Part shown: one piece after another, positions 1 to 64,000 of the stretch
Position numbering within the stretch: position 1 is the first letter of the stretch
Layout of the letters: every line of letters begins with the position of its first letter
Origin: Halococcoides cellulosivorans
GTDB taxonomy: Archaea > Halobacteriota > Halobacteria > Halobacteriales > Haloarculaceae
Reading direction: 5' to 3'
Assembly: GCF_003058365.1 (NCBI RefSeq)
Contig: NZ_CP028858.1
Span: 1,736,001 to 1,800,000 of the forward strand
DNA: 64,000 nt
The notes under the pieces: generated by a model
What the model was told of the DNA's origin: nothing
The model's input: only the letters and a program-made list of their open reading frames with translations
Databases searched by the model: none
Position numbers and translations under genes: made by a program

Positions 1-467
1 AACGCGTGCGGATCCCGTATACGTTCGCCGCTGTGCTCGCGATGACCGACGATCCCGAACTCAGAGAGACGATCGCGCGCCGCGAGGGCCACATTCCCGA
101 CGACGCCAGCGACGCGGTCGTCGACGACGCGCTCGCGCGGGTCGAACGCGCTCGCGAATGGACCCGCCGGACCGACAACGCGTTCAACTACGATCTCAAG
201 CGCCAGGAGCGCCCGGCGGTCGATCTCACGCCCGGCGTCGGTGCCGCGCTCGACCGGATCGCTGACGCCGTCGCGAGCGAGGCCGACGGTGAGCACATCC
301 AGGAAGAGATCTACGAGGCCGCCGACAGCGAGGGCGTCGAGGTCCAGGCCGTCTTCGAGGCCGCCTACCGCCTGCTGTTCGACAAACCCGAGGGCCCGCG
401 ACTCGGGCCCTTCCTCGCGGCGCTCGACCGGGCGTTCGTCGTCGACCGATTGCGACGCGAGGCCTGA
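1..467 (+). CDS. lysS: Lysine--tRNA ligase, class I (C-terminal part, cut by window edge)
   Basis: The reading frame is open from the left edge, so this is the C-terminal end of a longer gene. It holds about 155 residues of mostly helical sequence. The closing stretch, with FDKPEGPRLGPFLAALDR near the end, matches the tail of archaeal class I lysyl-tRNA synthetases, which charge tRNA-Lys in the cytosol. The class I signature motifs lie outside the window and cannot be checked. An in-frame GTG at position 6 is internal and not a start. A small membrane-protein gene follows 50 bases downstream. Family assignment rests on C-terminal similarity from memory. Confidence 0.8.
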   Translation, partial: RVRIPYTFAAVLAMTDDPELRETIARREGHIPDDASDAVVDDALARVERAREWTRRTDNAFNYDLKRQERPAVDLTPGVGAALDRIADAVASEADGEHIQEEIYEAADSEGVEVQAVFEAAYRLLFDKPEGPRLGPFLAALDRAFVVDRLRREA

Positions 468-517
468 ACCCACCCCCGATCGAACGGTTTAATCCGGTGA
501 GGCCGTGACGTACTGAC

Positions 518-643
518 ATGGTCGATTTCAATCCGGTGCTGTGGGGGATCGTGGCGGTCCTTCTCGGATTCATCTTTTTCGTGTATCTGTTTATCCGACG
601 TATCGTCACGAGTTTCTTCGAGGGGATGCGCGGCGGGAAGTAG
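518..643 (+). CDS. Small single-pass membrane protein (41 aa)
   Basis: This short gene runs from ATG at 518 to TAG at 641-643 and encodes 41 residues. After a short N-terminus, residues 8-26 form one strongly hydrophobic helix, followed by RR, a short amphipathic stretch and a basic GGK end. The layout suggests an N-out, positive-inside single-pass peptide. It sits between lysS and the M29 aminopeptidase in the same direction. Its stop codon lies inside the first unit of the 24-base tandem repeat that follows. The function is unknown. Coding status is inferred from the clean hydrophobic profile and placement. Confidence 0.6.
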   Translation: MVDFNPVLWGIVAVLLGFIFFVYLFIRRIVTSFFEGMRGGK

Positions 644-731
644 CGTCGCCCTTGCGACGGGAAGTAGCGTCGCCCTTGCGACGGGAAGTAGCGTCGTCTC
701 TGCGCGACAGCGCGAAGTAGCGTCGCCCGGG
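635..731. repeat. 24-base tandem repeat, about four units
   Basis: The unit begins GGGAAGTAGCGTCGCCCTTG and is 24 bases long. Units at 635-658 and 659-682 are identical. A third from 683 is altered and lengthened, and a fourth shorter unit starts near 713. The first unit overlaps the stop codon of the small membrane-protein gene. Each unit also contains the self-complementary pair GCGAC / GTCGC, so the transcript could fold into repeated small hairpins between the two genes. Confidence 0.85.
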
Positions 732-786
732 GAACCAGTCGCCCGCGCGGCGAAACTCGTTTGAGCGTGCCGGCAGTGGCGGCGGT

Positions 787-1881
787 ATGGACCCCCGGAT
801 TCGCGAACACGCACAGATCGTCGTCGATCACTCCGTCGGGATCGAGGCGGGCGACGAGGTCGTCATCGACGCTCACCCCGTCGCCGACGACCTCGTCACG
901 GCGCTCGTCGAGGCCTGCGCCGAGCGCGGGGCCCACCCGCTCGTGATCCAGGAACGCCTCGGCAAGCGCTTTCTGCGATCGTATCTCCGGAACTTCGAGG
1001 GCGCATTCGAGACGCCCGAGCACGTTCGGGCGCTCTACGAGGCGATGGACGCCTACATCGCGATCCGCGGTGGGGCGAACGCCACCGAGACCGCAGACGT
1101 CGATCCCGACCGCCGGAGTGCCTACGACCGGGCGATGCAGCCACTCCTCGAAGAGCGTCTGGGCAAACAGTGGTGTCTCACGCAGTACCCCTCGGACTCG
1201 CAGGCCCAACTCGCGGGCATGAGCACCGAAGCCTACGAGACGTTCGTCTGGGACGCCGTCCAGCAGGACTGGGCCGCCGTCCACGAGCGCCAGGAGCAAC
1301 TGGTCGACGTGCTCGAAGCGGGCGACGAGGTCCACCTCCAGGTCGGCGAGGAGACCGATCTCCGCCTGTCGATCACGGACAATCCCGCTCAGAACGACTC
1401 GGGCGAGCACAACCTCCCCGGCGGCGAGGTGTTCACGGCCCCGATTCCGGACAGCGTCGAGGGCCGCGTGCACTTCGACAAGCCGCTCTACCACCAGGGG
1501 CGAGAGGTCACCGACGTCCGCCTCGAATTCGAAGACGGCGAGGTCGTCGAGCATTCCGCCGGCAAGAACGAGAGCGTGCTCACCGAGGTGCTGGAAACCG
1601 ATCCGGGCGCGCGCCGGATCGGTGAACTCGGGATCGGGACGAACCGCGACATCGACCGCTTTACGTACAACATGCTGTTCGACGAGAAGATGGGCGAGAC
1701 GGTCCACCTCGCGGTCGGGCGGGCGTACGCGGACTGTGTCGCTGAGGCGAACGAGCGCAACGATTCGGCGGTCCACGTCGATATGATCGCCGACACGAGC
1801 GAGGACGCACTCATCGAGGTCGACGGCGACGTGATCCAGCGCGACGGGACCTTCTGGTACGAGGACGGGTTCGAGGGCTAG
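787..1881 (+). CDS. M29-family aminopeptidase
   Basis: The 364-residue protein matches the length and order of thermophilic aminopeptidases of family M29 (AmpS/AmpT/PepS type). These cytosolic enzymes use two metal ions to remove N-terminal amino acids. The C-terminal half carries the expected metal-ligand region: a glutamate in LPGGEVFTAP, the ELGIGTN segment, a glutamate and histidine in GETVHLAVG, and HVDMI near the end. The N-terminal half has the usual alpha/beta domain. The ATG at 787 gives a normal family start. It lies just after the 24-base tandem repeat and may be expressed separately from the upstream genes. Confidence 0.9.
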   Translation: MDPRIREHAQIVVDHSVGIEAGDEVVIDAHPVADDLVTALVEACAERGAHPLVIQERLGKRFLRSYLRNFEGAFETPEHVRALYEAMDAYIAIRGGANATETADVDPDRRSAYDRAMQPLLEERLGKQWCLTQYPSDSQAQLAGMSTEAYETFVWDAVQQDWAAVHERQEQLVDVLEAGDEVHLQVGEETDLRLSITDNPAQNDSGEHNLPGGEVFTAPIPDSVEGRVHFDKPLYHQGREVTDVRLEFEDGEVVEHSAGKNESVLTEVLETDPGARRIGELGIGTNRDIDRFTYNMLFDEKMGETVHLAVGRAYADCVAEANERNDSAVHVDMIADTSEDALIEVDGDVIQRDGTFWYEDGFEG

Positions 1882-1937
1882 CGCGGGTGCGGTGGTGGTG
1901 GGGTTGTTTGGTCGGCATACGGTGAGCGAAGCAAGAC

Positions 1938-2198
1938 TTGATCGGTGCGAGACGCGAAAGAAGTTTCAATACCAAACATAACCCATTTTATGCTCTCGGC
2001 AATCAGCTCAATTACGGTGATTCGCGGTCGGAGTGGGTACAAGACGCCATTCGGCTAAAATTGAACATTCTTGAAGCCAAAAGCGGCGAAAAGGCCGACC
2101 AAAGAGTTTACGAGTTCGTCTTCGAACAGTTCAGCGTGAAAAGGACAGACCCCATAAATAATTACTGTTATAATGTTTCCCACAATGTTTTATCATAG
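1938..2198 (+). CDS. Hypothetical protein or gene fragment (ribbon-helix-helix-like piece)
   Basis: This 86-residue frame opens at the border where GC-rich host DNA changes to AT-rich DNA. A central segment, SRSEWVQDAIRLKL, resembles the helix of haloarchaeal ribbon-helix-helix DNA-binding proteins, which usually carry S-E-W-V-R-x-A-I. The N-terminal residues look like read-through of flanking DNA, and no promoter or clear start is seen. The end of the frame (NNYCYNVSHNVLS) looks non-coding. A decayed fragment of a regulator from a lost mobile element is the simplest reading. A real short protein starting later cannot be excluded. Confidence 0.3.
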   Translation: MIGARRERSFNTKHNPFYALGNQLNYGDSRSEWVQDAIRLKLNILEAKSGEKADQRVYEFVFEQFSVKRTDPINNYCYNVSHNVLS

Positions 2199-2228
2199 AT
2201 TAATGTATACCTATATGATTATGAAGTG

Positions 2229-3083
2229 CTATTCAATATCAAATATCTTAGATAGGTCGATCTCAGCCGGTTTTTGCGAAATATCGTCCGGAATGGCTTC
2301 AACTTCTGATGGCTCAAGCCGCGCGATTCCAAATTCAGGAAAATAATTATCTTGATGTAGAGGTGTATTTCTAATGGGTCGTTCGATTCCCACATCAGCT
2401 TCATCCATAATTTTTAATAATTCACGTATATTCATCTGATACTCTTGAAGCTGGCCAGACTTGAGTGCAATAGGTCCAGCAGCCTTTGAAAAATTCAAAG
2501 AGTCTGGATTTGCATTATTCATTGTCCTAATGTGGTTGTATAAGTCTGAATTTGAGATATTCTCCAACAATTCGACCATTTGCGGATCCATGACCCTTCC
2601 ATAGGTGCCCAATACATCCTCAATATCATTAGATAGCTTTTCATGACTTATATTTAACCACTCTATCCAAGGTCTTTTTCCGCTTGTTGAATCTTCTGCA
2701 GACCAATCCGCATTCCCAATAGTTTCTGACAAATCCCGATTATACAATTCAATCCACGTTTGAGGCAATTCACCGAATTTAGTTCTTTTACCTGCAGTAT
2801 ACAGATGTGACATCATAACCAAATGGTCGGCCAGAGATTCACTCAATTGATCTAACGCAATCTGACGAATTTTATTTTCTTTGTTTAGTTCTTTTTTGTA
2901 TAGTTCTCTGCGCACAACTAATGACGTTAAGAAAGACGCAAACAACGCTAAATTGAGTTGTCCCAACATATTTATCACATTTGTAGGCATATATTTGGTG
3001 CCAGCCACCGTAGTGACAAATACCAATATAATTACAGATAAAAGAATGAGATATGGCCTGTCTTCATCATCTAAGAGTGTCAT
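2229..3083 (-). CDS. Two-helix membrane protein of unknown function (AT-rich island)
   Basis: The protein has 284 residues. Two hydrophobic segments, near residues 11-29 and 36-56, are joined by a short loop. They are followed by a long charged, helical cytoplasmic region with no recognised enzyme motif. It ends in an acidic tail. Base composition and codon use are clearly more AT-rich than the neighbours, so recent horizontal acquisition is likely. An AT-rich box (AATTAAAAC on the plus strand at 3109-3117) about 30 bases before the ATG suggests its own leaderless promoter. Small proteins with two helices and a helical cytosolic part occur in accessory and defence loci, but I do not recognise this family. 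Confidence 0.75.
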   Translation of the reverse strand: MTLLDDEDRPYLILLSVIILVFVTTVAGTKYMPTNVINMLGQLNLALFASFLTSLVVRRELYKKELNKENKIRQIALDQLSESLADHLVMMSHLYTAGKRTKFGELPQTWIELYNRDLSETIGNADWSAEDSTSGKRPWIEWLNISHEKLSNDIEDVLGTYGRVMDPQMVELLENISNSDLYNHIRTMNNANPDSLNFSKAAGPIALKSGQLQEYQMNIRELLKIMDEADVGIERPIRNTPLHQDNYFPEFGIARLEPSEVEAIPDDISQKPAEIDLSKIFDIE

Positions 3084-3667
3084 GTGGGTGTGTATCGCCC
3101 ATTCCTAATTAAAACTGGTCTTGAATAATTGTTGGTTGGACTAGCTATTTTGCATCCGACCTAAGATCAACGAGCCGATCGGGCAATTTTTACCCATTGA
3201 GACCAGTCTCGAACAGTCATACTCGGAGATCCCAACTCAGGGATCCCCTCATCGGGGTCGTTGCTCACACCCGTCGCTTCAAAGAATTCGAGCGAGCCAC
3301 CGAAAGTTTGACATAGGAGGTATTGAACTCACAATCACACTAATCACTTCGCTCGCGGTCTCACCGTTCGCATTCGGAGGCTCTAGTTCGTTCGAGATCC
3401 TCTTTGCCCGTTCCCTGATTCGAATCCCCGATGGACCGCCCGCATACGGCGGCCGCAGGCCGCCGTTTCACTGCGAGCGGGCCTGTGGCCCGCGAGCAGG
3501 TCTTTTTGGTCCAGCTTTTTCGAGGAGTGGTCGCCGAAGGCGACCCGACGACGAAAAAGGTGGTCGGGCACGGTGGGATTCGAACCACGGTCACTCCACT
3601 CGCTTCGCTCGTTCCGTTCCCTGATTCGAATCCCCTGCGTGCCGGTTCGCTCCCGATGGTCGCTGCA
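3084..3667. other. Gene-poor stretch with tRNA-end copies and hairpins
   Basis: No convincing gene is seen. The first part (to about 3350) is AT-rich and contains the promoter of the upstream minus-strand gene. From about 3400 the DNA is GC-rich and holds a repeated segment CGTTCCCTGATTCGAATCCC at 3409 and 3615. It also holds a copy of the 3' end of tRNA-Arg at 3565 and perfect triloop hairpins at 3446-3466 (9-bp stem) and 3477-3493 (7-bp stem). These look like scars of integration events at the tRNA gene. Confidence 0.6.
3565..3585 (-). repeat. Partial copy of the tRNA-Arg 3' end (att-like)
   Basis: The plus-strand sequence GGGCACGGTGGGATTCGAAC followed by C is identical to positions 3669-3689, the acceptor and T-arm end of tRNA-Arg(TCT). 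It lies about 100 bases beyond the tRNA 3' end. Similarity stops inside the T-arm. Tyrosine integrases commonly leave such duplications of tRNA 3' ends, so this is best read as a leftover attachment-site half. No integrase gene is present here. Confidence 0.7.
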
Positions 3668-3741
3668 CGGGCACGGTGGGATTCGAACCCACGACCGTCG
3701 GATTAGAAGTCCGACGCTCTGTCCGACTGAGCTACGTGCCC
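3668..3741 (-). tRNA. tRNA-Arg (anticodon TCT)
   Basis: Read on the minus strand, a 74-base cloverleaf can be drawn. Acceptor GGGCACG pairs with CGTGCCC, the D-arm is GCTC...GAGC, and the anticodon stem TCGGA/TCCGA carries loop CTTCTAA. The T-arm is GTGGG TTCGAAT CCCAC, and the discriminator base is G. The loop places TCT at positions 34-36, so it reads AGA (and possibly AGG) arginine codons. No intron is seen and CCA is not encoded. Its downstream side is littered with partial tRNA-end copies. Confidence 0.95.
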
Positions 3742-3835
3742 CCTGGCCGAGGATTCGCGTGGCAATGCAAAAACCGTGTGGATCGCCGGCCCGTACGCGG
3801 GCCGATCACCGCCCGGTGGGGCCATCGCGTCGCGA

Positions 3836-4915
3836 TTAACTCGCTTCCTCTCTGGAGCGCGCGTCCGCGACGGCGAAGGCGAACGTGCTCGCGAGGCCGA
3901 GCATGAGCCCCGCCGTCACCATCACGAACAGGTAGTTCTGGGTGGCCGACCCGGTGATCCACCCGCTGGCGGCGTGGATCGCGCCCGCGATCGCGACGAT
4001 GTAAAACGGCGCGTTGAGGTGTCGCCACTCGAAGGTGCCCCGGAGATAGCCGTCGACGACGCGGCCCGAACTGCTGACGATGCCGGCGGCGGCGATCCAG
4101 ACGACGGCGGCGTTGACGACCGCCGCGAGGCGACGCCCGACGACGAACACGTCGAGTTCCGTCGGCGGTGGCGCGAGTTCGTTCACGCCGATGACGACGC
4201 CGACGATGCCGAGCAGGCCCGCGACCAGCGAGGTGATGAGCGTCACCCGACCGGCATAGAGTGCGGACTGCAGTTGGTCGACGGCCTCGTCGAGACGCTG
4301 TTCGAGACCGAGGCCGCGAGCGATGAGGTAGAGTCCGAACAGTCCGGACGCGACGCCGAACACGTCACCGGGGAAGTTGAGCGCGTTCGCGAGCACCGAG
4401 AGCGGGTAGATCAACAGGACGATCCCGAGCGGGATCAGCACGGTCCCACGCGTCTCGGGGTCGGCGATCACCTGCTTGATCGTATAATACATCGATTCGA
4501 GGTCCTGGGCCTGCCGGACGACCACGCGACGGACGCCGTCGATCTGGACGCGCGAGCGGACGACCGGGACGACGCTCTCGTCTTGGGCGCCATCGGTGAC
4601 CAACAACGCGCGCGCGTCGCCGTCGGTCGAGAGACCGTCGAGGACGGCGTCGAGTTCCTCCCCGACTGCGCGATTGGCGGCGACGTCCGAGCCCTCGGTG
4701 CCCGTGATCGCCGCGACCGCGACGGTCTCGTTCGGGTCGATCCGGTCGTAGATGTTGACCCCCTCGAACAGGACGTTCAGATCGCTGTCTTCGGCGTCGG
4801 CCGTCGCGAGCGACACCGCGGCGTCACGGACCGCGTCGCGACCGACGACCGGGGTGGACACGTCAGTCTTCCGCCCGAGGTCGTCGTCGAGATCGACACA
4901 CAGCACCAGCAGCAT
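3836..4915 (-). CDS. DUF373 family membrane protein
   Basis: The 359-residue protein matches archaeal DUF373. It has a soluble N-terminal domain of about 150 residues that starts with the typical LCVDLDDDLG segment and includes GTEGSDVAANRAVGEELD. A membrane part of about six helices follows (roughly residues 165-187, 193-212, 225-250, 262-284, 298-316, 325-347). The biochemical role of the family is unknown. The conserved DDD-K and acidic patches suggest nucleotide or metal handling, but this is inference. It stands alone between tRNA-Arg and the ferredoxin gene, both on the same strand. Confidence 0.85.
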   Translation of the reverse strand: MLLVLCVDLDDDLGRKTDVSTPVVGRDAVRDAAVSLATADAEDSDLNVLFEGVNIYDRIDPNETVAVAAITGTEGSDVAANRAVGEELDAVLDGLSTDGDARALLVTDGAQDESVVPVVRSRVQIDGVRRVVVRQAQDLESMYYTIKQVIADPETRGTVLIPLGIVLLIYPLSVLANALNFPGDVFGVASGLFGLYLIARGLGLEQRLDEAVDQLQSALYAGRVTLITSLVAGLLGIVGVVIGVNELAPPPTELDVFVVGRRLAAVVNAAVVWIAAAGIVSSSGRVVDGYLRGTFEWRHLNAPFYIVAIAGAIHAASGWITGSATQNYLFVMVTAGLMLGLASTFAFAVADARSREEAS

Positions 4916-4947
4916 CCACCGGTCGTAGCACGCCCGGGGTCAAAAGG

Positions 4948-5286
4948 CTACTCGCGTGACCACTCCAGACTCGGCTCGCCCGTCCCCTCGGGATCGGGCG
5001 CGATCTCCTCGCCCGTCCGACGGTCGATAACGTGGATCACGCCCGCGCCGCCTTTCGCCGGGCAGGCCTCAGCGGCGTCGACGTTCTCCGCCACGGACGA
5101 TTCGTCGACGAAGTACGTCTCGGGGACGGCGATCCCGGTGTCGAAATCCAGCGACCAGGTCTCCGAGACGGCCGCACACTTGCCCGCGCCGATACAGAGG
5201 TTCGCCTCGAACAGGAGTTTGTAGGGCTTCTCGTCGATCGGCGGCGCGTCGGACTCACCGATCGACATCGGGTCGAGGTCGCTCAT
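4948..5286 (-). CDS. Ferredoxin (3Fe-4S-type cysteine pattern)
   Basis: The ATG at 5286 gives a 112-residue acidic protein; an upstream in-frame start is possible but less natural. The core has CIGAGKC, then about 45 residues later ACPAK, in the layout of small single-cluster ferredoxins. Only three cysteines of a normal four-cysteine set are present, which favours a 3Fe-4S cluster or a 4Fe-4S cluster with a non-cysteine ligand. It would carry electrons in the cytosol, with an unknown partner. It is divergent from the winged-helix regulator at 5442 with 155 bases between the starts, so that regulator may control it. Confidence 0.8.
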   Translation of the reverse strand: MSDLDPMSIGESDAPPIDEKPYKLLFEANLCIGAGKCAAVSETWSLDFDTGIAVPETYFVDESSVAENVDAAEACPAKGGAGVIHVIDRRTGEEIAPDPEGTGEPSLEWSRE

Positions 5287-5408
5287 ACGATCGGTTGGAC
5301 ACCCCACGACAACGGTCTATCGGTCCCTGCGACCGTCGCCGGTGTCGAACCAGCACCCGCTGGTGCGCGATCGAACGCTATCTTTCGATCGCCGGAACCG
5401 ACAGAAAA

Positions 5409-5417
5409 ATATTTATT
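5409..5417 (+). promoter_or_regulatory. TATA-like box for the regulator at 5442
   Basis: ATATTTATT is centred about 29 bases before the ATG at 5442. That is the spacing expected for a haloarchaeal leaderless transcript starting at or next to the start codon. It lies in the only AT-rich patch of the 155-base divergent intergenic region. Confidence 0.6.
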
Positions 5418-5441
5418 CAATGCCCAGTTAATACTTAGCAC

Positions 5442-5987
5442 ATGGCCTCGATCGACCTCACGGTCAGCCAGGAGACGGTCCTTCGGGCGTTGACGGACCT
5501 CAACCGGGAGACAAGCGAGCCGGTCAAAGGCGAGCGGATCGCTGACCGGGTCGACCGCGACCCCGGAACGGTTCGCAATCACATGCAGAGCCTGAAGGCC
5601 CTCCAGTTGGTGCGAGGGATTCCGGGCCCGAAAGGCGGGTATCAACCGACGACAGACGCCTTCGAGGTGCTGGATTGCCAGCGTCTCGACGGGGCGGTCG
5701 AGACCCCGCTGCGGCGGAACGGAGAAACAGTCGAGGACCTCGTCGTGACGGACATCACACTCGCGAACGTCCACGACCCCGAGGGCTCGCGCGCGACGGT
5801 CTCGGTCGAAGGGTCACTCGATCGCTTCGAGGGCGGCGATCGCGTCGCAGTGGGGCCGACACCGGGCGCTGGCGTCTCCGTGCGCGGGACGATCACCGCG
5901 ACAGATCGGTCGGGCCGTGAACTCGTCCTCGAAATCGAGTCCGTCGGGACCGAAGCCGTCGACGTCGCGCGCCCCGCCGCGCCCTGA
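5442..5987 (+). CDS. Winged-helix transcriptional regulator with C-terminal beta domain
   Basis: The 181-residue protein begins with a winged helix (residues about 8-65). It contains a clear recognition-helix region, IADRVDRDPGTVRNHMQSL, and a wing with GIPGPKGGYQPT that resembles Rrf2/Lrp-like regulators. The remaining 110 residues are beta-rich and end in a segment like a small ligand-binding or oligomerisation domain. No cysteine cluster typical of Rrf2 iron-sulfur sensors is present, so redox sensing would need another route. It is divergent from the ferredoxin gene, an arrangement that often means direct regulation of the neighbour. The target is inferred, not shown. Confidence 0.75.
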   Translation: MASIDLTVSQETVLRALTDLNRETSEPVKGERIADRVDRDPGTVRNHMQSLKALQLVRGIPGPKGGYQPTTDAFEVLDCQRLDGAVETPLRRNGETVEDLVVTDITLANVHDPEGSRATVSVEGSLDRFEGGDRVAVGPTPGAGVSVRGTITATDRSGRELVLEIESVGTEAVDVARPAAP

Positions 5988-6032
5988 CGGTCGATCGGGG
6001 GGTTTTAGCGGGGGCCAGACCATCCGAGCGGT

Positions 6033-6614
6033 ATGATCCTCTCCGACGGAGACATCCGCCGCCGGCTGGACTCCGGCACCCTCGAAATCGAGCCGCTGGC
6101 CGATCCAGACCTCCAGATTCAGCCCGCGAGCGTCGATCTCCGACTCGGCCGGGAGTTCCTCGAATTCCGGCACACGAACATTCCCTGTATTCATCCAGAC
6201 AGCGAACAGGAAGTCGCTGACTACGTCGACGAGACCAGGGTCGATTCGGGCGAGGAGTTCATCCTCCACCCCGGTGATTTCGTGCTCGGCACGACCGTCG
6301 AGCGCGTCACCGTTCCGGACGACCTCATCGCCCACGTCGAGGGCCGTTCCTCGCTGGGTCGGCTCGCCGTCGTCGTCCACGCCACAGCGGGGCTGTGCGA
6401 TCCGGGGTTCGAAGGGAAGATTACGCTCGAACTGTCGAATCTCGGGACCGCACCGGTCGCGCTCACCCCGGAGATGCGGATCTCACAACTCACCTTTACT
6501 CAGTTGACGAATCCCGCCGAGCGCCCGTACGGCGAGGAGCGCGGCTCGAAATACCAGGGCCAGACCGGGCCACAGGCCTCTCGTATCCAGAGCGACGACG
6601 AGTTCGACCGATGA
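6033..6614 (+). CDS. dcd: dCTP deaminase
   Basis: The 193-residue protein converts dCTP to dUTP in pyrimidine deoxynucleotide synthesis. It shows the family order: MILSDGDI at the start, [10 protein letters not shown], then [26 protein letters not shown] with the catalytic-site glutamate and the RSSLGR substrate loop. The GKITLELSN strand follows, and the end has [14 protein letters not shown]. The length is normal for an archaeal homotrimeric or homohexameric enzyme. The stop codon overlaps the start of the HTH-ThiN gene by ATGA, so the two are translationally coupled. Confidence 0.95.
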
Positions 6615-7510
6615 AGTTCGTCGAGGAGGTCGTCGTCGAGTCCGTGCTTCCGACGGTCCGATCGCTGCTGGCCGAGGCGCTCGCTGATCGCGGGCGCACC
6701 CAGCGGGAAGTCGCTGACCTGCTGGGGATCAGCCAGAGCGCGGTCTCGAAGTACGTCCACGGCGAGATCGATCGGAACGAACGCGTCCAAAGCGACGACC
6801 GCGTCGTCGCACTCGTCGAGGAGTTGGCCGACGGCCTCGCGAACGGCGAGATCAGCCAGGTACAGGCGCTCGTCGAACTCGAAGTGCTGATTCGCCAGCT
6901 CGAACGCGGCGACCTCATCGCGGAGTTGCACACCGAGGCGATGCCCGCGCTGGCCGACGCCGACGCCGATTTCACCGACGTGCACGACCCGGAGAGTCGC
7001 CTCCGCCAGACCGAGCGCGTGCGTGGGTCGGTCCGGCGCGGTCTGAGTCGGCTCGAACACACCGCCGGCTTCGGCGCGGCGGTCCCACAGGTCGGCTCCA
7101 ACCTCGTCGAGTGTCTCCCGGCGGCGGCCGACCTCGCGGACGTCTGTGGCGTCCCCGGGCGGATCTTCGAGGTCGGCGGGCGGGCCGTCGTCCCCGACGA
7201 CCCCGAGTTCGGCGTCTCCGAACACGTCGCCTCGATTTTGCTCGCCGCCCGATCGGCGGGCCATCCCGCGCGCGCGGCACTCAACGTCCGGTACGAGCCA
7301 GCCCTGCTCGATCGCCTCGATAGCACGGGCGCAACGGCCGTCGCGTTCGACCCCGAAGCCGATCGGGACGCAGCGATCGCCGCGGCCCTGGCCGACGACC
7401 CCGACGCCGACGTGCTCTATCAGACCGGCGCGTTCGGTATCGAGCCGATTCTGTACGTGCTGGGCGCGGACGCCTCGGCGGTCGCTGACCGCGTCGCGTC
7501 GTTCGTCTGA
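6611..7510 (+). CDS. thiR: HTH-ThiN regulator (ThiR-like)
   Basis: The ATG at 6611 overlaps the dcd stop and gives 299 residues. Residues about 25-60 form a helix-turn-helix ([20 protein letters not shown]). Residues about 130-299 match the ThiN domain, found both as a thiamine-phosphate synthase and as the sensor part of archaeal ThiR repressors. ThiR is known in Haloferax as a regulator of thiamine genes. Fusion of HTH and ThiN without a ThiD part favours regulation over catalysis here. No thiamine gene is in the window, so targets lie elsewhere. The coupling to dcd is probably only positional. Confidence 0.8.
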
Positions 7511-7827
7511 GCGACGGACCGGCGACTCAGGACTGAAAAACGGGGATCGAAATGGCCCGACCAGTCACGACGGGCAGTTAGCGCACGATGCGTCGTTTTC
7601 GCCGGACAGTGACCGCCAGTCAGTACACGACGACCGCACAGCGGTCCTGACCGGGACGGTCGATCGACATGGAGACCGACATCTCTTCACTTTCCTCGTT
7701 GGGGCTTCGTTTGATGGAGGGCATCGACAGAATCTACAACGTCCGGCAATATATTACTTTGGTATCGAGTAAAGTTTCGGCCAGAGTCGGAGCGTGGCTG
7801 TCGATCACGAACTGTCTCGAAAGAAAT

Positions 7828-7870
7828 CCGCGGACGGGGGTGCCGCGGACGGGGGTGCCGCGGACGGGGA
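7828..7870. repeat. 15-base tandem repeat, nearly three copies
   Basis: The unit CCGCGGACGGGGGTG occurs at 7828-7842 and 7843-7857 without change, and a partial copy runs to 7870. The unit starts with the palindrome CCGCGG. Confidence 0.85.
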
Positions 7871-8202
7871 AACCTGTGGACTCTGGGGAGGGCCGACGCG
7901 CCAGCGGGTCGGTCTCAGGGTTCGACGACGGCACAGGAGTCGCGCCCGGGCCGGTCGACGGAGTGGTCGACGCTGCGATTCTCGAAGCGATCCGATCGGG
8001 GGGTGGTCAGTCCGAACATGGGTACTTCCACGTATGGACCGGTGGTATATATTTTTTCGGGTTCGAGTAAATCCATCGCCAGTCGGTATCATCCGGCCGA
8101 AGTCTTTCGATTTCCCGGATGAAGGTGGCAGAGTGATCGGTCGACCGGTTGCCCGAGGCTGGCCGACTGCTGGCAGAAATCATCGGCAATAGTTGTGACC
8201 AC

Positions 8203-8209
8203 ATCTATT
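8203..8209 (+). promoter_or_regulatory. TATA-like box for the universal stress protein gene
   Basis: TCTATTA is centred about 28 bases before the ATG at 8234. This supports both that start and a leaderless transcript. An in-frame ATG at 8195 would lie upstream of the expected transcript start. Confidence 0.5.
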
Positions 8210-8233
8210 ACCCACCAGAAAGTAGACCACCCC

Positions 8234-8647
8234 ATGTTTCGCAACATTCTCGTCGCGACCGACGGCAGCGACCACGCCAAAAACGCCGTCGATTATGCGT
8301 GTCATCTCGCGGAACGGTACGAATCGACCGTCCACGCGGTGTTCGTCGTCGACACGAACGTGACGGGCGAACCGGCGCTGAGCAGTGGCGAAGTGCTGGT
8401 GAGCGAACTCGAAGATTACGGTCGTGACGTGCTCGACGAGGTGCTCGAAACGGCCGAATACAGAGCGATCGACTGCGAAATCGCACGACGACACGGGACG
8501 CCCCACGAGGCCATCGTCGCTGAAGCCGACGACGTCGACGCCGACATCATCGTGCTCGGCTATCAGGGCACGTCGGCGGCGAGCGCCGTCGGGTCGACGG
8601 CGAGTCGCGTCATGCGCGCGACCGACCGACCGGTGTTGACCGTTTGA
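8234..8647 (+). CDS. Universal stress protein, UspA family
   Basis: The start at 8234 gives a 137-residue single-domain protein beginning MFRNILVATDGSDHA, the typical first strand and loop of UspA proteins. The C-terminal part has DADIIVLGYQG and VGSTASRVM, the nucleotide-binding loop. The spacing between the two glycine motifs is shorter than the common G-2x-G-9x-G(S/T) pattern: here seven residues separate the second glycine from GS. ATP binding may therefore be altered. The protein would act in the cytosol in stress adaptation. It is a single gene with its own promoter. Confidence 0.9.
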   Translation: MFRNILVATDGSDHAKNAVDYACHLAERYESTVHAVFVVDTNVTGEPALSSGEVLVSELEDYGRDVLDEVLETAEYRAIDCEIARRHGTPHEAIVAEADDVDADIIVLGYQGTSAASAVGSTASRVMRATDRPVLTV

Positions 8648-8744
8648 TCGGCTCCGGCCGTCCGATCGGGAATCGAGTGCCGACCACCGCGAACCGTAGG
8701 GGGTTTATGGGCCGCTATCCAACCCGCGGGCAGGACGATCATCT

Positions 8745-9026
8745 ATGGAGATGCCACGCCGGTTTAATACGTACTGCCCTCACTGCAACGAACATCACGA
8801 GCACGAGGTCGAGAAGGTCCGAACGGGCCAGGCCTCCGGAATGACGAAAGTCGACGGTCGACAGAGCGAACGCCAGTCGGGCATCGGGAACGACGGCAAG
8901 TTCTCGAAGGTCCCCGGTGGGGACAAACCCACCAAGAAGACCAACCTCAAGTACCGCTGTAGCGATTGCGGCAAAGCCCACCTCCGCGAAGGATGGCGCG
9001 CCGGCCGACTCAAATTCCAGGACTGA
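8745..9026 (+). CDS. rpl44e: 50S ribosomal protein L44e
   Basis: The 93-residue basic protein begins [22 protein letters not shown] and ends with [20 protein letters not shown]. The four cysteines form the zinc-binding site of archaeal/eukaryotic L44e, which sits near the E-site of the large subunit. The length equals the family norm. It opens a conserved archaeal translation operon: S27e follows after 2 bases, then aIF2-alpha, Nop10 and a PAC2-type chaperone, all closely spaced. A second in-frame ATG two codons later is less likely, because haloarchaeal homologues start M-x-M-P-R-R-F. Confidence 0.97.
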
Positions 9027-9028
9027 CC

Positions 9029-9202
9029 ATGCCCGGCAATTTCATTCAGATCACGTGCCCGGACTGTGAGAACGAACAGGTCGTCTTCGAGAAGGCCGCC
9101 AGCGAAGTCTCGTGTGCGGTGTGTGGACACACGCTCGCTCGCCCGACCGGCGGTCTCGCCGCCGTCGAAGGTGAGGTCACCGAGGTCGTCGAGTCACGAT
9201 GA
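9029..9202 (+). CDS. rps27e: 30S ribosomal protein S27e
   Basis: The 57-residue protein has the two CxxC pairs (CPDC and CAVC) of the S27e zinc finger, plus the conserved [16 protein letters not shown] and [11 protein letters not shown] segments. It binds the small ribosomal subunit. It starts 2 bases after L44e, and its stop overlaps the ATG of aIF2-alpha by four bases, so it is coupled to both neighbours. Confidence 0.96.
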
Positions 9203-9999
9203 AGTACAGCGGCTGGCCCGACCCGGGCGAACTGGTCGTCGGGCGGGTCGAGGAGATCGAAGACTTCGGTGTGTTCGTCGACCTCGTCGAGTACGAGGAC
9301 CGCGAAGGCCTCTCGCATATCAGCGAGGTCGCCAGCGGGTGGATCAAAAACGTCCGCGACCACGTCAGCGAAGACCAGCGCGTCGTCGCGAAGGTCCTCG
9401 ACGTCGACACGTCGGCCCAGCAGATCGACCTCTCGCTGAAAGACGTCAACGACCACCAGCGCAAAGACAAGATCCAGGAGTGGAAAAACGAGCAGAAAGC
9501 CGACAACTGGATGGAGTTGGCGTTCGGTGAGGACGTCGACGAGGACACCTACACCGCCGTCGCGAACGCCCTGCTCGCGGAGTTCGGCTCGATGTACGAC
9601 GGGTTCGAACAGGCCGCGATCCACGGCCACGAAGCGCTCGAAGAGAGCGATCTCTCCGAGGATCGGATCGACGCCATCGTCGAGACCGCTCGCGAGAACG
9701 TCTCCGTCCCGTACGTGACGGTCACGGGCTACGTCGACCTGACGAGTGCCGCCCCCGACGGCGTCGAGGTCATTCGCGAGGCCCTGGAGGCCGCCGAGGG
9801 CAACGGCGCAGTGCCCGAGGAGGTCGAACTCGAAGTCACGTACGTCGGATCGCCGGAGTACCGCATCCGCGTCAAAGCGCCCGACTACAAGACCGCCGAA
9901 TCCCACCTCGAAGAGAGCGCCGACCGCGCCGCCGCGAACATCGAGGCGGCGGGCGGCGAGGCGACCTTCCACCGGGACCGACGCTCCGACGAGGAGTAA
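9199..9999 (+). CDS. eif2a: Translation initiation factor aIF2 subunit alpha
   Basis: The 266-residue protein has an N-terminal S1/OB domain (residues about 10-85, with [15 protein letters not shown] and [16 protein letters not shown]). A helical middle domain and a C-terminal alpha/beta domain follow, as in archaeal aIF2-alpha. Together with beta and gamma subunits it forms the GTP-dependent factor that brings initiator tRNA to the ribosome. The length is normal. It sits between rps27e (4-base overlap) and nop10 (1-base gap), the standard archaeal order. Confidence 0.96.
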
Positions 10000-10000
10000 C

Positions 10001-10183
10001 GTGAAATCCGATATTCTGGTCTGTGCGAACTGGGAGACGGTCCACGACCGGCCGGTGTACGCACTCGGTGAGACCTGCCCGGAGTGCGGCGGGCCGACGC
10101 ACAACAGTGCGCCCGCGCCGTTCTCGCCAGAGGATCCCTACGGCGAGTACCGACGCTCACTTAAGCGGCGCAGCCGCGAGTGA
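10001..10183 (+). CDS. nop10: H/ACA RNP protein Nop10
   Basis: A GTG start at 10001, one base after the aIF2-alpha stop, gives 60 residues. The sequence has an N-terminal zinc-binding half (KSDILVCANWETV, then GETCPECG) and a basic tail ending YRRSLKRRSRE. This is the Nop10 pattern, although the first CxxC is reduced to one cysteine. Nop10 binds the Cbf5 pseudouridine synthase in archaeal H/ACA RNA-guided complexes. The position after aIF2-alpha is the usual one in archaea and supports both the call and the unusual start. Confidence 0.92.
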   Translation: MKSDILVCANWETVHDRPVYALGETCPECGGPTHNSAPAPFSPEDPYGEYRRSLKRRSRE

Positions 10184-10187
10184 CGCC

Positions 10188-10943
10188 ATGGAGGAGTTCG
10201 AGGTCGACGTTCTCGCGGAGGTCGAACTGACGGAGCCGGTGCTCGTCGAAGGGCTGCCCGGCGTGGGTCACGTCGGCAAACTCGCCGCCGAGCAGTTGAT
10301 CGAAGAGCTCGACAGTACCTGCGTCCGGCGGGTCCACTCGACGCACTTCCCGCCACAGGTCACCATCGAGGACGGCACCGCCGAGTTGGCGAACGTCGCC
10401 TTTCACGCCATCGAGGTCGAGGACGGGCGCGACCTGCTCGTCCTGACGGGCGACCACCAGGCCCAGGACGGGGAAGGCCACTACGGACTCACCGAGACGA
10501 TCCTCGACGTGGCCGAGGAGTTCGGCGTCGAGACGGCGTTCGCACTCGGTGGCGTCCCGATCGGAGAACTCATCGAGGAGTACGACGTGATCGGCGCGGT
10601 CGCTGACGACGAACTCACCGACGACCTCGAAGCCGTCGGCGTGGAGTTCCGCGACGACGAGCCCGCCGGCGGAATCGTCGGGATTTCGGGGCTTCTTCTG
10701 GGGATCGGAGACCGACGGGGCTTCTCGGCAGCGTGTCTGATGGGCGAGACCAGCGGCTATCTGGTCGACCCCAAGGCCGCCCGAGCCGTCCTGGAGACCC
10801 TCGAAGCGTATCTCGACATCGAGTTGGCCTACGAGTCACTCGAAGAGCGTGCCGACGAGATGGAAGACGTCGTCCGGCGCATCCAGGAGATGGAGCAGGG
10901 GACGCCGACCCCGTCCGACGAAGACCTCCGGTACATCGGCTGA
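10188..10943 (+). CDS. PAC2-family proteasome assembly chaperone-like protein
   Basis: The 251-residue protein belongs to the archaeal PAC2 family (once COG2047). It starts with a strand-rich segment containing LVEGLPGVGHVGKLAAEQLI, then THFPPQV, LVLTGDHQAQ and the ALGGVPIGE and GISGLLLGIG turns. A helical C-terminus ends with a charged coil. Eukaryotic relatives help assemble the 20S proteasome, but the archaeal role is not settled. It closes the rpl44e-rps27e-aIF2-alpha-nop10 operon, starting 4 bases after nop10. Confidence 0.9.
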   Translation: MEEFEVDVLAEVELTEPVLVEGLPGVGHVGKLAAEQLIEELDSTCVRRVHSTHFPPQVTIEDGTAELANVAFHAIEVEDGRDLLVLTGDHQAQDGEGHYGLTETILDVAEEFGVETAFALGGVPIGELIEEYDVIGAVADDELTDDLEAVGVEFRDDEPAGGIVGISGLLLGIGDRRGFSAACLMGETSGYLVDPKAARAVLETLEAYLDIELAYESLEERADEMEDVVRRIQEMEQGTPTPSDEDLRYIG

Positions 10944-10985
10944 TCGATTCTCCGTCAGGAACGCGGCCGGATCGACCGACCGCAC

Positions 10986-12062
10986 TCACTCGCCCGTTCG
11001 CATCAGGTGGCTTCTGAGGATGTCGGCGTCCGAGCGTGCCGTCAGCGGATCGATCACGGCGACGCGATCGGTCGCGTCGAGTGCTCCGTCGGCCCGGAGT
11101 CGTCGGACTGCCGCGAGGCCGACCCCGCCAGCCGTGCTCGTCGCGACACCGTCACGCCGCGCAGTGTCGACCGCCGTCGCGAGCAGGTCGTCGTCGGTGA
11201 CGGCGACGCCGTCCACGACCGCCGCGCGCGTCCGCTCGGGAGCGACGGGATCGGGGATTTCGAGCGCGCCACAGACCGTGTCGGGCCGGTCGACTGGCTC
11301 GCCGTCGACGATCGGCGCACAGCCAGCGGGCTGAGCGGCGTACAGGTCGGGGACGGTCTCGATCGCGCCACAGGCCAGGCAGTCCACGAACCCATCGTCC
11401 AGTGCGATCGGGAGGTGACCGTGGCCGATCGGGACGACGATCGCGTCGAGGTCCGCCCCGGCGAGTTCGACAGCGATCGTTCGGAGGCCGGCGATCCGTC
11501 GGCCCGTCGCGAACGGGGCCAGCGACGCGCCCGGGAGGTCTGCGGTGGCCGCGCGTGCGTCGTCGTATCGACCCTCGACGACACGCATCTCGCCGCCGTA
11601 GACGTTGACCATCGCCTTCGCGTCGAATCGCGATCGGGAGGGCACGACGAGCGTCGCGTCGAGACCCGCCCGGGCCGCCAGCGCGGCGGCCGAGCGCGCA
11701 CCGGGGCCCGGACTCGCGAGGTGGACCGCCTCACTCGTGACTGCCGCGATGGCCGGTGCGAGGCCGCGATCGGTGATCGATCCCGTCGGATTCGCGCCCT
11801 CACGTTTGATCGCGAGGCCAGCGACGTCGAACGCCGCTGCGGTTGCGGGCGCACTCACGAGCGGCGTCCCGCCGATGCCGGCCTCTGTCGGCGGGCCGGA
11901 CTCGACCAGCCAGTCGGTCCAGGGCGAATCGAGCGCGTTCGCACCGCCAGCGGCCTCGATGTCGACCCGCGCGAGTCCACCACAGTCCGGGCAGTCCGAC
12001 GGATCGGAGAGCCTCCGATCACAGTCCCGACACCGATAGCCCGTCGCCAGCGACGCGTTCAT
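10986..12062 (-). CDS. Threonine-synthase-like protein lacking the PLP lysine (probable pseudoenzyme)
   Basis: The start at 12062 gives 358 residues beginning with a rubredoxin-like zinc ribbon (CRDC near 11, CPDC near 24), as in archaeal threonine synthases. The fold-type II core follows. The normal cofactor motif N-P-T-G-S-F-K-D-R-G reads NPTGSITDRG at 91-100, so the lysine that binds pyridoxal phosphate is a threonine at residue 97. The glycine-rich phosphate loop and the later serine motif are also altered (VPIGHGHLP, TSTAGGVGLA). Catalysis as a threonine synthase is unlikely; a binding or regulatory role is possible. It converges with the PAC2 gene. Alternative starts further upstream add only a basic, unlikely extension. 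Confidence 0.8.
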   Translation of the reverse strand: MNASLATGYRCRDCDRRLSDPSDCPDCGGLARVDIEAAGGANALDSPWTDWLVESGPPTEAGIGGTPLVSAPATAAAFDVAGLAIKREGANPTGSITDRGLAPAIAAVTSEAVHLASPGPGARSAAALAARAGLDATLVVPSRSRFDAKAMVNVYGGEMRVVEGRYDDARAATADLPGASLAPFATGRRIAGLRTIAVELAGADLDAIVVPIGHGHLPIALDDGFVDCLACGAIETVPDLYAAQPAGCAPIVDGEPVDRPDTVCGALEIPDPVAPERTRAAVVDGVAVTDDDLLATAVDTARRDGVATSTAGGVGLAAVRRLRADGALDATDRVAVIDPLTARSDADILRSHLMRTGE

Positions 12063-12165
12063 GTTCGCGTGTTCGGAGCCCGACGACCTAAACGGTCGGT
12101 ATCGCGGACCCGGCAACGCTGGACCCGGCCGGAGTCTACAAGCCCCGAGGTTCCCCAGATCCAGT

Positions 12166-12741
12166 ATGACCGACTGCGTCCGTGAGACGCTGACCGACGA
12201 GCGGCAGACGGAACTCTCGCGACTGGGCTCCTCGAAGGCCCTCTACGCGACGACGCGTGGCGCGATGGACGGGCCGACGATCGTCGCGGCCAGTGCGGCC
12301 CTGAGCGATGCGGTCGCGGACCGGCTGGCCGACCGTGAGGAGTCGTGGGCGGCCGACCTCGAATCCCGGGCGCGAGAGGACGCCGAGACGCTGTCAGATC
12401 TCGCTGGCGAGCCGATCGACCCACTGGTCGATTTCGAACTCGCGGGCAGCGAAGCCGAGACGCTCGGGACGCTCGTCGGCTGGGCGACCGTCGCGATCCA
12501 CCTGGGCGAACAGGAGACGGGCTATTTCGTCGGGCAGGCCCAACCCGGCGACGCCGACACCGTGCGCTCGGTCGTCACGAATCGCAAGGAGTTCCGGAAG
12601 GCGGTCTGTAGCGCCGTCGAGAGTGCCGACGTCGACCGAGACGCGATCGAGTCCGCGGCGCTCGACGCCGTCGACGCGGCCTACGAGGCGTACGTCGACC
12701 GCCTCGAAGCCGAGGGGATCGAGCCGAAGTCGATCTGTTGA
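12166..12741 (+). CDS. Conserved haloarchaeal helical protein of unknown function
   Basis: The ATG at 12166 gives 191 residues, acidic and almost wholly helical. Notable segments are ELSRLGSSKALYATTRGAMDGP near the start, a central LGTLVGWATVAIHLGEQETGYFVGQAQPGDADTVR, and a helical C-terminus. Haloarchaeal homologues with S-K-A-L-Y-A near the N-terminus are, as far as I recall, annotated as antitermination or rubrerythrin-like proteins, but the sequence shows no iron-binding E-x-x-H pairs. It is divergent from the threonine-synthase-like gene, with about 100 bases between the starts. Confidence 0.7.
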   Translation: MTDCVRETLTDERQTELSRLGSSKALYATTRGAMDGPTIVAASAALSDAVADRLADREESWAADLESRAREDAETLSDLAGEPIDPLVDFELAGSEAETLGTLVGWATVAIHLGEQETGYFVGQAQPGDADTVRSVVTNRKEFRKAVCSAVESADVDRDAIESAALDAVDAAYEAYVDRLEAEGIEPKSIC

Positions 12742-12772
12742 GCGGCGCGGCGACCGCGAGTGACGGCGACGC

Positions 12773-13573
12773 TCACCGGGCCGCGTCGACACAGGCCTGA
12801 AGATCGTCGAGCGATTTGACCTCGAAGACCGCGTAGTCGGCGCTGACGGCGTCGAGGACGCTCGCAAGGTCCTCGAACGGTTCGTGGGCGTCCCGGGTTC
12901 CGTCGTTGTCGTGCATGTGGACCGCCCGGATTCGATCACCGAACCGATCGACGTAACGGTGCCAGTCCTGACCCGACGCGGTCGCGTGACCCACGTCGAG
13001 GGTGACGTCGAGCGATCGCTCGACTGTGTCGACCGCCTCGCACATCGCCGCGAGGTCGTCGGGCGTCGTGGTGAACCGCCGATCGCGATCGGTCCGCGGC
13101 TGGTTTTCGAGGGCGAGCGGAACGCCGACGCGTTCGGCGTGCGCGGTGAGTGTCTGCAGAGACTCGATCGCACCCTCACGTGCGCGTGAGGTGACGTGAT
13201 CGGGGTAGCGCGCGGGAACCGATCCACCGTGGACCACGACCGCGAGTGCGTCTGCCGCCGCGGCGTCGGTGATCGTCTCCTGGATGGTCTCGACCGCGGC
13301 GTGTCGCGTCCGGGGATCGAACGCCGCGACGTTGCAGTCCCGAAAGGGGACGTGCATCGAGACCGTCAGGCCGTACTCGGCGGCGATCGCCCCCAGTCGG
13401 GCCGCCGGTGGCGTCGACCGACTGCCGAGGTAGCCGCGCTTGAACTCGACGTGTTCCAGTCCGAGGGCCCCAACGTGCTCACAGAACGCCGCTGGACGCT
13501 CCAGGAAACGGAGATCGGTCGCGGCGCCGACCCGCGGCCGATCTGACGGGTCACCGGGGAGCCAGTCACTCAT
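12773..13573 (-). CDS. Sugar phosphate isomerase/epimerase family protein (xylose-isomerase-like barrel)
   Basis: The start at 13573 gives 266 residues of a TIM-barrel protein in the AP-endonuclease-2/xylose-isomerase-like family. Metal and substrate ligands appear in order: MHVPFRDCN, VVVHGGS, LALENQPRT (glutamate), TLDVGHATASG (aspartate and histidine), RAVHMHDNDG (histidine) and FEVKS near the end. The substrate is unknown. The gene is divergent from the first GH5 cellulase, with about 115 bases between the starts. A link to sugars released outside the cell is therefore plausible but unproven. Confidence 0.85.
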   Translation of the reverse strand: MSDWLPGDPSDRPRVGAATDLRFLERPAAFCEHVGALGLEHVEFKRGYLGSRSTPPAARLGAIAAEYGLTVSMHVPFRDCNVAAFDPRTRHAAVETIQETITDAAAADALAVVVHGGSVPARYPDHVTSRAREGAIESLQTLTAHAERVGVPLALENQPRTDRDRRFTTTPDDLAAMCEAVDTVERSLDVTLDVGHATASGQDWHRYVDRFGDRIRAVHMHDNDGTRDAHEPFEDLASVLDAVSADYAVFEVKSLDDLQACVDAAR

Positions 13574-13688
13574 CGGTGGAGCGTCGACCGCCAGGGGCTT
13601 CGCCGTTTCGCTCGCGACGGAATCTTTTTGGTGCGTTCGACCCGTAATTAACGTGAACGATCGCGGAGGGCGATCAGCCCAGATCACC

Positions 13689-15122
13689 ATGACAGAACAC
13701 ACCTCTTCGACGCGACGGCAATTTTTGCGCACGACGGCAGGAGCGGGGCTACTCGCTGCGGGCGGTGGCCTCGTGGGGTCGGCCTCGGCCGCCGAGGGCA
13801 TTCCGACGCCGTGGCTCCACCGTGGCGAGGGCTCGGACAGCAACCTCATCAAGGATCCAGAGGGCAATCCGGTGACACTCCGCGGGGTCAACATTGCCGA
13901 TCCCGCCCGGCTGGACGACAACGACATGCGGTATCACGTCACGGCGACGAAGGTCACCAGGTGGGCCCTCGACGAATCTGAGGGGTGGTACAATCGGATC
14001 GTCCGCATTCCCTGCCAGCCAGGAGACATTCTGGGCCAGGGACACGGCGGTGTCGCCCCCGGCGAGATGACCGCGAGCGACGTCGAGACGTACGTCGAGG
14101 ACCACCTCCGTCCGGTCGTCGATCTCTGTGGCGAGCAGGGCGCGTACTGTATCGTCGACTATCACCGCCACCAGGATTCGCAGTTGTTGTACACCGACGA
14201 GACGCTCAGCGACGAGGTCCACATGTTCTGGGAGGTGATGGCCGAGGAGTTCGCCGCGGACTCGCACGTCCTCTTCGAGGTGTACAACGAACCGATCGCG
14301 CCGTATCCCGGCCACAACACCTGGGGTGGCGGCGTCGACGTCGCGAATCCCGACTCCGAGGAGGCCGAACAGACCTGGCTGACCTGGCGGGAGGCCGCCC
14401 AGCCGTGGGTCGACACCATCCGCGAGCACGCACCGAAGAACCCGATCATCATCGGGTCGCCCCGGTGGACGCAGTGGACCTGGTGGGCCGACGAACACGA
14501 GTTCTCCGGTGACAACCTCGCGTACGCGGGCCACGTCTACGCGCACGCGGGCCTCCGCCCCCTCTCGGAGTACTTCGGCAAACCCGCCGAGAACGTGCCC
14601 GTGTTCATGACCGAATTCGGCTACGACGACGAGGGCCAGGACTTCCTCAAGGGGACGACCTCGAACGAGGGCGAGGGGTTCGTGGACTTCTTCGAGACCC
14701 ACCCGCACGTCCACTGGCAGGTCTGGTGTTTCGACCCGCGGTGGGAGCCTGCGATGTTCGACGAAGACCAGGGCGAGTGGACGCTGCGCGGCGGTGAGGA
14801 TTTCCACGGCGAGTTGTTCAAAGCCTATCTCGCAGAGAAACGAGCGGACCGCCTTCCGTTGCCGGACTCGACGCCGACCACGAGCACCCCGCCGGACACC
14901 CCGGACCTCGACCCGGTCGGCGGAACGGTCCCACAGGACCTCGACGGCGACGGACTGCACGAAGACCTCAACGCCAACGGGAAACTCGATTTCCCCGACG
15001 TGAACGCGCTGTTCCAGCACACCGATCAGTCCGCCGTCGAGGATTACCCGGCCGCCTACGACTTCTCCGGAGACGGTGTCGTCGACTCACAAGACGTGCT
15101 CGCGTTGTTCGAGCGAGTCTGA
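13689..15122 (+). CDS. Secreted GH5 cellulase with C-terminal dockerin-like module
   Basis: The ATG at 13689 gives 477 residues. The N-terminus carries a twin-arginine signal (TRRQFLRTTAGAG, then a hydrophobic stretch ending SASA at about 34). Residues about 40-390 form a GH5 barrel. VDYHRHQD precedes the acid/base glutamate in YNEP (Glu201), and the nucleophile is in FMTEFGY (Glu309), so it should hydrolyse beta-1,4-glucans outside the cell. A threonine/proline linker (about 400-415) leads to a 60-residue end with two calcium-loop-like repeats: DLDGDGLHEDLNANGKLDFP and DFSGDGVVDSQDVLALFERV. The next two genes end with the same module. It is a paralogue of the downstream gene but without its extra modules. 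Confidence 0.9.
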   Translation: MTEHTSSTRRQFLRTTAGAGLLAAGGGLVGSASAAEGIPTPWLHRGEGSDSNLIKDPEGNPVTLRGVNIADPARLDDNDMRYHVTATKVTRWALDESEGWYNRIVRIPCQPGDILGQGHGGVAPGEMTASDVETYVEDHLRPVVDLCGEQGAYCIVDYHRHQDSQLLYTDETLSDEVHMFWEVMAEEFAADSHVLFEVYNEPIAPYPGHNTWGGGVDVANPDSEEAEQTWLTWREAAQPWVDTIREHAPKNPIIIGSPRWTQWTWWADEHEFSGDNLAYAGHVYAHAGLRPLSEYFGKPAENVPVFMTEFGYDDEGQDFLKGTTSNEGEGFVDFFETHPHVHWQVWCFDPRWEPAMFDEDQGEWTLRGGEDFHGELFKAYLAEKRADRLPLPDSTPTTSTPPDTPDLDPVGGTVPQDLDGDGLHEDLNANGKLDFPDVNALFQHTDQSAVEDYPAAYDFSGDGVVDSQDVLALFERV

Positions 15123-15292
15123 CCGGCGCGCGCACCCAGAGCAGGCGTTCCGGGGCCACAGCGGCTTATTTCCGGTTCGTTTCTGTCGCAACATTTATTC
15201 CGCGAGCGAGAGTAGTTGTCACACGAATCGTCGCCACGGGTCCCCCCGGGGGGAAGAGCGCGCGAGGGCGACCGCTGGCGACGACCCCATCC

Positions 15293-18208
15293 ATGACACG
15301 ACACGACCCACACCGACAGGAACCGTCGATCGACCGGTCGGTCGCCACGAGACGCGACTTCTTGAAGAAGACCGTCGGCGCGGGCGTCGCCGCCGCGGGG
15401 CTGACGGGCGCGGTCGGGACGGCCGCCGCCGAGGGATTCAACACGCCGTGGCTCCACCGCGACGGCAACCTCGTGAAAGACCCGATGGGCAACGAGGTCG
15501 TCCTGCGCGGCGTCAACATCGGAGATCCGAAGCGACTGAACGTGACCGCCTCCGCACGGGGCAAGACCGCCGAGCAGGTCGTCCGGGCGGCGACCGACGA
15601 ATCCGACGGCTGGCACTCCCGGTTCATCCGCATCCCCGTCCAGCCGTGGGACGTGGCCGAACTCCCGCCAGTCCCGATGGCCTGGGGGATGGACGACCCG
15701 CCCGCGGAGTTCGTCAAAGTCGGTGAGGAACAGGGCTACTACGAACCGCCACTGTTCACGGCCGACGAACTCGAAACGTACATCGAGACCCACCTCAAGC
15801 CCGTCGTTCAGGCGTGTATCGACAACGACGTCTACTGTATCGTCGACTACCACCGCCACTGGGGCGACGGCGAACTCGCGTGGGCCGAAGGCGACGAGTA
15901 CGGCAACCCGAAAGGCCCGAACCCGGGCCTCGACGAAGAGGTGCGGACGTTCTGGGACACGGTCGCACCCCACTTCGCGGACGTCCCGAACGTCCTGTTC
16001 GAGTTGTACAACGAGCCCACGAAACCAGGGTGGGGCCCCGAGGACGTCATCTGGAACGGGTGGCGATCGGTCGCCCAGCCCTGGGTCGACATCATCCGCG
16101 AGCACGCGCCGCGGAACATGATCCTCATCGGCAATCCGCGCTGGTCACGGATGGTCTGGGGGATCAAATACGGCGAGTTCGACGGCGATAACCTTGGCTA
16201 CACTTACCACGCCTACCCCGGCCACGCCGTCACGGACTTCGACGACGACACCGGCAACGCCTGGGAGCAAGCGCCCCTGTTCGTCACGGAGTGGGGCTAC
16301 TCCGAAGGGCGGTGTAAGTGGATCTGTGGCAACGACCAGCGGTTCGGCACGCCGTTCAAAGAGTGGGCCTCCGAGCGGCCGATCCACTGGACAGCGTGGT
16401 GTTTCGATCCGGTCTGGCTGCCGAACATGGTCGAGCGCGATTTCGACACCGACAGCGCCCAAGACGCCATCGGCAACCCGTACGGCGGCACGATTCCGGA
16501 GTTCTGTACCGACCTGCCCTGTGACTGGCGGGTGCTCGGCCAGGACGGCAACTACGCGGGCGTCCTCGTCAAAGACTGGCTGACCGAGGTCCGCGAGGAT
16601 AGCGTCCCACAGGTCGATTACGACCCCCACCCGCCCGCGGCCCCGCCGGACCTCGCTGCGACCGCGGTCGATCAGACGAGCGTCGCCATCGGGTGGGACC
16701 AACCGGCGAATCCGGGCGATTCGCCGTTCGACGGCTACGTCGTCTACGTCGACGGCCGTCAGCGCACGACGCTCGGTCCCGACACGACCACCTATACGGT
16801 CGAGGAGCTGCTCTCCGACACGCGGTATCAGATTAGCGTCACTGGCATCGACGTGGCGGGCAACGAGGGCCGACCCGCGACCGTGACCGTCACGACCGAC
16901 GCGTACGACGATTCGACCCCGCCGGACGTGCCGAGCGGGCTCGAAATCGTCGACCGCACCCACGAGTCGATCACGGTCTCGTGGTCCGGGGTTACGGATA
17001 CCGGCCCCTCGGGCGTCCACCACTACACAGTTGCCCTCGACGGTAGCGTCCGGACACGCGTCGCCGCCGGATCGACCGAGACGACCCTGGAGGACCTCGC
17101 GCCCGAGACGGAGTACGAAATCACGGTCACGGCCGTCGACACCGCTGGCAACGAGTCCGCCGCCAGCGCACCGCTCGCGGCCGCTACCGAGGTCGACCGG
17201 CCGGGCGCGGACGCCCTCCTCTTACACACGTTCGACGACCGGGACGCCTGGCCGGACGGCAACTGCCAGGGCGAGGGCTGGACGGGCCAGAGCGGCCTGA
17301 CGACCGAGCAGAGCGACGGCCGAATCGCAGTTTCCTACGACGGCGGCGGATGGATGGGGAGCAAGCTCGGCACCGACATCTCGGGGTACGACTACCTCAA
17401 GCTCCGGATGGCCGGAGCGGCGGGTGGCGAACACGAACAGGTCTCGATCAGACTCGGTGGGCAGAGTTCGTCGTTCGAGGACACGATCGGTGCGCTCTCG
17501 GGCCAGGAACTCGGCACCGAGATGAGCGTGCTCGCGGTCGATCTGGCCGCGAACGATGCGCCGGCCACCCCTGCGGAGTTCCGGCTCTTTTTCGAGGGCA
17601 CCGGCAGTGTGACCCTCGACGACGTCTGGCTGGATTCGGTCCCACCGGGCGAGACCGCCGACTCGATCGCACCGTCGACGCCCGCCGACCTTGCCGTCGA
17701 CGGCACGACCGACGAGTCGATCACCGTCTCCTGGACAGAGTCGACCGACGCGGGAGGGTCGGGCGTCGCCAACTACGCACTCTGGGCGAGTACCCACGGC
17801 CCGGTCGAGACCGTCGCGGAGACGACGGTCGACGGCAAAACGACACAGGCCACACTCTCGGGGCTGATCAAGGCCGATCGGACCTACCAGATTCACGTCC
17901 AGGCCATCGACGGCGCGGGCAACAAGTCGGCCCCGGCGACGGTGCTCGCAGCGACCACCGGTGACGGTGACCCGCCGACGACCACGCCGACCGACGAGCC
18001 AGACTGGCCCGCGGGCGCGACCGACCCTGACGGCGACGGACTGTTCGAAGACCTCTCGGGTGACGGCCGGATCAATTTCCCGGACGTCAACACGCTGTTC
18101 CAGAACACAGACAGCGATCGCGCGGCCAGAAACTCCGAGTTCTACGACTTCACTGGCGACGGGGTCGTCGATATGCAGGACGTCCTCGCGCTGTTCGAGT
18201 CGGTCTGA
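15293..18208 (+). CDS. Large secreted GH5 cellulase with FN3, CBM-like and dockerin-like modules
   Basis: The protein has 971 residues. A Tat signal with RRDFLKKTVGAG is followed by a GH5 barrel (about 45-430). Its acid/base glutamate is in LYNEP (Glu241) and its nucleophile in VTEWGY (Glu333). Two fibronectin type III domains follow (about 455-540 and 545-635). A 145-residue beta-rich, CBM-like module (about 640-785) comes next, with LLLHTFDDRDAW at its start and VTLDDVWLDS at its end. Then come a third FN3 domain (about 795-890), a PT-rich linker and the dockerin-like module shared with its neighbours. It probably breaks down cellulose at or outside the cell surface. The 170-base gap upstream suggests its own promoter. 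Confidence 0.9.
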   Translation: MTRHDPHRQEPSIDRSVATRRDFLKKTVGAGVAAAGLTGAVGTAAAEGFNTPWLHRDGNLVKDPMGNEVVLRGVNIGDPKRLNVTASARGKTAEQVVRAATDESDGWHSRFIRIPVQPWDVAELPPVPMAWGMDDPPAEFVKVGEEQGYYEPPLFTADELETYIETHLKPVVQACIDNDVYCIVDYHRHWGDGELAWAEGDEYGNPKGPNPGLDEEVRTFWDTVAPHFADVPNVLFELYNEPTKPGWGPEDVIWNGWRSVAQPWVDIIREHAPRNMILIGNPRWSRMVWGIKYGEFDGDNLGYTYHAYPGHAVTDFDDDTGNAWEQAPLFVTEWGYSEGRCKWICGNDQRFGTPFKEWASERPIHWTAWCFDPVWLPNMVERDFDTDSAQDAIGNPYGGTIPEFCTDLPCDWRVLGQDGNYAGVLVKDWLTEVREDSVPQVDYDPHPPAAPPDLAATAVDQTSVAIGWDQPANPGDSPFDGYVVYVDGRQRTTLGPDTTTYTVEELLSDTRYQISVTGIDVAGNEGRPATVTVTTDAYDDSTPPDVPSGLEIVDRTHESITVSWSGVTDTGPSGVHHYTVALDGSVRTRVAAGSTETTLEDLAPETEYEITVTAVDTAGNESAASAPLAAATEVDRPGADALLLHTFDDRDAWPDGNCQGEGWTGQSGLTTEQSDGRIAVSYDGGGWMGSKLGTDISGYDYLKLRMAGAAGGEHEQVSIRLGGQSSSFEDTIGALSGQELGTEMSVLAVDLAANDAPATPAEFRLFFEGTGSVTLDDVWLDSVPPGETADSIAPSTPADLAVDGTTDESITVSWTESTDAGGSGVANYALWASTHGPVETVAETTVDGKTTQATLSGLIKADRTYQIHVQAIDGAGNKSAPATVLAATTGDGDPPTTTPTDEPDWPAGATDPDGDGLFEDLSGDGRINFPDVNTLFQNTDSDRAARNSEFYDFTGDGVVDMQDVLALFESV

Positions 18209-18308
18209 CGACTGTTCCGTTCCTTCGACAGAGATACCAGGCACTGACATCCTCCCACGGCTAATATCAACAGGATAATGCCATCCGATCCTGAACACGA
18301 AATCGAGA

Positions 18309-19937
18309 ATGGCCCACGGTATCGGACGCAATCACGATTGCCGATTGATCGTTATCGTGGTCATCACACTTGTCGCGCTGGGAGGGATACCGGTTGTAGG
18401 CGGCTCTGAAACCGGGAACGCGACGGCCGGTGAAATAGTCTGGAGCCACGAGACCGGAGACTGGGCGTGGAACGCTCCGACCGTCGCCGACGAAACAGTG
18501 TACGTTGGATCACAAGACGGTCGATTTTACGCACTGTCGACGGCGACTGGCGACACCGAATGGAGTTACGATGTCGGGGACGCAGTGTTCACAGCGCCTG
18601 CGCTGACGAACGGAACCGTCTACTTCGGGGCAGCAGACAATCACCTGTATGCCCTCAACGCCACGACCGGTGACCGGGAGTGGAGATTCGAGACTGGAGA
18701 CTCTATCGGGGCCGCCCCGACGGTCATCGACGGTACAGCCTACGTGGGATCAGACGACGGCAAAGTCTACGCACTCGATGCCCGAACCGGAGCAGTCGAG
18801 TGGACCCACCAGACTGGCGACTGGGTGTCGTCGTCGCCGACCGTCGTCGACGGGACCGTGTACGTCGGGTCGTACACTTCGAAGATTTACGCACTGAACG
18901 CCTCGACCGGTGCCGTCGAATGGAACTATACGACCGACGGCTACGTGGCTGCTTCTCCGACAGTGGTGAACGGAACTGTTTACGCGGGGTCATACGATCA
19001 GCACCTGTACGCGCTGGACGCAGAGACGGGTACTCTGGAGTGGCGCTACGAGACCGATGGCTGGACGTATTCCGACCCGACCGTCGCGAACGGGACGGTC
19101 TATTTCGGCTCTGTCGACGACCGTGTCTATGCGCTCGACGCACGCACGGGCCACCTGGAGTGGCGGACTGCCACTGGCAATGGCATCGCTGGCGCCCCGA
19201 CGGTCGCCGGTGGAACCGTTTACGTCGGATCGCTCGACGCCTCGCTGTACGCCATCGACGCCCGCACTGGATCGATCGAGTGGACCTACGATACGGCAGT
19301 GAGTATCAGATCGGTCCCGACAGTCGCCAATGGGACCGTCTACGTCGCGTCGGGAGACACCAACGTCTACGCCATCGCAACCGGACACACCGGGTCGTCG
19401 ATGGGGTCCCGGGCCAGACTCGGGACGACCGGACACGTCGGCGACCTCGCTGACGAGTTCGGTCGTCCAGTGGCCAGCGTCCACACCCCAGTGACCCGAC
19501 CGGCAGTCCACACAGAAGTGACGGTCGACGCGTCGGACTCGACCGACTACGACGGCCACATCACGTCGTATCAATGGCGTGTCGACGGCCAGTCCGTCCC
19601 AGAATCTGGACCGACGTTCACCCATGCCTTCGAGACTCGGGGCGTCCACGAGGTGTCGGTGACGGTCATCGATGAGGATGGAAAGCGGGCGACGGCCGAA
19701 ACCGACATCGAGGTCGGATTGGCCCGGCCGATCGACGGTGTCCTCCCGCAGGATCCGGACGAAGACGGACTCTACGAAGACGTAACGGGAGACGGGCAAA
19801 TCAATTTCCCCGACGTGAACACGTTGTTCCAGCACGCCGAGTCACCGGCCGTACGGAACCACACCGCATACTACGACTTTAACGACGACGGGCAGGTCGA
19901 CCTGCAAGACGTCCTCGCGCTGTTCGAGGAGGTCTGA
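18309..19937 (+). CDS. Secreted PQQ-like beta-propeller protein with PKD domain and dockerin-like end
   Basis: The protein has 542 residues. A Sec-type signal helix (about 12-30) is followed by eight repeats of about 40 residues with the pattern TVYVGSxDxxxYALDAxTGxxEW, which would close into an eight-bladed propeller. A PKD domain lies at about 395-470 (VTVDASDSTDYDGHITSYQW). It ends with the same dockerin-like module as the two cellulases: DEDGLYEDVTGDGQINFPDV and DLQDVLALFEEV. There is no enzyme motif. A binding or scaffold role beside the cellulases is likely. DNA in the propeller region is itself repetitive. Confidence 0.85.
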   Translation: MAHGIGRNHDCRLIVIVVITLVALGGIPVVGGSETGNATAGEIVWSHETGDWAWNAPTVADETVYVGSQDGRFYALSTATGDTEWSYDVGDAVFTAPALTNGTVYFGAADNHLYALNATTGDREWRFETGDSIGAAPTVIDGTAYVGSDDGKVYALDARTGAVEWTHQTGDWVSSSPTVVDGTVYVGSYTSKIYALNASTGAVEWNYTTDGYVAASPTVVNGTVYAGSYDQHLYALDAETGTLEWRYETDGWTYSDPTVANGTVYFGSVDDRVYALDARTGHLEWRTATGNGIAGAPTVAGGTVYVGSLDASLYAIDARTGSIEWTYDTAVSIRSVPTVANGTVYVASGDTNVYAIATGHTGSSMGSRARLGTTGHVGDLADEFGRPVASVHTPVTRPAVHTEVTVDASDSTDYDGHITSYQWRVDGQSVPESGPTFTHAFETRGVHEVSVTVIDEDGKRATAETDIEVGLARPIDGVLPQDPDEDGLYEDVTGDGQINFPDVNTLFQHAESPAVRNHTAYYDFNDDGQVDLQDVLALFEEV

Positions 19938-20092
19938 CCGCTCGCCCGGATAGAAACGCCCTTACCGTTCGGCCGAAAATCCCAGTCCGAGCGCCCGTCC
20001 GAGCGCAGGACGGGGCGCGATCGAGCGCCGGTGGTGAGCGAATCCGACGGATTCGCGATCCTCGGCGCACGAGCGAACGACGTGAGCGAAGT

Positions 20093-20163
20093 GCGCCGGT
20101 GGTCTAGTGGTATGACAAGGGCCTTCCAAGCCCTCGACCCGGGTTCAATTCCCGGCCGGCGCA
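20093..20163 (+). tRNA. tRNA-Gly (anticodon TCC)
   Basis: A 71-base cloverleaf: acceptor GCGCCGG pairs with CCGGCGC, the anticodon stem AGGGC/GCCCT carries loop CTTCCAA, and the T-arm is CCGGG TTCAATT CCCGG. The discriminator is A. The anticodon TCC reads GGA and probably GGG glycine codons. No intron is seen and CCA is not encoded. Copies of its 3' end recur downstream. Confidence 0.96.
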
Positions 20164-21039
20164 GTGAGCGAGGTCGAACGGAGTGAGACCTCGAAAAGCG
20201 AACGGGGAACGCAGTGACCCGTGAGCAGTGAGCGAGCAGGCCCGGAATTGAATCCTGGAAGTCACAGCCCGCGCAGGGCCGCAGGCCCGAGCAGGAATGT
20301 CTTCCCCCGGTTCAATTCCCGGCCGGCGCATCTCTCCTCCCGACCGACGTACGCCGCCCGTAGATCGCAAACGCAAGGCGTTTGCTCACTTCTGACAGAC
20401 AGCGTCTGTCAGCGTTCGCCTCGCTCTAGGCGAACTCCCGGCCGGCGTCCAGCCGAGCGAAGCGAGGCTGGACTCGGGAGACGAACGACCGTGAGTCTCC
20501 CGGCGTCCTCGTGAGGGCCGAAGGCCCGAACGAGGGCTCGGAAGAGCTCGCTCTTCCGGCGCATCTCTCCTCCCGACGGTCGTCGTTCAACCATGAGCGA
20601 CGCTCTTGAGCCCAGCCTCGCAGACTGGACGAGAACCGATCGATCGAGTACGCTGTCAGCAGCAGTATCGGCCACTGAAACTCCGAGCAGGCGGCCATTA
20701 CTGTGGGGAAAAGACCGTCCAAAGGCCCTCGGAGCCCGATATGCGGCGATCGATCCCTTTCGAACGACGAAATGGCGACCAGCCCGGAGACCACACGACG
20801 GTGGGCTCAGCGAACCGTTCGAATTGGCCGAGTAGAGACCAGTACGCCCGACGATCGGCCGAATCCCGATGGCACGCTTTCGGGAAAACCACCACCGGGA
20901 AGCGGGATAGCGTGATCCATCCAATATCGGCCGATTCCGACCCTCTATGGCCCGATTCCCGACAGACAGTTCGAAAGAAACGTGTGAACGGTCCGGTCCT
21001 TTTATGAGTCCCGACGACCCACGTTCAGTCGATTCAATC
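20164..21039. other. Gene-poor stretch rich in tRNA-end copies and palindromes
   Basis: No supportable gene is seen for almost 900 bases. The first 420 bases hold repeated pieces of the tRNA-Gly 3' end (20309-20330, and a shorter piece near 20436) and hairpins with three-base loops at 20367-20385 and 20392-20412. Other inverted repeats lie near 20414-20435 and 20540-20557. A 22-base direct repeat occurs at 20323 and 20557. From 20580 to 21000 the sequence looks non-coding, with the zinc-ribbon promoter at its end. Confidence 0.6.
20309..20330 (+). repeat. Copy of the tRNA-Gly 3' end (att-like)
   Basis: Twenty-two bases, GGTTCAATTCCCGGCCGGCG plus CA, are identical to 20142-20163, the T-loop-to-end part of tRNA-Gly(TCC). 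The last part of this copy, together with the bases after it (CCGGCGCATCTCTCCTCCCG...), recurs again at 20557-20578, giving a chain of nested duplications. This is the usual footprint of tyrosine-integrase insertion at a tRNA gene. Confidence 0.75.
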
Positions 21040-21201
21040 ATGGGGGTGCTCCAGCGAGGCCTCGGATTGCTCCGTACCGAGGACACAGACGGGGAGAACA
21101 AGCCGTTCGTCTGTACGTCCTGTGAGCACTCGTTGTCGGTACAGTATCACACGTGCCCGTACTGTGGCAGCTACGACGTCCGCAGCGCCGAGTGGCTCTA
21201 A
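21040..21201 (+). CDS. Small zinc-ribbon protein
   Basis: The ATG at 21040 gives 53 residues starting MGVLQRGLGLL, with two CxxC pairs (CTSC and CPYC) 16 residues apart. They hold one zinc ion in the style of haloarchaeal small zinc-ribbon proteins. An AT-rich box (CCTTTTATG) about 38 bases upstream supports this start. In-frame ATGs at 20947 and 21004 would give longer N-termini but lie upstream of, or inside, that box. The function is unknown; such proteins may bind nucleic acid or partner proteins. It converges with leuS, whose stop lies only a few bases inside its end. Confidence 0.7.
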   Translation: MGVLQRGLGLLRTEDTDGENKPFVCTSCEHSLSVQYHTCPYCGSYDVRSAEWL

Positions 21202-23837
21202 TCGATTCTGATCGCGGGTCGGCCAGGACGCGCAGCGAGTGCCTGCTCCCGAGGGGCCTCGTCGGCCGCGCGGACCTCGACGCGTGCGTCGAACTCGTCA
21301 GCGAGCAGCCACGCCGCCCGGTCGAGGACGACGCGTTCGCGATCGGCGTCGAAGACGGGGCCGAGGCGGCGCTGGCGGTCGAGCAGGTCGCTCGCGACCA
21401 CCTCGATCGTTCCGCGATCCACGGGCGGGTCGTCCAGCCTGGCGACCAGGTCGTCGAGTGCGGGTGAGGCAGCGTCCCGAACCGCACGGTGAAGATCGAC
21501 CGCCCACCCGGGCGCGACGGTGATCGCGACCGTCTCGGGGTCGTCGATGGCGGCCGTCTCGACGATGTCACGCACGTCCGCGCGCGTGCGCTCGATCAGG
21601 CTTCGTTCGCGACTGTAGGCCGCGATGTCGGCCTCCGGCGTGGGCCAATCGGCGGCCGCGACGAGGCCGTCCGCACGGAGGAGGTTCCAGCACTCTTCGG
21701 CAAGATACGGAGCCACCGTCGAGACCACCCGGACGAGAACGGTCAACCCCCGGCGATAGGTCGTGTCGTCGGGATCACCCCGATCGCGATACCGCGCGAG
21801 GCGATCGGCCAGACGGCGGATCTCACCGACGGCATCGTGGAACCGATACCGTTCGATCGCGTCGGTCGTCGCCGCGATCACCCGGTCGATCGTCCGATCG
21901 AGGCCTGCCTCCGTCCGGCCGGAGCGGTCGGCGGTCGCGAGGCCGTCGCGATACGCGTAGACCAGGGTGTACACCTGCTGGACCAGATCGTAGGCGTCGC
22001 CCACGTCGACGGCCGACCACTCGAAATCCCGCCGTGGGTGGGCCGCCTCCAGAACGGCGATCCGTGTCGTCTCCGGGCCGTACTCGTGGGGCGCGATCGC
22101 GTTGCCCGCCGTCTCGGCCATCTTCTCGCCCCCGGAGAGCACCGTCCCCTGCGCGACGAGTCGCTCGATCGGTTCGGCATCGTCGAGCAGATCCAGATCC
22201 GCCATCGCGTGTGCGAAAAATCGGAGATAGAGCAGATGGAGGACGGCGTGTTCGGTCCCGCCGACGTAGACGTCGACCGGGAGGCACTCCGCGACCGCGT
22301 CGGGATCGAACGGCCCCTCGTCGTACGCGGGCGAGCAGTAGCGCAGGAAATACCACGACGAGTCGACGAACGTGTCCATCGTGTCGGTCTCGCGCTCGGC
22401 AGGTCCGCCACAGTCGGGACAGGTGGTCTCGCGCCACTCGTCGGCGGCGTCGAGGGGGTTTCCCGTCGTCTCGACGTAGTCGGGCAGTTCGACGGGCAAC
22501 TCGGATTCGGGCACCGGGACCGGCCCACAGTCCGGACAGTGGACCACCGGGATCGGTGTCCCCCAGTAGCGCTGGCGGCTGATCAGCCAGTCGCGCAAGC
22601 GGTATCGGTCTGCGGCCTCGGCGGCGGGCGTCGCGTCGAGGAGGTGATCGCTCGCGGTCGCGCTGTCCAGGCCGGCCACCGATGCGGGGGCCTGGACGAC
22701 GCCCGGATCGGTGAACGGGCGGTCGACATCGTCGGCGTCCTCGGGTTCGACGACCACCTCGATCGGGCAGTCGTGGGCCGCTGCGAACGCGTGGGCCTGC
22801 GAGTCGTGGGCGGGCACGCCCATCACCGCACCCGTTCCGACGTCACCGAGGACGTACGCAGCGACGTAGACGGGCAGTTCCGCGCCAGTCACGGGGTTCT
22901 CGACGGTCGCGGGCGTCGCGACGCCGGCTTCGGGCCCTGCCCCGGGCGCGAGATCCGCGATCGCCGCCGCCAACTCGTCGTCGCGTTCGGCAAGCGCCTG
23001 GGCGAGGTCGTGATCGGGACTGACGGCGACGTAGGTCGCCCCAGCGATCGTGTCCAGTCGGCGGGTAAAGACCGCGACCGATTCGGTCGGGCCCTCGCGC
23101 ACCGGGAAGGCGACGCGGGTGCCCTCGCGGTGGCCGATCCACTCGCGCTGAGCGGCCCGGACGCCGTCGGCCCACCCGTCGAGGTCATCCAGTCCGCCCA
23201 GAAGGTCGTCGGCGTACTCCGTAATCCGGAGGAACCACTGATCGAGCGTGCGCGTGCGGACCGGCGTCGAACAGCGCCAGCACGTGCCACTGCCGCCCTC
23301 GGGGTCGACCGCGGACCCACCGACGACCTGGGCGTCCGCGAGGACGGTCTCGCATTCGGGACACCAGTTGACGGGCGCGCCCTCGTACTCGACGAGGCCA
23401 GCCTCGTGAAACTGCCGGAACAGCCACTGATTCCACCGATAATAGTCGGGGTCGGCCGTCCGGAGTTCCCGATCCCAGTCGAAGCCAAAGCCCAGCGTCG
23501 TCATCTCCTCGCGCATGCGCTGGATGCAGGCGTCGGTCCAGGAGGCGGGATCGGTCCCGCGCTCGCGAGCGGCGTTCTCGGCGGGCAGGCCGAACGCGTC
23601 CCACCCCATGGGGTGGACCACGTCACGCCCGCGCATCCGCTCGAAGCGCGCGGTGGCGTCCGTGATCGCGTAGTTGCGCACGTGGCCCATGTGGAGGCGC
23701 CCGGAGGGGTACGGAAACATCCCGAGCACGTAGACCGGATCCGACGGATCGGGACAGGCGTACACGTCTTCGCGGTCCCACGCCCACTGCCAGTACTCAG
23801 CGACACTGTCGTGATCGTACGTATCGGATCGTTCCAT
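21198..23837 (-). CDS. leuS: Leucyl-tRNA synthetase-like protein, bacterial type, with degenerate KMSKS motif
   Basis: The start at 23837 gives 879 residues of a bacterial-type LeuRS. The class I HIGH motif is present (PYPSGRLHMGH, HMGH at 49-52). So are the CP1 editing domain (TRRLDTIAGATYVAVSP, then VMGVPAHDSQAHAFA with the conserved aspartate), a zinc-ribbon insert (CPDCGP...CPDCGG) and an anticodon-binding helical domain. The second class I motif, KMSKS or KMSSS in relatives, reads KMAETAGN at 572. Editing motif T-T-R-P-D-T is also altered. Some haloarchaea carry two LeuRS paralogues, one less active; this may be the divergent copy. It is divergent from the SRPBCC gene. Confidence 0.85.
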   Translation of the reverse strand: MERSDTYDHDSVAEYWQWAWDREDVYACPDPSDPVYVLGMFPYPSGRLHMGHVRNYAITDATARFERMRGRDVVHPMGWDAFGLPAENAARERGTDPASWTDACIQRMREEMTTLGFGFDWDRELRTADPDYYRWNQWLFRQFHEAGLVEYEGAPVNWCPECETVLADAQVVGGSAVDPEGGSGTCWRCSTPVRTRTLDQWFLRITEYADDLLGGLDDLDGWADGVRAAQREWIGHREGTRVAFPVREGPTESVAVFTRRLDTIAGATYVAVSPDHDLAQALAERDDELAAAIADLAPGAGPEAGVATPATVENPVTGAELPVYVAAYVLGDVGTGAVMGVPAHDSQAHAFAAAHDCPIEVVVEPEDADDVDRPFTDPGVVQAPASVAGLDSATASDHLLDATPAAEAADRYRLRDWLISRQRYWGTPIPVVHCPDCGPVPVPESELPVELPDYVETTGNPLDAADEWRETTCPDCGGPAERETDTMDTFVDSSWYFLRYCSPAYDEGPFDPDAVAECLPVDVYVGGTEHAVLHLLYLRFFAHAMADLDLLDDAEPIERLVAQGTVLSGGEKMAETAGNAIAPHEYGPETTRIAVLEAAHPRRDFEWSAVDVGDAYDLVQQVYTLVYAYRDGLATADRSGRTEAGLDRTIDRVIAATTDAIERYRFHDAVGEIRRLADRLARYRDRGDPDDTTYRRGLTVLVRVVSTVAPYLAEECWNLLRADGLVAAADWPTPEADIAAYSRERSLIERTRADVRDIVETAAIDDPETVAITVAPGWAVDLHRAVRDAASPALDDLVARLDDPPVDRGTIEVVASDLLDRQRRLGPVFDADRERVVLDRAAWLLADEFDARVEVRAADEAPREQALAARPGRPAIRID

Positions 23838-23932
23838 CGACGAGCCTCGGGGTTCGGCCAAGATTGGGCCGGGCCCTGTAAAAGGCCTCCCCCCGCCACC
23901 AGGGGTATGCGCGTGGGGACCAATCGTCACGT

Positions 23933-24412
23933 ATGGCGACCTACGAGCGCTCTGCTGTCGTCGCGGCCCCGTTCGAAGACGTCTGGGCGTTTCACGACTC
24001 CCTGGAGGGCCTGGAGGCGCTCACCCCCGATTTCGTCGGCCTCCGCATCGAGTCGGTCGAAGGGCCCGACGGCGAGCGCGCGATCGACGATCTGGACGTG
24101 GGCACGCGTGCGACGATTTCGGTCCGCCCGTTCGGGGTCGGGCCGCGCCAGCGCGTCGAGACGACGATCGTGGAACGCGAGCGTGACGACGAGTCGGGCC
24201 ACTTCGTCGATACGTTCTCGGGCGGCCCGTTCGCGCGCTGGCGACACACACATCGGTTCGAGGCGGTCGAGGGCGGCACGCAGATTACCGATCACGTCGA
24301 GTACGCGCTCCGCGGTGGCGCGGTCGGGCGGACGCTCTCTCCGATCGCGGTCGTCGGGTTCGCACCCGCGTTCCGGGATCGACACCGGCGGACCGCCGCG
24401 CATCTGGAGTGA
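23933..24412 (+). CDS. SRPBCC family (polyketide cyclase/START-like) protein
   Basis: The 159-residue protein has the START-like fold pattern. A first strand (MATYERSAVVAAPFEDVWAFH) and a loop with LTPDFVGLRI come first. A run of strands ending in the segment TQITDHVEYALRGG follows, and a C-terminal helix (FRDRHRRTAAHL) closes the hydrophobic pocket. Members bind hydrophobic ligands; the ligand is unknown here. It is divergent from leuS, with less than 100 bases between the starts, and convergent with the GNAT gene. Confidence 0.85.
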   Translation: MATYERSAVVAAPFEDVWAFHDSLEGLEALTPDFVGLRIESVEGPDGERAIDDLDVGTRATISVRPFGVGPRQRVETTIVERERDDESGHFVDTFSGGPFARWRHTHRFEAVEGGTQITDHVEYALRGGAVGRTLSPIAVVGFAPAFRDRHRRTAAHLE

Positions 24413-24414
24413 GG

Positions 24415-24948
24415 TTACTCGGCGTCGACGATCTCACCCGCGAGTAGTCCGTACCGCTCGACGTCGCGGTACGCGCCGCGGACGAACGCGTGCTCGCGGA
24501 AGGTACCTTCGTGGGTGAATCCGACCGCTTGGAGCATTCGTTTCGAGGCCGGATTCGTCTCGTAGACGTTCGAGAAGATTTTGTGGAGCCGTCGGTCTTC
24601 GAACGCCCAGCGACAGACCCGGCGAATAGCGTCGGCGGCGTAGCCGTTGCCCTGGGCGTCGGGTCGCAGATACACCCCGAGTTCGGCGTGGCCCCAGACC
24701 GGGTCGGGGTGGTTCAGTCCGATGACCCCAACCGTCGCTTCGTCGACGCGAATCAGGAAGTGATGGCCGTCGGCCTCCGAGAGCGAATCGATCCAGTCGC
24801 GCTCGTCGGCGGCGGAGTGGGGTTCTGAGACCGCCAGCGAAGGCCAGACCTCTGGATCGTTTACCATCGACGCGACCGTCTCGGCGTCCTCGGGTTCGAT
24901 CGAGTGCAGTGTTACCGTCTCACCGCGCACGAAGACCGGGCCTGGCAT
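24415..24948 (-). CDS. GNAT acetyltransferase, RimJ/RimL type
   Basis: The start at 24948 gives 177 residues. The sequence shows VTLHSIEPEDAETV at the start and a substrate region around HFLIRVDEATVGVIGL. The acetyl-CoA loop LRPDAQGNGYAADAIRRV corresponds to the Q/R-x-x-G-x-G/A motif. The segment NPASKRMLQAVGFTHEGTFRE near the end is typical of ribosomal-protein or small-molecule N-acetyltransferases of the RimJ/RimL group. The substrate is unknown. It overlaps neither neighbour, but its stop lies 3 bases from the stop of the SRPBCC gene. Confidence 0.9.
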   Translation of the reverse strand: MPGPVFVRGETVTLHSIEPEDAETVASMVNDPEVWPSLAVSEPHSAADERDWIDSLSEADGHHFLIRVDEATVGVIGLNHPDPVWGHAELGVYLRPDAQGNGYAADAIRRVCRWAFEDRRLHKIFSNVYETNPASKRMLQAVGFTHEGTFREHAFVRGAYRDVERYGLLAGEIVDAE

Positions 24949-24985
24949 GGAGGCGATGGCACGCGCCAGGGCCAAAGCGTTTCGG

Positions 24986-26521
24986 TCAGTAGATGATGAC
25001 GTCCCAGAGCCACTCGACGGGGGACCGGGGACCGATCCCGGGCGGGCGTTCGACGTCGGCAGTCCCGATCTCGCGATAGTCGGCCCGAACGCGGACCGTC
25101 CGATTGCTCGTGCGGTACCGGTGTGTCACACGGTCGACGACACCGCGCTCACGGTCGACAGTCACCCGGGCAGTGTGATCGATGCTGGCACGCTCGTCGA
25201 AGCGGTGTCCGACGACGAGACCGTCCGGTCGGGGCCCGTCGAGACCGTCGACCAGATACACCGATCGAGTCGCATTCGAATCGACGACTGTCGTCTCGGT
25301 GCTCTCGACCCAGTGAATCGGTTCGTGAAAGGCGCCCTCCCGTTCGGCAGACGGGTACCCAGGCAATCGATGGACCGCCCACTCGCCCGACGCAGACACC
25401 GATCTATCGGACGTGTTCGACAGCGATGCGGAGAAACGAGACGCCCACATCGTCTCGCCGAAATAATTACAGTAGCCATCGGAATTGACAGAGACCGCAT
25501 GGCAATCACGGAGTCGGCGATCGTCTCGATCGATGCCGATGCGACTCGTGAGCGTCCAGCCGGTCGACGCGTTCCTGACGGACAGATCGACCCACCGATC
25601 GGTACTGGCCGTGTTCTGGATAGCGACCTCGTACGCGCGATCGGGATCGTCCGGCAGTGACTCGATATCGGTATCGTCGACGAGCGGGTCTGCGACCCGG
25701 ACAGCACTGGCCCCACCGATCGTCGCCAGGACCACGATCGCGGCGACCGCGACGCGACGGACGGGGAGCGACGGGGGGCCGGCCTCCAGTGCCGGAGCAA
25801 GCGTCCGATCGACGAACGTGGCGTGGAGTCCAGCACCGATCGTCACCAGCCCCACCCACCCGACGGCGGCGGCCGGCCACAACGTCGATCCAGCGACCCC
25901 CTCGGTGAGAAGACGCGCCGCGAGGACGAACCCCGAGGCGAGTGCGAGATATCCGAGCGTGCTCAGGGGACGGCGTGTGACGGCGACGAGGCTGGCCCAC
26001 CACGCGCGCCTCGGGTCGACGTCGGTCGTGAGCACCAGCACGTCCGCGAACCGCGGGAGCGCGACGACGAAGAGGAGTACGGAGCCCGACGTTCCGATGA
26101 GCGGCCCGGCAAATCCGAACCGTCGGGGAGTGGGTGCCGCCGTGGCGTACCCGACGGCCCGAACGACAGTGTCGACGATCATCCACCCACCGATCGTGCC
26201 GACCGCGAGCGCGAGTCCCGCGACGGCGGCGATCGCGTTCGTGATCAACAGTGGTCCGTACCACTCGCGAACGGCTCCGATCGCCTCGCGAGGCCCGCGG
26301 GACCCACCCTCGACGACCGGCCGGTAGATCGCGACGAGCACCGGAGACACGGCGATCGAGACCAGTGCCGTACCGAGCGCGAGTCCCACGAACGGCCGCT
26401 CGAACAGGGTCCCCGTCGCTGCGAGAGTGAGCATCGAAACGACGGTGACCACGACGCCGACCACCAGGTCGACCCACCCGAACACGCGGGGCGTCGCCCG
26501 CACCGTCTCCCGGACCGTCAT
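24986..26521 (-). CDS. Polytopic membrane protein with large C-terminal extracytoplasmic domain
   Basis: The protein has 511 residues. Seven hydrophobic segments lie in the first 275 (about 13-35, 43-66, 90-115, 137-156, 181-200, 210-233, 254-275). About 235 polar, threonine- and serine-rich residues follow with no transmembrane helix. The C-terminal domain has beta-rich segments and paired cysteines (DCHAVSVNSDGYCNYFG) that could form a disulfide outside the cell. No family is recognised. It is divergent from the endonuclease III gene. Confidence 0.75.
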   Translation of the reverse strand: MTVRETVRATPRVFGWVDLVVGVVVTVVSMLTLAATGTLFERPFVGLALGTALVSIAVSPVLVAIYRPVVEGGSRGPREAIGAVREWYGPLLITNAIAAVAGLALAVGTIGGWMIVDTVVRAVGYATAAPTPRRFGFAGPLIGTSGSVLLFVVALPRFADVLVLTTDVDPRRAWWASLVAVTRRPLSTLGYLALASGFVLAARLLTEGVAGSTLWPAAAVGWVGLVTIGAGLHATFVDRTLAPALEAGPPSLPVRRVAVAAIVVLATIGGASAVRVADPLVDDTDIESLPDDPDRAYEVAIQNTASTDRWVDLSVRNASTGWTLTSRIGIDRDDRRLRDCHAVSVNSDGYCNYFGETMWASRFSASLSNTSDRSVSASGEWAVHRLPGYPSAEREGAFHEPIHWVESTETTVVDSNATRSVYLVDGLDGPRPDGLVVGHRFDERASIDHTARVTVDRERGVVDRVTHRYRTSNRTVRVRADYREIGTADVERPPGIGPRSPVEWLWDVIIY

Positions 26522-26610
26522 TGTATAGTTGAACCTTCAGCTTCCTTTGAGCGTGTCGGTTTCGTCTGTCGCGGACGACGGCGTGAAGGGCCCGCGCTCG
26601 AACACGCTGT

Positions 26611-27291
26611 ATGGCCGACGACGCCGAGCGCCGCGAGCGCATGGAGTGGGTGCTCAACCGACTCCACGACGAATACCCCGACGCGACGATCTCACTCGAC
26701 TTCGAGAACCGCCTCCAACTCCTCGTCGCGGTCGTGCTCTCCGCGCAGTGTACCGACGAGCGGGTCAACGAGGTCACGCCAGAGTTGTTCGACGCCTACC
26801 GGACCGCCGCGGACTACGCCGCCGCGAGTCAGGACACGCTGGCCGACGCCATCTACGGGGTGACCTTCCACAACCAGAAGGCAGGCTACCTCCAGGGGAT
26901 CGGCGAACAGTTGCGCGACGACCACGACGGCCGGGTGCCCGACGAGATGGCGGCGTTGACCGACCTTCCCGGCGTCGGGCGCAAGACCGCGAACGTCGTC
27001 CTCCAGCACGGCCACGACGTCGTCGAAGGGGTCGTCGTCGACACGCACGTCCAGCGGTTGACCCGCCGACTGGATCTGGTCGACGCCGAGCGTCCCGAGG
27101 CCATCGAAGAGGAACTGATGGCCATCGTCCCCGAGGCGGAGTGGCAGGCGCTGACCCACCTGCTGATCAGCCACGGGCGGGCGAGTTGTACCGCACGGTC
27201 GCCCGACTGTGCGGACTGTGTGCTCGCCGAGCGCTGTCCCTCCGATCGAACGACCGCAGACGTCGATCTGGCGAGCGGCGAGTCGTGGTGA
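26611..27291 (+). CDS. nth: Endonuclease III
   Basis: The 226-residue protein is a base-excision DNA glycosylase/AP lyase for oxidised pyrimidines. It has the helix-hairpin-helix LPGVGRKTANVVL with the catalytic lysine, and the catalytic aspartate in VVVDTHVQRL. The C-terminal cysteine pattern (CTARSPDC, CADC, CP) is that of the 4Fe-4S cluster. Length and domain order are normal. The ATG at 26611 follows an AT-poor leader. It is divergent from the membrane-protein gene, and the leuB-type gene follows about 100 bases later. Confidence 0.95.
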   Translation: MADDAERRERMEWVLNRLHDEYPDATISLDFENRLQLLVAVVLSAQCTDERVNEVTPELFDAYRTAADYAAASQDTLADAIYGVTFHNQKAGYLQGIGEQLRDDHDGRVPDEMAALTDLPGVGRKTANVVLQHGHDVVEGVVVDTHVQRLTRRLDLVDAERPEAIEEELMAIVPEAEWQALTHLLISHGRASCTARSPDCADCVLAERCPSDRTTADVDLASGESW

Positions 27292-27396
27292 CCGCGGAGC
27301 CTTGTGAGCGCGAAGCCGAACGGTTGAACCACGACAGTCGATCCACACAGTTCCGGCGATCGACACGCTGAAAGCCGGGCCCCGCCGAGGGCGGAC

Positions 27397-28374
27397 ATGC
27401 ACACCATCGCGACCATTCCCGGTGACGGGATCGGACAGGAGGTCATGCCCGCGGCGATCGATGTCCTCGAAGCGATCGACGCCGAGTTCGAGTTCGTCGA
27501 GGGCGAGGCCGGCGAGCACGTCAACGACCGCGAGGGCACCCCCCTGCCCGAGCGGACCCGCGAACTCGCCCGTGACGCCGACGCCACACTGTTCGGTGCG
27601 GCGGGCGATCTGGCGGCGGACATCATCCTCCCGCTCCGTGGCGAGGTCGGCTCCTTCGCGAACGTTCGTCCCGCACGAGCCTACCCCGGTGTCGACGCCG
27701 TCGCGCCCGAGACGGATCTGACCTTCGTGCGCGAAAATACCCAGGGCGTCTACGCCGGCATCGAGGCCGACGTGACCGCGGACACGAAGACGCTGACCCG
27801 TGTCGTCACCCGCGAGGCCTCCCGGAAGATCCTCGAATACGGGTTCGAGTACGCCAGAGAACACGACGCCGAGCGCGTGACCGTCGCGCACAAGGCAAAC
27901 GTCATGCGCAAGACCGACGGCCTGTTCGTCGAGGTCGCCGAGGAAGTCGCCGCCGAGTACGGGATGGCGTACGACGAGGCACTGATCGACGCGCTCGCGA
28001 TGCATCTGGTCGCACGCCCCGAGGAGTACGACGTGATCATCACACCCAACCTCGCGGGTGACGTGCTGAGCGACCTCGCGGCGGGGTTGGTCGGCGGGCT
28101 TGGCCTCCTGCCGAGTGCGAACGTCGGTGACGACAACGCGTTGTTCGAACCCGTCCACGGCTCCGCGCCCGACATCGCGGGCCAGGGCATCGCGAACCCG
28201 ACGGCGATGATACTCTCGGCGTCGATGCTGCTCGAACACCTCGGGTACGACGAGCAAGCGGACGACGTCGAGTCCGCAGTCCTCGATACCCTCGAAGAAG
28301 GCCCGCGAACCGCCGACCTGGGTGGGGACGCCTCAACGGAGGCGTTCACCGAGGCCGTCGTGGATCGGCTCTGA
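27397..28374 (+). CDS. leuB: 3-isopropylmalate / isocitrate dehydrogenase family protein
   Basis: The 325-residue protein is a beta-decarboxylating dehydrogenase. It starts [15 protein letters not shown] and has the substrate arginine region [31 protein letters not shown], the catalytic lysine in [13 protein letters not shown], metal aspartates in [15 protein letters not shown] and the cofactor loop [18 protein letters not shown] follow. The family includes enzymes for isopropylmalate, isocitrate and homoisocitrate. The haloarchaeal leuB reading is the most likely for its size, oxidising 3-isopropylmalate in leucine synthesis with NAD. No other leucine gene is adjacent. Confidence 0.88.
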
Positions 28375-28445
28375 GGACGCCGGTCGGTCCGCGGATCCCC
28401 GAGGGCCGACAGAGCTATCTGTCCGGGTTCCCGTGATCCGGCCCG

Positions 28446-29063
28446 ATGGACGAGAAGACCGAGTCGTTGCGCGACATCTTTCTGGATGTCGCCGACGACG
28501 AGACCGTCGTCGAGTCCCAATCGGAGACCCACGGATCGATCACCGACGAGGGCGACCACCGAGACGACCTCCTCGCCGTCGTCGAACAAATCGAAGACGC
28601 GTTCGATCGGTCGGTCGCGTTCGACGACGACACCGTCGCGACCCTGATCGAGGCATTTTACGCCGGGGACGACGACACCACCATCGCAGAGACCTGTGAG
28701 ATCGATCCGGAGAGTGTCTTCGAGACACGGATGGCGCTGCACTGCTATCGTGAGTCGGACAGTCCGCTCGACCTGGACCGGGTTGCCGAGACGCTCTCGC
28801 TCGCGGATACCGCCATCGACGAGGTGTCCGACGACGACCGCGACCGGGCCGCAGACGCGCTCGACGCCGACCGGGCGGCGATCGATCGTGCGATCGGTGT
28901 CCTCCGGGCGCGTCGTGAGGCCCGATCGGTCAGCCACCGCTTCCGGACAGCCTACGAGGACGTCCTGCCAGACACCGACATCTCGGAATCGCTGACGGCG
29001 TCGATCAAAGAGGACGGCCTCGACGAGGCCGCCGAAGACATCGAGACCGACGTCTCGTTGTGA
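28446..29063 (+). CDS. Conserved haloarchaeal protein (conditioned-medium-induced protein 4 type)
   Basis: The 205-residue acidic protein begins MDEKTESLRDIFLDVADDETV, which matches from memory the haloarchaeal family named conditioned-medium-induced protein 4. Residues about 60-110 include a helix-turn-helix-like region (ALIEAFYAGDDDTTIAETCEIDPESVFETRMALHC, read as a short DNA-binding-like segment). The rest is helical. The family was noted in work on cell-density responses, but its function is not known. It lies between leuB and trkA in the same direction. Confidence 0.65.
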   Translation: MDEKTESLRDIFLDVADDETVVESQSETHGSITDEGDHRDDLLAVVEQIEDAFDRSVAFDDDTVATLIEAFYAGDDDTTIAETCEIDPESVFETRMALHCYRESDSPLDLDRVAETLSLADTAIDEVSDDDRDRAADALDADRAAIDRAIGVLRARREARSVSHRFRTAYEDVLPDTDISESLTASIKEDGLDEAAEDIETDVSL

Positions 29064-29160
29064 CCCGTCCACCGAGTCGCCGTCGCTGCGAGCGTCGTCG
29101 GGAACGGCAACCCCCACCGGCGCACCCACACTTATGGTCGACCCCGTCGAATCGGTCCGT

Positions 29161-29838
29161 ATGCAATACGTTATCGTGGGTGCGGGTCGGGTCGGTCTCC
29201 GGACGGCCCGGGCGCTCCGCGAGAGCGGTCACGAGGTGACGCTCGTCGAACGCGACGACAATCGGGTCGACCGGGCCCGCCAGGCGGAGTTCGAGACCGT
29301 CGTGGGCGACGGCGCGACAGAAGGCCCACTCGAACGGGCGGGCATCTCCGACGCAGACGGGCTCGCGGGCCTGACGGGCGATTTGAGTGCGAACTTCGCG
29401 GCCTGTCTCGTCGGTGACTACCACGGCTGTCGGACCGTCATGCGCATCGACGAAGACTACCGGGAATCGATCTACCGGAACTACGCCGACGCCGTCGACG
29501 AGGTGATCTATCCCGAACGGCTGGGCGCGATCGCCGCGAAAAACGCCCTCGTCGGTGGCGACAGTCTGGCCATCGCAGACATCGCTGAGAACCTCCAACT
29601 CGTCGAGTACACGGTCACCGACCGGGCACCGATCCGGGGGTACACCTTCGACGAAGTCGAACTCCCCGCCGACGCGCGCGTCCTGGCGTACGGATCCGGG
29701 GCCGCACCGGTGGACCTGCCAGACGGCGACGTGACGATTACGAGTGGCGACTCGCTGGTCGTGCTGGGTGATTTCGACGTGCTCGGCGACGTCAGACGAC
29801 TGATCGTCGGCGAACAGCGCGCGATGGGAGGGGCCTGA
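29161..29838 (+). CDS. trkA: TrkA-type potassium channel/transport regulatory protein (TrkA-N plus TrkA-C)
   Basis: The ATG at 29161 gives 225 residues starting directly with the Rossmann motif YVIVGAGRVGLRTARAL, followed by the acidic end of strand two (VTLVERD). The first 130 residues form the NAD(H)-binding RCK/TrkA-N domain. The last 80 form a TrkA-C domain (IRGYTFDEVELPADARVLA, ITSGDSLVVLG). Such subunits gate potassium uptake at the membrane. No membrane subunit is nearby. The stand-alone RAM gene follows after one base, so the two probably work together. Confidence 0.88.
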   Translation: MQYVIVGAGRVGLRTARALRESGHEVTLVERDDNRVDRARQAEFETVVGDGATEGPLERAGISDADGLAGLTGDLSANFAACLVGDYHGCRTVMRIDEDYRESIYRNYADAVDEVIYPERLGAIAAKNALVGGDSLAIADIAENLQLVEYTVTDRAPIRGYTFDEVELPADARVLAYGSGAAPVDLPDGDVTITSGDSLVVLGDFDVLGDVRRLIVGEQRAMGGA

Positions 29839-29839
29839 A

Positions 29840-30070
29840 ATGGTCATCGCCTACAGCATGGTGACGGCGAACACGGGAGAAGCCGACCGGCTGAAACGTG
29901 AGATCGAGGCGATCGACGGCGTCACGGAAGTGCACGTCGTCGCCGGTGACGTCGATTTGATCGCTCGGGTCGCCGTCGACTCGCCAGCGGACGTCAAAAG
30001 CGTCGCCGCCGATCAGATCCAGTCCATCGACGGCGTCGAGCGGACACAGACGTACATCGCGATGGACTGA
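29840..30070 (+). CDS. Stand-alone Lrp/AsnC ligand-binding (RAM) domain protein
   Basis: The 76-residue protein consists only of the RAM domain of Lrp/AsnC regulators. It starts with the strand MVIAYSMVTANTG, then helix EADRLKREIEAIDGV, strand TEVHVVAGDVDLIARVAV and the last strand VERTQTYIAMD. No DNA-binding domain is present. It probably forms oligomers and senses an amino acid or other small ligand. The one-base gap to trkA implies a shared transcript and a link to potassium transport control. Confidence 0.88.
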   Translation: MVIAYSMVTANTGEADRLKREIEAIDGVTEVHVVAGDVDLIARVAVDSPADVKSVAADQIQSIDGVERTQTYIAMD

Positions 30071-30097
30071 GGGTCAGTGTCGGGACCGATCGGCCGG

Positions 30098-30787
30098 TCA
30101 GTTCGTCTCTGCGGCGGTGTCGTCGCCGTTCTCCTCGGGCGGGTCGACACCCTCGACCGCTGCGGACTGTTCGGTCGTCTTCGGCGTGTTGACGTGCCAG
30201 CGGTCCACGTCCTGCTCGTAATCGGCCAACTGATTCGAGACGCGCATCTTCACGTCGTCGTCGTTGACGTTGATTTCGAGCGCGTAACTCGGCTCGTCGT
30301 CCAACCGCTGGATGTTCGCACTCACGAGTTCGTTGTCGAAATAGTAGGGCGCGACGCGGGTCATGACGTTCCGGTAGACGGCGTCTTCGACGCCGCGGAT
30401 CGCCTTTCGACCCGCGGTGTCGGCGGCCCGGCGGACGTGATCGATCGACTCACCCCACTTCTCGACGGCCTCGCTCTGGTCGTCTTCGAGTTGTTCGTAC
30501 GATTCCGCGAGACGGTCGCCGGCCTCGCGGATGTCCTCGTCCGGAGACTTCCCGGCTTTCTCACCCGATCCTTCCGCGATACTGGCCTGGTCGGCCGTCT
30601 TCTCGTTGACGTCCTCGGAGAGGCGCTCGTCGGTCTTCGGTCGCCACTCTTCGAACTCCTCGATCAGCGACTCGTCGAGGTCGGCATCCTCGCGGACGTC
30701 TCGGAGGGCCTGGGCGATCCGTTCGCCGTGCTCGACGACCTCGACCCAGCCGTCGCGCACTTCGAACCCCGAAACGCTCTCTTCCAT
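30098..30787 (-). CDS. DUF5828-type haloarchaeal protein
   Basis: The start at 30787 gives 229 residues beginning MEESVSGFEVRDGWVEVVEHGERI, which fits haloarchaeal DUF5828. The first 150 residues are charged helices likely to form a coiled coil (about 20-125). They are followed by a small alpha/beta segment (NVMTRVAPYYFDNELVSANI, YALEINVNDDDVKMRVSN) and a disordered acidic tail. The function is unknown. It converges with the RAM gene and is divergent from the lipoprotein gene. Confidence 0.7.
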   Translation of the reverse strand: MEESVSGFEVRDGWVEVVEHGERIAQALRDVREDADLDESLIEEFEEWRPKTDERLSEDVNEKTADQASIAEGSGEKAGKSPDEDIREAGDRLAESYEQLEDDQSEAVEKWGESIDHVRRAADTAGRKAIRGVEDAVYRNVMTRVAPYYFDNELVSANIQRLDDEPSYALEINVNDDDVKMRVSNQLADYEQDVDRWHVNTPKTTEQSAAVEGVDPPEENGDDTAAETN

Positions 30788-30877
30788 TAGCCCAGGGAAG
30801 GGCACCGACGCTTAATCAGTTTGTGGCATCGGAACCCGACCGGAAGGTTGAATTGCGCGCCCGACGGTCGCCTGTGT

Positions 30878-31534
30878 ATGTCACTCCGCCGTGCGGGCCC
30901 CGTCGTCGCGGGCCTCGTCGTCCTGGTCGTTTTGAGCGGCTGTGCACAGGTCGCCGTGACCGCCGACGTCGCAGGCGATGGGACCGTCGAGACCTACGAC
31001 GTCCAGGTCGAAACCTCGGCCAGCACGTACGACCGATTGATGTCGACCGCCGAGAGTGATGGCTACGACTCGCTGCGTGCGTACTTGTTACGTGACGTCA
31101 CCGACGAGGCCGTCGACTCGGTCGATTACGACGAGTCACTTGCCGACGGGCAGGTGACGATCAACGTCACGCTCACCGGCCTCGACCCCGCGGGCGTCGA
31201 CGGCCTGACCGTCGTCGAGTCCGACGGCCAGATCGTCTACGAGGACGCGACGTTCGTGAGCGACGACCGCGTGACCGACGACGCGAGTCTGACCTACCGC
31301 CTCGAGATGCCCGGCGAGATCACGAACGCGACCGCCGGTCGAGTCGACGGCTCGACGGCGACCTGGGAGCGCGAGGGTTCCGACTCGTTGACTGGAACGC
31401 AGATCCGTGCCGTCGCGGAGACCTCCGCGCTCGGGTTCGGCCCCGGGTTCGGCCCCGTCGCCGCCGTCCTCGCGATCGTCGGCGCCGTCCTGCTCGGGCG
31501 TCGCGCTCGCGGCGACGAACCCGAAAGGGAGTAG
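30878..31534 (+). CDS. Lipoprotein with C-terminal membrane anchor
   Basis: The ATG at 30878 gives 218 residues. A signal helix ends in the lipobox LSGC at about residues 19-22, so the mature protein starts with a lipid-modified cysteine. The middle is a beta-rich extracytoplasmic domain with repeated acidic and threonine-rich strands. Near the end is a second hydrophobic segment (about 184-205, PVAAVLAIVGAVLLG) followed by RRAR. The protein may be held at the membrane at both ends. The function is unknown. Pus10 follows in the same direction after 23 bases. Confidence 0.8.
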   Translation: MSLRRAGPVVAGLVVLVVLSGCAQVAVTADVAGDGTVETYDVQVETSASTYDRLMSTAESDGYDSLRAYLLRDVTDEAVDSVDYDESLADGQVTINVTLTGLDPAGVDGLTVVESDGQIVYEDATFVSDDRVTDDASLTYRLEMPGEITNATAGRVDGSTATWEREGSDSLTGTQIRAVAETSALGFGPGFGPVAAVLAIVGAVLLGRRARGDEPERE

Positions 31535-31557
31535 CCCCGTCACGCCCACTCGTTTTC

Positions 31558-32859
31558 ATGGACGTTCTCGCGATCGCTCGCGACGCTATTGGGACCGGGC
31601 CGGTCTGTGACGCCTGTCTCGGACGCCTCGTGGCCGATCGGAGCCACGGGCTGACGAACGACGACCGCGGTCGGGCGTTGCGCCGGACGATCGCACTGAC
31701 CGACGACGAACCGATCGACGCCTTCGCCGTCGAGGACTGCTGGGTCTGTGAAGGTGAGAGCGATCGATACGAGGTGTTCGCCGAGCGCGGGGCGACCGCG
31801 ATCACCGCCGACGTCGAGACCTTCCAGGTCGGGACGCGCGTCCCGCCCCTCCTCGAAGAGAACGATCGCCTGCTCCGCGAGGAGGTCGGTCTCGAACCGG
31901 ATGCGGGTGAAGCGCTGAAGACCGATCTCAACCGCGAGATCGGCAAGCGCCTGGGCGAGCGCATCGACGCCGAGGTCGACTTCGAACGCCCGGACGTGCA
32001 GGTCACGATCGACCTGGCCAGCGACGCAGTCGACGTGCAGGTCAACTCCGCGTTCGTCTACGGCCGCTATCGCAAACTCGAACGGGGGATTCCCCAGACG
32101 CGGTGGCCGTGTAACGCCTGTGGGGCGTCGGGCCGAAAACGCGGCGGCGACTGCCCGGAGTGCGACGGGACGGGCTATCGATACGACCGCAGCGTCGAGC
32201 AACTCACCGCGCCGGTCGTCCGCGAGGCGATGGACGGCGAGAGTGCGACCTTCCACGGCGCGGGCCGCGAAGACGTCGACGCCACCATGCAGGGGACGGG
32301 CCGGCCGTTCGTGATCGAAGTCGACGCGCCACAGCGCCGAACCGTCGACACCGACGCCCTCGAAGGAGAGATCGCGGAGTTCGCCAACGGAGCGGTCGAG
32401 GTCGAGGATCTCACCCTGGCGACCTACGAGATGGTCCCACGAGTCAAGGAACTCGACGCCTCGAAGACCTATCGCATGGACGTGGCGTTCGACGCGCCCG
32501 TCGAAGACGAAGGCCTCCAGGACGCCCTCGCGACGCTGGACGGCGCGACGATCGAACAGCGCACGCCCGAGCGCGTCGATCACCGCCGCGCCGACAAGGT
32601 CCGGACCCGGGAGGTGTACGACGCGTCGGGATCGCTGACCGGCGATCGAAACGCAGAACTTGAAATTCACGGCGCGGGCGGACTGTACGTCAAGGAACTG
32701 GTCTCCAGCGACGAGGGCCGGACCGAGCCCTCGCTCGCGGGCGCACTCGGCGTCGGCGCGGAGGTCACCGCCCTCGACGTGCTCGCCGTCGAGGGCGAAG
32801 ACGAACCGTTTGCCGACCCCGACTACCTGCGCGAACCGGTGGCCGGCGACGACCGATGA
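31558..32859 (+). CDS. pus10: tRNA pseudouridine(54/55) synthase Pus10
   Basis: The 433-residue protein makes pseudouridine at positions 54 and 55 of archaeal tRNAs. The N-terminal part has a zinc site built from CDACLGR near 17-20 and CWVCEG near 61-64. A THUMP-like region is followed by a further CxxC pair set (CNAC, CPEC at about 186-205). The catalytic domain has FHGAGREDVDATMQGTGRP with the conserved aspartate and later RRADKVRTREV. Length and order are normal. Its stop overlaps the trmJ start, so both tRNA-modification genes are coupled. Confidence 0.94.
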   Translation: MDVLAIARDAIGTGPVCDACLGRLVADRSHGLTNDDRGRALRRTIALTDDEPIDAFAVEDCWVCEGESDRYEVFAERGATAITADVETFQVGTRVPPLLEENDRLLREEVGLEPDAGEALKTDLNREIGKRLGERIDAEVDFERPDVQVTIDLASDAVDVQVNSAFVYGRYRKLERGIPQTRWPCNACGASGRKRGGDCPECDGTGYRYDRSVEQLTAPVVREAMDGESATFHGAGREDVDATMQGTGRPFVIEVDAPQRRTVDTDALEGEIAEFANGAVEVEDLTLATYEMVPRVKELDASKTYRMDVAFDAPVEDEGLQDALATLDGATIEQRTPERVDHRRADKVRTREVYDASGSLTGDRNAELEIHGAGGLYVKELVSSDEGRTEPSLAGALGVGAEVTALDVLAVEGEDEPFADPDYLREPVAGDDR

Positions 32860-33572
32860 GCCTCGCCGTCGCCGTCGTGGACGCCGAGACGCCCGGCAAC
32901 GTCGGGTCGATCGCCCGCGCGATGAAGAACTTCGCGGTGGAGGAGTTGCTCCTCGTCGACCCGCCCGAACTGGACCCCGAGGGCGAGGCGTACGCGTTCG
33001 CCGGGCAGGCCCGCGAGGACGTGCTCCCCGAGGCGACCGAACTGTCGTTCGACGACCTCGCGACGAGCTATCACACGATCGGGTTCACCGCGATTCCGAA
33101 CGAAGACGATCGCTCACACGTCCGGTATCCCGTAATGCAGGCCGCCGACCTGTCCGATCGGTTGGCGAGCGTCGAGGCCGACACCGCACTCGTGTTCGGG
33201 CGCGAGCGGGTGGGCCTGACCAACGACGAACTCGCCCGGATCGACGAGGTCTGTACGATCCCCGCGAGCGAGTCGTACCCGGTGCTCAACCTCGCCCAGG
33301 CCGCGACGATCGCGCTGTACGAGTGTCGCGAGTACACCCTCGGCAGGGATCAACTCCCCGAGGATCCGCACGCCCGGGCCGACGAACGGGCGATCGAAGG
33401 ACTGCACGAGGAGTTCGCGGGCGTCCTCGAAGCGGTCGGCCATCCCGAAGAGAAACGGGCGAAGACGGCCCGTCTCTGGCGACGCGTGCTCGGTCGAGCC
33501 GATCCGACGGGGCGAGAAGTGCGGACGCTCCGGGGGATCTTCCGACGGATTCGCGAGCGGACCCGCGACTGA
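32856..33572 (+). CDS. trmJ: tRNA 2'-O-methyltransferase, TrmJ-type (SPOUT)
   Basis: The 238-residue protein methylates the 2'-hydroxyl of residue 32 in tRNA anticodon loops in characterised relatives. SPOUT motifs are clear: VDAETPGNVGSIARAMKNF at the start, ALVFGRERVGLTNDEL in the middle and PASESYPVLNLAQAATIALYE for the knot that binds S-adenosylmethionine. A helical C-terminal extension (EEKRAKTARLWRRVLGRA) follows as in TrmJ. It overlaps pus10 by four bases. Confidence 0.92.
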   Translation: MSLAVAVVDAETPGNVGSIARAMKNFAVEELLLVDPPELDPEGEAYAFAGQAREDVLPEATELSFDDLATSYHTIGFTAIPNEDDRSHVRYPVMQAADLSDRLASVEADTALVFGRERVGLTNDELARIDEVCTIPASESYPVLNLAQAATIALYECREYTLGRDQLPEDPHARADERAIEGLHEEFAGVLEAVGHPEEKRAKTARLWRRVLGRADPTGREVRTLRGIFRRIRERTRD

Positions 33573-33605
33573 AGCGTTTATACTGCGGGCGGTCGTACCC
33601 ACCGC

Positions 33606-34265
33606 ATGACCTACGATACCGTCGTCTTCGACAACGACGGTGTCCTCGTCGGGCGCACGAGTTTCGACGTGCTCCGACGGGCGACGGCGAAGACGTTCCG
33701 GCTGTTCGACGTGTCCGATCCCGATCCCGACGACGTGGAGGCGATGACGATCGGCGCGACCCCCGCCGAGGTGGATCGCGTCTGCGAGCGGTACGGCCTC
33801 GACCGCGGTCGGTTCTGGCGCACGCGCGACCACACCGTCTCGCAGGCCCAGCAAGAAGAGGCGCGACAGGGCCGCAAGACGCCGTATGGCGACGTCAGCG
33901 TGGTGGGCGATCTGGACGTGTCGGTCGGCATCGTGAGTTCCAACCAACAGGAGACGGTCGATTTCCTGCTCGATCACTTCGACCTCGATCGGATGTTTCA
34001 GACGGCCTACGGCCGCGAAGCGACGGTCAAGAGCCTGGAGTTGCGCAAGCCCAACTCCCATTACCTCGATCGCGCGCTCGCAGACCTCGATCCCCGGCGG
34101 GCGCTGTACGTCGGGGACAACGAAAGCGACATCCAGGCCGCCGAGAACGCGGGCATCGACTCGGCGTTCATCCGGCGGCCCCATCGGCGGAACTGGGATC
34201 TGAACGTCTGGCCGACCTGGGACATCGACTCGCTGGAGGATCTGCGCGGGGTCTGTGGGGTGTGA
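33606..34265 (+). CDS. HAD-family hydrolase
   Basis: The 219-residue protein has the haloacid dehalogenase signature. The nucleophile motif is VVFDNDGVL (DNDG in place of the common DxDG order), motif II is in VGIVSSNQ, the motif III lysine is in LRKPNSHY and motif IV is YVGDNESDIQAAENAG. A helical cap lies between residues about 18 and 85. It should be a magnesium-dependent phosphatase of unknown substrate, similar to phosphoglycolate phosphatases. It starts 34 bases after trmJ. Confidence 0.9.
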   Translation: MTYDTVVFDNDGVLVGRTSFDVLRRATAKTFRLFDVSDPDPDDVEAMTIGATPAEVDRVCERYGLDRGRFWRTRDHTVSQAQQEEARQGRKTPYGDVSVVGDLDVSVGIVSSNQQETVDFLLDHFDLDRMFQTAYGREATVKSLELRKPNSHYLDRALADLDPRRALYVGDNESDIQAAENAGIDSAFIRRPHRRNWDLNVWPTWDIDSLEDLRGVCGV

Positions 34266-34330
34266 GTCGCTCCGGCGGGGGCAGTCCAACCCCTGGATAG
34301 CGACTGCTCAAGATACCAATCCGCGACCGG

Positions 34331-34630
34331 TCACCAGTTCTCGACGGTTCGATACCGCCGGATTACGTAGAGAATCGGGAACGGAACGGCGAGCAGCGGC
34401 ATGTAATAGAACCACTTCGAGGGCGTCCACTCGGTGTGTTCGGCGAGGATTCGTCGATCACGGTGGACGAAATACGGCGACGCGAAGATCAGGACCATCG
34501 AAGCGAAATACACCACGGGGATCAGTCGCAGGCTGACCGGTTGTGGTGCCACGAGAGTCACGAACGCGGTGAGAACCGGAAGCGGGGCGATCGGGAGCCA
34601 CCACCAGCCACATCGGAGTGAGAAGGCCAT
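34331..34630 (-). CDS. Small membrane protein (99 aa)
   Basis: The protein has three hydrophobic segments, near residues 9-29, 33-52 and 73-90, with charged loops (HRDRRILAEHTEWTPSKW) between the second and third. Nothing in it indicates a function. Its ATG lies 4 bases after the stop of the winged-helix gene on the same strand, so the two form an operon. The regulator may control or sense through it, but that is speculation. Confidence 0.65.
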   Translation of the reverse strand: MAFSLRCGWWWLPIAPLPVLTAFVTLVAPQPVSLRLIPVVYFASMVLIFASPYFVHRDRRILAEHTEWTPSKWFYYMPLLAVPFPILYVIRRYRTVENW

Positions 34631-34633
34631 CGG

Positions 34634-35161
34634 TCACCCGGTCGCGAAATCGCGCGACCCCCGTGATCGCTGCCGTCGAGCGCGTTCGTATCGCTCGCGT
34701 TCTTTGCGGGCTGTGGCCCATTCGGAGAGGTCACGATACACCTCGTCGATCGTCAGGTCGGTATCCTCGGCAGCGCCGACGGCGTCGACCGCCTCGGGGC
34801 CCTCCGCTGCGTATCGGCGCTCGTAGGCGTCGATCCGATCTGTGAGGTCACGAACGTGCTCGCGGAGCGCTTCGATCGAATGCTCGCTCGCCAGGCGGTC
34901 CACGTGTCGCCACTCGAAGTACGCGTCGTTGCGTTCGTAGGTCGTCGGTCGTCCCTCGTAGCGAGTCACGACACTCAGGTCGGCAAACCAGTCGAGATAC
35001 TTTCGGGCGGTCTTGGGGCCACACTCCACTCGATCGGCGATCGCACTCGCTGTCGTCGGCTCTCGCGTCTGCAGAATCGTCCCGTAGATCCGCTGCTCGA
35101 CGTCTTCGCCCTGGAACGGATCGTCGAACGGTGGCGGGCCGCTCGATTCCGAGTCACCCAT
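34634..35161 (-). CDS. Winged-helix DNA-binding protein (DUF7342-like)
   Basis: The start at 35161 gives 175 residues. Residues about 20-80 form a winged helix (VEQRIYGTILQTREPTTASAIADRVECGPKTARKYLDWFADL), here read as three helices and a wing (VVTRYEGRPTTYERN). A C-terminal coiled helix of about 80 residues with many arginines and glutamates follows. Haloarchaea have a family of this kind with unknown targets. An AT-rich patch just upstream (about 35185-35200) may be its promoter. It is followed by the small membrane-protein gene. Confidence 0.75.
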   Translation of the reverse strand: MGDSESSGPPPFDDPFQGEDVEQRIYGTILQTREPTTASAIADRVECGPKTARKYLDWFADLSVVTRYEGRPTTYERNDAYFEWRHVDRLASEHSIEALREHVRDLTDRIDAYERRYAAEGPEAVDAVGAAEDTDLTIDEVYRDLSEWATARKERERYERARRQRSRGSRDFATG

Positions 35162-35223
35162 ACCCGTTGTACCGGCTTGAAAGATATAATTCTTGTTCCG
35201 AGGAATAGAATCCGAAGAGCACC

Positions 35224-35820
35224 TCACGACCGATCGACGGGCACCGACGGGAGATCGAGATCCGCGAGTTCTGCGGGGACGGGTTCGGGCAGGGATGGCG
35301 TGATCGACGGGCGAGACGCGATCACGTCGGCGGTGTGGACCAGATCCTCGACCGGCGTTTCGGGCGCGGGCCCCGCGTACCAGGGGCCCATGTGCGCGGC
35401 GACGGCGTCGGCGATCCGATCCGGGAGCGCCGAGGTCTCGCGGATCACCCGTGCCATGCGTTCGTCGTGATTGCTGTGGGCCGATCGGTCCAGTTCGTCG
35501 TCACCGCCGTACTTGCGCTGATCGTGGAGGATCGCGGCGGCGATGGCCTCGTCACGCCCGTCGGCGTCGATCCGCCCCTGTTCCAGATACGTATCGCCGA
35601 GTTCGTCGACGACGGTCGCGACCAGGAGCGTGTGCGCCCAGAGCCCCCGCGGTTCGCGACACGCGGGGTGGTGGTACTCGCCCGCCGACGCCGGCACGTT
35701 CCAGAAGTATTCGGGGGCCTGTGCCGAGCATCCCAGCACCGCTCGCGCCAGGCGCTCGTCGTCGATCAACGCGACGGCGGGCAAGCGACGCCGGAGTTCG
35801 GCCGTGTCGAGCGCGGTCAT
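35224..35820 (-). CDS. HD-domain protein
   Basis: The ATG at 35820 gives 198 residues. A GTG at 35832 that overlaps the gatE stop by four bases is an equally natural start and would add four residues. The HD-type metal motif is present: an early histidine in LWAHTLLVATVVDELG, the HD pair in AAAILHDQRKYG, and later histidines and aspartates in HSNHDERM and VHTADVIASR. It should be a metal-dependent phosphohydrolase, perhaps on nucleotides. It lies directly downstream of gatE. Confidence 0.82.
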   Translation of the reverse strand: MTALDTAELRRRLPAVALIDDERLARAVLGCSAQAPEYFWNVPASAGEYHHPACREPRGLWAHTLLVATVVDELGDTYLEQGRIDADGRDEAIAAAILHDQRKYGGDDELDRSAHSNHDERMARVIRETSALPDRIADAVAAHMGPWYAGPAPETPVEDLVHTADVIASRPSITPSLPEPVPAELADLDLPSVPVDRS

Positions 35821-35828
35821 GGAAGCGC

Positions 35829-37727
35829 TCACTCCGCGTGGGCCTGGATCTCCTCGCGGAGCACGTCACTCACCAGATCGCCGTCGGCCTTCCCGCGGAG
35901 TTCGCCCATGCACTCGCCCATCAGGCCCGAAAACGCGCCCATACCTTCGTCGGCAACCTGGTCGGCGTTGCGGTCGATCACGCGCTGGACGGCCTCGCGG
36001 ACGGTTCCCTCGTCGGCACTGCCCAGTCCGGCCTCCTCGGCCAGCTCCCGGGCGTCGGCGTCGGGCGATTCCGCGAGCGCTTCGAGCAGGTCGGGGACGC
36101 CCTCGCTCGCCAACTCGTCGTCGGCGACCATATCGAGGACGGCGAGGAAGTGCTCGGCGTCGAGAGCCTCGACCGGGACGTCGTCGCGGCTGAGTTCCGT
36201 CACGGTCGACTCGACGGTCCGGGCCGCGAGCGCGGGATCGACGCCACGGGCGACCGCGTCCTCGAAGACCGACCAGCGCTGGCCATAGGCGACCTGGTCG
36301 GCGAGACCCGAATCGAGGCCGTACTCCTCGACGTACCGCTCGACCTTCTCGGTGAGGAGTTCGGGGGTCTCGATCGCGCCCGGATCGGGTTCGACCGGCG
36401 GCACGTCCGTCTCGGGGTACATGCGTGCCGACCCGGGCAACGGCCGGAGATACGAGGAGGTGCCGTCGGGGTTCGCGTCGCGGGTCTCCTCGGGGACGCC
36501 CGCGATCGCCGCGCGAGCGCGGTCGGCGGCGGCCTCGATCGCCGTCGCGGCCGTCTCGGGGTCGTCCGCGACGAGCGCGACCGCGTCCGCGGGGTCGGCA
36601 TCGACGGCATCGCGCAGATCGGCGACTTCCGCCTCGCTCACACCGTAGGCCGGCAGTTCGTCCGTATGGAACAGGCCGCCCGCGCCGTGACGGCGGGCGT
36701 AATCGGCACACTCGGTGCCAAGCCGATGATCGGGCTGGACCTCCCGGCCGAGCAACCCGTCGAACCCTTCGAGGCGAACGGCGTGGACCGCACCGCCGGA
36801 CTCGATCGCACCGGCGATGACACCGCTGTCGGTGTCCGCGAACACGTCCGTCACGTCCTGGGGCTCGTGGACCGCCGCGTCGCGCGATTGGAGTTCCTCG
36901 GCGATATCCAGGAGGACGACCTGGCGACGGGCCTCGTTGCGGACCAGCGTTTCGATATCGTCGAGACTCTGGACGCCTTTCATCTCGATACGCGCGCCCT
37001 CGGCGATCGAGACGTTGACGTCCTGGCGGATCGTCCCGAGTCCGCGCTTGACGTTCCCGGTCGAGCGGAGGAGCATGCCGATGCGTTCGGCGGCCGCGCG
37101 GGCCTGTTCGGGCGTCGAGATGTCGGGGTCAGTCCCGATCTCGACGAGCGGGATGCCGAGGCGGTCGAGCGAGTAGCGCACGCCCTGATCGGTCTCGGTG
37201 ACGCGCTGGGCGCTCTCCTCTTCGAGCATCAGATCGTCGATGCCGACGGGGCCCTGGGGCGTCTCGATCGCCCCACCGAAGGCGACGAGCATCGTGCGCT
37301 GAAAGCCCGAGGTGTTCGACCCGTCGATGACGATCTTCCGCATCGTGTGGATCTGATCGACGGGGTCCATGTCGAGCAGCGCGGCGATCTTGAGCACGAC
37401 GTCGAGCGCCTCCTCGTCGACGCGATGGGGTGGCTCGTCGTCTTCCTCGACCAGACAGGTCGAGTCGTAGGCCAGGTACTCGAACTCGCGTTCGACCGAA
37501 CTCTCTTCGAGCGCGGCGGCGTCGATCTCGCCGAGTTCGCTCTTCGTGGGGTGGAGATATCTGTGGATCCGTCGAGAGGAGTCCTCGGGGTCGCGCAGGC
37601 GCGTCGGGCATTGACAGAACAGCTTCGTCGAGGTATCGAGTTGCTGGTGGATCTCCAGGCCAGCCGTCAGGCCCAGCGCCTCGTAATCGAGGTCGTCGGG
37701 ATCGGGAAGGTCGGGCGCGTCGCTCAT
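35829..37727 (-). CDS. gatE: Glutamyl-tRNA(Gln) amidotransferase subunit E
   Basis: The start at 37727 gives 632 residues. With GatD, this subunit turns Glu-tRNA(Gln) into Gln-tRNA(Gln) in archaea. The GatB-like core has TAGLEIHQQLDT, CQCPTRLRD, HRYLHPTKSELGE, MRKIVIDGSNTSGFQRT and TGNVKRGLGTIRQDVNVSI. The GAD insert of GatE, which sets it apart from GatB, lies at about 270-400. The C-terminal Yqey-like tail is also present. GatD is not in the window. The HD gene follows with no gap. Confidence 0.94.
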   Translation of the reverse strand: MSDAPDLPDPDDLDYEALGLTAGLEIHQQLDTSTKLFCQCPTRLRDPEDSSRRIHRYLHPTKSELGEIDAAALEESSVEREFEYLAYDSTCLVEEDDEPPHRVDEEALDVVLKIAALLDMDPVDQIHTMRKIVIDGSNTSGFQRTMLVAFGGAIETPQGPVGIDDLMLEEESAQRVTETDQGVRYSLDRLGIPLVEIGTDPDISTPEQARAAAERIGMLLRSTGNVKRGLGTIRQDVNVSIAEGARIEMKGVQSLDDIETLVRNEARRQVVLLDIAEELQSRDAAVHEPQDVTDVFADTDSGVIAGAIESGGAVHAVRLEGFDGLLGREVQPDHRLGTECADYARRHGAGGLFHTDELPAYGVSEAEVADLRDAVDADPADAVALVADDPETAATAIEAAADRARAAIAGVPEETRDANPDGTSSYLRPLPGSARMYPETDVPPVEPDPGAIETPELLTEKVERYVEEYGLDSGLADQVAYGQRWSVFEDAVARGVDPALAARTVESTVTELSRDDVPVEALDAEHFLAVLDMVADDELASEGVPDLLEALAESPDADARELAEEAGLGSADEGTVREAVQRVIDRNADQVADEGMGAFSGLMGECMGELRGKADGDLVSDVLREEIQAHAE

Positions 37728-37819
37728 TGGCTGTGACGGCGGGCCCGACGACAAAAAGCGCTCCCTTCCCGGGCGGCGGCGACCACAACGGCCAAACCCA
37801 CCCCACGCCAGCCTCGCCC

Positions 37820-38566
37820 ATGGCCGACACCGACTGGGACCCCGACGCGTACGACGATCACTCGTTTGTCCACGAGTACGGTCGCTCCGTCGTCGAACTG
37901 CTCGGCCCCACGGCAGGGGAGGAGATTCTGGATCTGGGGTGTGGCACGGGCGAGTTGACCGCCGAAATCGACGAGACGGCGACCGCTCACGGCATCGACG
38001 CCGACCCGTCGATAATCGCGGCCGCCCGCGAGCGCCACGACGCGAGTTTCGAGGTGGCGGACGCGACCCAGTGGACGCCCGATCGATCCTACGACGCGGT
38101 CTTCTCGAACGCCGCGATCCACTGGATCGACGATCAGGACGCAGTGCTGGAGACCGTCGCCGACGCACTGGGCGAGAACGGGCGGTTCGTCGCGGAGTTC
38201 GGCGGAGCCGGCAACGTCAGTGCGATCAACGGAGCACTCGTCGACGCACTGGCCGCACGCGGGTACGACGTGACGCTGCCGTGGTACTTTCCGACGATCG
38301 GTGAGTACGCTACGCGCCTGGAGGCCCACGGCTTCGAGGTGGGACTCGCGCGGCACTTCGATCGCCCGACGCCGCTGGAGGGCGGCGAAGAGGGGCTTCG
38401 GAACCTCTATGCGATGTTCTGTGAGGACCTCCTCGGGGATCTGGACGAGGAGACGCGGGCGGCCGTAGTTGGCGATGCCGAGGACGCCCTCCGTGAGGAG
38501 TGCTTCGAGGACGGGACCTGGATCGCGGATTACCGGCGATTGCGCGTGCTCGCGGTGCTGGTATGA
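37820..38566 (+). CDS. Class I SAM-dependent methyltransferase
   Basis: The ATG at 37820 gives 248 residues. The S-adenosylmethionine motif EEILDLGCGTGELTAEI is followed by the acidic end of strand two (GIDADPSII) and FSNAAIHWIDD, a combination seen in trans-aconitate and related small-acid methyltransferases. The C-terminal half is helical and matches the same group. The substrate is unknown. It is divergent from gatE and convergent with rtcB. Confidence 0.87.
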   Translation: MADTDWDPDAYDDHSFVHEYGRSVVELLGPTAGEEILDLGCGTGELTAEIDETATAHGIDADPSIIAAARERHDASFEVADATQWTPDRSYDAVFSNAAIHWIDDQDAVLETVADALGENGRFVAEFGGAGNVSAINGALVDALAARGYDVTLPWYFPTIGEYATRLEAHGFEVGLARHFDRPTPLEGGEEGLRNLYAMFCEDLLGDLDEETRAAVVGDAEDALREECFEDGTWIADYRRLRVLAVLV

Positions 38567-38620
38567 GTTCGATGCTGAAAATTCGCAGACCCGAGGACTC
38601 CTCGTCGATACCGACGACGA

Positions 38621-40090
38621 TCACGTCGCCTTCAGGTTCAGGACGGGCGTGAGTTCGTCGATCACGCGTGCGGTCGGCGTCATCCGGTCGAGAATCGCGT
38701 CGCTGTCCTTGTAGGCCATCGGAGCCTCGTCGATCGTCGACTCGCGGATCGAGGTGGAGAACACACCGTCCATCGCGGCCTCGAACGCCGCCAGATCGAA
38801 CTCGCGGTGGGCCCACCGGCGCGACCCGCGCCGACCCGCACCGTGCGGGGCGCTCAGATTCCAGGCCTCGTTGCCCCGCCCCTCGATGATCACTGCGCCG
38901 TCGCGCATGTTGAACGGGACGATCCCGCGCTCGCCCGCGTGCGCTCGCGTCGCGCCCTTGCGGACGATCAGGTCCTCGGCGTCGATGTAGTTGTGCGTCG
39001 AGACGATGTAGTCGTCGTCGCTCGCGGCGGGCGCGTCGAGCACGTCCACGACCGCATCCACCATCCGTCGACGGGATTCGGCGGCGTACGTCTGGGCGAA
39101 GATCATATCCCGCAGGTAGCCGTGACGCTGGTCGCCCTCGAGATAGTCGAGGTCGTCGCCGTCGGTCTCCTCGCGGGCGATCGTCGCGATGTCGCGGAGG
39201 CGATCCATCGTCGCCTCGATGGCCGAGCCCTCTTTCGCCGCGCGGACCGCGTCGGGGCGTTTCCAGTCAGCGCCCATCCCGCCCTGGACCCAGTTGAGCA
39301 GGTCCCTGTCGTCGACCGCATCCAGGTCGAACGCGTAGAATGCGGGCTCGATGTCGGGATCCGATCGCAGGCGCTTGCGGATCCGCCCGGCGCGATCGTC
39401 ACACGCCCGGTGGGCCTGTTCTTGCCAGTACTCGGCGATCGTGTAACCGATCCCGCGCGATCCCGAATGCACGACGACCCAGACGTCGTCGGTCTCGCGC
39501 GATCGCGAGACCTCGACGAAGTGGTTGCCCCCGCCGAGCGTGCCCAGACTGCTAATCGCACGCCGGACGTCGTAGCCGATCCGATCACACAGGTCAAGGA
39601 AATACGCCTTGCCGTAGTCGGCGTCGATCGCGGTCCCCAGCGTCTCGTTCAGCGTCTGGAGTTTTTTCTCACAGCGATCCCACGGAAAGTCATCGACGAG
39701 GTGGTAATCCTGATCGGTCGCGACGTCGTCGAAGGTGTTCTGGCCCATCGGGACGGCCGCTCGAATCCGGTCGTCGATCTCACGCATGGCGTGCTCGTCA
39801 CCCAGACTGTCGATCAGTGTCGCGGGCCGGCCGAGACGCCGCGCGGTCATGCCACAGCCGATGTCGACGCCGACGGTGTTCGGACAGACCCGCTCGCCCA
39901 GCGGCATGGTAAAGCCGATGACCGCACCCGCACCCGGGTGGGCGTCGGGCATGATCCGCACGGGCTCACGGAACGCCTCGTGATCGACCATCGCCTGGAT
40001 CTGCTCGCGACAGTCGTCTTCGAGGTCGTCGGTGAAGACGCGCGCATCGGTGTACGCGCCCTCGATTCGAATCTCGTCGGTCGTACTCAT
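38621..40090 (-). CDS. rtcB: tRNA-splicing ligase RtcB
   Basis: The 489-residue protein joins tRNA exons after intron removal, with GTP and manganese. Active-site motifs appear in order: the metal site VGVDIGCGMTARRL, GTLGGGNHFVEV, VHSGSRGIGYTIAEYW and, near the end, the guanylylated histidine in SAPHGAGRRGSRRWA. The last stretch (DAPMAYKDSDAILDRMTPTA-like, shorter here) is conserved. No intein is inserted, although RtcB is a common intein host. It is a single gene, convergent with the methyltransferase. Confidence 0.95.
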   Translation of the reverse strand: MSTTDEIRIEGAYTDARVFTDDLEDDCREQIQAMVDHEAFREPVRIMPDAHPGAGAVIGFTMPLGERVCPNTVGVDIGCGMTARRLGRPATLIDSLGDEHAMREIDDRIRAAVPMGQNTFDDVATDQDYHLVDDFPWDRCEKKLQTLNETLGTAIDADYGKAYFLDLCDRIGYDVRRAISSLGTLGGGNHFVEVSRSRETDDVWVVVHSGSRGIGYTIAEYWQEQAHRACDDRAGRIRKRLRSDPDIEPAFYAFDLDAVDDRDLLNWVQGGMGADWKRPDAVRAAKEGSAIEATMDRLRDIATIAREETDGDDLDYLEGDQRHGYLRDMIFAQTYAAESRRRMVDAVVDVLDAPAASDDDYIVSTHNYIDAEDLIVRKGATRAHAGERGIVPFNMRDGAVIIEGRGNEAWNLSAPHGAGRRGSRRWAHREFDLAAFEAAMDGVFSTSIRESTIDEAPMAYKDSDAILDRMTPTARVIDELTPVLNLKAT

Positions 40091-40199
40091 TAATCGTTCT
40101 TCGTCGCCTGGCGGGCTTCAACCTGACCCTGGGAAGGGTCGAACGGTGTCGGTCACCGACGCCACCGAGCACGGAACACCCGAGACGGGTCGCACCGAG

Positions 40200-41798
40200 T
40201 CATCCCTGTTCGAATTCGATCCGCCGGCCGACCCACCCGAGCGCAACCCAGCAGACTGTGGCGACCGCGGCGAGGCCGACCGGCAGTCGCCAGCGCCCAC
40301 CGACCCAGTCCGCCCGGAAGGCCCGCGCGAAATACGCCGCCGGGCCCTCGCCCTGGAGACCGACGACGACCTCGCGGTTGTTCCGGATCGAGTTGAAGTT
40401 CCAGTTGAGACTCCCGACGTACGCGCGATCGTCCACGACCACGCCTTTCGCGTGGATCTTCTCGAAGCGGCCGTGCGGGCGGGAGAGTTTCGCCTCCAGC
40501 GGCAGGTCCCGCCGGTCTGCGATCGTATCGAGGCGACTGACGACCGCACGATTCTCCTCGCGGGCGTACCACGCCGCCGAGAGGAGGACCCGGACGCGCG
40601 TCCCGTTTTCTGCGGCGTCGATCGCCGCCTGGACGAGTGGCACGTCGACGCCGCCGATCCCGGCCTGTTCGATCAGGACGCGGCGGTCGGCCGTCCGAAT
40701 CCGGGCGGCGAGCGCGCGTTCGGCGTTGTCGGGCGCGAGCAGGAGTGTCGTCCGCTCGGTGTCGACCGTTCGCGGCGGGATACGTTCGGGATACGCCGTC
40801 GCGGCGGGTGCACTGCCGTTCGCGACGTCGATTCGCTCACGAGCGGCCGACCAGTTCGAGACGCCACGCGCCCCGGCGTCTGCGTCGATCGTCCGCGAGA
40901 GAGTCGCGACGACGGCGTCGCTGGTGACGATCGTCCCCCAGCCACGCGAGCTGTGACCGCCAGTGCCGGCCGGCTTGAAGTTCTCGGTGGTCACGACCGC
41001 GCGGTCGTCGACGACGGCGTATTTCGCGTGGTGGTACCGATAGGGGGCGCCGGAGCCCGTGACGACACGGACAGTCGCGTCCGTGGCGGCGAGTCGATCC
41101 AGACGCTCGGCCATCGCGGGTGGGAATCCGCCCGCGGGATCGCCCTCGACGAGGACCGTCACGCGGACGCCACGGTCGGCCGCCGTGACAAGCGCGTCGG
41201 TCACACACCGCGAGGTGAGCGTATACCCCGCGAGTTCGATCCGACGATCGGCCGTCGAGAGCGCCTCACACACTCGGCCCCCGGCGTCGGGCAGGAGAAA
41301 CGTCTCGGCGGGGCCACCGCTGCCCACCACGGGGTCGCGATCGGTCGCGTCGACGTGTCGCCAGGTAATGCCGTCGTCGACGGGCCGACCGATCGCGCCC
41401 TCCTCGGGGTCCGCGTAGACGACGCGGTCGACGGTGCGATTGCCCGCCCGGAGGACGACTTCGTCGCCGCTGTTCGCGAGCGCGGGAAAGGTATCGACGG
41501 CGACGATGGGCACGTCCACGAACGGGCGGACCCGCTCCGGCGCGGCGGTGACCGCGACCCGGCCGGTCGCGTTCGGGGGAATCGTGATCGTCTGCTCGCC
41601 GTCACTCAGGGTGTAGTTTGCCTCGGCCGAGAGTTCGAGGACGACGAACTCGCCCGCGTCCTCGTCGGCGATCGGGTCGGGATAGATCGCGACGATCGAC
41701 CCGCTGTCCGCAGCGGCCGCGCCACTCGCTGACAGCGCACAGAGCAGGACCGCCAGGACGAGCAGCGTCCAGGCCCCACGAGCGATACGGCTGTCCAC
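40200..41798 (-). CDS. Secreted phospholipase-D-like protein with lamin-tail-like domain
   Basis: A GTG start at 41798 gives 532 residues with a good signal peptide (hydrophobic stretch about 10-28 ending AAAA). The longer frame upstream is basic and unlikely. Residues about 30-130 are beta-rich with EFVVLELS, like lamin-tail domains. Two PLD catalytic motifs follow: HHAKYAVVDD at about 285-295 and IHAKGVVVDD at about 455-465, each followed by conserved asparagine or serine. A final hydrophobic segment near the C-terminus may anchor it. It should be an extracytoplasmic phosphodiesterase or nuclease/lipase. Confidence 0.85.
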   Translation of the reverse strand: MDSRIARGAWTLLVLAVLLCALSASGAAAADSGSIVAIYPDPIADEDAGEFVVLELSAEANYTLSDGEQTITIPPNATGRVAVTAAPERVRPFVDVPIVAVDTFPALANSGDEVVLRAGNRTVDRVVYADPEEGAIGRPVDDGITWRHVDATDRDPVVGSGGPAETFLLPDAGGRVCEALSTADRRIELAGYTLTSRCVTDALVTAADRGVRVTVLVEGDPAGGFPPAMAERLDRLAATDATVRVVTGSGAPYRYHHAKYAVVDDRAVVTTENFKPAGTGGHSSRGWGTIVTSDAVVATLSRTIDADAGARGVSNWSAARERIDVANGSAPAATAYPERIPPRTVDTERTTLLLAPDNAERALAARIRTADRRVLIEQAGIGGVDVPLVQAAIDAAENGTRVRVLLSAAWYAREENRAVVSRLDTIADRRDLPLEAKLSRPHGRFEKIHAKGVVVDDRAYVGSLNWNFNSIRNNREVVVGLQGEGPAAYFARAFRADWVGGRWRLPVGLAAVATVCWVALGWVGRRIEFEQG

Positions 41799-41859
41799 GA
41801 TCGGGCCTCGATCAAGACGGTCAAAAGGGGCGCGATTCGGGCCGATCGAGTGGGCGCGA

Positions 41860-43167
41860 TCAGGCCGCGCCGGCGGCGGCGCTCGCGACCAGTGGCGATC
41901 GATCCTCGGCGTACGGACGAGCAGCGTCGAGCGCGCGGTCGGTGCCGATCTGGACGAGTGCCCAGGCCGCACTCGCGCGCACCTCGTCGGCGTCGTCGGT
42001 TTCGAGCCGATCGGCCAGCGGGTCGATCGCACGCGGATCGCCGATCCGTCCGAGTGCGCGGGCGGCAGCAGACCGGACCGGCGCGGCGTCGGCCCCCAGT
42101 CGGTCGACGATGTCAGGGGTCGCCTCGGGACTCCCGATCGCCCCGAGGGCGTCGAGACTCGTCAGTTCGAGCGGTTGCGCGCCGTCGAGGAAGTTCACCA
42201 GCGTGTCGACCGCACGGTCGTCACCGATCTTGCCGAGCACGTCGATGGCTTTGTGATCGCGCTTCTGGGCGCGCTCGTGGACGGCATCGAACGCCTCGGG
42301 CGGGGCGATCCGCTCGAAGGTCTTCAGGATGTTCTCTTCCATGAACTCGCTGTCGAAGACGTCGAGCGCGAGGAGGATCTGCTCGATGGCCTCGCTGTCG
42401 CCCGTCTCCTTGTACTGAGCGGCATACACCCGGACGGCGTTCCATTCGGGCGGGAAGTCCTTGCGGAGTTCGGGGTCGAGCACGTCGTAAAACCCGTCAC
42501 GCGAGAGACGCTCGCGAATCTCCAGATCGGTCCAGGCTTCGGCGGCATCGACGCTGTCCGACAGGTCGTCGGTCGCGTCGAGGAGCGCGGCGATCGCGTC
42601 ACTGTCGGCGTCCGGATCGAGGCCGGCGTCCGCGACCGCACCGCTCGCGTCGTCGAGGGCGTCCGCGGCGTCGGCGACGGTCGGGCCAGAGATCGAGACC
42701 GTGCCGCCAGCGTGAGTCGACACCGCCTCGGCAAACGTCTCGACGGCGTCGGCAACGGCGTCCGCGCCGGCCTCGGTGTATCGAGTGTCGCGAAGCGTGC
42801 TCGCGACGTCGTCGATCGCGCCCTCGACGTCCTCGCTGTACGGGCCACGAGCATCGTCCAGATCACTTCGGAGATCGTCGAGGCGGTCGGAGAGACCCTC
42901 GACGGCCTCCGGGTCGGGGGCGTCGGCGGTCTCGTCCGGGGCCTCGCTGGCCGCGGCGTCATCGCCCTCGCCGTCTTCGGCCTCGTCAGCCTCGCTCTCG
43001 TCCTCGTCGGCGGCCTCGGCACGGGCGCCGAGATCCTCGATCGTCTCCCCCAGTGCGTCGAGGGTTGCCTCGACGTCGTCCAGATCGGGTTCGGTCGCCG
43101 CGGCGTCGAGGTCCTCAGTGGCCGTCTCCAGCCGGGACTCGACGGCCGCGACCTCGTCGGTTGTCAT
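41860..43167 (-). CDS. HEAT-repeat protein
   Basis: The start at 43167 gives 435 residues. The first 90 form charged coiled-coil helices, followed by a very acidic linker (about 55-85). More helices follow, and from about residue 290 a series of HEAT/PBS-lyase-type repeats, for example VRSAAARALGRIGDPRAIDPL and VRASAAWALVQIGTDRAL. These repeats build a curved scaffold that binds other proteins. There is no enzyme motif. It is on the same strand as the S3Ae operon but separated by about 90 bases. Confidence 0.85.
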   Translation of the reverse strand: MTTDEVAAVESRLETATEDLDAAATEPDLDDVEATLDALGETIEDLGARAEAADEDESEADEAEDGEGDDAAASEAPDETADAPDPEAVEGLSDRLDDLRSDLDDARGPYSEDVEGAIDDVASTLRDTRYTEAGADAVADAVETFAEAVSTHAGGTVSISGPTVADAADALDDASGAVADAGLDPDADSDAIAALLDATDDLSDSVDAAEAWTDLEIRERLSRDGFYDVLDPELRKDFPPEWNAVRVYAAQYKETGDSEAIEQILLALDVFDSEFMEENILKTFERIAPPEAFDAVHERAQKRDHKAIDVLGKIGDDRAVDTLVNFLDGAQPLELTSLDALGAIGSPEATPDIVDRLGADAAPVRSAAARALGRIGDPRAIDPLADRLETDDADEVRASAAWALVQIGTDRALDAARPYAEDRSPLVASAAAGAA

Positions 43168-43258
43168 ACCGACGTCTGGGGCCGTCTCGGGCAAAGACGT
43201 TTCCCTTGGGCCGGTGCTTGCCGGGTGGACTGATCGAAAACAGATCGCGACGAAAGCG

Positions 43259-43876
43259 TTACTCGACGTCGACGCTGGTCTCTTCTTCGGCGGCGACTTC
43301 CGCGGGCCGGGCTTCGAGCGTGGCCTTCTGGACCTCGACCCGGCGGAGCGGGTAGATGGTCTTGGCCTCGCCGTAGATCGCAGAGGAGAGCCGGCCCTCG
43401 ACGACGCTGTCGATGATTTCCTCGAAGTCGTGGTCTTCGGCACTCTGCTCGACCATGTCGATCATGGTCCGGCGGATCGCCTGTTCCTGGCTCGCGTCGG
43501 CCTTTTTCGTCGTGAAGGCGACGGGCTGGATCTGGAGACGATAGTCGTCGGTCGTGAGCACGGTCACGTACGCGGCGACCTTCGAGGAGCCACGGCGGAC
43601 CAGACTGCGGACGTAGTCGCGCGTGAGTTCGTGTTTGACGAACTCGGTGTACGCGGAGTCGCTGCCCACGTCGTTGACCTTGAAGGTCAGTTTGGTGTCG
43701 TTGTCGCCGGCGTTGCCACGCAGGTCACCCAGCGTGGTCTCGATCGTCCGGCCGATCACCTGTTCGGCTTCTTCGGCGGGTGTTTCTCCGAGCTCGTCGC
43801 GCCCGAACGCTTCGGGTGCGAGCACGGTGTACCAGTTCTTCTCTTGAGACTGCTTGGAGACTGATCGGTCACTCAT
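43259..43876 (-). CDS. rps3ae: 30S ribosomal protein S3Ae
   Basis: The start at 43876 gives 205 residues. Recognisable parts are KNWYTVLAPEAFGRDELGETPA at the start, TKLTFKVNDVGSDSAYTEFVKHELTRDYVRSLVRRGSSKV in the middle (read as two shorter blocks) and IYPLRRVEVQKATL near the end. It belongs to the archaeal/eukaryotic S3a family of the small subunit. It is the last gene of the rps15-recJ-like-pcc1-rps3ae run. Its start overlaps the pcc1 stop by a few bases. Confidence 0.95.
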   Translation of the reverse strand: MSDRSVSKQSQEKNWYTVLAPEAFGRDELGETPAEEAEQVIGRTIETTLGDLRGNAGDNDTKLTFKVNDVGSDSAYTEFVKHELTRDYVRSLVRRGSSKVAAYVTVLTTDDYRLQIQPVAFTTKKADASQEQAIRRTMIDMVEQSAEDHDFEEIIDSVVEGRLSSAIYGEAKTIYPLRRVEVQKATLEARPAEVAAEEETSVDVE

Positions 43877-44111
43877 GATTGTCGTTGGCGTCGGTCGTAC
43901 ACTGTACTGCCACCTGGAGTCCGACGAGATAGTCGTCGAGGGTCGTCCGCAGGCCACCGGTCGTCGGGCGGTCGATCGTCGTCTGGACGGTCGCTCCGTC
44001 GGTGCGGGTGTCCATCGCCGCCGTGCCGTCGGGCCGGAGCGATCGCGCGATCGTCTGCGCTCGATCGCCGTCGCCGTGGTCGGTCCGGACGGTGACGCGA
44101 CGGTCGGTCAC
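43869..44111 (-). CDS. pcc1: KEOPS complex subunit Pcc1
   Basis: A GTG start at 44111 overlaps the stop of the RecJ-like gene (GTGA) and gives 80 residues. The sequence has the Pcc1 pattern: an early strand (RRVTVRTDHG), helix RAQTIARSLRPDG, two strands and the closing helix GGLRTTLDDYLVGLQVAVQ. Pcc1 dimerises the KEOPS complex that makes the t6A base in tRNAs. Its position before rps3ae and after a RecJ-like gene is conserved in haloarchaea and supports this short, GTG-started call. Confidence 0.85.
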   Translation of the reverse strand: MTDRRVTVRTDHGDGDRAQTIARSLRPDGTAAMDTRTDGATVQTTIDRPTTGGLRTTLDDYLVGLQVAVQCTTDANDNHE

Positions 44112-45181
44112 GCGGCCACCTCCCGGACGCTCGCGATCAGATCGGCGGCGTCGGCGTCGGCGTCGGTCAGGCCGATCGCTCGGGTCCCGTTGCCGATCAC
44201 GTCGGTCGAATCGCTTGCCCGCCCGAGACACCGGCCCGCGTCGATCTCCGCAGACCGACTCGCGATCGCAACGCGATCGTCGGCGATCACGAGCACGAGC
44301 GGTTCGCGCGTTTCGTAGCGGACGGCGAGACGGGCGACGGTCCCGACCGGCGCGCTCGCATCGAGGCGGCGCACGCTCAGGCCGTCGTATCGGCCGGTCG
44401 TCGCGTCGTCGAGGGCGCGATGGGCGCGCGTGGCGTGCTCGCGCCACTCCTCGATCGCGTCGGGGACCCGTCCCCCGAGCGCGAGCGTCGTCGCCCCACC
44501 AGGGCGTTCCTGGGCGAGCACATCGAGCACGTCGGCGAGACCGCCGATCGAGGCGAACGGGCCGGCGTCGGTCGTTCCGATCGCGGCGGTGACGGCCGCA
44601 CCCGCTGCGGGCGGGCGGTCGTCGACCGCCTCGATCGCCGCGGCCCCCGCGAGTCGACAGATTGCATCGGCGTCGGCGGTCGCCGGATCGATCGCGAGGT
44701 CCGCACACCGGGTTTCGACCGCACCCGGATCGCCCGACCAGGGGCCACGGAGCAGCGTCGAGTGGGCCAGATCGTCGACGGGATCGCCGGTCGGGCCGGC
44801 GATACCCGGACTGGGATCGTCGCCACCCTCGCCCGCCAGACGCGGTCCGACCGCCGCGAGCGCGGCGTCCGGCGTCGAATCGAGCGCGCGAGCGACGCGC
44901 GCGGCGACCGGCGAGGCCGGTCCGTCGAGGCCGATCGCGCGGTCCGCACGGCGACAGCCGACCGCGAGCGTCAGGTCCGCCTCGGTCGCACGGTCGTCAC
45001 GCGGGGCGACACTGACCTGGAGGCCGATCGCACGCTCGCGACACGCCCGTCCGAGCAGGCCCGCGGCGGCGACCGCATCGCCGGTCGGGGCCGCGACGAT
45101 CCGGACGAACGCGGCGCTGTCGATCGAGGCGGCCAGATCGTCGGCCGCCGGCGACTCCGTGGATCGACCCGTCGTAGACAT
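44108..45181 (-). CDS. RecJ-like DHH-family protein with degenerate active site
   Basis: The protein has 357 residues. The overall length, order and position match archaeal RecJ-like (GAN/RecJ) proteins found between rps15 and pcc1. The usual D-x-D motif I of DHH phosphoesterases reads APTGDAVAAAGLLGR here, and I can find no DHH motif, so nuclease activity is doubtful. The C-terminal half has a DHHA1-like stretch (VARLAVRYETREPLVLVIADDRV, read as two strands). Archaeal relatives bind the GINS replication complex, and an inactive copy could serve as a scaffold. It follows rps15 closely. Confidence 0.7.
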   Translation of the reverse strand: MSTTGRSTESPAADDLAASIDSAAFVRIVAAPTGDAVAAAGLLGRACRERAIGLQVSVAPRDDRATEADLTLAVGCRRADRAIGLDGPASPVAARVARALDSTPDAALAAVGPRLAGEGGDDPSPGIAGPTGDPVDDLAHSTLLRGPWSGDPGAVETRCADLAIDPATADADAICRLAGAAAIEAVDDRPPAAGAAVTAAIGTTDAGPFASIGGLADVLDVLAQERPGGATTLALGGRVPDAIEEWREHATRAHRALDDATTGRYDGLSVRRLDASAPVGTVARLAVRYETREPLVLVIADDRVAIASRSAEIDAGRCLGRASDSTDVIGNGTRAIGLTDADADAADLIASVREVAA

Positions 45182-45184
45182 GCG

Positions 45185-45649
45185 CTACTCGACGATCTCG
45201 CGGGCTTTGTCGACGGTGTAGGTGAACTCGGCGTCGAGTTCGTCGCCCCGGTAGTAGTTCACCAGTCGGCGGATCTTCGACTCGACGTTCTGTCGAGCGC
45301 GCTTGTTCTGGTGGTCGGTACCGTTCTCCCGAAGGTGGTCGTTCAACCGGACGGCCTTGGCCATCAGGTTGTACAGGTCCTCGGGAACCTCGGGCGCGGC
45401 GTCGTTGTCCGCCAGAATATCGGTCACCGACTTCTCACAGACGAGCGAAACGTCCGGGACGGGAACGCCCTGGACGCCCTCGTCGCGCAAGATCACGCCG
45501 ATCTCGCTGGGCGCGTGGCCCTGCTCGGCCAGTTCGACGACGCGCTCTTCGACGGCGTTGGCGTCGACGTCACTCCACTCCGGTGGGGTCTCTGCCGCGG
45601 GACGGTCCGATCCGGACGAGCCCCGACGGCGGGTATGCATTCGTGCCAT
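45185..45649 (-). CDS. rps15: 30S ribosomal protein S15
   Basis: The start at 45649 gives 154 residues, the length of archaeal S15. It begins MARMHTRRRGSSGSDRP and has the N-terminal extension typical of archaea (PPEWSDVDANAVEERVVELAEQG, here read as two blocks). The S15 core with KRARQNVESKIRRLVNYYRGD follows. It binds 16S rRNA helix 22. It opens the run rps15-recJ-like-pcc1-rps3ae. Longer in-frame starts exist but lie upstream of the conserved N-terminus. Confidence 0.95.
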   Translation of the reverse strand: MARMHTRRRGSSGSDRPAAETPPEWSDVDANAVEERVVELAEQGHAPSEIGVILRDEGVQGVPVPDVSLVCEKSVTDILADNDAAPEVPEDLYNLMAKAVRLNDHLRENGTDHQNKRARQNVESKIRRLVNYYRGDELDAEFTYTVDKAREIVE

Positions 45650-46027
45650 AGTCTGATTGGAACCGCACAACCGCGTCTACCTGAATGGTACACGCCCGCA
45701 ATCCCAAGCCGCCCAATCGGACGGCAGGTCGGAGTTGCGGTCGTGCCGTTCCCAGTCGGTCTCGGCGGCCCGGCCTCTTTATCCCTTCCGTTCGGGCGCG
45801 CCAGCGCTCGACGATCCCGTCCGATCGGGTAGGCCCGTCATACCGTCCGATCGCCAGGTCGGTCATTTCGCCGGGCGGCGAGAGCAAACGGCAGGCTGAA
45901 CACCCCCCATTATCGAACCCAATAATATAGGAAATGGCCGTATCAAGGTTTCAAACCCAGATTCGTAGAGCTATACCTCCGATATTATCAATTTTGTTTA
46001 TCCCCGTAGGACGTCTATACTTTATCG
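45650..46027. other. Divergent intergenic region
   Basis: This 378-base gap separates the divergent rps15 operon and the pilin-like gene. The left part is GC-rich and shows no gene. The last 110 bases are strongly AT-rich. An AT box (GTTTATC near 45996) about 28 bases before the ATG at 46028 fits a leaderless promoter for the surface protein. No other feature is seen. Confidence 0.5.
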
Positions 46028-47533
46028 ATGAATCCGTGTCGTCGGGCTTGGTCTGTGCGGGGACAGGCCTCGGTGCTCGGGATCGTCGCGTTGTTCGCGT
46101 TGATGATGGTCAGTGCGACGATCGTCGCCGCCGTCGGTGCCGCCGCGATCACCGAGTCCCGCGATCAATCCGCCGACCAGCAGGCGATCCGCGAAATGCA
46201 GTCCCTCCAGACCCAGATCGGTGAGGCGGCGTCGGGCCAGCCCCGGGGGAGTTTCGACGGCGCGTCGACCGAGGAGATGCGCGTCGCACCCGAGCGTGGC
46301 TGGATCCGGGTGACCCACCACGACTACAGCGGGTCGGGCGCGACCGAAGTGGTGGCCAACGAGTCGCTGGGCGAGGTCGTCTACGAGCGCGGTGAGACCA
46401 CACTCGCCTACCAGGCGGGTGGGCTCTGGCGGCTCGAATCCGACGGTACGAGTCACATGGTCGCCAAACCCGCCCTCGAATATCGCGACGCGACGATGAG
46501 CGTCCCGATGTTGAGCGTCGACGAGGGGCCCCTCCAGTCGTCGTCGGCGGTCGCCTTCGAGAAGACCAGCGAACGGCAGGTGTTCCCCAACGAGACCGGC
46601 CCGACCGCTGGTGACGAAGTCGGTGCGCCCTACGACGCGACCGACGGCTCCTACGCCAATCCGCTGTACAACGGCACGCTCACCGTCACCGTCCAGAGCC
46701 GGTTCGACGACGCCTGGGCCGAGTACTTCCGGTCGTCGACCGGCGGGACCGTCACGCGCACGCCCGCGAAGAATCTGGTCTCCGTGACCATGGAGACGCC
46801 GTCCCGACCAGTGGGTGACTTCGAGATGCCCCTGGAGGGCGGCGAGATTCGAATGGACGGCCTCTCGAACGAACACCCCCTGGACGAGTACACGGTACAG
46901 CTCCAGCCCGACGGTGATTACGCCAACCTCCACTGGGGGATGTACGTCCACAACGGCTCCGAAAAGTTCGAAATTCACTTCCAATCGACCAGCCCCGGGA
47001 AATGCAAGCACGGAAACTACGAGGGCGACCTCTACATGACCGTCTTCTATCAGAACGCGACGACCCACGAGGAGTGGCACACCAAAGCGATCGACCCCGA
47101 CACCCACGAGGACCTCTCGATCGACTGTTCGTCGCGCACGCTCACGCTGAACGCGCTGGCCGACGAGGACCTCTATTACGAGAACATCGAGAACATCCCC
47201 GGTACGAGTTCCGCGGGCAACAAGTGGATCTTCGGTGACGAGATCACGGACACCTACATTACGGGGCCGACGACCTCCTTCGAGGCCCACGACGTGGATC
47301 GCGGCCAGTACGACCGTGGTGACAAAGAACGCGCCGCGTTCGTCGTGAACCACTACTTCGGCCTGCTCAACGGGAGTGCGAACCTCACCGTCACGGACGG
47401 GCCCGGGTCGAGTTCGCGCGTCGACGAGGCCGCCTCGCGCGGGCGCATCTCCTATCCGATCGAGACCGGCCCGCAGTTCCTGCACTATCTGCACGTTACC
47501 GCCCGTGACGTCGTCGTCGACGTCCGTGGGTGA
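46028..47533 (+). CDS. Pilin-like surface protein (DUF7289 type)
   Basis: The 501-residue protein starts with a short basic peptide and RGQASVLGIVALFALMMVSATIVAAVG. This is the N-terminal hydrophobic helix seen in haloarchaeal pilin-like and DUF7289 proteins. The rest is extracytoplasmic, beta-rich and acidic, with several N-x-S/T sites that could be glycosylated (for example NESL, NGTL, NGSE, NATT). Two cysteines (KCKH and DCSS) may pair. It ends with a short strand and no C-terminal sorting motif. It is a single gene with its own promoter, directly before tRNA-Ala. Confidence 0.75.
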   Translation: MNPCRRAWSVRGQASVLGIVALFALMMVSATIVAAVGAAAITESRDQSADQQAIREMQSLQTQIGEAASGQPRGSFDGASTEEMRVAPERGWIRVTHHDYSGSGATEVVANESLGEVVYERGETTLAYQAGGLWRLESDGTSHMVAKPALEYRDATMSVPMLSVDEGPLQSSSAVAFEKTSERQVFPNETGPTAGDEVGAPYDATDGSYANPLYNGTLTVTVQSRFDDAWAEYFRSSTGGTVTRTPAKNLVSVTMETPSRPVGDFEMPLEGGEIRMDGLSNEHPLDEYTVQLQPDGDYANLHWGMYVHNGSEKFEIHFQSTSPGKCKHGNYEGDLYMTVFYQNATTHEEWHTKAIDPDTHEDLSIDCSSRTLTLNALADEDLYYENIENIPGTSSAGNKWIFGDEITDTYITGPTTSFEAHDVDRGQYDRGDKERAAFVVNHYFGLLNGSANLTVTDGPGSSSRVDEAASRGRISYPIETGPQFLHYLHVTARDVVVDVRG

Positions 47534-47581
47534 GCGCGGGTTCGATGGGTTTATCCGGGGCCGTCGGTTGAAATCGAGTGC

Positions 47582-47653
47582 GGGCTCGTAGATCAGTGGT
47601 AGATCATCCCCCTGGCACGGGGAAGGCCCCGGGTTCAAATCCCGGCGAGTCCA
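47582..47653 (+). tRNA. tRNA-Ala (anticodon GGC)
   Basis: A 72-base cloverleaf: acceptor GGGCTCG pairs with CGAGTCC (one G-U pair), anticodon stem TCCCC/GGGGA carries loop CTGGCAC, and the T-arm is CCGGG TTCAAAT CCCGG. The discriminator is A. The anticodon GGC reads GCC and GCU alanine codons. Its 3' half from 47632 is the left attachment site of the element that follows; the tRNA itself is intact. Confidence 0.96.
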
Positions 47654-47730
47654 CTCGGCTCACTTCGTTCGCCTCGTTCCCTCGCCGACCTTCGCAAAAT
47701 CGAAGATTTTGCTCAGTCCCGGCGAGTCCA
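47632..47730 (+). repeat. Left attachment repeat (attL), overlapping tRNA-Ala
   Basis: The first 33 bases (47632-47664, starting GGTTCAAATCCCGGCGAGTC) are identical to 51820-51852. Beyond them, TCGTTCCCTCGCCGACCTTC (47674) and GCTCAGTCCCGGCGAGTCCA (47711) also recur at the right end with few changes. A perfect hairpin with an 8-bp stem and GAA loop is at 47694-47712. Confidence 0.9.
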
Positions 47731-48073
47731 TTCGGCTGACGCCGCATCAGCAATCGACACACGGCGTCGGCATCCGACACCTCCTTTATGCCCGTTCCCG
47801 AGAGTTTGAGCGGTCAGTCCGTGCGTCTTGCCGGCTCCAATGGGAGAGGTCGCCTCTCCCGGGTCCGAGCCGTATGGTGGTCGTCACAATTGATTCGTTG
47901 TAGCCGACATATAGAGATTCGGGTACCCAGTTCGCTGTAGCAATTGAAGAATACAGCGGGAAGACGGCCGGAGGACGAGAGAATGGGATTAGAACATCAA
48001 TTGATTCGGCCATTGCTACGGTAACGCAACTCGGTCAAAATATTTTTTGCAGATTTCATCCGCGCGGTAGGCG
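47731..48073. other. Left-end non-coding stretch of the element
   Basis: Between attL and the operon's last gene I see no gene. A possible 75-codon frame on the minus strand (47786-48013) has no protein-like features and no promoter. The last 60 bases are AT-rich and may hold the operon terminator. Confidence 0.5.
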
Positions 48074-48337
48074 TCATGGTGCCGTTGGATTTCTATATTT
48101 AATATAGTAGTCAACATAATCGAGGTCGGATGGATGGGATTCCGCCAACCGAAAGACACCATCAGGGTGTTCATGCATTTGGGTCAGTTCGTAGGCAATG
48201 TTCGATGCCTCCACCTCATCGATGTCCTGTAAGATTATTGTCCCATCTCTACGGCCTGTCTGAATCCCATTTAATAAATCAGTCTCGCCAATCTGGGAAT
48301 AGAAGATAGCTCGTCGCGTTATCTTGACACGGCTCAT
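48074..48337 (-). CDS. Small protein, third gene of the element operon
   Basis: The ATG at 48337 lies one base after the stop of the Abi_C/HEPN-like gene and gives 87 residues; a longer in-frame start would overlap that gene by 77 bases and is less likely. It begins MSRVKITRRAIFYSQIG, basic at first, then acidic, with a predicted mix of two or three strands and helices and a closing segment DLDYVDYYIKYRNP. No family is recognised. Its position suggests a role with the two larger proteins, for example as an immunity or accessory subunit; that is inference. Confidence 0.65.
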   Translation of the reverse strand: MSRVKITRRAIFYSQIGETDLLNGIQTGRRDGTIILQDIDEVEASNIAYELTQMHEHPDGVFRLAESHPSDLDYVDYYIKYRNPTAP

Positions 48338-48338
48338 C

Positions 48339-49313
48339 TTAGAGAATTTGGCGGTGCTCTTTGACACAGTAGTAAATGCTCCGGACAAACGATATTGATG
48401 AGAGGATGACCTCAAGGGCGACCTCAGAATCTACCTGCCACGATTCTAAGGTTTCAGATTCTTTCCCGTGGGCTCCCGGAATACGCATAGCCCCCAGATA
48501 ATTGGCACCGTGTAGATGACGTTTTAAGATTAGTCCGTCTCCGCGCATCATGTTTGCTAAGCTCCCAATGCCATTTGCACGAGTGTAGTCTGAATCAGAG
48601 TCTCCTTCTTCTGTCGCTAATTCACGCGTTATGTTTTCTGCCGCAACGACGGCATCCACAATGGCGCTATCCGGAGATTCTTCGTATGATAGGAGCGCCT
48701 CTTGGAACTTCTCCACACTCTCTTCTTCTGCGTACGCAATTACGTCGCCACCTAATTTTTTGTGGACGAACAAGCGGGCTTTCGCCTCTGACAGGAGGGC
48801 ATCTTGGAGGTCCTTAACATAATCAGTCGGAAGAGTCTCGACCTCGATTGTCGGAACTAAGTCCTCGTCGTCCTCAAGAAGGTCCGACTCTTCACCGATG
48901 CTCAAAAACTGCTTCTTAATGACGTCAACAGACGTGTCCATCTCATAAAGCGTTTTCACAGACTGAGCTGACCGCTCTGCATCAAATCCCTTGTCGAGAA
49001 AGGATAAAAACGTCATAAATGGACTATATCGCTGTGCGTATCGGTTCAAGAGGACAAACCCTTGTTCTGGACTCATCTTTCGGGCTTCTTCTTCCACGTC
49101 GGGAGATGCGCTAAACGACCCATCATTCTCGACAAGAAGACCGAGTTCGAGTCCAAGTTGAATAACGGCCGCTGTGTACGCCTCGCTCATATCGATAATC
49201 TCAGCAATGTCTTCGGTGTCCAACGGCCGAGGCGAAGTTGCAAGGCCAATGACGACCTCGATTAGTGGCTCAGGTTTTACCGCTCGGGAGTGTAGATAGT
49301 AATCCTCATTCAT
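48339..49313 (-). CDS. Winged-helix protein with Abi_C/HEPN-like C-terminus
   Basis: The protein has 324 residues. The first 75 look like a winged helix (LIEVVIGLATSPRPLDTEDIAEIIDMSEAYTAAVI, read as helix-turn-helix). A helical middle follows. The last 120 residues resemble the abortive-infection C-terminal (Abi_C) group: GIGSLANMMRGDGLILKRHL, then MRIPGAHG with arginine 277 and histidine 282 in an R-x4-H spacing like HEPN ribonucleases, and a closing hydrophobic helix. If real, the domain could cleave RNA on viral infection. It starts inside the stop of the upstream gene (ATGA) and is followed by the third gene after one base. The family link is from pattern memory and needs a profile search. 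Confidence 0.75.
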   Translation of the reverse strand: MNEDYYLHSRAVKPEPLIEVVIGLATSPRPLDTEDIAEIIDMSEAYTAAVIQLGLELGLLVENDGSFSASPDVEEEARKMSPEQGFVLLNRYAQRYSPFMTFLSFLDKGFDAERSAQSVKTLYEMDTSVDVIKKQFLSIGEESDLLEDDEDLVPTIEVETLPTDYVKDLQDALLSEAKARLFVHKKLGGDVIAYAEEESVEKFQEALLSYEESPDSAIVDAVVAAENITRELATEEGDSDSDYTRANGIGSLANMMRGDGLILKRHLHGANYLGAMRIPGAHGKESETLESWQVDSEVALEVILSSISFVRSIYYCVKEHRQIL

Positions 49314-50149
49314 CTGTCTTCGTAACTGGTGAGCGTCCGGTGTCCCTCCGATTCCCCATTTTCAGAGGGCGTTTGAGGCTCGGGAACTTCAGCCTCCAGA
49401 CCCTCCCGAACAGCTATTATTAGTTTCTTTACGTTTTCAGGACCTTCATCTCCGGATAAGTCTAAATTGATTGAGAATTGTCCCTCCTTCAATATTTTAC
49501 TCGCAGATGGTTCCTCTTGCGGGTATACACGGACCTCCTCTTCCTGACCATCCACAGACGGTTCTGACTCAGGGGATTGGTCTTGTCTCTCTTCCTTCTC
49601 GTCAGCTATTTCCTCTGTTTGCTTAGTTTCCACCGAGTCACTCTGGCGCTGAGTATCAGCAATTCGGTAGTTACCCCCCTCTGTTTCTATCAGGATACCA
49701 GTCCAAACGAATAGGTCAACGAGGGCCGCAAGTCCAGTCTTTTTCCGAGGAGTTGATGGGTCTGTCTCAGTGATAAATGCAAGCGAATCTATAACTTCAT
49801 CTTTGACCAGCTCACCTGAGCCGATATCGTTAATGAGTTCCTCAGTCACCTCCCACTCATCAAGCAAATCCCTGAGCCCCTCAGCCGCTTCGCCCTCTCG
49901 GTCAAATGCGAGTGCACGGCCTATGTTGTTCCCTGCTTGTAGAAGTCGATAGTCGTGGCCCTCCTTAGAAAGAAGCCCAACATCTGCGAAAAACTTCTTC
50001 TGCCTTCTAATGACGTCCGAACTTGACTCTATCTCTTCCTCCACATCCTCGTCCTCTACCAATTCATCAGTGTCGGCGGCTTCGTAGTATCCCTCGATAA
50101 TCTCCTGTAGCGTGTCGAGACTCGCTTTGGGAACTGGGTGATTTGGCAT
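49310..50149 (-). CDS. DUF5343-like winged-helix protein, first gene of the element operon
   Basis: The ATG at 50149 gives 279 residues beginning MPNHPVPKASLDTLQEIIEG. An AT box 30 bases upstream supports this start over the ATG at 50188. Residues about 1-85 fit a DUF5343-type winged helix (RRQKKFFADVGLLSKEGHDYRLLQAGNNIGRAL, read as helix plus wing). A second winged-helix-like unit spans about 85-170. An acidic, glutamine-rich linker (about 172-225) leads to a short alpha/beta end with FSINLDLSGDEGPENVKKLI. It may be the DNA- or ligand-sensing part of the operon. Its stop overlaps the next gene's start. Confidence 0.75.
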   Translation of the reverse strand: MPNHPVPKASLDTLQEIIEGYYEAADTDELVEDEDVEEEIESSSDVIRRQKKFFADVGLLSKEGHDYRLLQAGNNIGRALAFDREGEAAEGLRDLLDEWEVTEELINDIGSGELVKDEVIDSLAFITETDPSTPRKKTGLAALVDLFVWTGILIETEGGNYRIADTQRQSDSVETKQTEEIADEKEERQDQSPESEPSVDGQEEEVRVYPQEEPSASKILKEGQFSINLDLSGDEGPENVKKLIIAVREGLEAEVPEPQTPSENGESEGHRTLTSYEDR

Positions 50150-50177
50150 TGTGGTAGAAAAGATAGTTCCATGGGGT

Positions 50178-50184
50178 GATAAAA
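50178..50184 (-). promoter_or_regulatory. TATA-like box for the element operon
   Basis: On the minus strand TTTTATC is centred about 32 bases before the ATG at 50149, the spacing of haloarchaeal leaderless promoters. It lies inside the possible N-terminal extension from the ATG at 50188, so it argues against that earlier start. Confidence 0.5.
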
Positions 50185-50728
50185 CCAACGACTCGGTGAC
50201 AGATGGAGGTGTTTGTGGTACATACTACTTCAACTCTTGCCCACAACATGTATCAGATGCATTTGGTGTCTGGGTGACCACCACTACAGTACAGTAGTAT
50301 AGTACCATAACACAGTACGAGGATGAGCGTACGAGTAACATCGGGAAGGTACCCGTAGACACAAGACCATACTAACCAGTACGGTGAACCGTAGGAGTAT
50401 CAAAGACGGCACAGCAGCAGATAGCAGGCCAGAGAACAGGCATTACAGTCGGGGACAAAGCACTCAAACCCGTACTCACAGCCCCGCTTTCTATCAGAGC
50501 CACGGACAGGCTTGTGATGCGGTTTTAAGTGGAAGATGACCAATCACCTATTGGTAAGTAAGAAGCCAGCCACGAGCGATTCTGTGGCCTCTGAGAGCAT
50601 CTCGTGCTAGCAGCAGACTTCGGGATTCAGCGGCTGTCTGGACAATTTACCGTCGAAGCGTTGGTCACTGTTCTCTGAATCTCTGGTGACCGGTCACTAC
50701 ATCAGAAAACCGACAGAATGGATGGACT
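50185..50728. other. Non-coding region between operon and integrase with GTAC array
   Basis: No gene is seen in about 540 bases. GTAC occurs six times at 50289, 50302, 50315, 50329, 50349 and 50379; the first four are 13-14 bases apart. An AT box TTTTAAG near 50523 points to the right but no gene follows. This is the natural place for the control region or origin of the element. Confidence 0.6.
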
Positions 50729-51739
50729 TTACAGGTCTTCGAGGTACCGCCGACGGGTGTCCATCTGTTCGGCCTTGTTCCGTCGGTCGTAGTGGGCGTC
50801 GAGTACCTCACGGCTCACGTTCATCCGCTCCGAGGCGACGTCCTTCGGCTTCCCGAGGTTGAGCATGTGGGTTATCGCACCCTTCCGCAGTGCATGAGGG
50901 GACACCGAGGATGGGCACTTGCTTGCCGTGTTGTAATCGCCAGCTTCGCAGGTGTCCGGTGACCGGTCATGTGGACACTGGGCACCGAAGTGGCACGGTC
51001 AAGTGACTGTGTAGATGTTCCGCTGAAGCGTGGTTTTCGCCGGCCGGCCGCTTCCCGTTGAAAACAGTGGCTCGCGCCCGTAGTCGTCAAGGCAGCCAGA
51101 CCTGTGCATGTCTACGAAGTCGCTCAGGACGTCGCAGAGGTCGTCCTTGATGTAGACGTCACGTTCACCGTTTGCTTTGTTCTTGAGCGGCGTGCCTGTC
51201 TCAGGGCGGTGTCGGAGCATGAGCGTGTTCCGGTCCGGGTCGAAGTCTCCGAGGTCGAGTGACCGGAGTGAGCCACTCCGCATGCCAGTGTGCCAGAGGG
51301 TGTAGAACACCGCGTGTCGAAATGAGGCATACTCGTACTTGTTCAGGTACTCCAGCATAGCGTCTGCTTCCTCGGAGGTGATGTACGTCTCGTTCACCTC
51401 GTCGGCGGTGGACACCTCGGGCACGGCGACCTTCTCGTTGAGTCCCGCACGGACTGCGTCAATCTTCTTGCAGAACCGGAGGAACTTCTTTAGATTCCAG
51501 AGGTTGCCCCGGAGGGTCACCTGCTTAACTTCCTCGGCGCGGTCCATCCGGAAGTTTATCACTGTGCGCCCGGTCACGTCGTTCATGTTGTCGATGCCTT
51601 CCTGTTGGCACCAGTCGGTAAACGCCGCGAGGTCGTACTTGTAGTTCTGTAGGCTATTCTTGGACAGCTCGTTTTCGCGGCTGGTCAGGTACATCTCTAC
51701 AGCGCGGTCCGGTGCAATCGGGTCGAGTTGGTCCGTCAT
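50729..51739 (-). pseudogene. Tyrosine recombinase (integrase) gene with in-frame TGA
   Basis: The frame from the ATG at 51739 encodes an XerC/D-type integrase but meets TGA at 50999-51001 after residue 246. Reading on in the same frame gives 88 more residues to TAA at 50729-50731, with the expected C-terminus: a cysteine-rich insert (PCHFGAQC), SPHALRKGAITHML with the H-x-L-R residues, and the tyrosine in DAHYDRRNK. The N-terminal part has the SAM-like core-binding domain and the first catalytic arginine in WHTGMRSGSLRSL. A single C-to-T change in a CGA arginine codon explains the stop. The truncated product lacks the catalytic tyrosine. It lies next to the right attachment site. Confidence 0.88.
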
Positions 51740-52059
51740 GGTGGTTTGCTCCTGTAGACAACCACCATCACAGCCCGAGCATCAGCCGGAGCGGCGAGCG
51801 GAGCGAGCCGCAGGCCTCCGGTTCAAATCCCGGCGAGTCCACTCGGCTCACTGCGTTCGCTCAGTCGTTCCCTCGCCGACCTTCGCGAAGCCTTCGGCTT
51901 CGCTCAGTCCCGGTGAGTCCATCGGAGCGACCGAGTTTTACGAGGGAGCGAGAATGGACGAGCCGAGCGTAAGCGCAGCGAACGCGTGGATTTTGAAAAC
52001 GAATCCGCGTCGGCCTGGCCAAACTGTTAAGACTGTCAGTGCTGTACGTTCTGGTAGCA
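51740..52059. other. Intergenic region holding attR and TA-pair promoter
   Basis: The region between the integrase start and the toxin-antitoxin pair holds the right attachment repeat (51820-51921). It also holds a GC-rich stretch of no clear content and an AT box (GTTAAGA near 52027) about 30 bases before the antitoxin ATG. No other gene is visible. Confidence 0.6.
51820..51921 (+). repeat. Right attachment repeat (attR)
   Basis: Bases 51820-51852 are identical to the tRNA-Ala 3' end and its flank (47632-47664). The next 70 bases match the left flank with changes and one short insertion. A perfect 8-bp hairpin with loop TTC at 51885-51903 takes the place of the left end's hairpin with different stem sequence. 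Confidence 0.9.
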
Positions 52060-52254
52060 ATGTCAGCCGACAAGCGGATCCCCGTCACCGAGGAAACCCG
52101 GAAAGAGCTTCACGACCTCAAGGAGCCAGGGCAGACGTACGACGATCTACTCCAGGAGTTGGCTCAACAGCGACGACGAGAAGACCTCGAACAGCGGTTT
52201 CAAGACCTCGAAGACGCTGACAGTGACGAGTTGACGGCGCTCGACGATGTCTGA
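52060..52254 (+). CDS. Antitoxin-like protein of a RelE-type pair
   Basis: The ATG at 52060 gives 64 residues; a start at 52039 is possible but weaker. The N-terminal half (MSADKRIPVTEETRKELHDLKEPGQTYDDLLQEL, read as strand, helix, helix) fits small haloarchaeal VapB/RelB-like antitoxins that bind DNA as dimers. The acidic C-terminal tail would wrap the toxin. Its stop lies inside the first codons of the toxin gene (8-base overlap), so they are co-translated. The pair probably autoregulates its own promoter. Confidence 0.8.
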   Translation: MSADKRIPVTEETRKELHDLKEPGQTYDDLLQELAQQRRREDLEQRFQDLEDADSDELTALDDV

Positions 52255-52540
52255 ATACGATGTCCTCCTCGGCGACGACGCCAGCGCCTTTCTCGATGCC
52301 GCCGACGAAAAGACCGAGCGGATTTGTACGGAAAAACTGTCGTTTCTGACGGAAAACCCCTATCCGGGTCGCGGCCAGGGTGACAAAGAGAAACTCCCGA
52401 TCGATGGCCGTCGCGACCGGTTTCGATTGCACATCTCCCGGAGCTACACCGCGATCTACACCGTCCTGGAGGACGCGGGTGAGGTTCGAGTCCTCGAAAT
52501 CGTCCCGATCGACGAGGCGCACAAGCGGTATGGGTTTTGA
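52247..52540 (+). CDS. RelE/ParE-family toxin
   Basis: The 97-residue protein has the RelE fold pattern: a first strand (MSEYDVLLGDDA), two helices (AFLDAADEKTERICTEKLSFL), a loop with NPYPGRGQGDKEKL, then strands RRDRFRLHISRSYTAIYTVL and VRVLEIVPIDEAHKRYGF. RelE toxins cut mRNA on the ribosome. Basic residues at the usual positions (R in RDRFRLH, K and R near the end) are present. It is coupled to the antitoxin gene. The pair lies just outside attR and may be left from an earlier insertion. Confidence 0.88.
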   Translation: MSEYDVLLGDDASAFLDAADEKTERICTEKLSFLTENPYPGRGQGDKEKLPIDGRRDRFRLHISRSYTAIYTVLEDAGEVRVLEIVPIDEAHKRYGF

Positions 52541-52749
52541 GTATCGCGCAGGGGTCGTCCCCCTCACTTGAAGCGTTATCGAGAAGACTTATCGATTGGT
52601 GGTTGATGGATGGGGAGGCGGTCTCCTTGTTTGAACCATGTTCGACGTTCGCACTCGCGAAGACCGCCCATCACCCCACCCCGACCCACCCAACCCCCGT
52701 CCCGGACCGCAATCGACGGCTTCTTTGAGGGGAGTCCACAAGCGCGGGT

Positions 52750-52947
52750 ATGGAGGCAGCCAGCCTTCGGGACAGCACCCAGATCCGCCTGCCCGCCACG
52801 GCGATCGAGGGGCTTCGCGAGGAACTCGACACGCGCTTTACGCTCACGATCCGGAGCGAGGCGGACAGCGTCCGGATCATCGGCAGCCCCTCAGAGATCA
52901 AGGCTGCCAGCCGATTTCTCTCCCGGAGCGGCGTGACCGTCGCCTGA
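52750..52947 (+). CDS. Small conserved haloarchaeal protein (VNG_1110C-like)
   Basis: The 65-residue protein begins MEAASLRDSTQIRLPATAIEGL and continues with two short strands and a helix in a compact alpha/beta pattern (FTLTIRSEADSVRIIGSPSEIKAAS, read as two blocks). Its position immediately before rpl11 matches a small conserved gene found there in other haloarchaea, which I recall as the VNG_1110C family. The function is unknown. Confidence 0.6.
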   Translation: MEAASLRDSTQIRLPATAIEGLREELDTRFTLTIRSEADSVRIIGSPSEIKAASRFLSRSGVTVA

Positions 52948-52961
52948 CCGGGAAACAGCAA

Positions 52962-52968
52962 TCTTAAA
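52962..52968 (+). promoter_or_regulatory. TATA-like box for rpl11
   Basis: CTTAAAC is centred about 28 bases before the rpl11 ATG, fitting a leaderless transcript. It lies just after the stop of the small upstream gene, so rpl11 has its own promoter. Confidence 0.5.
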
Positions 52969-52992
52969 CCCGCGCCGACGGATCCCTATTGT

Positions 52993-53469
52993 ATGTCTGA
53001 GACCATCGAAGTGCTGGTCGCGGGCGGGGAGGCCACGCCTGGCCCGCCGCTCGGACCGGAACTCGGCCCGACACCCGTCGACGTGCAGGCCGTCGTCGGA
53101 GAGATCAACGACCAGACCGCCGCGTTCGACGGCACCGAAGTGCCCGTCACCGTCGAGTACGAGGAGGACGGCGCGTTTTCGATCGACGTCGGTGTCCCGC
53201 CGACCGCCGAACTGATCAAAGACAAGGCCGGCTTCGACACCGGGTCGGGCGTCCCCCAGGAAGAGTTCGTCGCCGACCTCTCGATCGAAGAGGTCGCCCA
53301 GATCGCAGAGCAGAAACTCCCCGACCTGCTCTCCTACGACCTGCCCGCCGCCTCCAAAGAGGTCGTCGGGACCTGTGTCACGCTGGGCGTCACCATCGAG
53401 GGGACCGACCCACGCGAGGTCGCCGCACAGATCGACGCCGGCGAGTTCGACGACGAACTCGCAGCCTGA
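52993..53469 (+). CDS. rpl11: 50S ribosomal protein L11
   Basis: The 158-residue protein starts MSETIEVLVAGGEATPGPPLGPELGP, the N-terminal L11 motif that contacts factor-binding rRNA. The C-terminal RNA-binding domain has LPDLLSYDLPAASKEVVGTCVTLGVTIEG, read as its helical block. The length is typical of archaea, which have a short C-terminal extension. It is followed by about 100 bases of leader and then rpl1-rpl10-rpl12. Confidence 0.97.
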   Translation: MSETIEVLVAGGEATPGPPLGPELGPTPVDVQAVVGEINDQTAAFDGTEVPVTVEYEEDGAFSIDVGVPPTAELIKDKAGFDTGSGVPQEEFVADLSIEEVAQIAEQKLPDLLSYDLPAASKEVVGTCVTLGVTIEGTDPREVAAQIDAGEFDDELAA

Positions 53470-53482
53470 CGGCGTTCGACGG

Positions 53483-53576
53483 CTTTAAGTTCCCGATCCC
53501 GTTCTTTTCGGTGGAGACACAGCCAGTCTGTGTCACCGACCCGTAGCAGCCGTACGGCGTACTACGGAGGTGAACG
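53483..53576 (+). promoter_or_regulatory. Promoter and structured leader of rpl1
   Basis: TTTAAG at 53483-53488 could be the promoter. A perfect hairpin GACACAG-CCAGT-CTGTGTC follows at 53516-53534. The bases before the ATG hold CCGTA...TACGG, which pairs around 53550-53567, and the strong ribosome-binding site GGAGGTGA at 53566-53573. In methanogens and bacteria L1 represses its own operon by binding its leader; this layout would allow the same. Confidence 0.5.
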
Positions 53577-54215
53577 ATGGCAGATCAGGATATCGAGAAC
53601 GCAGTCTCAGCGGCGCTCGACAGCGCCCCAGACCGAAACTTCAGAGAAACGGTCGACCTCGCGGTGAATCTCCGCGACATCGACCTGGACGACCCGTCGA
53701 ACCGTATCGACGAGAGCATCGTCCTGCCCCAGGGAACGGGACAGGAAACCGCGATCGCCGTCTTCGCGGAGGGCGAGACCGCCCTCCTGGCCGAGGAGGC
53801 CGCCGACGAGGTCCTCGACAGCGACGACCTCGAATCGCTCGGTGACGACGACGGCGACGCGAAAGATCTCGCCGACCGGATCGACTTCTTCCTCGCAGAA
53901 GAGTCGCTCATGCAGGACATCGGTCGCTACCTGGGGACGGTCCTCGGGCCACGCGGCAAGATGCCCGACCCGGTCGCACCGGACGACGACGTGGTCGAAG
54001 TGATCGAACGCCTGCGCAACTCCGTGCAGTTGCGCAGCGGTGACCGACGCACGTTCCACACGCGCGTGGGCGCCGAAGACATGGCCGCCGAGGAGATCGC
54101 AGACAACGTCGACGTGATCCTCCGGCGCCTCCAGGCCGACCTCGAAAAGGGCCCTCAGAACCTGGACGCAGTGTACGTGAAGACCACGATGGGGCCCGCT
54201 GTGGAGGTGGTCTGA
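53577..54215 (+). CDS. rpl1: 50S ribosomal protein L1
   Basis: The 212-residue protein has [26 protein letters not shown] (domain I, read in parts) and [14 protein letters not shown]. The rRNA-binding loop [17 protein letters not shown], typical of L1, follows, and the C-terminal strand [14 protein letters not shown]1 binds 23S rRNA at the exit side and can repress its own mRNA. The strong GGAGGTGA site upstream marks the start. rpl10 starts one base after its stop. Confidence 0.97.
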
Positions 54216-54216
54216 G

Positions 54217-55248
54217 ATGAGCGCCGAACGAAAGACCGAGACGATTCCCGAGTGGAAGCGCGAGGAGATCGACGACCTCGAAGCGCTGCTCGACAGCTAC
54301 GAGAACCTCGGCATCGTCGATCTGACCGCGATCCCGAGCCGACAGCTCCAGGAGATGCGCCGCGAACTCCACGGTATCGCAGAGATCCGTGTGAGCCGGA
54401 ACAGCCTGCTCGACCGGGCCCTGGAGAGCCACGACGAAGGCGCCGAAGTGCTCGTCGAGCACCTCACGGGCCACGTCGGCGTCATCGCGACCGACGAGAA
54501 CCCCTTCGCGCTCTACCAGCAACTCGAAGCCTCGAAGACCTCCGCCCCGATCAACGCGGGCGAGGTCGCGCCCAACGACATCGTCATCCCCGAGGGTGAC
54601 ACCGGGATCGATCCCGGGCCGTTCGTGGGCGAACTCCAGAGTGTGGGCGCGAACGCGCGCATCCAGGAAGGCTCGATCCAGGTGCTCGAAGACTCGACCG
54701 TCCTCGAAGCCGGCGAGGCCGTCACGGCAGACCTGGCGAACGTGCTGGGCGAGTTGGGCATCGAACCCAAGGAAGTCGGCCTGGACCTCTCGGCGCTCGT
54801 CGCTGACGGCGTCCTGTTCGAACCCGAGGAACTCGAACTCGACATCGACGAATACCGCTCGGATCTCGCGGGCGCAGCGGGCGAGGCCCGTGCGCTGGCG
54901 AGCGAGGCCGCCATCGCGACGCCGGCGACCGCCGCATCGCTGCTCGCGAGCGCGGACGCCGACGCGAGTGCGGTCGTCCTCGAGGGGGCCATCGCGGCCC
55001 CGGACGCCGTCGACGACCTGCTCGCGGCGGCCGACAGCGACCTGCGGGCGCTCGCCGCGTCGATCGACGACGAGGAGGCGCTCCCCGAGGAACTCGCCGC
55101 TGAGACTGCCGACACAGACGCATCGACCGACGAGCAATCCGACGGCGACGCCGACGAGACTGCCGACGAGGCAGATGCCACGGAGGACGACGACGCCTCC
55201 GAGGACGACGACGGCGACGCTGGCGCAGCGCTCGGCGAAATGTTCTGA
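54217..55248 (+). CDS. rpl10: 50S ribosomal protein L10 (P0)
   Basis: The 343-residue protein is the base of the ribosomal stalk. The rRNA-binding half has [20 protein letters not shown] and [23 protein letters not shown]. The central insert (about 110-185) is typical of archaeal P0. The C-terminal part carries helices that bind L12 dimers ([21 protein letters not shown]-type repeats) and a very acidic tail ending ALGEMF, shared with L12. It lies between rpl1 and rpl12. Confidence 0.96.
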
Positions 55249-55266
55249 CACCATCGGAGACACACA

Positions 55267-55596
55267 ATGGAATACGTTTACGCAGCACTCATCCTGAACG
55301 AATCGGGCGAAGAGATCAACGAAGACAACGTCACGGCGGTCCTCGAAGCGGCCGGCGTCGACGTGACCGAATCGCGCGTGAAGGCGCTCATCGCGGCGCT
55401 GGAAGACGTCGACATCGACGAGGCCGTCGAGGAAGCCGCCGTGCCCGCCACGACCGGTGGCGCGGCCGCGCCCGCCGCCGACGAGGGCGACGCCGATGAC
55501 GGCGACGACGAGGAAGCCGACGAAGAGGAAGCCGCCGACGAGGACGACGAGGACGAAGAGGCCAGCGGTGAAGGCCTCGGTGACCTGTTCGGCTAA
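55267..55596 (+). CDS. rpl12: 50S ribosomal protein L12 (P1-type)
   Basis: The 109-residue protein begins [21 protein letters not shown], the helical dimerisation domain of archaeal L12. An alanine-glycine hinge and a highly acidic end with GLGDLFG follow, which recruits translation factors. Several dimers sit on L10. It ends the rpl1-rpl10-rpl12 operon; the gap to rpl10 is 18 bases. Confidence 0.97.
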
Positions 55597-55699
55597 TCAC
55601 GCGGACCTTTTCCGTGCTGGATAGATCAGAGGGACAGTGCCGTCGATCGCACCGATCGATCGACCAGCCGCGCGTGTCGCGGACTGGCGACCCACAGCC

Positions 55700-56974
55700 A
55701 TGACGGTGCCGGGCGTTCGCGTACTTCTCGCGCCGGAGACGACCGCCCTCGTGCTCGCAGCGATCGGCGTGGGCGTCGCTTGCGGGACGCTCACGGGACT
55801 CACGCCCGGCCTCCACGCGAACAACGTCGCACTCATCCTCGCGGGCATCGCGCCCGCGGTGCCCGCGCCGCCGCTCGCGGTCGCCGTCGCGGTGCTCGCG
55901 ACGGGCATCGTCCACACCTTTCTGGATATCGTCCCGTCGCTCGCGCTGGGCGTGCCCGACCCCGCGATGGCCGCGACCGCCCTCCCCGGCCATCGACTCG
56001 TCCTCCAGGGCCGGGGGCGGGAAGCGCTGCGCCTCTCGGCGATCGGATCGGCGACCGCGCTGCCGGTCGCGCTCGTCGTCGCCGTCCCGCTGACCGCGGC
56101 GATGGTGCTGGCCTGGGGGACGATTGCCGAGGTGCTCCCGGTGATCTTCGGGCTCATCATCGCCTCGCTGATCTGGCTCGAAACCACGCGCCGGGCGCGG
56201 ATCGGCGCGGCACTCACCATCGCCGCGTCGGGCGCACTCGGGGTGGCCGTCCTCGACGTCGGCGCGGCGGGCGACCTCGTCGCGCTCGGGCTGACCGCCG
56301 ACGGCCTCTTGCCCGCGGGCAGCATGTTCGCGCCGCTGTTCGCGGGGCTGTTCGGCGCGCCCGTGTTGATCGACGCCATCGGGAGTGCGGGCATTCCGCC
56401 ACAGGCCGACGCCGTCGTCGCCCAGTCCCGCCGTGCGGTCGGCCGGGCCGCGGGCGTCGGTGCGCTCGCGGGCGCGGTCGTCGGCTACATTCCCGGCGTG
56501 TCGAGTGCGATCGCCGCGACGTTCGCGCTACTCGCGCTCGACACCTCGGACCGGGGTGGCGAGCGCGCGTTCGTCGTCGCGGCCAGCGCGGTCAACACCT
56601 CCAATGCGATCTTCGCGATCTTCGCGTTGTACGCCCTGAGCGACGCCCGCACGGGCATTCTCGTCGCCGTCAAGCGGATCGGCGCACCCCAGTCGATCCC
56701 GATCTGGCTCGCGGCCGTCGCCATCGCGGCCGTCGCGGGCGCACTGTTGGTCCTCGTCGTCGGTGATCGCTACCTTGCGGCGGTCGGGCGGATCGATCCG
56801 ACCTGGCTGTCGGTCGGCGTGTTGGGCCTGCTCGTCGTGCTCTCGGTCGTGTTCGCCGGGCCGATCGGGATCGCCGTCTTCGCGGCGAGCACGCTGATCG
56901 GGCTGGTTCCGGTGCGCTTCGGCGCGCGACGGGCGAGTTGTATGGGCGTGTTGCTCGTCCCGTTCGCGCTGTAG
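55700..56974 (+). CDS. TctA/DUF112-type membrane transporter
   Basis: The start at 55700 gives 424 residues; upstream in-frame starts add a basic stretch that is not membrane-like. About ten to twelve hydrophobic segments are spread evenly. The TctA-type signatures are GTLTGLTPGLHANNVALIL near the start and VGYIPGVSSAIAATFALLA in the middle, a duplicated G-x-x-P-G motif. Bacterial TctA moves tricarboxylates with TctB and TctC. Archaeal homologues, as here, stand alone, and the substrate is unknown. It follows the stalk operon in the same direction. Confidence 0.85.
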   Translation: MTVPGVRVLLAPETTALVLAAIGVGVACGTLTGLTPGLHANNVALILAGIAPAVPAPPLAVAVAVLATGIVHTFLDIVPSLALGVPDPAMAATALPGHRLVLQGRGREALRLSAIGSATALPVALVVAVPLTAAMVLAWGTIAEVLPVIFGLIIASLIWLETTRRARIGAALTIAASGALGVAVLDVGAAGDLVALGLTADGLLPAGSMFAPLFAGLFGAPVLIDAIGSAGIPPQADAVVAQSRRAVGRAAGVGALAGAVVGYIPGVSSAIAATFALLALDTSDRGGERAFVVAASAVNTSNAIFAIFALYALSDARTGILVAVKRIGAPQSIPIWLAAVAIAAVAGALLVLVVGDRYLAAVGRIDPTWLSVGVLGLLVVLSVVFAGPIGIAVFAASTLIGLVPVRFGARRASCMGVLLVPFAL

Positions 56975-56990
56975 TCGGGCCCCGGTCGCG

Positions 56991-58013
56991 CTACAGCTCC
57001 GCGATGGTGTCGATCGTCCCCTCGATCGGTGGCGCGTCGAATATCGACCGGTCGCAGTAGGCGTTCGCCCCACCCCGATACAGATCGCTCGCCAGGTCGC
57101 GCAGGTCGGCCGGGAGCGGGTCGGGATCGACGTCACACAGCGAGCGCCAGTCCGCGACGCCCCGTTCGGCGGCCTCGTCTTTGGCCGTTTTGACCGCCTC
57201 GACCCACGCGGGCTGAGTCCGACGGTAGTGCTGGCGGAGGAACTCCTTGGAGAGCTGGACGCCGTCGGCCAGGAATCGGTTCTCGTCGAACGTGCCCGCG
57301 ACGTCCGCGACGAGCACGTCGCCCCCGCTGTACACACACTCGATCTTGCCGTCGGCGTGGGTCCAGCCCGCCTGCTCGGCCTGGTCGGTCACGACGGCTT
57401 CGACCTCGCGGGCGCGCTGTTCGAGGACGTCGATCGACGCGGGCCCGGCGATGCGGTCGGCCTCCGACCGGTCGAGATACCGGTCCTGTTCTTCGTACTT
57501 CGTCGAGAACTCCACGACTGGCTCGGGCAACACGACGGTCTCGTCGGGCCAGTTCGCGACGTCGAGGCCGTGATCGGCGGGGTCGGTCCGCGAGCGCAGA
57601 CTCGATCCCGGTGGCACCGTCCGCCGGAAGACGATCTCCAGGGGCACGACGAACTGTTCGCCCGCCGCGTCGTGGAACGCCGAATAGTCGTAGCTGCCGT
57701 CCGCGAACGGCAGGTCCGGCACGCGTGCGATCTGGAGGGCCATCTCGGTCGGAGCCCTCCCCGCGTCGAGGGCGTCCGCGAGCGGGACGGCGTCGGGCCC
57801 GACACCGAGATAGTGCGTGGGCACGCCCTCGTGTTCGAGGTGTTCGAAGTTGGACGCGCCCATCGTACACAGACTCGCGCCCTTCCCGGGGATGGCGTCG
57901 GGCATCTCGCCCCAGTCGAACACCGAGTACGCGTCACTGAACAGAAAGGCGCCCCGTCCGAGGCCGTCGGCCGAAGGCTCGCGATCGATCCGCACCGATT
58001 TCACGCTGGTCAT
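56991..58013 (-). CDS. purC: SAICAR synthetase (phosphoribosylaminoimidazole-succinocarboxamide synthase)
   Basis: The 340-residue protein is of the haloarchaeal purC type, longer than bacterial forms. Matching parts are FLFSDAYSVFDWGEMPDAIPGKG with the phosphate/ATP region, YLGVG and FVVPLEIVFRRTVPPGSSLRSR. VEFSTKYEEQDRYLDRSEADRI, DGKIECVYSGGDVLVADVAGTFDENRF with metal residues, and SKEFLRQHYRR follow. It joins aspartate to CAIR in purine synthesis, using ATP. It converges with the TctA-like gene. An AT-rich patch at 58070-58100 may be its promoter. Confidence 0.92.
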   Translation of the reverse strand: MTSVKSVRIDREPSADGLGRGAFLFSDAYSVFDWGEMPDAIPGKGASLCTMGASNFEHLEHEGVPTHYLGVGPDAVPLADALDAGRAPTEMALQIARVPDLPFADGSYDYSAFHDAAGEQFVVPLEIVFRRTVPPGSSLRSRTDPADHGLDVANWPDETVVLPEPVVEFSTKYEEQDRYLDRSEADRIAGPASIDVLEQRAREVEAVVTDQAEQAGWTHADGKIECVYSGGDVLVADVAGTFDENRFLADGVQLSKEFLRQHYRRTQPAWVEAVKTAKDEAAERGVADWRSLCDVDPDPLPADLRDLASDLYRGGANAYCDRSIFDAPPIEGTIDTIAEL

Positions 58014-58397
58014 GGCCGACCGTTGGTGGCCACTCCCTTCAGCGTGTCTGTCGGGCGTTCCGGACGGTTCGTGATAAGATTAACTCGAACCCGAAACAAT
58101 AAGTACCTGTAGCTGTGACGTTCACTCGATGGCCCTCAGAGGCTGCCCGGTCGGCGTCACCCCCTCGCCGTCCGGACGACGTTCGTCGGTGTCGGACCGG
58201 CTTGCCCCCCTCTTCGGTCCACGCCGACGACTCCGATCGCGTTCCGGGCGGTCCCCCCTCCGCCCAGGACGCGAGGGCCGTCGTCACCCCTGACCCCCAA
58301 TCCACAGGCTGCACACTCTGCCGGGTCGAACACCCCCCGTCCGATCCGGCAGTCGTTTTTCGTCTTCAGACCGACAGCGAGCGACGCGCGTCGAGTT
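58014..58397. other. Intergenic region between purC and the haem protein gene
   Basis: The stretch next to purC has AT-rich promoter-like DNA on the minus strand. The rest is GC-rich with no supportable gene. The haem-protein gene ends at its right edge, so a terminator may be present, but I see no clear one. Confidence 0.45.
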
Positions 58398-60320
58398 TCA
58401 CTCGGGATCCGCCAGCACGACGTGTCGGGGCTGATCCGCGAGGACTTCCCGGCCCCACGCGACGGTCTCGCGGAACGCCTCGGACCGGAAGAATTCGAGG
58501 GCGGACTCGCGATCGGTCCAGCGCGAGTCGATGAACGTGTTGGTGTCGTCGCCGACGTCGATCATGAGCCGACTCTCGCGGTGGCCGTCCATCTCCGCGA
58601 GTGTCTCACCGACGGTCTCGAAGGTCGCGACGAACTCCTCGCGGTGATCGGGTTGCACCCGGTAGAACAACCCGAGCGTCGTATAGCCGTCGTCGGGGCG
58701 GTCTTCGACTCCCGGAAGTCGGTCGAGGGCGTCGGCAACCGCACCAGCGTCGTCCAGTTCGTCCCAGAGCGTCACGACCGCCGCCGACCCCCCACCGTGT
58801 TCGCGATAGACCGTCGTCTCGTGGTGGCCCGCGCGGTCGGCAAACGGCTGGTCTGTGAGCGCGTCGGCCAACGCGTCGGGATCGGCCTCCGAGAACGCCA
58901 CGAGCGCGGTCACCTCGTCGTCGCGCGGGCGGCCCGCGAACACGTCCAGATCGTCGAGATCGGCCGTCTCGGTCGCACTCGCGGCCGTCCCCGCGATCGG
59001 GCCGCGCACGCCACCGGTGACGCCGTCGAGGTCGAGGAGAAAGCCTGCCGCGGTCGTCGCCGCGCGTTCGGCGTCCCAGCAACTGATGACCCGGGTTTCG
59101 CCGCCGGAGGCCCGGACGTACGTGCCCAAATGCGAGTCGTAGTGATCGAAGTTCGAACGGAGCGCCGCGACCGCGTCGTTCAACTCGCTCGCGTCGGCGT
59201 CGGCGGTCAGCGCCAGCACGTACCCCCCGTCGGCGGGCGGGTCGACGCCGAACCGGACGAGGACGGCCTCGATGTCGTCGGTCGCCTCGATCTGGTCGAA
59301 CGGGTCGTCGACGGTCTCGGGGCGCCCATCACCGCCGTTCGACGGGTGCTCACCGGCCTCGCCGTCGGGGTGAGCGTCCGACCCGTGGGCGTCGGTGTCG
59401 CCGCCGGGGTGGCCGTCGGCCTCGCCACCGTGACCGTGGGGGCCGCTCCCCGCGGACCCGGCGTCCGACTCGTGGTGGCCGTGCGAACCGCTGGCGGCCG
59501 CGTCGTCCGCCCCGGTCGACCCAGCCCCCGCCCCCGAGTCGCCAGCGGCCGCGATCCGGTCGCCCGCGAACACCGCGGGCAGGTCGGACGGTTCGATCTT
59601 CCGCCCGACGAAAAAGGGGCCGAACTCCGCGAACTGCGAGGTCGACGGGTCGAACCGCATCTCGTAGAGCAGGTCTTTCACGTCGGTCAGATCGTCGGCC
59701 CACAGCGTCACGCCCCACTCGTGGTCGTCGAACCCGATCGCCCCGGTGATCATCTGGGTGACCTTCCCCGCGTACTTCCGGCCGATCTCGCCGTGCTGTT
59801 CCATGTGCGCCGAGCGCTCTTCGAAGGGGAGATCGTACCAGTTCTGTTCTGGATCGCGGCGCTTGTCCATCGGGTAGAAGACGACGTGCTCGGCGTCGGG
59901 AATAGTGGGGTAGAGCCGCGAGTCGACGTAGCTCTGGATGCCCTCGCCGCCGGTCCCCTCGATCGCGGCCTCGAAGCGATCGGAGTAGCCCGAGGCCTCG
60001 GTGACCGACACGAACGAGTCGACCCGATCGGTCAGCCGACCGAGTGTCGAGCGCTGGGTCGCCCGATCGAGCGCGTCGATGTCGGCGGTCGTCGGGCGCA
60101 GGTGGACGATCAACAGGTCGGCGTCGGCCCCCACGATCGTGTAGATCGCACTCTGGCCCGCATCGGTGTCGAGGGCATCGGTGAGAAACGCCTGCGCCTC
60201 GTCGAGCAGGCGATCACGGGTGCGGTCGGGGGTGTCGGCCCAGCCGTCCCAGTCGATCGATCGAAAGTCGTGGAGGGCGTACCAGCCCTCGGCGGTCGTC
60301 GGCGGGTCGCGCGAATCCAT
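58398..60320 (-). CDS. Chlorite-dismutase-like haem protein (HemQ/PitA type) fused to ABM domain with histidine-rich linker
   Basis: The protein has 640 residues. Residues about 10-245 form the chlorite-dismutase/HemQ fold. Tyrosine 149 in VVFYPMDKRR sits where HemQ has its catalytic tyrosine, and histidine 176 in QHGEIGRKYAGKV fits the haem ligand. EWGVTLWADDLTDVKDLLYEMRFD and FGPFFVG complete the fold. A linker at about 258-335 has nine histidines (280-325) among glycine and aspartate. Two further ferredoxin-like domains follow. The last (about 535-640, LFYRVQPDHREEFVATFETVGETL) is an ABM monooxygenase-type domain. Haloarchaeal PitA combines the same two families. It probably makes haem from coproheme, with an added metal-binding part. 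Confidence 0.87.
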   Translation of the reverse strand: MDSRDPPTTAEGWYALHDFRSIDWDGWADTPDRTRDRLLDEAQAFLTDALDTDAGQSAIYTIVGADADLLIVHLRPTTADIDALDRATQRSTLGRLTDRVDSFVSVTEASGYSDRFEAAIEGTGGEGIQSYVDSRLYPTIPDAEHVVFYPMDKRRDPEQNWYDLPFEERSAHMEQHGEIGRKYAGKVTQMITGAIGFDDHEWGVTLWADDLTDVKDLLYEMRFDPSTSQFAEFGPFFVGRKIEPSDLPAVFAGDRIAAAGDSGAGAGSTGADDAAASGSHGHHESDAGSAGSGPHGHGGEADGHPGGDTDAHGSDAHPDGEAGEHPSNGGDGRPETVDDPFDQIEATDDIEAVLVRFGVDPPADGGYVLALTADADASELNDAVAALRSNFDHYDSHLGTYVRASGGETRVISCWDAERAATTAAGFLLDLDGVTGGVRGPIAGTAASATETADLDDLDVFAGRPRDDEVTALVAFSEADPDALADALTDQPFADRAGHHETTVYREHGGGSAAVVTLWDELDDAGAVADALDRLPGVEDRPDDGYTTLGLFYRVQPDHREEFVATFETVGETLAEMDGHRESRLMIDVGDDTNTFIDSRWTDRESALEFFRSEAFRETVAWGREVLADQPRHVVLADPE

Positions 60321-60389
60321 GGTCGGGGTTCGCCGCCGCCGACAAGGAAGGTTCCGGCGAGCGACGGCCTCGCCGGGATCGGACCGCGA

Positions 60390-62177
60390 CTACAACAGCA
60401 TCGGGCCGAACAACATCACCAGCAGTCCCGCCCCCATGACCAGTCCGATCGTCGTCGTGACGACGCGGACCGCCGACCGACTGTTGAACCGCGTGCGCGA
60501 GAGCACGCCCTCCGTGCCGACTCTGAGGAGGTGCCCACCGTCGAGCGGGAACGCCGGGATGCAGTTGAAAAACGCGAGATTGACGTTGACCCATCCGGTC
60601 CAGAACAGGACGTTCGCGAGCGTGAAGACCAGCCCACCCAGGCCCGCGAGCGGGCCCTCGATCACGTAGAAGTTCGCGACGGGGTCGATGAAGCCCGCGA
60701 AGCCCTCGCCCGCGCTCATCGGAAGCATGGCGACGAAGGGCAAGAACAGTATCGCCCCGAGTCGAAGCAGGAAGTCGCCGCTCACGAGGTCGGCCAGCGG
60801 CGTCTCGCTGGTCAGCGTCGCGGCGTAGCGCTCGGCGGGATACGTCTCCAGGCCCACCTCTCCGACCCCCGCGGAGCTGTATCCGGGCCGGAGGCCACCG
60901 ACACCCAGGTGTGGGTCCGAGGCATTCTCTGCGTCGGCGCCGAGTCTGACCGTCGCGGTCTCGCGCCCGCCGTCGAGCCGGTAGTACTCGATGTCGACAC
61001 GATCCTCGGGCGCGAAATTGGGCGCGCGGAATCGGTCGATGAAAGCCTCGTAGGAGACAACGCGCTCTCCGCCGAGACGCGTGATGACGACCGGATCGTC
61101 CGTTCCCAGGCCGGTCGCAGTCCCGAACGGCCCGTCGGGATCGACGCCGGCGGCGAGCGCACCGATCGGCACCGTCGCCGTCCCGCCGGAGGTCTCGATC
61201 CGGGCAAGGGAGTGGTTCTCGACGGCCGCCTCGAACTCCGCGGTCGTCCGAACGGTGGTTCCGTTGACGGCGTGGATCGTCGGCCCGCCGGAGGTGTTGA
61301 TCGGTTCGAACACCGCGGGGACGGCCCGGACGAGCATCACCGATCGGTCGAGGGCGACCTCGCGGCCGTCGGCCAGCCCCACCGTCACGCGGCGGTCCGA
61401 TTCGTTGGCGAGTGCAGCGTCGAACGCGTCGCGATCAGCGACCGCCTCGCCCTCGACGCTCGTGATCCGATCACCGAACGTGAGTCCGGCCTCGTCGGCC
61501 GGCGATCCCCGATAGGTCTGGCCGACTGGAACGCCGTCCGCGACGGCGACCGACCCCATGACCGGCCCGAACAACAAGAGGAGCGCGACGATCGTGATCG
61601 CGAGGTTGTTCGTGACGCCCGCGGCGAACATCCGGGCCTGCGCGCCGCGATCGGCGGCGATCTGGCTGTCCTCGTCTGGCGCGACGAACGCGCCCATCGG
61701 GATCGGGCCCAAAAAGACCAGGCCCAGCGAGTCGATATCGATGTCCTCGACCCGACAGAGCAGGCCGTGGCCGCCCTCGTGGACGACGAGTGCGACAAGG
61801 AGCGCCGCGACGATCGCCGGGGCGGCCGCCAGCGGGAGATATTCGTTGACCCCGGGGATGACGAGCATGTGCCGGGGCTGGTAGTCGAGTTGGATCGACG
61901 GGTTCTGGAGCAGATTCGCGATCGACGTCCCGATGACGCCGAACATCGCGACGGCCACGACCGCCGCGAAGCCCAGTCCGAGGTTGCCCCAGGCCCGCCA
62001 GAGTCGTTTCGGACCGGCGAGTCTGTCGAGAAGGTCGCGCCCGCGACCGGTGTGCAGCGTGATCAGCGGGCCGCTCACGTTGACCGACTCCGGCAGGCGA
62101 CCGGTCCGTTCGGCCCACATCGCGATCACCGACACCGCGATCAGGGCGACGAGCAGCCAGGTGAACGTCCCGACCAT
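60390..62177 (-). CDS. Site-2-type membrane metalloprotease with PDZ domains (M50)
   Basis: The start at 62177 gives 595 residues; an in-frame start at 62204 adds nine polar residues. The zinc motif HEGGHGLL lies in a hydrophobic helix (about 130-150), followed by more membrane segments. Two PDZ-like regions are at about 215-270 and 320-385. The second zinc ligand lies in FFNCIPAFPLDGGHLLRVGTEG (NxxPxxPLDGGH) near residue 540. Members cut membrane-embedded regulators or signal anchors inside the membrane. The substrate is unknown. It sits between the haem protein gene and a UPF0179 gene. Confidence 0.88.
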   Translation of the reverse strand: MVGTFTWLLVALIAVSVIAMWAERTGRLPESVNVSGPLITLHTGRGRDLLDRLAGPKRLWRAWGNLGLGFAAVVAVAMFGVIGTSIANLLQNPSIQLDYQPRHMLVIPGVNEYLPLAAAPAIVAALLVALVVHEGGHGLLCRVEDIDIDSLGLVFLGPIPMGAFVAPDEDSQIAADRGAQARMFAAGVTNNLAITIVALLLLFGPVMGSVAVADGVPVGQTYRGSPADEAGLTFGDRITSVEGEAVADRDAFDAALANESDRRVTVGLADGREVALDRSVMLVRAVPAVFEPINTSGGPTIHAVNGTTVRTTAEFEAAVENHSLARIETSGGTATVPIGALAAGVDPDGPFGTATGLGTDDPVVITRLGGERVVSYEAFIDRFRAPNFAPEDRVDIEYYRLDGGRETATVRLGADAENASDPHLGVGGLRPGYSSAGVGEVGLETYPAERYAATLTSETPLADLVSGDFLLRLGAILFLPFVAMLPMSAGEGFAGFIDPVANFYVIEGPLAGLGGLVFTLANVLFWTGWVNVNLAFFNCIPAFPLDGGHLLRVGTEGVLSRTRFNSRSAVRVVTTTIGLVMGAGLLVMLFGPMLL

Positions 62178-62229
62178 TGATTCAGAGGTCGACTGGCCCG
62201 GCAAAGAGGGTTGTGTCTGTGGAAGGGCC

Positions 62230-62679
62230 CTATTCGTCGGGGGGCGCGAGTTCGACCAGCGTCAGATCGCGATCGAGCATGCAGTAATCGTGCGGTGGGT
62301 CACCGATCACCGAGGCGATCTTTCGCGTCTCGTCGAACTCCAGACCGTCGGGCTCGCAGAGCGCGTGACTCGGGCAGTCGGTGTACTCACAGGGGCCTTC
62401 GAGCGTGACGGCACTCCCCGCGTACGCGCGTCGACTGGCGACATTCGCCTCGATCGGCGCGGGTTCGACCTCGACTGCGCGGACGCCGGCGTCGTGGACC
62501 GCACAGTCGAGGACGCTGCCGTCTTCGCGAACCTCCGTCACACGGTAACGGCGGCCCTCGACGAGGTTGAGACACTGATCGCGGTAGGGGCATCCGGCAC
62601 AGCCCTCGGCCTCGCCGTGGTAGACGAACTCCTGTCCCGGGTTGGCGAGTCGGGTCCCGACGAGCGTGATCGTCGCCAT
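62230..62679 (-). CDS. UPF0179 family protein
   Basis: The 149-residue protein starts MATITLVGTRLANPGQEFVYHG and has six cysteines in CAGCPYRDQC, DCAVHD, CEYTDCPSHALC and DYCML. These suggest one or two metal or iron-sulfur sites. This matches archaeal UPF0179, whose function is unknown. It lies between the site-2 protease and PAN genes on the same strand. Confidence 0.9.
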   Translation of the reverse strand: MATITLVGTRLANPGQEFVYHGEAEGCAGCPYRDQCLNLVEGRRYRVTEVREDGSVLDCAVHDAGVRAVEVEPAPIEANVASRRAYAGSAVTLEGPCEYTDCPSHALCEPDGLEFDETRKIASVIGDPPHDYCMLDRDLTLVELAPPDE

Positions 62680-62761
62680 CGTCGGCGCTTCGAGGTCACC
62701 CCCAGTAAGCCCACCGGTCCAAGACAGCGCCGACGAGCGACAGAACAGACCGCGACGCCCG

Positions 62762-63973
62762 TCAGGCGAACGTTCGGGAGATCGAGTCGTCGTCCTCTTC
62801 GTCCTGGATCTTCGCCCAGGCGTCGAGGAAGTCGCGATCGGTCACCTGGGTGCGGTCGTCACGGATCGCGAACATCCCGGCTTCGGTGCAGATCGCCTTG
62901 ACGTCCGCCCCCGACGCCTCGTCGGTGGCCTCCGCGAGGTGGGCGAAATCCACCGACTCGGCCAGATTCATGTTCCGAGTGTGGATCTCGAAGATCTGTT
63001 CGCGACCCTCGCGATCGGGTTTGGGTACCTCGATCAACCGATCGAACCGGCCCGGACGGAGGATTGCGCGATCGAGCATGTCGAACCGGTTGGTCGCGGC
63101 GATGATGCGGATCTCGCCGCGGTCTTCGAACCCGTCCATCTCACTCAACAGCTGCATCATCGTCCGCTGGACCTCGGCGTCGCCCGAGGTCTTCGAGTCG
63201 GTCCGTTTGGCGGCGATGGCGTCGATTTCGTCGATGAAGATCACCGCGGGTTCGTGCTGACGGGCCAGATCGAACAGGTCGCGGACGAGTTTCGCGCCCT
63301 CTCCGATGAACTTGTGGACCAACTCCGAGCCAGCCATCTTGATGAACGTGGCGTCGGTCTGGTTCGCGACGGCTTTCGCGAGCATCGTCTTGCCCGTGCC
63401 GGGCGGGCCGTGGAGGAGCACACCGCTGGGCGGGTCGATGCCGACCTCGTCGAACATCTCCGGGCGATCGAGTGGCATCTCGACGGTCTCGCGGACCTCC
63501 TCGATCTGGTCGTGGATCCCGCCGATGTCCTCGTAGCCCACGTCGGGGCTCTGATCGACCTGCATGACGCGGGCCCGCACGTCGGTCTCGTCGTCGAGCG
63601 ATTTGACGATCGACAGCGAGTTGTTCACCGCGACCCGGTCGTCGGGGTCGATCTCCGCGCGGAGTTCGTCGGTGACCTCGGTGAGCGCCTCCTGGTTGTT
63701 CCCATGTTGTTTGATGATGGCGCCGTCGTCGGTCATCTCCTGGACCGTCGCGACGAACAGTGGCGACTGTTTGAGCTTCTTGTTCTCGTGATTGAGGCGT
63801 TCGAGTTTCTGTTGAAACTTGTTGTTCTCGGCGTTCGCATCCAGCAGATCGTCACGCATCTCCTCGTTCTGGGACTTGAGCACCTCGATTTGCTCCTGCA
63901 GCGTCTCGATTTTCTCCTGTTTGGAAGCGTCCTCGTCGAACGGGAGTTCGACGTCGTCCACCGTGTCCGTCAT
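62762..63973 (-). CDS. pan: Proteasome-activating nucleotidase PAN
   Basis: The 403-residue AAA ATPase unfolds proteins and feeds them to the 20S proteasome. An N-terminal coiled coil (about 16-70) is followed by an OB domain. The ATPase domain has Walker A LLHGPPGTGKTMLAKAVAN, Walker B AVIFIDEIDAIAAKR and the second-region-of-homology arginines in FDMLDRAILRPGRFDRL. A helical end follows. The last residues are RTFA rather than the hydrophobic-tyrosine-X motif of many archaeal PANs; haloarchaeal PanA also ends this way. It is a single gene near the window edge. Confidence 0.96.
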   Translation of the reverse strand: MTDTVDDVELPFDEDASKQEKIETLQEQIEVLKSQNEEMRDDLLDANAENNKFQQKLERLNHENKKLKQSPLFVATVQEMTDDGAIIKQHGNNQEALTEVTDELRAEIDPDDRVAVNNSLSIVKSLDDETDVRARVMQVDQSPDVGYEDIGGIHDQIEEVRETVEMPLDRPEMFDEVGIDPPSGVLLHGPPGTGKTMLAKAVANQTDATFIKMAGSELVHKFIGEGAKLVRDLFDLARQHEPAVIFIDEIDAIAAKRTDSKTSGDAEVQRTMMQLLSEMDGFEDRGEIRIIAATNRFDMLDRAILRPGRFDRLIEVPKPDREGREQIFEIHTRNMNLAESVDFAHLAEATDEASGADVKAICTEAGMFAIRDDRTQVTDRDFLDAWAKIQDEEDDDSISRTFA

Positions 63974-64000
63974 TGACCTATTCGTAGCACTCGGCCGGTC

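Follow-up and report, generated by a model that had tools for sequence, protein, structure and literature searches.

HEPN-MNT toxin-antitoxin pairs have a nucleotidyltransferase as partner, and Anantharaman et al. reportedly described toxins of the HEPN superfamily in 2013. Archaeal defence is, according to the part of PMC12988326 consulted, poorly charted. Among small integrated elements of archaea, the smallest surveyed by Krupovic et al. (2019; PMC6563490, consulted in part) measures 2.6 kb and, besides its integrase, encodes a wHTH protein and two hypotheticals. The tRNA-Ala and tRNA-His genes of Haloquadratum walsbyi are described in the consulted sections of PMC3119063 as harbouring virus-like prophages of about 20-50 kb. 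Here, we describe a small island in a 64-kb stretch of DNA from a haloarchaeon (the window), its integration site, and a gene pair within it that we regard as a candidate toxin or defence module.

Anatomy of the island

The target gene, tRNA-Ala(GGC), was called by ARAGORN at 47582..47654 on the forward strand and is intact after integration. Its 3′ end is duplicated as direct repeats that bound the intervening DNA: the attL core (47632..47664, forward strand) covers the T-arm, the acceptor 3′ strand and ~11 nt beyond, and the attR core (51820..51852, forward strand) is the displaced tRNA-Ala 3′ end. Reading the sequence directly confirmed the perfect 33-base identity claimed in the preliminary description, and alignment bore out the imperfect similarity beyond this core, with an ungapped extension of 49 nt at 94% (47624-47672 / 51812-51860) and, past a 3-nt shift, a further 58 nt at 83% (47674-47731 / 51865-51922). 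Could such a match arise by chance? Apart from the att repeat, exactly repeated 26-mers occur in the 64-kb window only around 634-671 and 7828-7844, and this rarity, along with the extended alignment, rules out a chance repeat. In relatives, att corresponds to the final 30 nt of the same tRNA. The lower GC content noted for the interior was likewise recovered: 52% across 47732-51819 and 49% in the operon (48074-50152), compared to 66% in the remaining window. In line with the initial reading, the tRNA call and the bounding repeats identify the ~4.2-kb locus as an integrated cargo island at tRNA-Ala(GGC). Judging from this anatomy and from relatives, a tyrosine recombinase would have joined the island's attachment site to the tRNA 3′ end, so that the tRNA stays whole on the left side while its displaced 3′ end lies on the right.

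An integrase and a tight operon are present inside, as previously stated, and Pfam and PHROGs both detect integrase domains; the frame, though, is broken. Its 5′ part (50999..51739, reverse strand; 246 aa) comprises an N-terminal SAM-like domain and the first catalytic region and ends in a TGA (50999-51001), so that the second catalytic half follows only in the same frame past this stop (50735..50998, reverse strand), where the HxxR and Tyr region weakly matches Phage_integrase / phrog_1 at their C-terminal end. The two catalytic halves are therefore not joined in one intact frame. The integrase of genome G016 aligns to it at 46% over 3-334 with one TGA inside; when the G016 protein was used as query within the family, the window integrase was the third-best place (46%). 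Of the 30 integrase loci retrieved with this query, 12, among them the window's, are flanked by a tRNA-Ala 3′ piece. Taken together, we describe the element as one integrated by a tyrosine recombinase and probably defective now; with a stop codon interrupting its integrase, the island copy is probably immobile on its own and fixed unless helped in trans.

What else does the island carry? Neither capsid nor replication nor conjugation genes were recognised among its proteins by Pfam/PHROGs, as had been proposed, and the lack of any recognisable packaging, capsid-interfering or replication gene in these searches led us to abandon the suggestion that it might be a virus satellite. No phage record matched the island, P2 had no relatives in viral contigs, and no plasmid matched P1, P2 or P3; plasmid matches were limited to a relBE-like pair that adjoins the island, to a stretch of integrase and to a short piece of the tRNA flank. 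P1 (48074..48334, reverse strand), 86 aa long if started at the ATG behind the P2 stop and as much as 113 aa if started at a TTG further upstream, was found only in its own genome (1/142) when 142 family genomes were searched. As the genus is represented by one genome, the site was compared across genera, where a search for synteny of the flanking genes gave no clear case.

The P3-P2 pair and its HEPN-like domain

P2 (48339..49313, reverse strand; 324 aa) combines an N-terminal winged helix with a C-terminal HEPN-like bundle that bears the motif R277-x4-H282. Both residues of this Rx4-6H motif are conserved without exception in the alignment (9/9) and are seen by eye in the proteins of G752 and G657 as well, and the motif loop (281-290) was modelled at pLDDT <50. 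Structural realignment placed 1ufb (Z 11.6, rmsd 4.1 over 121 residues), 2hsb (Z 11.4, rmsd 4.6 over 123 residues) and 3o10 (Z 11.2, rmsd 4.0 over 125 residues) in the top three rows, although in a helical bundle Z scores of 11-12, like others under ~13, can reflect a common arrangement. We take these three chains to be HEPN entries. A plain Foldseek search returned no match at E<=0.001; the matches were mostly winged-helix and methyltransferase chains, HEPN surfacing only in the realignment. Below the Pfam cut-off, the P2 relative of G657 weakly touches DUF4145; in G188, this family and HEPN_RiboL-PSP are both weakly matched by a short P2-like protein. The pair is absent from the family libraries searched, neither P2 nor P3 having a convincing match in Pfam, PHROGs, PADLOC or NCBIfam (PADLOC 2023 models: none or marginal, E >= 0.006). 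Structure match and motif together suggest a HEPN-like C-terminal domain with predicted RNase activity.

P3 (49310..50152, reverse strand; ~280 aa) consists of an Sso10a-type winged helix, a linker and a conserved C-terminal segment, in a model of poor quality (pLDDT 55.9), and overlaps P2 by ATGA. A P3-like gene adjoins P2 in all 11 full-length P2 loci read (window, G016, G097, G389, G433, G421, G284, G292, G249, G752 and G657); three further genomes with P2 hits (G091, G188 and G536), yielding fragments or weak matches, stand outside this set. The script used for gene calling is a composition heuristic, which may miss or mis-start genes. P3-like proteins, many of them long and without P2, are common in haloarchaea (55/382 genomes), so P3 alone is no pointer to defence. 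P2 itself was detected in 4/146 genomes of the family, 11/392 of the order and 6/392 of the phylum, and a scan of genome contigs retrieved two loci, in Halovenus aranensis and Halorubrum sp. Boch-26, taken to be G097 and G389.

By comparison among these loci, the pair is mobile. Four of the 11 pairs reside in repeat-bounded islands, at tRNA-Ala, tRNA-Gly or tRNA-Ser, with unrelated integrases. The G016 island occupies the tRNA that is also used in the window, with an exact att of 30 nt, and contains its own integrase; that of G389, at tRNA-Gly(CCC), has repeats and nothing but integrase, P3 and P2; that of G433, at tRNA-Ser(TGA), has an 85-nt repeat and additionally a Prim-Pol gene. The G389 and G433 integrases are Phage_integrase proteins (Pfam) with no BLASTP match to the window integrase at 1e-3. 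Cargo can also differ on a common backbone, since G008 shares flanks and island backbone with G016 and carries other genes. Neighbours scored as known defence accompany only two of the 11 P2 loci: Cas1/Cas4/Cas6/Cas8b in G284, and a type II methylase with a type II restriction enzyme in G097.

What is the function of this pair? We lean towards a new HEPN-RNase toxin/defence module carried by a small integrative island, and the P2-P3 loci, the P2 realignment and the neighbouring genes agree with the earlier proposal that the cargo is defence-like. Most likely, P3 would bind DNA with P2, holding or triggering it; when a virus infects or the module is lost, the HEPN domain would cleave RNA and halt the cell. 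The pair would then be a toxin-antitoxin or abortive-infection module that unrelated integrases have carried from one tRNA site to another. Integration anatomy, split integrase, gene pairing, mobility by comparison and fold similarity are observed, and the RNase activity and its trigger, what P3 does and a part in defence are inferred. Alternatively, the pair could be an addiction module whose effect is to stabilise islands, without conferring virus resistance, as two coupled genes in minimal islands and the known HEPN toxins of toxin-antitoxin pairs might suggest; by itself, this does not account for pairs beside CRISPR-Cas or restriction-modification genes, of which there are just two, and we rate it as rather unlikely. 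That the locus is a degenerate cryptic plasmid or provirus remnant, with P2 and P3 acting as transcription or replication regulators of initiator-like winged-helix type and the HEPN-like domain being structural, we hold to be unlikely: P3-P2 is found again beside unrelated integrases and at loci where no integrase gene was called, the Rx4-6H motif is invariant in P2, and Pfam/PHROGs find no viral or plasmid hallmark, even if P3 resembles the DNA-binding Sso10a, the G433 island has its Prim-Pol gene, and a wHTH protein of a cryptic integrated element has been proposed as replication initiator (PMC6563490, consulted part). If P2 is an RNase, P3-P2 would represent an unnamed archaeal toxin/defence pair present in haloarchaea and in further families of their phylum. 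Our literature search, mostly outside subscription journals, did not turn up a comparable wHTH/HEPN pair.

The palindromic trailer of tRNA-Ala

Directly behind the tRNA lies the left copy of a palindromic trailer cassette (47655..47731, forward strand), with a hairpin of 6/6 pairs and a tail, TCCCGGCGAGTCCAT, one mismatch away from the tRNA's own. The right copy (51853..51921, forward strand), on the chromosomal side, ends in TCCCGGTGAGTCCA. Extra copies of CCCGG(C/T)GAGTCCA are indeed present at both island ends, and had been read as two nested attachments. The same trailer, however, follows tRNA-Ala in other genomes, 20 of 27 genes scoring 56-68 matches of 78 (loci picked by BLAST with the right flank; random window pieces score a median of 44), and P2 occurs in just 4/146 family genomes. 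In the G016 island, the trailer is found on the chromosomal side only (63/76 at the right, chance level at the left). The similarity of ~75 nt at the right end is the tRNA-Ala trailer of the chromosome itself. Behind other tRNAs, too, there are similar palindromes, each ending in the 3′ tail of its tRNA. This recurrence makes nested attachment an unneeded assumption, and that of the cassette with its 14-nt tail across genera implies that it pre-dates the island or stems from another process.

Has the site nevertheless been used more than once? In the related genome G008, two integrase islands lie in tandem at this tRNA, their successive tails being at 8191-8220 and 11920-11949 of L084, so re-use does occur there, whereas the extra copies need not show it in the window. 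These islands, and the arrays of repeated tRNA 3′ ends that trail several tRNA-Ala genes, would fit the extra core repeats being scars of earlier islands, inserted in nested or tandem fashion and then lost; given the recurrence of the cassette across genera and of palindromes behind other tRNAs, we consider such scars possible and somewhat doubtful. Haloarchaeal tRNA genes appear to be trailed by arrays of mini palindromic cassettes, each a hairpin with freely varying, matched stems plus the 3′ tail of the resident tRNA. A broader scheme appears improbable to us, namely that these cassettes act as recombinase-mobilised miniature elements or attachment arms and form integron-like landing arrays, of which the wHTH/HEPN island, as a new defence module, would be one occupant. 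Att-like repeats behind haloarchaeal tRNAs are alone no proof of nested insertions, and the trailer palindromes, if confirmed, would help to explain why tRNA genes turn into integration hot spots and remain so. In literature mostly outside subscription journals, we found nothing on tRNA-trailer palindromes with own tails.

Comparison with known systems

With HEPN toxins and HEPN-MNT pairs, the module shares the Rx4-6H motif, in a putative HEPN-like bundle, and its organisation as a two-gene mobile unit. In contrast to HEPN-MNT, a winged helix forms the N-terminal part of P2 itself, no known family is matched above cut-off, and the partner is a winged-helix protein; we rejected an assignment to this class because P3 is of that type and has no nucleotidyltransferase match. 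The attachment resembles that of archaeal tyrosine recombinases, which prefer tRNA 3′ ends and restore an intact tRNA (PMC8371274); the part of that source consulted makes no mention of palindromic trailer cassettes repeating each tRNA's own tail. As in the Haloquadratum walsbyi prophages, tRNA-Ala serves as site and a displaced tRNA 3′ end forms the right repeat, the latter described for the tRNA-His island, but the window island is 4.2 kb long and has no viral genes (PMC3119063, sections consulted). It is most readily placed beside the cryptic integrated archaeal elements, which are small, integrase-bearing, flanked by direct repeats, often located in a tRNA gene and devoid of virus or conjugation genes; compared to that survey, which in the part consulted concerns Thaumarchaeota (Krupovic et al. 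2019; PMC6563490), the island is set apart by an integrase split by a stop and by a recurring, coupled wHTH / HEPN-like pair.

An integrated element with a broken integrase

The H. cellulosivorans genome (G000) is a single contig of 2.72 Mb, the window corresponding to G000:C1:1736001-1800000; GC content, acidic proteins and named relatives mark it as haloarchaeal. At tRNA-Ala(GGC) (47582-47654), the perfect 33-base repeat reported in the preliminary description (47632-47664 and 51820-51852) was confirmed directly in the sequence; 47624-47672 and 51812-51860 agree at 46 of 49 bases, and the next 58 bases are 83% alike. The lower GC content and tight operon described there likewise hold: 47732-51819 has 52% GC vs 66% in the remaining window, and of the four genes, every one on the minus strand, P3 (about 280 aa) and P2 (324 aa) overlap by ATGA, with P1 (86–113 aa) starting a few bases past the P2 stop. 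The fourth is a tyrosine recombinase, present as claimed, yet broken in frame. Its 5′ part runs on the minus strand from 51739 down to a TGA (50999-51001), and the C-terminal part (50735-50998, minus) continues in the same frame past the TGA and weakly matches the end of an integrase profile. Read through in a genome search, the integrase is 46% identical to that of another genome, G016, over residues 3-334, with one TGA inside. As read, fragment 1 retains what we take to be the first catalytic arginine, and the presumed HxxR motif and tyrosine fall after the stop. Integrases of this broad kind (E ≤ 0.001) occur in 123 of 146 family genomes, with intact relatives in many. At the sequence level, then, an element has integrated at the tRNA gene and its integrase is split.

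Elsewhere in the window, a second low-GC stretch (38%) spans 2001-3000, and the only other exact repeats of at least 26 bases lie at 634-697 and 7828-7870. Just outside the right repeat, ahead of the ribosomal L11 operon, is a relB/relE-like pair (52042-52540) whose DNA is 76% identical to Haloarcula plasmids.

In G016, a related integrase and a P3-P2 pair occupy an island of 7.3 kb at tRNA-Ala(GGC), whose att repeats the final 30 nt of this tRNA exactly. Judged by gene lengths and sequence starts, its chromosomal flanks are shared by G008, a genome from the same genus, whose integrase is 97% identical to the G016 one. The G008 island also encodes a 618-aa counterpart of the 616-aa G016 protein, but two other genes take the place of P3-P2. 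Behind this island follows a second integrase island in tandem (locus L084, 3576-11949 spanning both; one tRNA tail occupies 8191-8220 and another, mismatched at 5 bases, 11920-11949). The shared flanks, swapped cargo and tandem island therefore identify tRNA-Ala(GGC) as an integration hot spot with exchange of cargo. A tRNA-Ala 3′ piece flanks 12 of the 30 integrase loci (the window's own counted) fetched with the G016 integrase search.

Palindromic cassettes behind haloarchaeal tRNA genes

Besides some 70 bases of imperfect similarity, the preliminary description noted an extra CCCGG(C/T)GAGTCCA at both ends, which it took to suggest two nested attachment events. Both features are present; they are, however, copies of a tRNA trailer cassette (left, 47655-47731; right, 51853-51921) that matches tRNA-Ala trailers elsewhere. 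Against the first 78 bases past 27 tRNA-Ala genes, in loci picked by BLAST with the right flank, the right copy scores 41–68 matches (at least 56 in 20 of them), compared with a median of 44 for random window pieces, whose maximum of 74 we take as a draw overlapping the repeats, which stayed in the pool. At the G016 island, the chromosomal side has a cassette (63/76 vs the window's right copy), and none was found on the island side, where 42/67 and 41/59 matches are chance level. The window's left copy may have been brought by attP; alternatively, the site may have held two in tandem, like some tRNA-Ala genes.

At the core of the cassette lies a GACCnTCGC-stem-loop-stem-GCTCAGTC hairpin, and a tRNA tail comes after it. 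The hairpin pattern occurs eight times in G000 vs twice in the reversed control: behind tRNA-Ala(CGC) (two), tRNA-Glu(CTC) and tRNA-Arg(TCG), in the two island cassettes, inside a 15-tRNA cluster and once away from any tRNA. That cluster packs its genes, including a second tRNA-Ala(GGC), into ~2.6 kb (L150 3122-5764; G000:C1 about 2.635-2.638 Mb); queC/queE-type genes, assigned by eye, lie nearby (L150 9425-10985), and the region is possibly a provirus or other acquired DNA.

Further palindromic cassettes were seen in L009 (8342-8863) and L122-L140. Genes for tRNA-Arg, -Lys, -Asp, -Glu and -Gly carry a trailing hairpin and then the own 3′ tail of that tRNA. The 19 non-Ala loci L122-L140 were picked for the hairpin by BLAST using a portion of the cassette; a tRNA gene is present in 17, and in one of these, L124, it is not followed by the hairpin. 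In a set of loci selected with a tail-free pattern, plus one overlapping fetch, 27 rows resembled the hairpin. A tRNA on the same strand lay no more than 1 kb upstream in 18 of them, and in 13 the tail of that very tRNA was present at up to 2 mismatches (24, 15 and 12 after removal of three duplicates). The other three deduplicated tRNA-linked rows have tails with 3, 6 and 8 mismatches, the last being in the tRNA cluster. In this set no tRNA accompanied any of the 13 non-hairpin rows, and of 228 comparisons with tails of other tRNAs (duplicates included), 8 fitted at up to 2 mismatches. The stems co-vary: 30 of 36 distinct 32-mers, drawn from all fetched loci, some of these fetched by similarity to the island cassette, pair perfectly at six positions using 12 different stems, vs 3.7 on average and never more than 13 with shuffled partners. 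Candidates for what creates or maintains these palindromes, the strangest and least explained feature here, are arm sites of a recombinase or its scars, a miniature mobile element and a trailer RNA function.

The P3-P2 pair

What might the cargo do? Searches of P2 and P3 against Pfam, PHROGs, PADLOC and NCBIfam returned nothing above cut-off where one was given, and otherwise marginal matches only. The P2 model (pLDDT 80.7, pTM 0.50, from 9 sequences) predicts a winged helix at the N-terminus and a helical bundle at the C-terminus (197-319). Foldseek alone gave no match at E ≤ 0.001. On realignment, the top three rows were 1ufb (Z 11.6), 2hsb (Z 11.4) and 3o10 (Z 11.2), at rmsd 4.0–4.6 over 121–125 residues and all (nearly) covering 188-321, though helical bundles, the tool warns, may score such Z without kinship. 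2hsb is titled HEPN and 3o10 HEPN, sacsin; 1ufb is presumably HEPN too. The predicted HEPN-like domain of P2 carries the HEPN motif: R277, at a helix end, and H282, in a low-confidence loop preceding the last helix, are invariant in all nine aligned proteins (Rx4H or Rx5H). P3 gave a poor model (pLDDT 55.9), and its profile matches Sso10a (PDB 1r7j, E 5.4e-4).

P2 was found in 4/146 family, 11/392 order and 6/392 phylum genomes. Fragments or weak matches (G091, G188, G536) set aside, a P3-like gene adjoins it in all 11 full-length loci (the window, G016, G097, G389, G433, G421, G284, G292, G249, G752 and G657), being divergent in size and orientation in G292 and G249, broken in G389 and shortened in the gene call used for G097. 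P3-like proteins are much commoner (55/382 order genomes), many of them long and without P2. Among the matches listed, a P3-like gene adjoins a putative HerA-type ATPase, by eye, in G413 and G161; in L207 (1501-3744) and L209 (1501-3792) it is flanked by a ~138-aa gene and such an ATPase (by eye), a possible partner swap.

In G389, the interval from a 57-nt 5′ fragment of tRNA-Gly(CCC) to the intact tRNA has an integrase, P3 and P2 as the sole genes called; in G433, two tRNA-Ser(TGA) copies (85-nt exact repeat) flank an island with a Prim-Pol gene also aboard. Both integrases match Phage_integrase, and neither has a BLASTP match to the window integrase at 1e-3. Sequence comparison thus shows the coupled pair recurring in islands with unrelated integrases. 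In G657 the pair lies outside a 45-nt tRNA-Ala(GGC) repeat, about 1 kb beyond. It adjoins Cas1, Cas4, Cas6 and Cas8b in G284; in G097 its neighbours are a methylase and a restriction enzyme of type II. An XPB/PbeA-like helicase directly precedes P3-P2 or P2 in G284 and G249 (L111 6743-8677, L113 7977-9866).

P2 would act as an RNase, P3 and P2 would bind DNA jointly, with P3 restraining or triggering P2, and infection or island loss would lead to growth arrest. We lean towards such a module, serving as a toxin or in defence; the main rival casts P2 and P3 as regulators of a cryptic element. The integrated element itself is of an ordinary kind, and P3-P2 would represent a novel variant among HEPN modules.

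What the first reader, a model, noticed from the sequence alone, without database searches (positions are those of the whole stretch)
48074..50149. Three-gene operon with DUF5343-like, Abi_C/HEPN-like and small protein: candidate anti-viral system
Three minus-strand genes overlap or lie one base apart (ATGA overlap, then a 1-base gap) and follow one AT box. The middle protein joins a winged helix to a C-terminus with R277-x4-H282 and a hydrophobic closing helix, resembling Abi_C/HEPN domains of abortive-infection proteins. The first protein has two winged-helix-like units and an alpha/beta tail, plausible as a sensor. Location on an integrated element with little else fits a cargo defence cassette. 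I know of no described haloarchaeal system with this gene order.
Basis: partly seen in the sequence, partly recalled or inferred. Interest (0 to 1): 0.8.

Follow-up and report, generated by a model that had tools for sequence, protein, structure and literature searches.

The report
Haloarchaeal wHTH–HEPN two-gene defence candidate

Summary
P2 (48339-49313, 324 aa) has nine full-length homologues, itself included, each from a different haloarchaeal genus. R277, H282 and a second HEPN motif (E226-x3-R230) are invariant in all nine. A model of its C-terminus (pLDDT 88, pTM 0.85) finds only HEPN structures among its 16 best PDB matches. Profile comparison ties it to the AbiJ/Abi_C HEPN group, although no Pfam cut-off is passed.

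All nine P2 genes sit beside a P1-type gene (winged-helix unit, linker, short C-terminal tail). P3 has no relative in the other P2 genomes or in the phage, plasmid and viral collections searched.

The window copy lies in a 4.2-kb element between tRNA-Ala end repeats, next to a tyrosine integrase with one premature stop. Three relatives lie in similar integrase/tRNA elements; one element holds only integrase, P1 and P2. Another copy lies beside a type I CRISPR-cas locus. In two loci P1 is damaged while P2 is intact, which argues against P1 as a strict antitoxin.

Best reading: a mobile abortive-infection-type module, P1 regulator/sensor plus P2 HEPN RNase. Defence activity is untested.

The parts
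49310..50149 (-). P1, 279 aa: N-terminal winged-helix-like unit, middle unit, low-complexity acidic linker, short C-terminal tail (GQFSINLDLSGDEGPENVKKLIIAVREGL)
   Evidence: a P1-type gene lies beside P2 in all nine loci; clade A and clade B P1 profiles match, hhalign probability 89, E 2.1e-6
48339..49313 (-). P2, 324 aa: N-terminal winged helix (about 14-69), helical middle (71-142), C-terminal HEPN domain (about 163-324) with E226-x3-R230 and R277-x4-H282
48342..48836 (-). HEPN domain of P2 as modelled on its own
   Evidence: AlphaFold2 pLDDT 88.4, pTM 0.85; Foldseek PDB ranks 1-16 are all HEPN proteins
48074..48337 (-). P3, 87 aa ORF one base after P2; no homologue found; probably not part of the core module
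50180..50184 (-). TTTTA box, possible TATA element 31-35 nt before the P1 start
   Evidence: read from sequence; promoter function inferred
50729..51739 (-). Tyrosine integrase with one in-frame TGA at codon 247 (246 aa, remainder of the frame open)
   Evidence: 46% identical over the first 244 aa to the integrase of the L016 element
47582..47654 (+). tRNA-Ala (GGC), insertion site
47624..47731 (.). Left repeat (tRNA-Ala 3' end plus downstream bases)
51812..51922 (.). Right repeat

Best explanation
The feature is a mobile two-gene module, P1-P2, carried here by a 4.2-kb integrative element in tRNA-Ala. P2 is a divergent AbiJ/Abi_C-type HEPN ribonuclease joined to an N-terminal winged-helix unit; P1 is a winged-helix partner with a flexible linker and a conserved C-terminal tail. 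I propose that P1 and P2 form a complex that is quiet in healthy cells; P1 (and perhaps the P2 winged helix) senses invading DNA, a virus protein or a stalled process; and P2 then cuts RNA through the R277/H282 active site, so that the infected cell stops growth before virus release. Shown here: gene order, co-occurrence, HEPN fold prediction, motif conservation, mobility context. Inferred: RNase activity, complex formation, the trigger and the antiviral outcome.
For: HEPN effector: R277, H282, E226 and R230 are among 22 invariant columns in nine sequences, the other eight being 24-68% identical to P2, matching the Rx4-6H and Ex3[KR] motifs described for HEPN domains (PMC3710099). The C-terminal model has pTM 0.85, and its 16 best PDB matches are all HEPN proteins (AF0298, HepT, TT1696, Csm6, TM0613). 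The best viral-library match is an RNase LS-like protein. hhalign against Abi_C-type proteins gives E 2.2e-5, with none of 200 column-shuffled controls reaching its score. Partnership: a P1-type gene adjoins P2 in all nine loci, with overlap or at most about 10 nt spacing when co-directed. Cargo and defence context: integrase plus tRNA-end repeats in four of nine loci, one element being only integrase + P1 + P2; one copy next to a CRISPR array with cas1, cas2, cas4, cas6, cas7 and a Cas8-like gene; patchy distribution, nine genomes with a full-length P2 of 394.
Against: No defence phenotype is known. Foldseek E-values are weak (best 0.068), so the fold call rests on the consistency of the hits. 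No Pfam, PADLOC, NCBIfam or PHROGs model reaches threshold for P2. In the window copy and its nearest relative the residue after the catalytic R is Ile instead of the usual N/D/H, and the spacer is one residue shorter than in the other seven, so this subclade may be less active. Only one of nine copies is next to a known defence locus. P1 has no fold model, and nothing shows that it binds P2.
Confidence: 0.55

Rival explanations
1. Toxin-antitoxin or addiction module: P2 is a HEPN RNase toxin, and P1 is an antitoxin and autorepressor that keeps the small element in its host.
For: HEPN toxins are common in two-gene modules (HepT/MntA; hits). The upstream gene carries a winged helix and overlaps the toxin gene, as antitoxin-repressors often do. 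The pair rides on small mobile elements.
Against: In L014 P1 has an in-frame stop at codon 163, and in L015 P1 lacks its 5' part, yet P2 is intact in both; a free toxin should be selected against. No MNT partner exists. P1 (279-506 aa) is large for an antitoxin. In L017 and L020 the P1-type gene is on the other strand.
Confidence: 0.22
2. P1-P2 serve the element itself (excision, copy control or replication) and not the host.
For: Winged-helix proteins are common excision and replication regulators; elements made of only integrase + P1 + P2 exist.
Against: P1-P2 also occur beside a CRISPR-cas locus and on a 331-kb plasmid without the integrase next to them. A HEPN domain with both motifs conserved is not expected for these tasks.
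Confidence: 0.1
3. P2 has a HEPN fold but is no longer a nuclease in this subclade and acts as a regulator or RNA-binding protein.
For: Ile after R and a shortened loop in the window copy and L012; low model confidence in that loop.
Against: R, H, E and R stay invariant across all nine, and x4 spacing is within the described Rx4-6H range.
Confidence: 0.1

Closest known systems
AbiJ-type HEPN proteins (Pfam Abi_C PF14355; NCBI 'STM4504/CBY_0614 family')
   Same: C-terminal HEPN with E-x3-[KR] and RN..(G)HG motifs behind a variable N-terminal domain; found on plasmids and other mobile DNA
   Different: P2 does not pass the Pfam cut-off, its N-terminus is a winged helix plus a helical unit instead of AbiJ-NTD1-5, and it has a conserved partner gene P1. 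AbiJ is listed as bacterial in PMC3710099
HEPN/MNT (HepT/MntA) toxin-antitoxin
   Same: Two-gene module with a HEPN RNase; structures among the best fold matches
   Different: No nucleotidyltransferase partner; P1 is a winged-helix-like protein
Archaeal HEPN proteins such as AF0298 (2hsb)
   Same: Best fold match (TM 0.54 by query length, 0.68 by target length)
   Different: Stand-alone small HEPN protein with a different active site as described in PMC3710099
Widespread haloarchaeal P1-like proteins (24 of 295 genomes)
   Same: N-terminal ~175 aa and the C-terminal tail resemble P1
   Different: Often several hundred residues long with Ala/Glu-rich linkers; no function known, and no association with P2 was seen or tested for them

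Membership tests
HEPN superfamily | Helical-bundle HEPN fold | tested here: met
   C-terminal model pTM 0.85; top 16 PDB matches all HEPN, TM up to 0.68 by target length, E-values weak
HEPN superfamily | Rx4-6H motif | tested here: met
   R277-x4-H282 in the window; invariant in all nine, spacer 4 or 5
HEPN superfamily | Polar residue (N, D, H) right after the R | tested here: not met
   Ile in the window copy and L012; Asn in the other seven. Described as typical, not obligatory
HEPN superfamily | Second motif Ex3[KR] | tested here: met
   E226-x3-R230 invariant in all nine
HEPN superfamily | RNase activity | not testable with these tools
   needs biochemistry
Abi_C (PF14355) | Score above Pfam gathering cut-off | tested here: not met
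   Best is L017 C-terminus, E 0.11, 13.1 bits against cut-off 24
Abi_C (PF14355) | Profile similarity to bona fide members over the motif region | tested here: met
   hhalign probability 76, E 2.2e-5; 0 of 200 shuffles reach the score
HEPN/MNT toxin-antitoxin | MNT nucleotidyltransferase partner | tested here: not met
   P1 has no such domain
DUF5343 (PF17278) for P1 | Pfam match | tested here: not met
   No match at E up to 10 in four P1 proteins. The family also rang nowhere in 59 haloarchaeal genomes or the controls, so that search says little
Three-gene operon P1-P2-P3 | All three genes kept together elsewhere | tested here: not met
   P1-P2 in nine of nine loci; P3 in the window only
Known anti-phage systems (PADLOC-DB 2.0) | Any model matched | tested here: not met
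   No family for P1, P2 or P3

The most novel reading that the evidence does not exclude
An undescribed archaeal abortive-infection system in which a winged-helix partner (P1), itself drawn from a widespread haloarchaeal protein family, switches on an AbiJ-like HEPN RNase (P2), and which travels as the sole cargo of tiny tRNA-targeting integrative elements, in some lineages with an added XPB-like helicase.
Probability: 0.45. Interest if true: 0.72.

Novelty: new variant of a known kind. Interest (0 to 1): 0.55.

Why it matters
I found no described HEPN abortive-infection module in haloarchaea in the papers searched. If P1-P2 defends, it would give a compact two-gene system with a built-in mutational test (R277, H282) in organisms that can be handled genetically, and would show that minimal integrase-plus-defence elements circulate among archaea.

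Tried and rejected
Direct searches of P1-P3 in Pfam, PADLOC, NCBIfam and PHROGs gave no usable match. The search for related loci with P2 alone found no relatives in genome contigs; the mixed alignment had no stretch conserved enough to search with; viral contigs gave none. A Foldseek search of full-length P2 was swamped by its winged helix, so the C-terminus was modelled alone. Sequence search of the PDB with the P2 profiles gave only chance-level hits, e.g. calmodulin. Homology of the P2 N-terminus to P1 was tested: scores exceed all 200 shuffles but probability is only 8-14%, and winged helices are alike anyway, so it is left open. P3 as a system member was rejected for lack of any homologue. 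Pfam Abi_C in 118 haloarchaeal genomes gave nothing; one member of the phylum outside the order supplied the seed for the Abi_C comparison.

Full report
WHAT IS THERE. P1 is 49310-50149, P2 is 48339-49313 (ATGA overlap) and P3 is 48074-48337 (one base gap). A TTTTA box lies 31-35 nt before the P1 start; that it is a TATA box is inference.

THE ELEMENT. tRNA-Ala(GGC) is at 47582-47654. Its 3' end and downstream bases are repeated at 51812-51922 (94% and 83% identity over 49 and 58 nt). Between the repeats G+C is about 0.49 over the operon, against 0.60-0.75 around it. The element is about 4.2 kb and holds a tyrosine integrase. The integrase has one in-frame TGA at codon 247; the frame is otherwise open to its end near 50729. 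The element is therefore probably no longer mobile by itself.

HOMOLOGUES. P2 has full-length relatives in eight other haloarchaeal genomes of 394 sampled (68 to 24% identity to P2) and one C-terminal fragment (L019). Wider draws in two families added no more. Some hosts are named by other tools: Haladaptatus sp. QDMS2 (a 331-kb plasmid), and Halorubrum sp. Boch-26, Halovenus aranensis and Halonotius aquaticus. No relative was found in phage records, other plasmids or viral contigs.

P2 IS A HEPN PROTEIN. In the nine-sequence alignment 22 columns are invariant, among them E226, R230, R277, G280, H282 and G283. These include the two motifs described for HEPN domains, Ex3[KR] and Rx4-6H (PMC3710099). 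The full-length model (pLDDT 79.7, pTM 0.50) shows a winged helix (14-69), a helical middle and a C-terminal helical bundle, with R277 at the end of helix 264-277 and the closing helix at 296-319. The C-terminus alone models well (pLDDT 88.4, pTM 0.85; the loop after R277 stays below 50). Its first 16 PDB matches are all HEPN proteins: AF0298, HepT of MntA-HepT, TT1696, Csm6 and TM0613. Each E-value is weak (0.068 at best), so it is the consistency that counts. The top viral-library match is an RNase LS-like protein.

WHICH HEPN. No Pfam family passes its cut-off; one homologue matches Abi_C at E 0.11 and another DUF7014 at 0.023, both across the R..H region. An Abi_C member above the cut-off was found elsewhere in the phylum and used to collect five more from bacterial plasmids, named 'STM4504/CBY_0614 family' in most annotated cases. 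hhalign of the two profiles gives probability 76, E 2.2e-5, with E-x3-[KR] and RN..HG in register; none of 200 column shuffles reached the score. CBY_0614 is the AbiJ-NTD4 example in PMC3710099. P2 is thus AbiJ/Abi_C-like but not a Pfam member. One caution: the window copy and L012 have Ile after the R and a spacer of four; the other seven have Asn and five.

THE PARTNER. In all nine loci a P1-type gene is next to P2 (genes in these loci were called by my own script). In the window, L012 and L013 it is a clade-A P1; in L014, L015, L016 and L018 a clade-B P1; in L017 and L020 a 506-aa protein with a P1-like second unit, on the other strand. Clade A and B profiles are related (probability 89, E 2.1e-6, 0 of 200 shuffles). 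Co-directed pairs overlap or lie 0-10 nt apart. P1-like N-termini and tails also occur in long stand-alone proteins in 24 of 295 genomes, so P1 was probably recruited from a common haloarchaeal family. In L013 and L020 an XPB-like helicase (67% identical between them) precedes the module. P3 has no relative in these genomes or in plasmids, phages or viral contigs.

WHERE IT TRAVELS. L014: integrase, P1 and P2 only, between 60-nt tRNA-Gly repeats (6621 and 10329). L016: tRNA-Ala(GGC) repeats, the same site as the window, with an integrase 46% identical to the window's. L018: a complete second tRNA-Ser copy and an integrase. L013: next to a CRISPR array with cas1, cas2, cas4, cas6, cas7 and a TM1802-type gene. 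L020: a plasmid with an ArdC-like gene nearby. L019: a P2 fragment about 165 nt from a tRNA-Thr.

MECHANISM. A HEPN RNase effector with a winged-helix partner on defence-like mobile DNA is best read as an abortive-infection-type module. A classical antitoxin role for P1 is made less likely by L014, where P1 has an in-frame stop at codon 163, and L015, where P1 lacks its 5' part, with P2 intact in both. Caveats: both are draft assemblies, a P1 fragment may suffice, and P2 could be silent. P1 as activator or sensor fits these losses better, but its trigger is unknown.

NOVELTY. HEPN effectors of abortive infection are a known kind. The winged-helix–HEPN architecture, the conserved P1 partner and the haloarchaeal setting were not found in the libraries or papers searched. 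I rate it a new variant of a known kind.

Noticed in passing
window 52039-52540 (+): Overlapping pair of small genes (71 and 97 aa) about 120 nt outside the right repeat that looks like a toxin-antitoxin pair; the first scores just under the Pfam VAPB_antitox cut-off.
   Followed up: partly
window 50729-51739 (-): Tyrosine integrase with a single in-frame TGA at codon 247; 46% identical over 244 aa to the integrase of the L016 element, which uses the same tRNA-Ala(GGC) site.
   Followed up: yes
L013 6331-8214 (+) and L020 8045-9937 (+): XPB/RAD25-like helicases (the L020 one with an N-terminal HTH), 67% identical, directly before the P1-P2 or P2 gene in two families; possibly an extra subunit of one lineage.
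   Followed up: partly
L037, L041, L042, L045, L046, L047, L048 (+): Widespread haloarchaeal proteins with a P1-like N-terminus, very long Ala/Glu-rich linkers and, where the end is held, a P1-like C-terminal tail; function unknown.
   Followed up: partly
L013 9972-10811 (-): A second P1-like gene (279 aa, 26% identical) converges on P2, between the module and a CRISPR array.
   Followed up: no
L014 8137-8988 (+): P1 interrupted by an in-frame stop while the following P2 is intact.
   Followed up: yes
L019 8908-9147 (+): C-terminal P2 fragment close to a tRNA-Thr, probably the remnant of a lost element.
   Followed up: no
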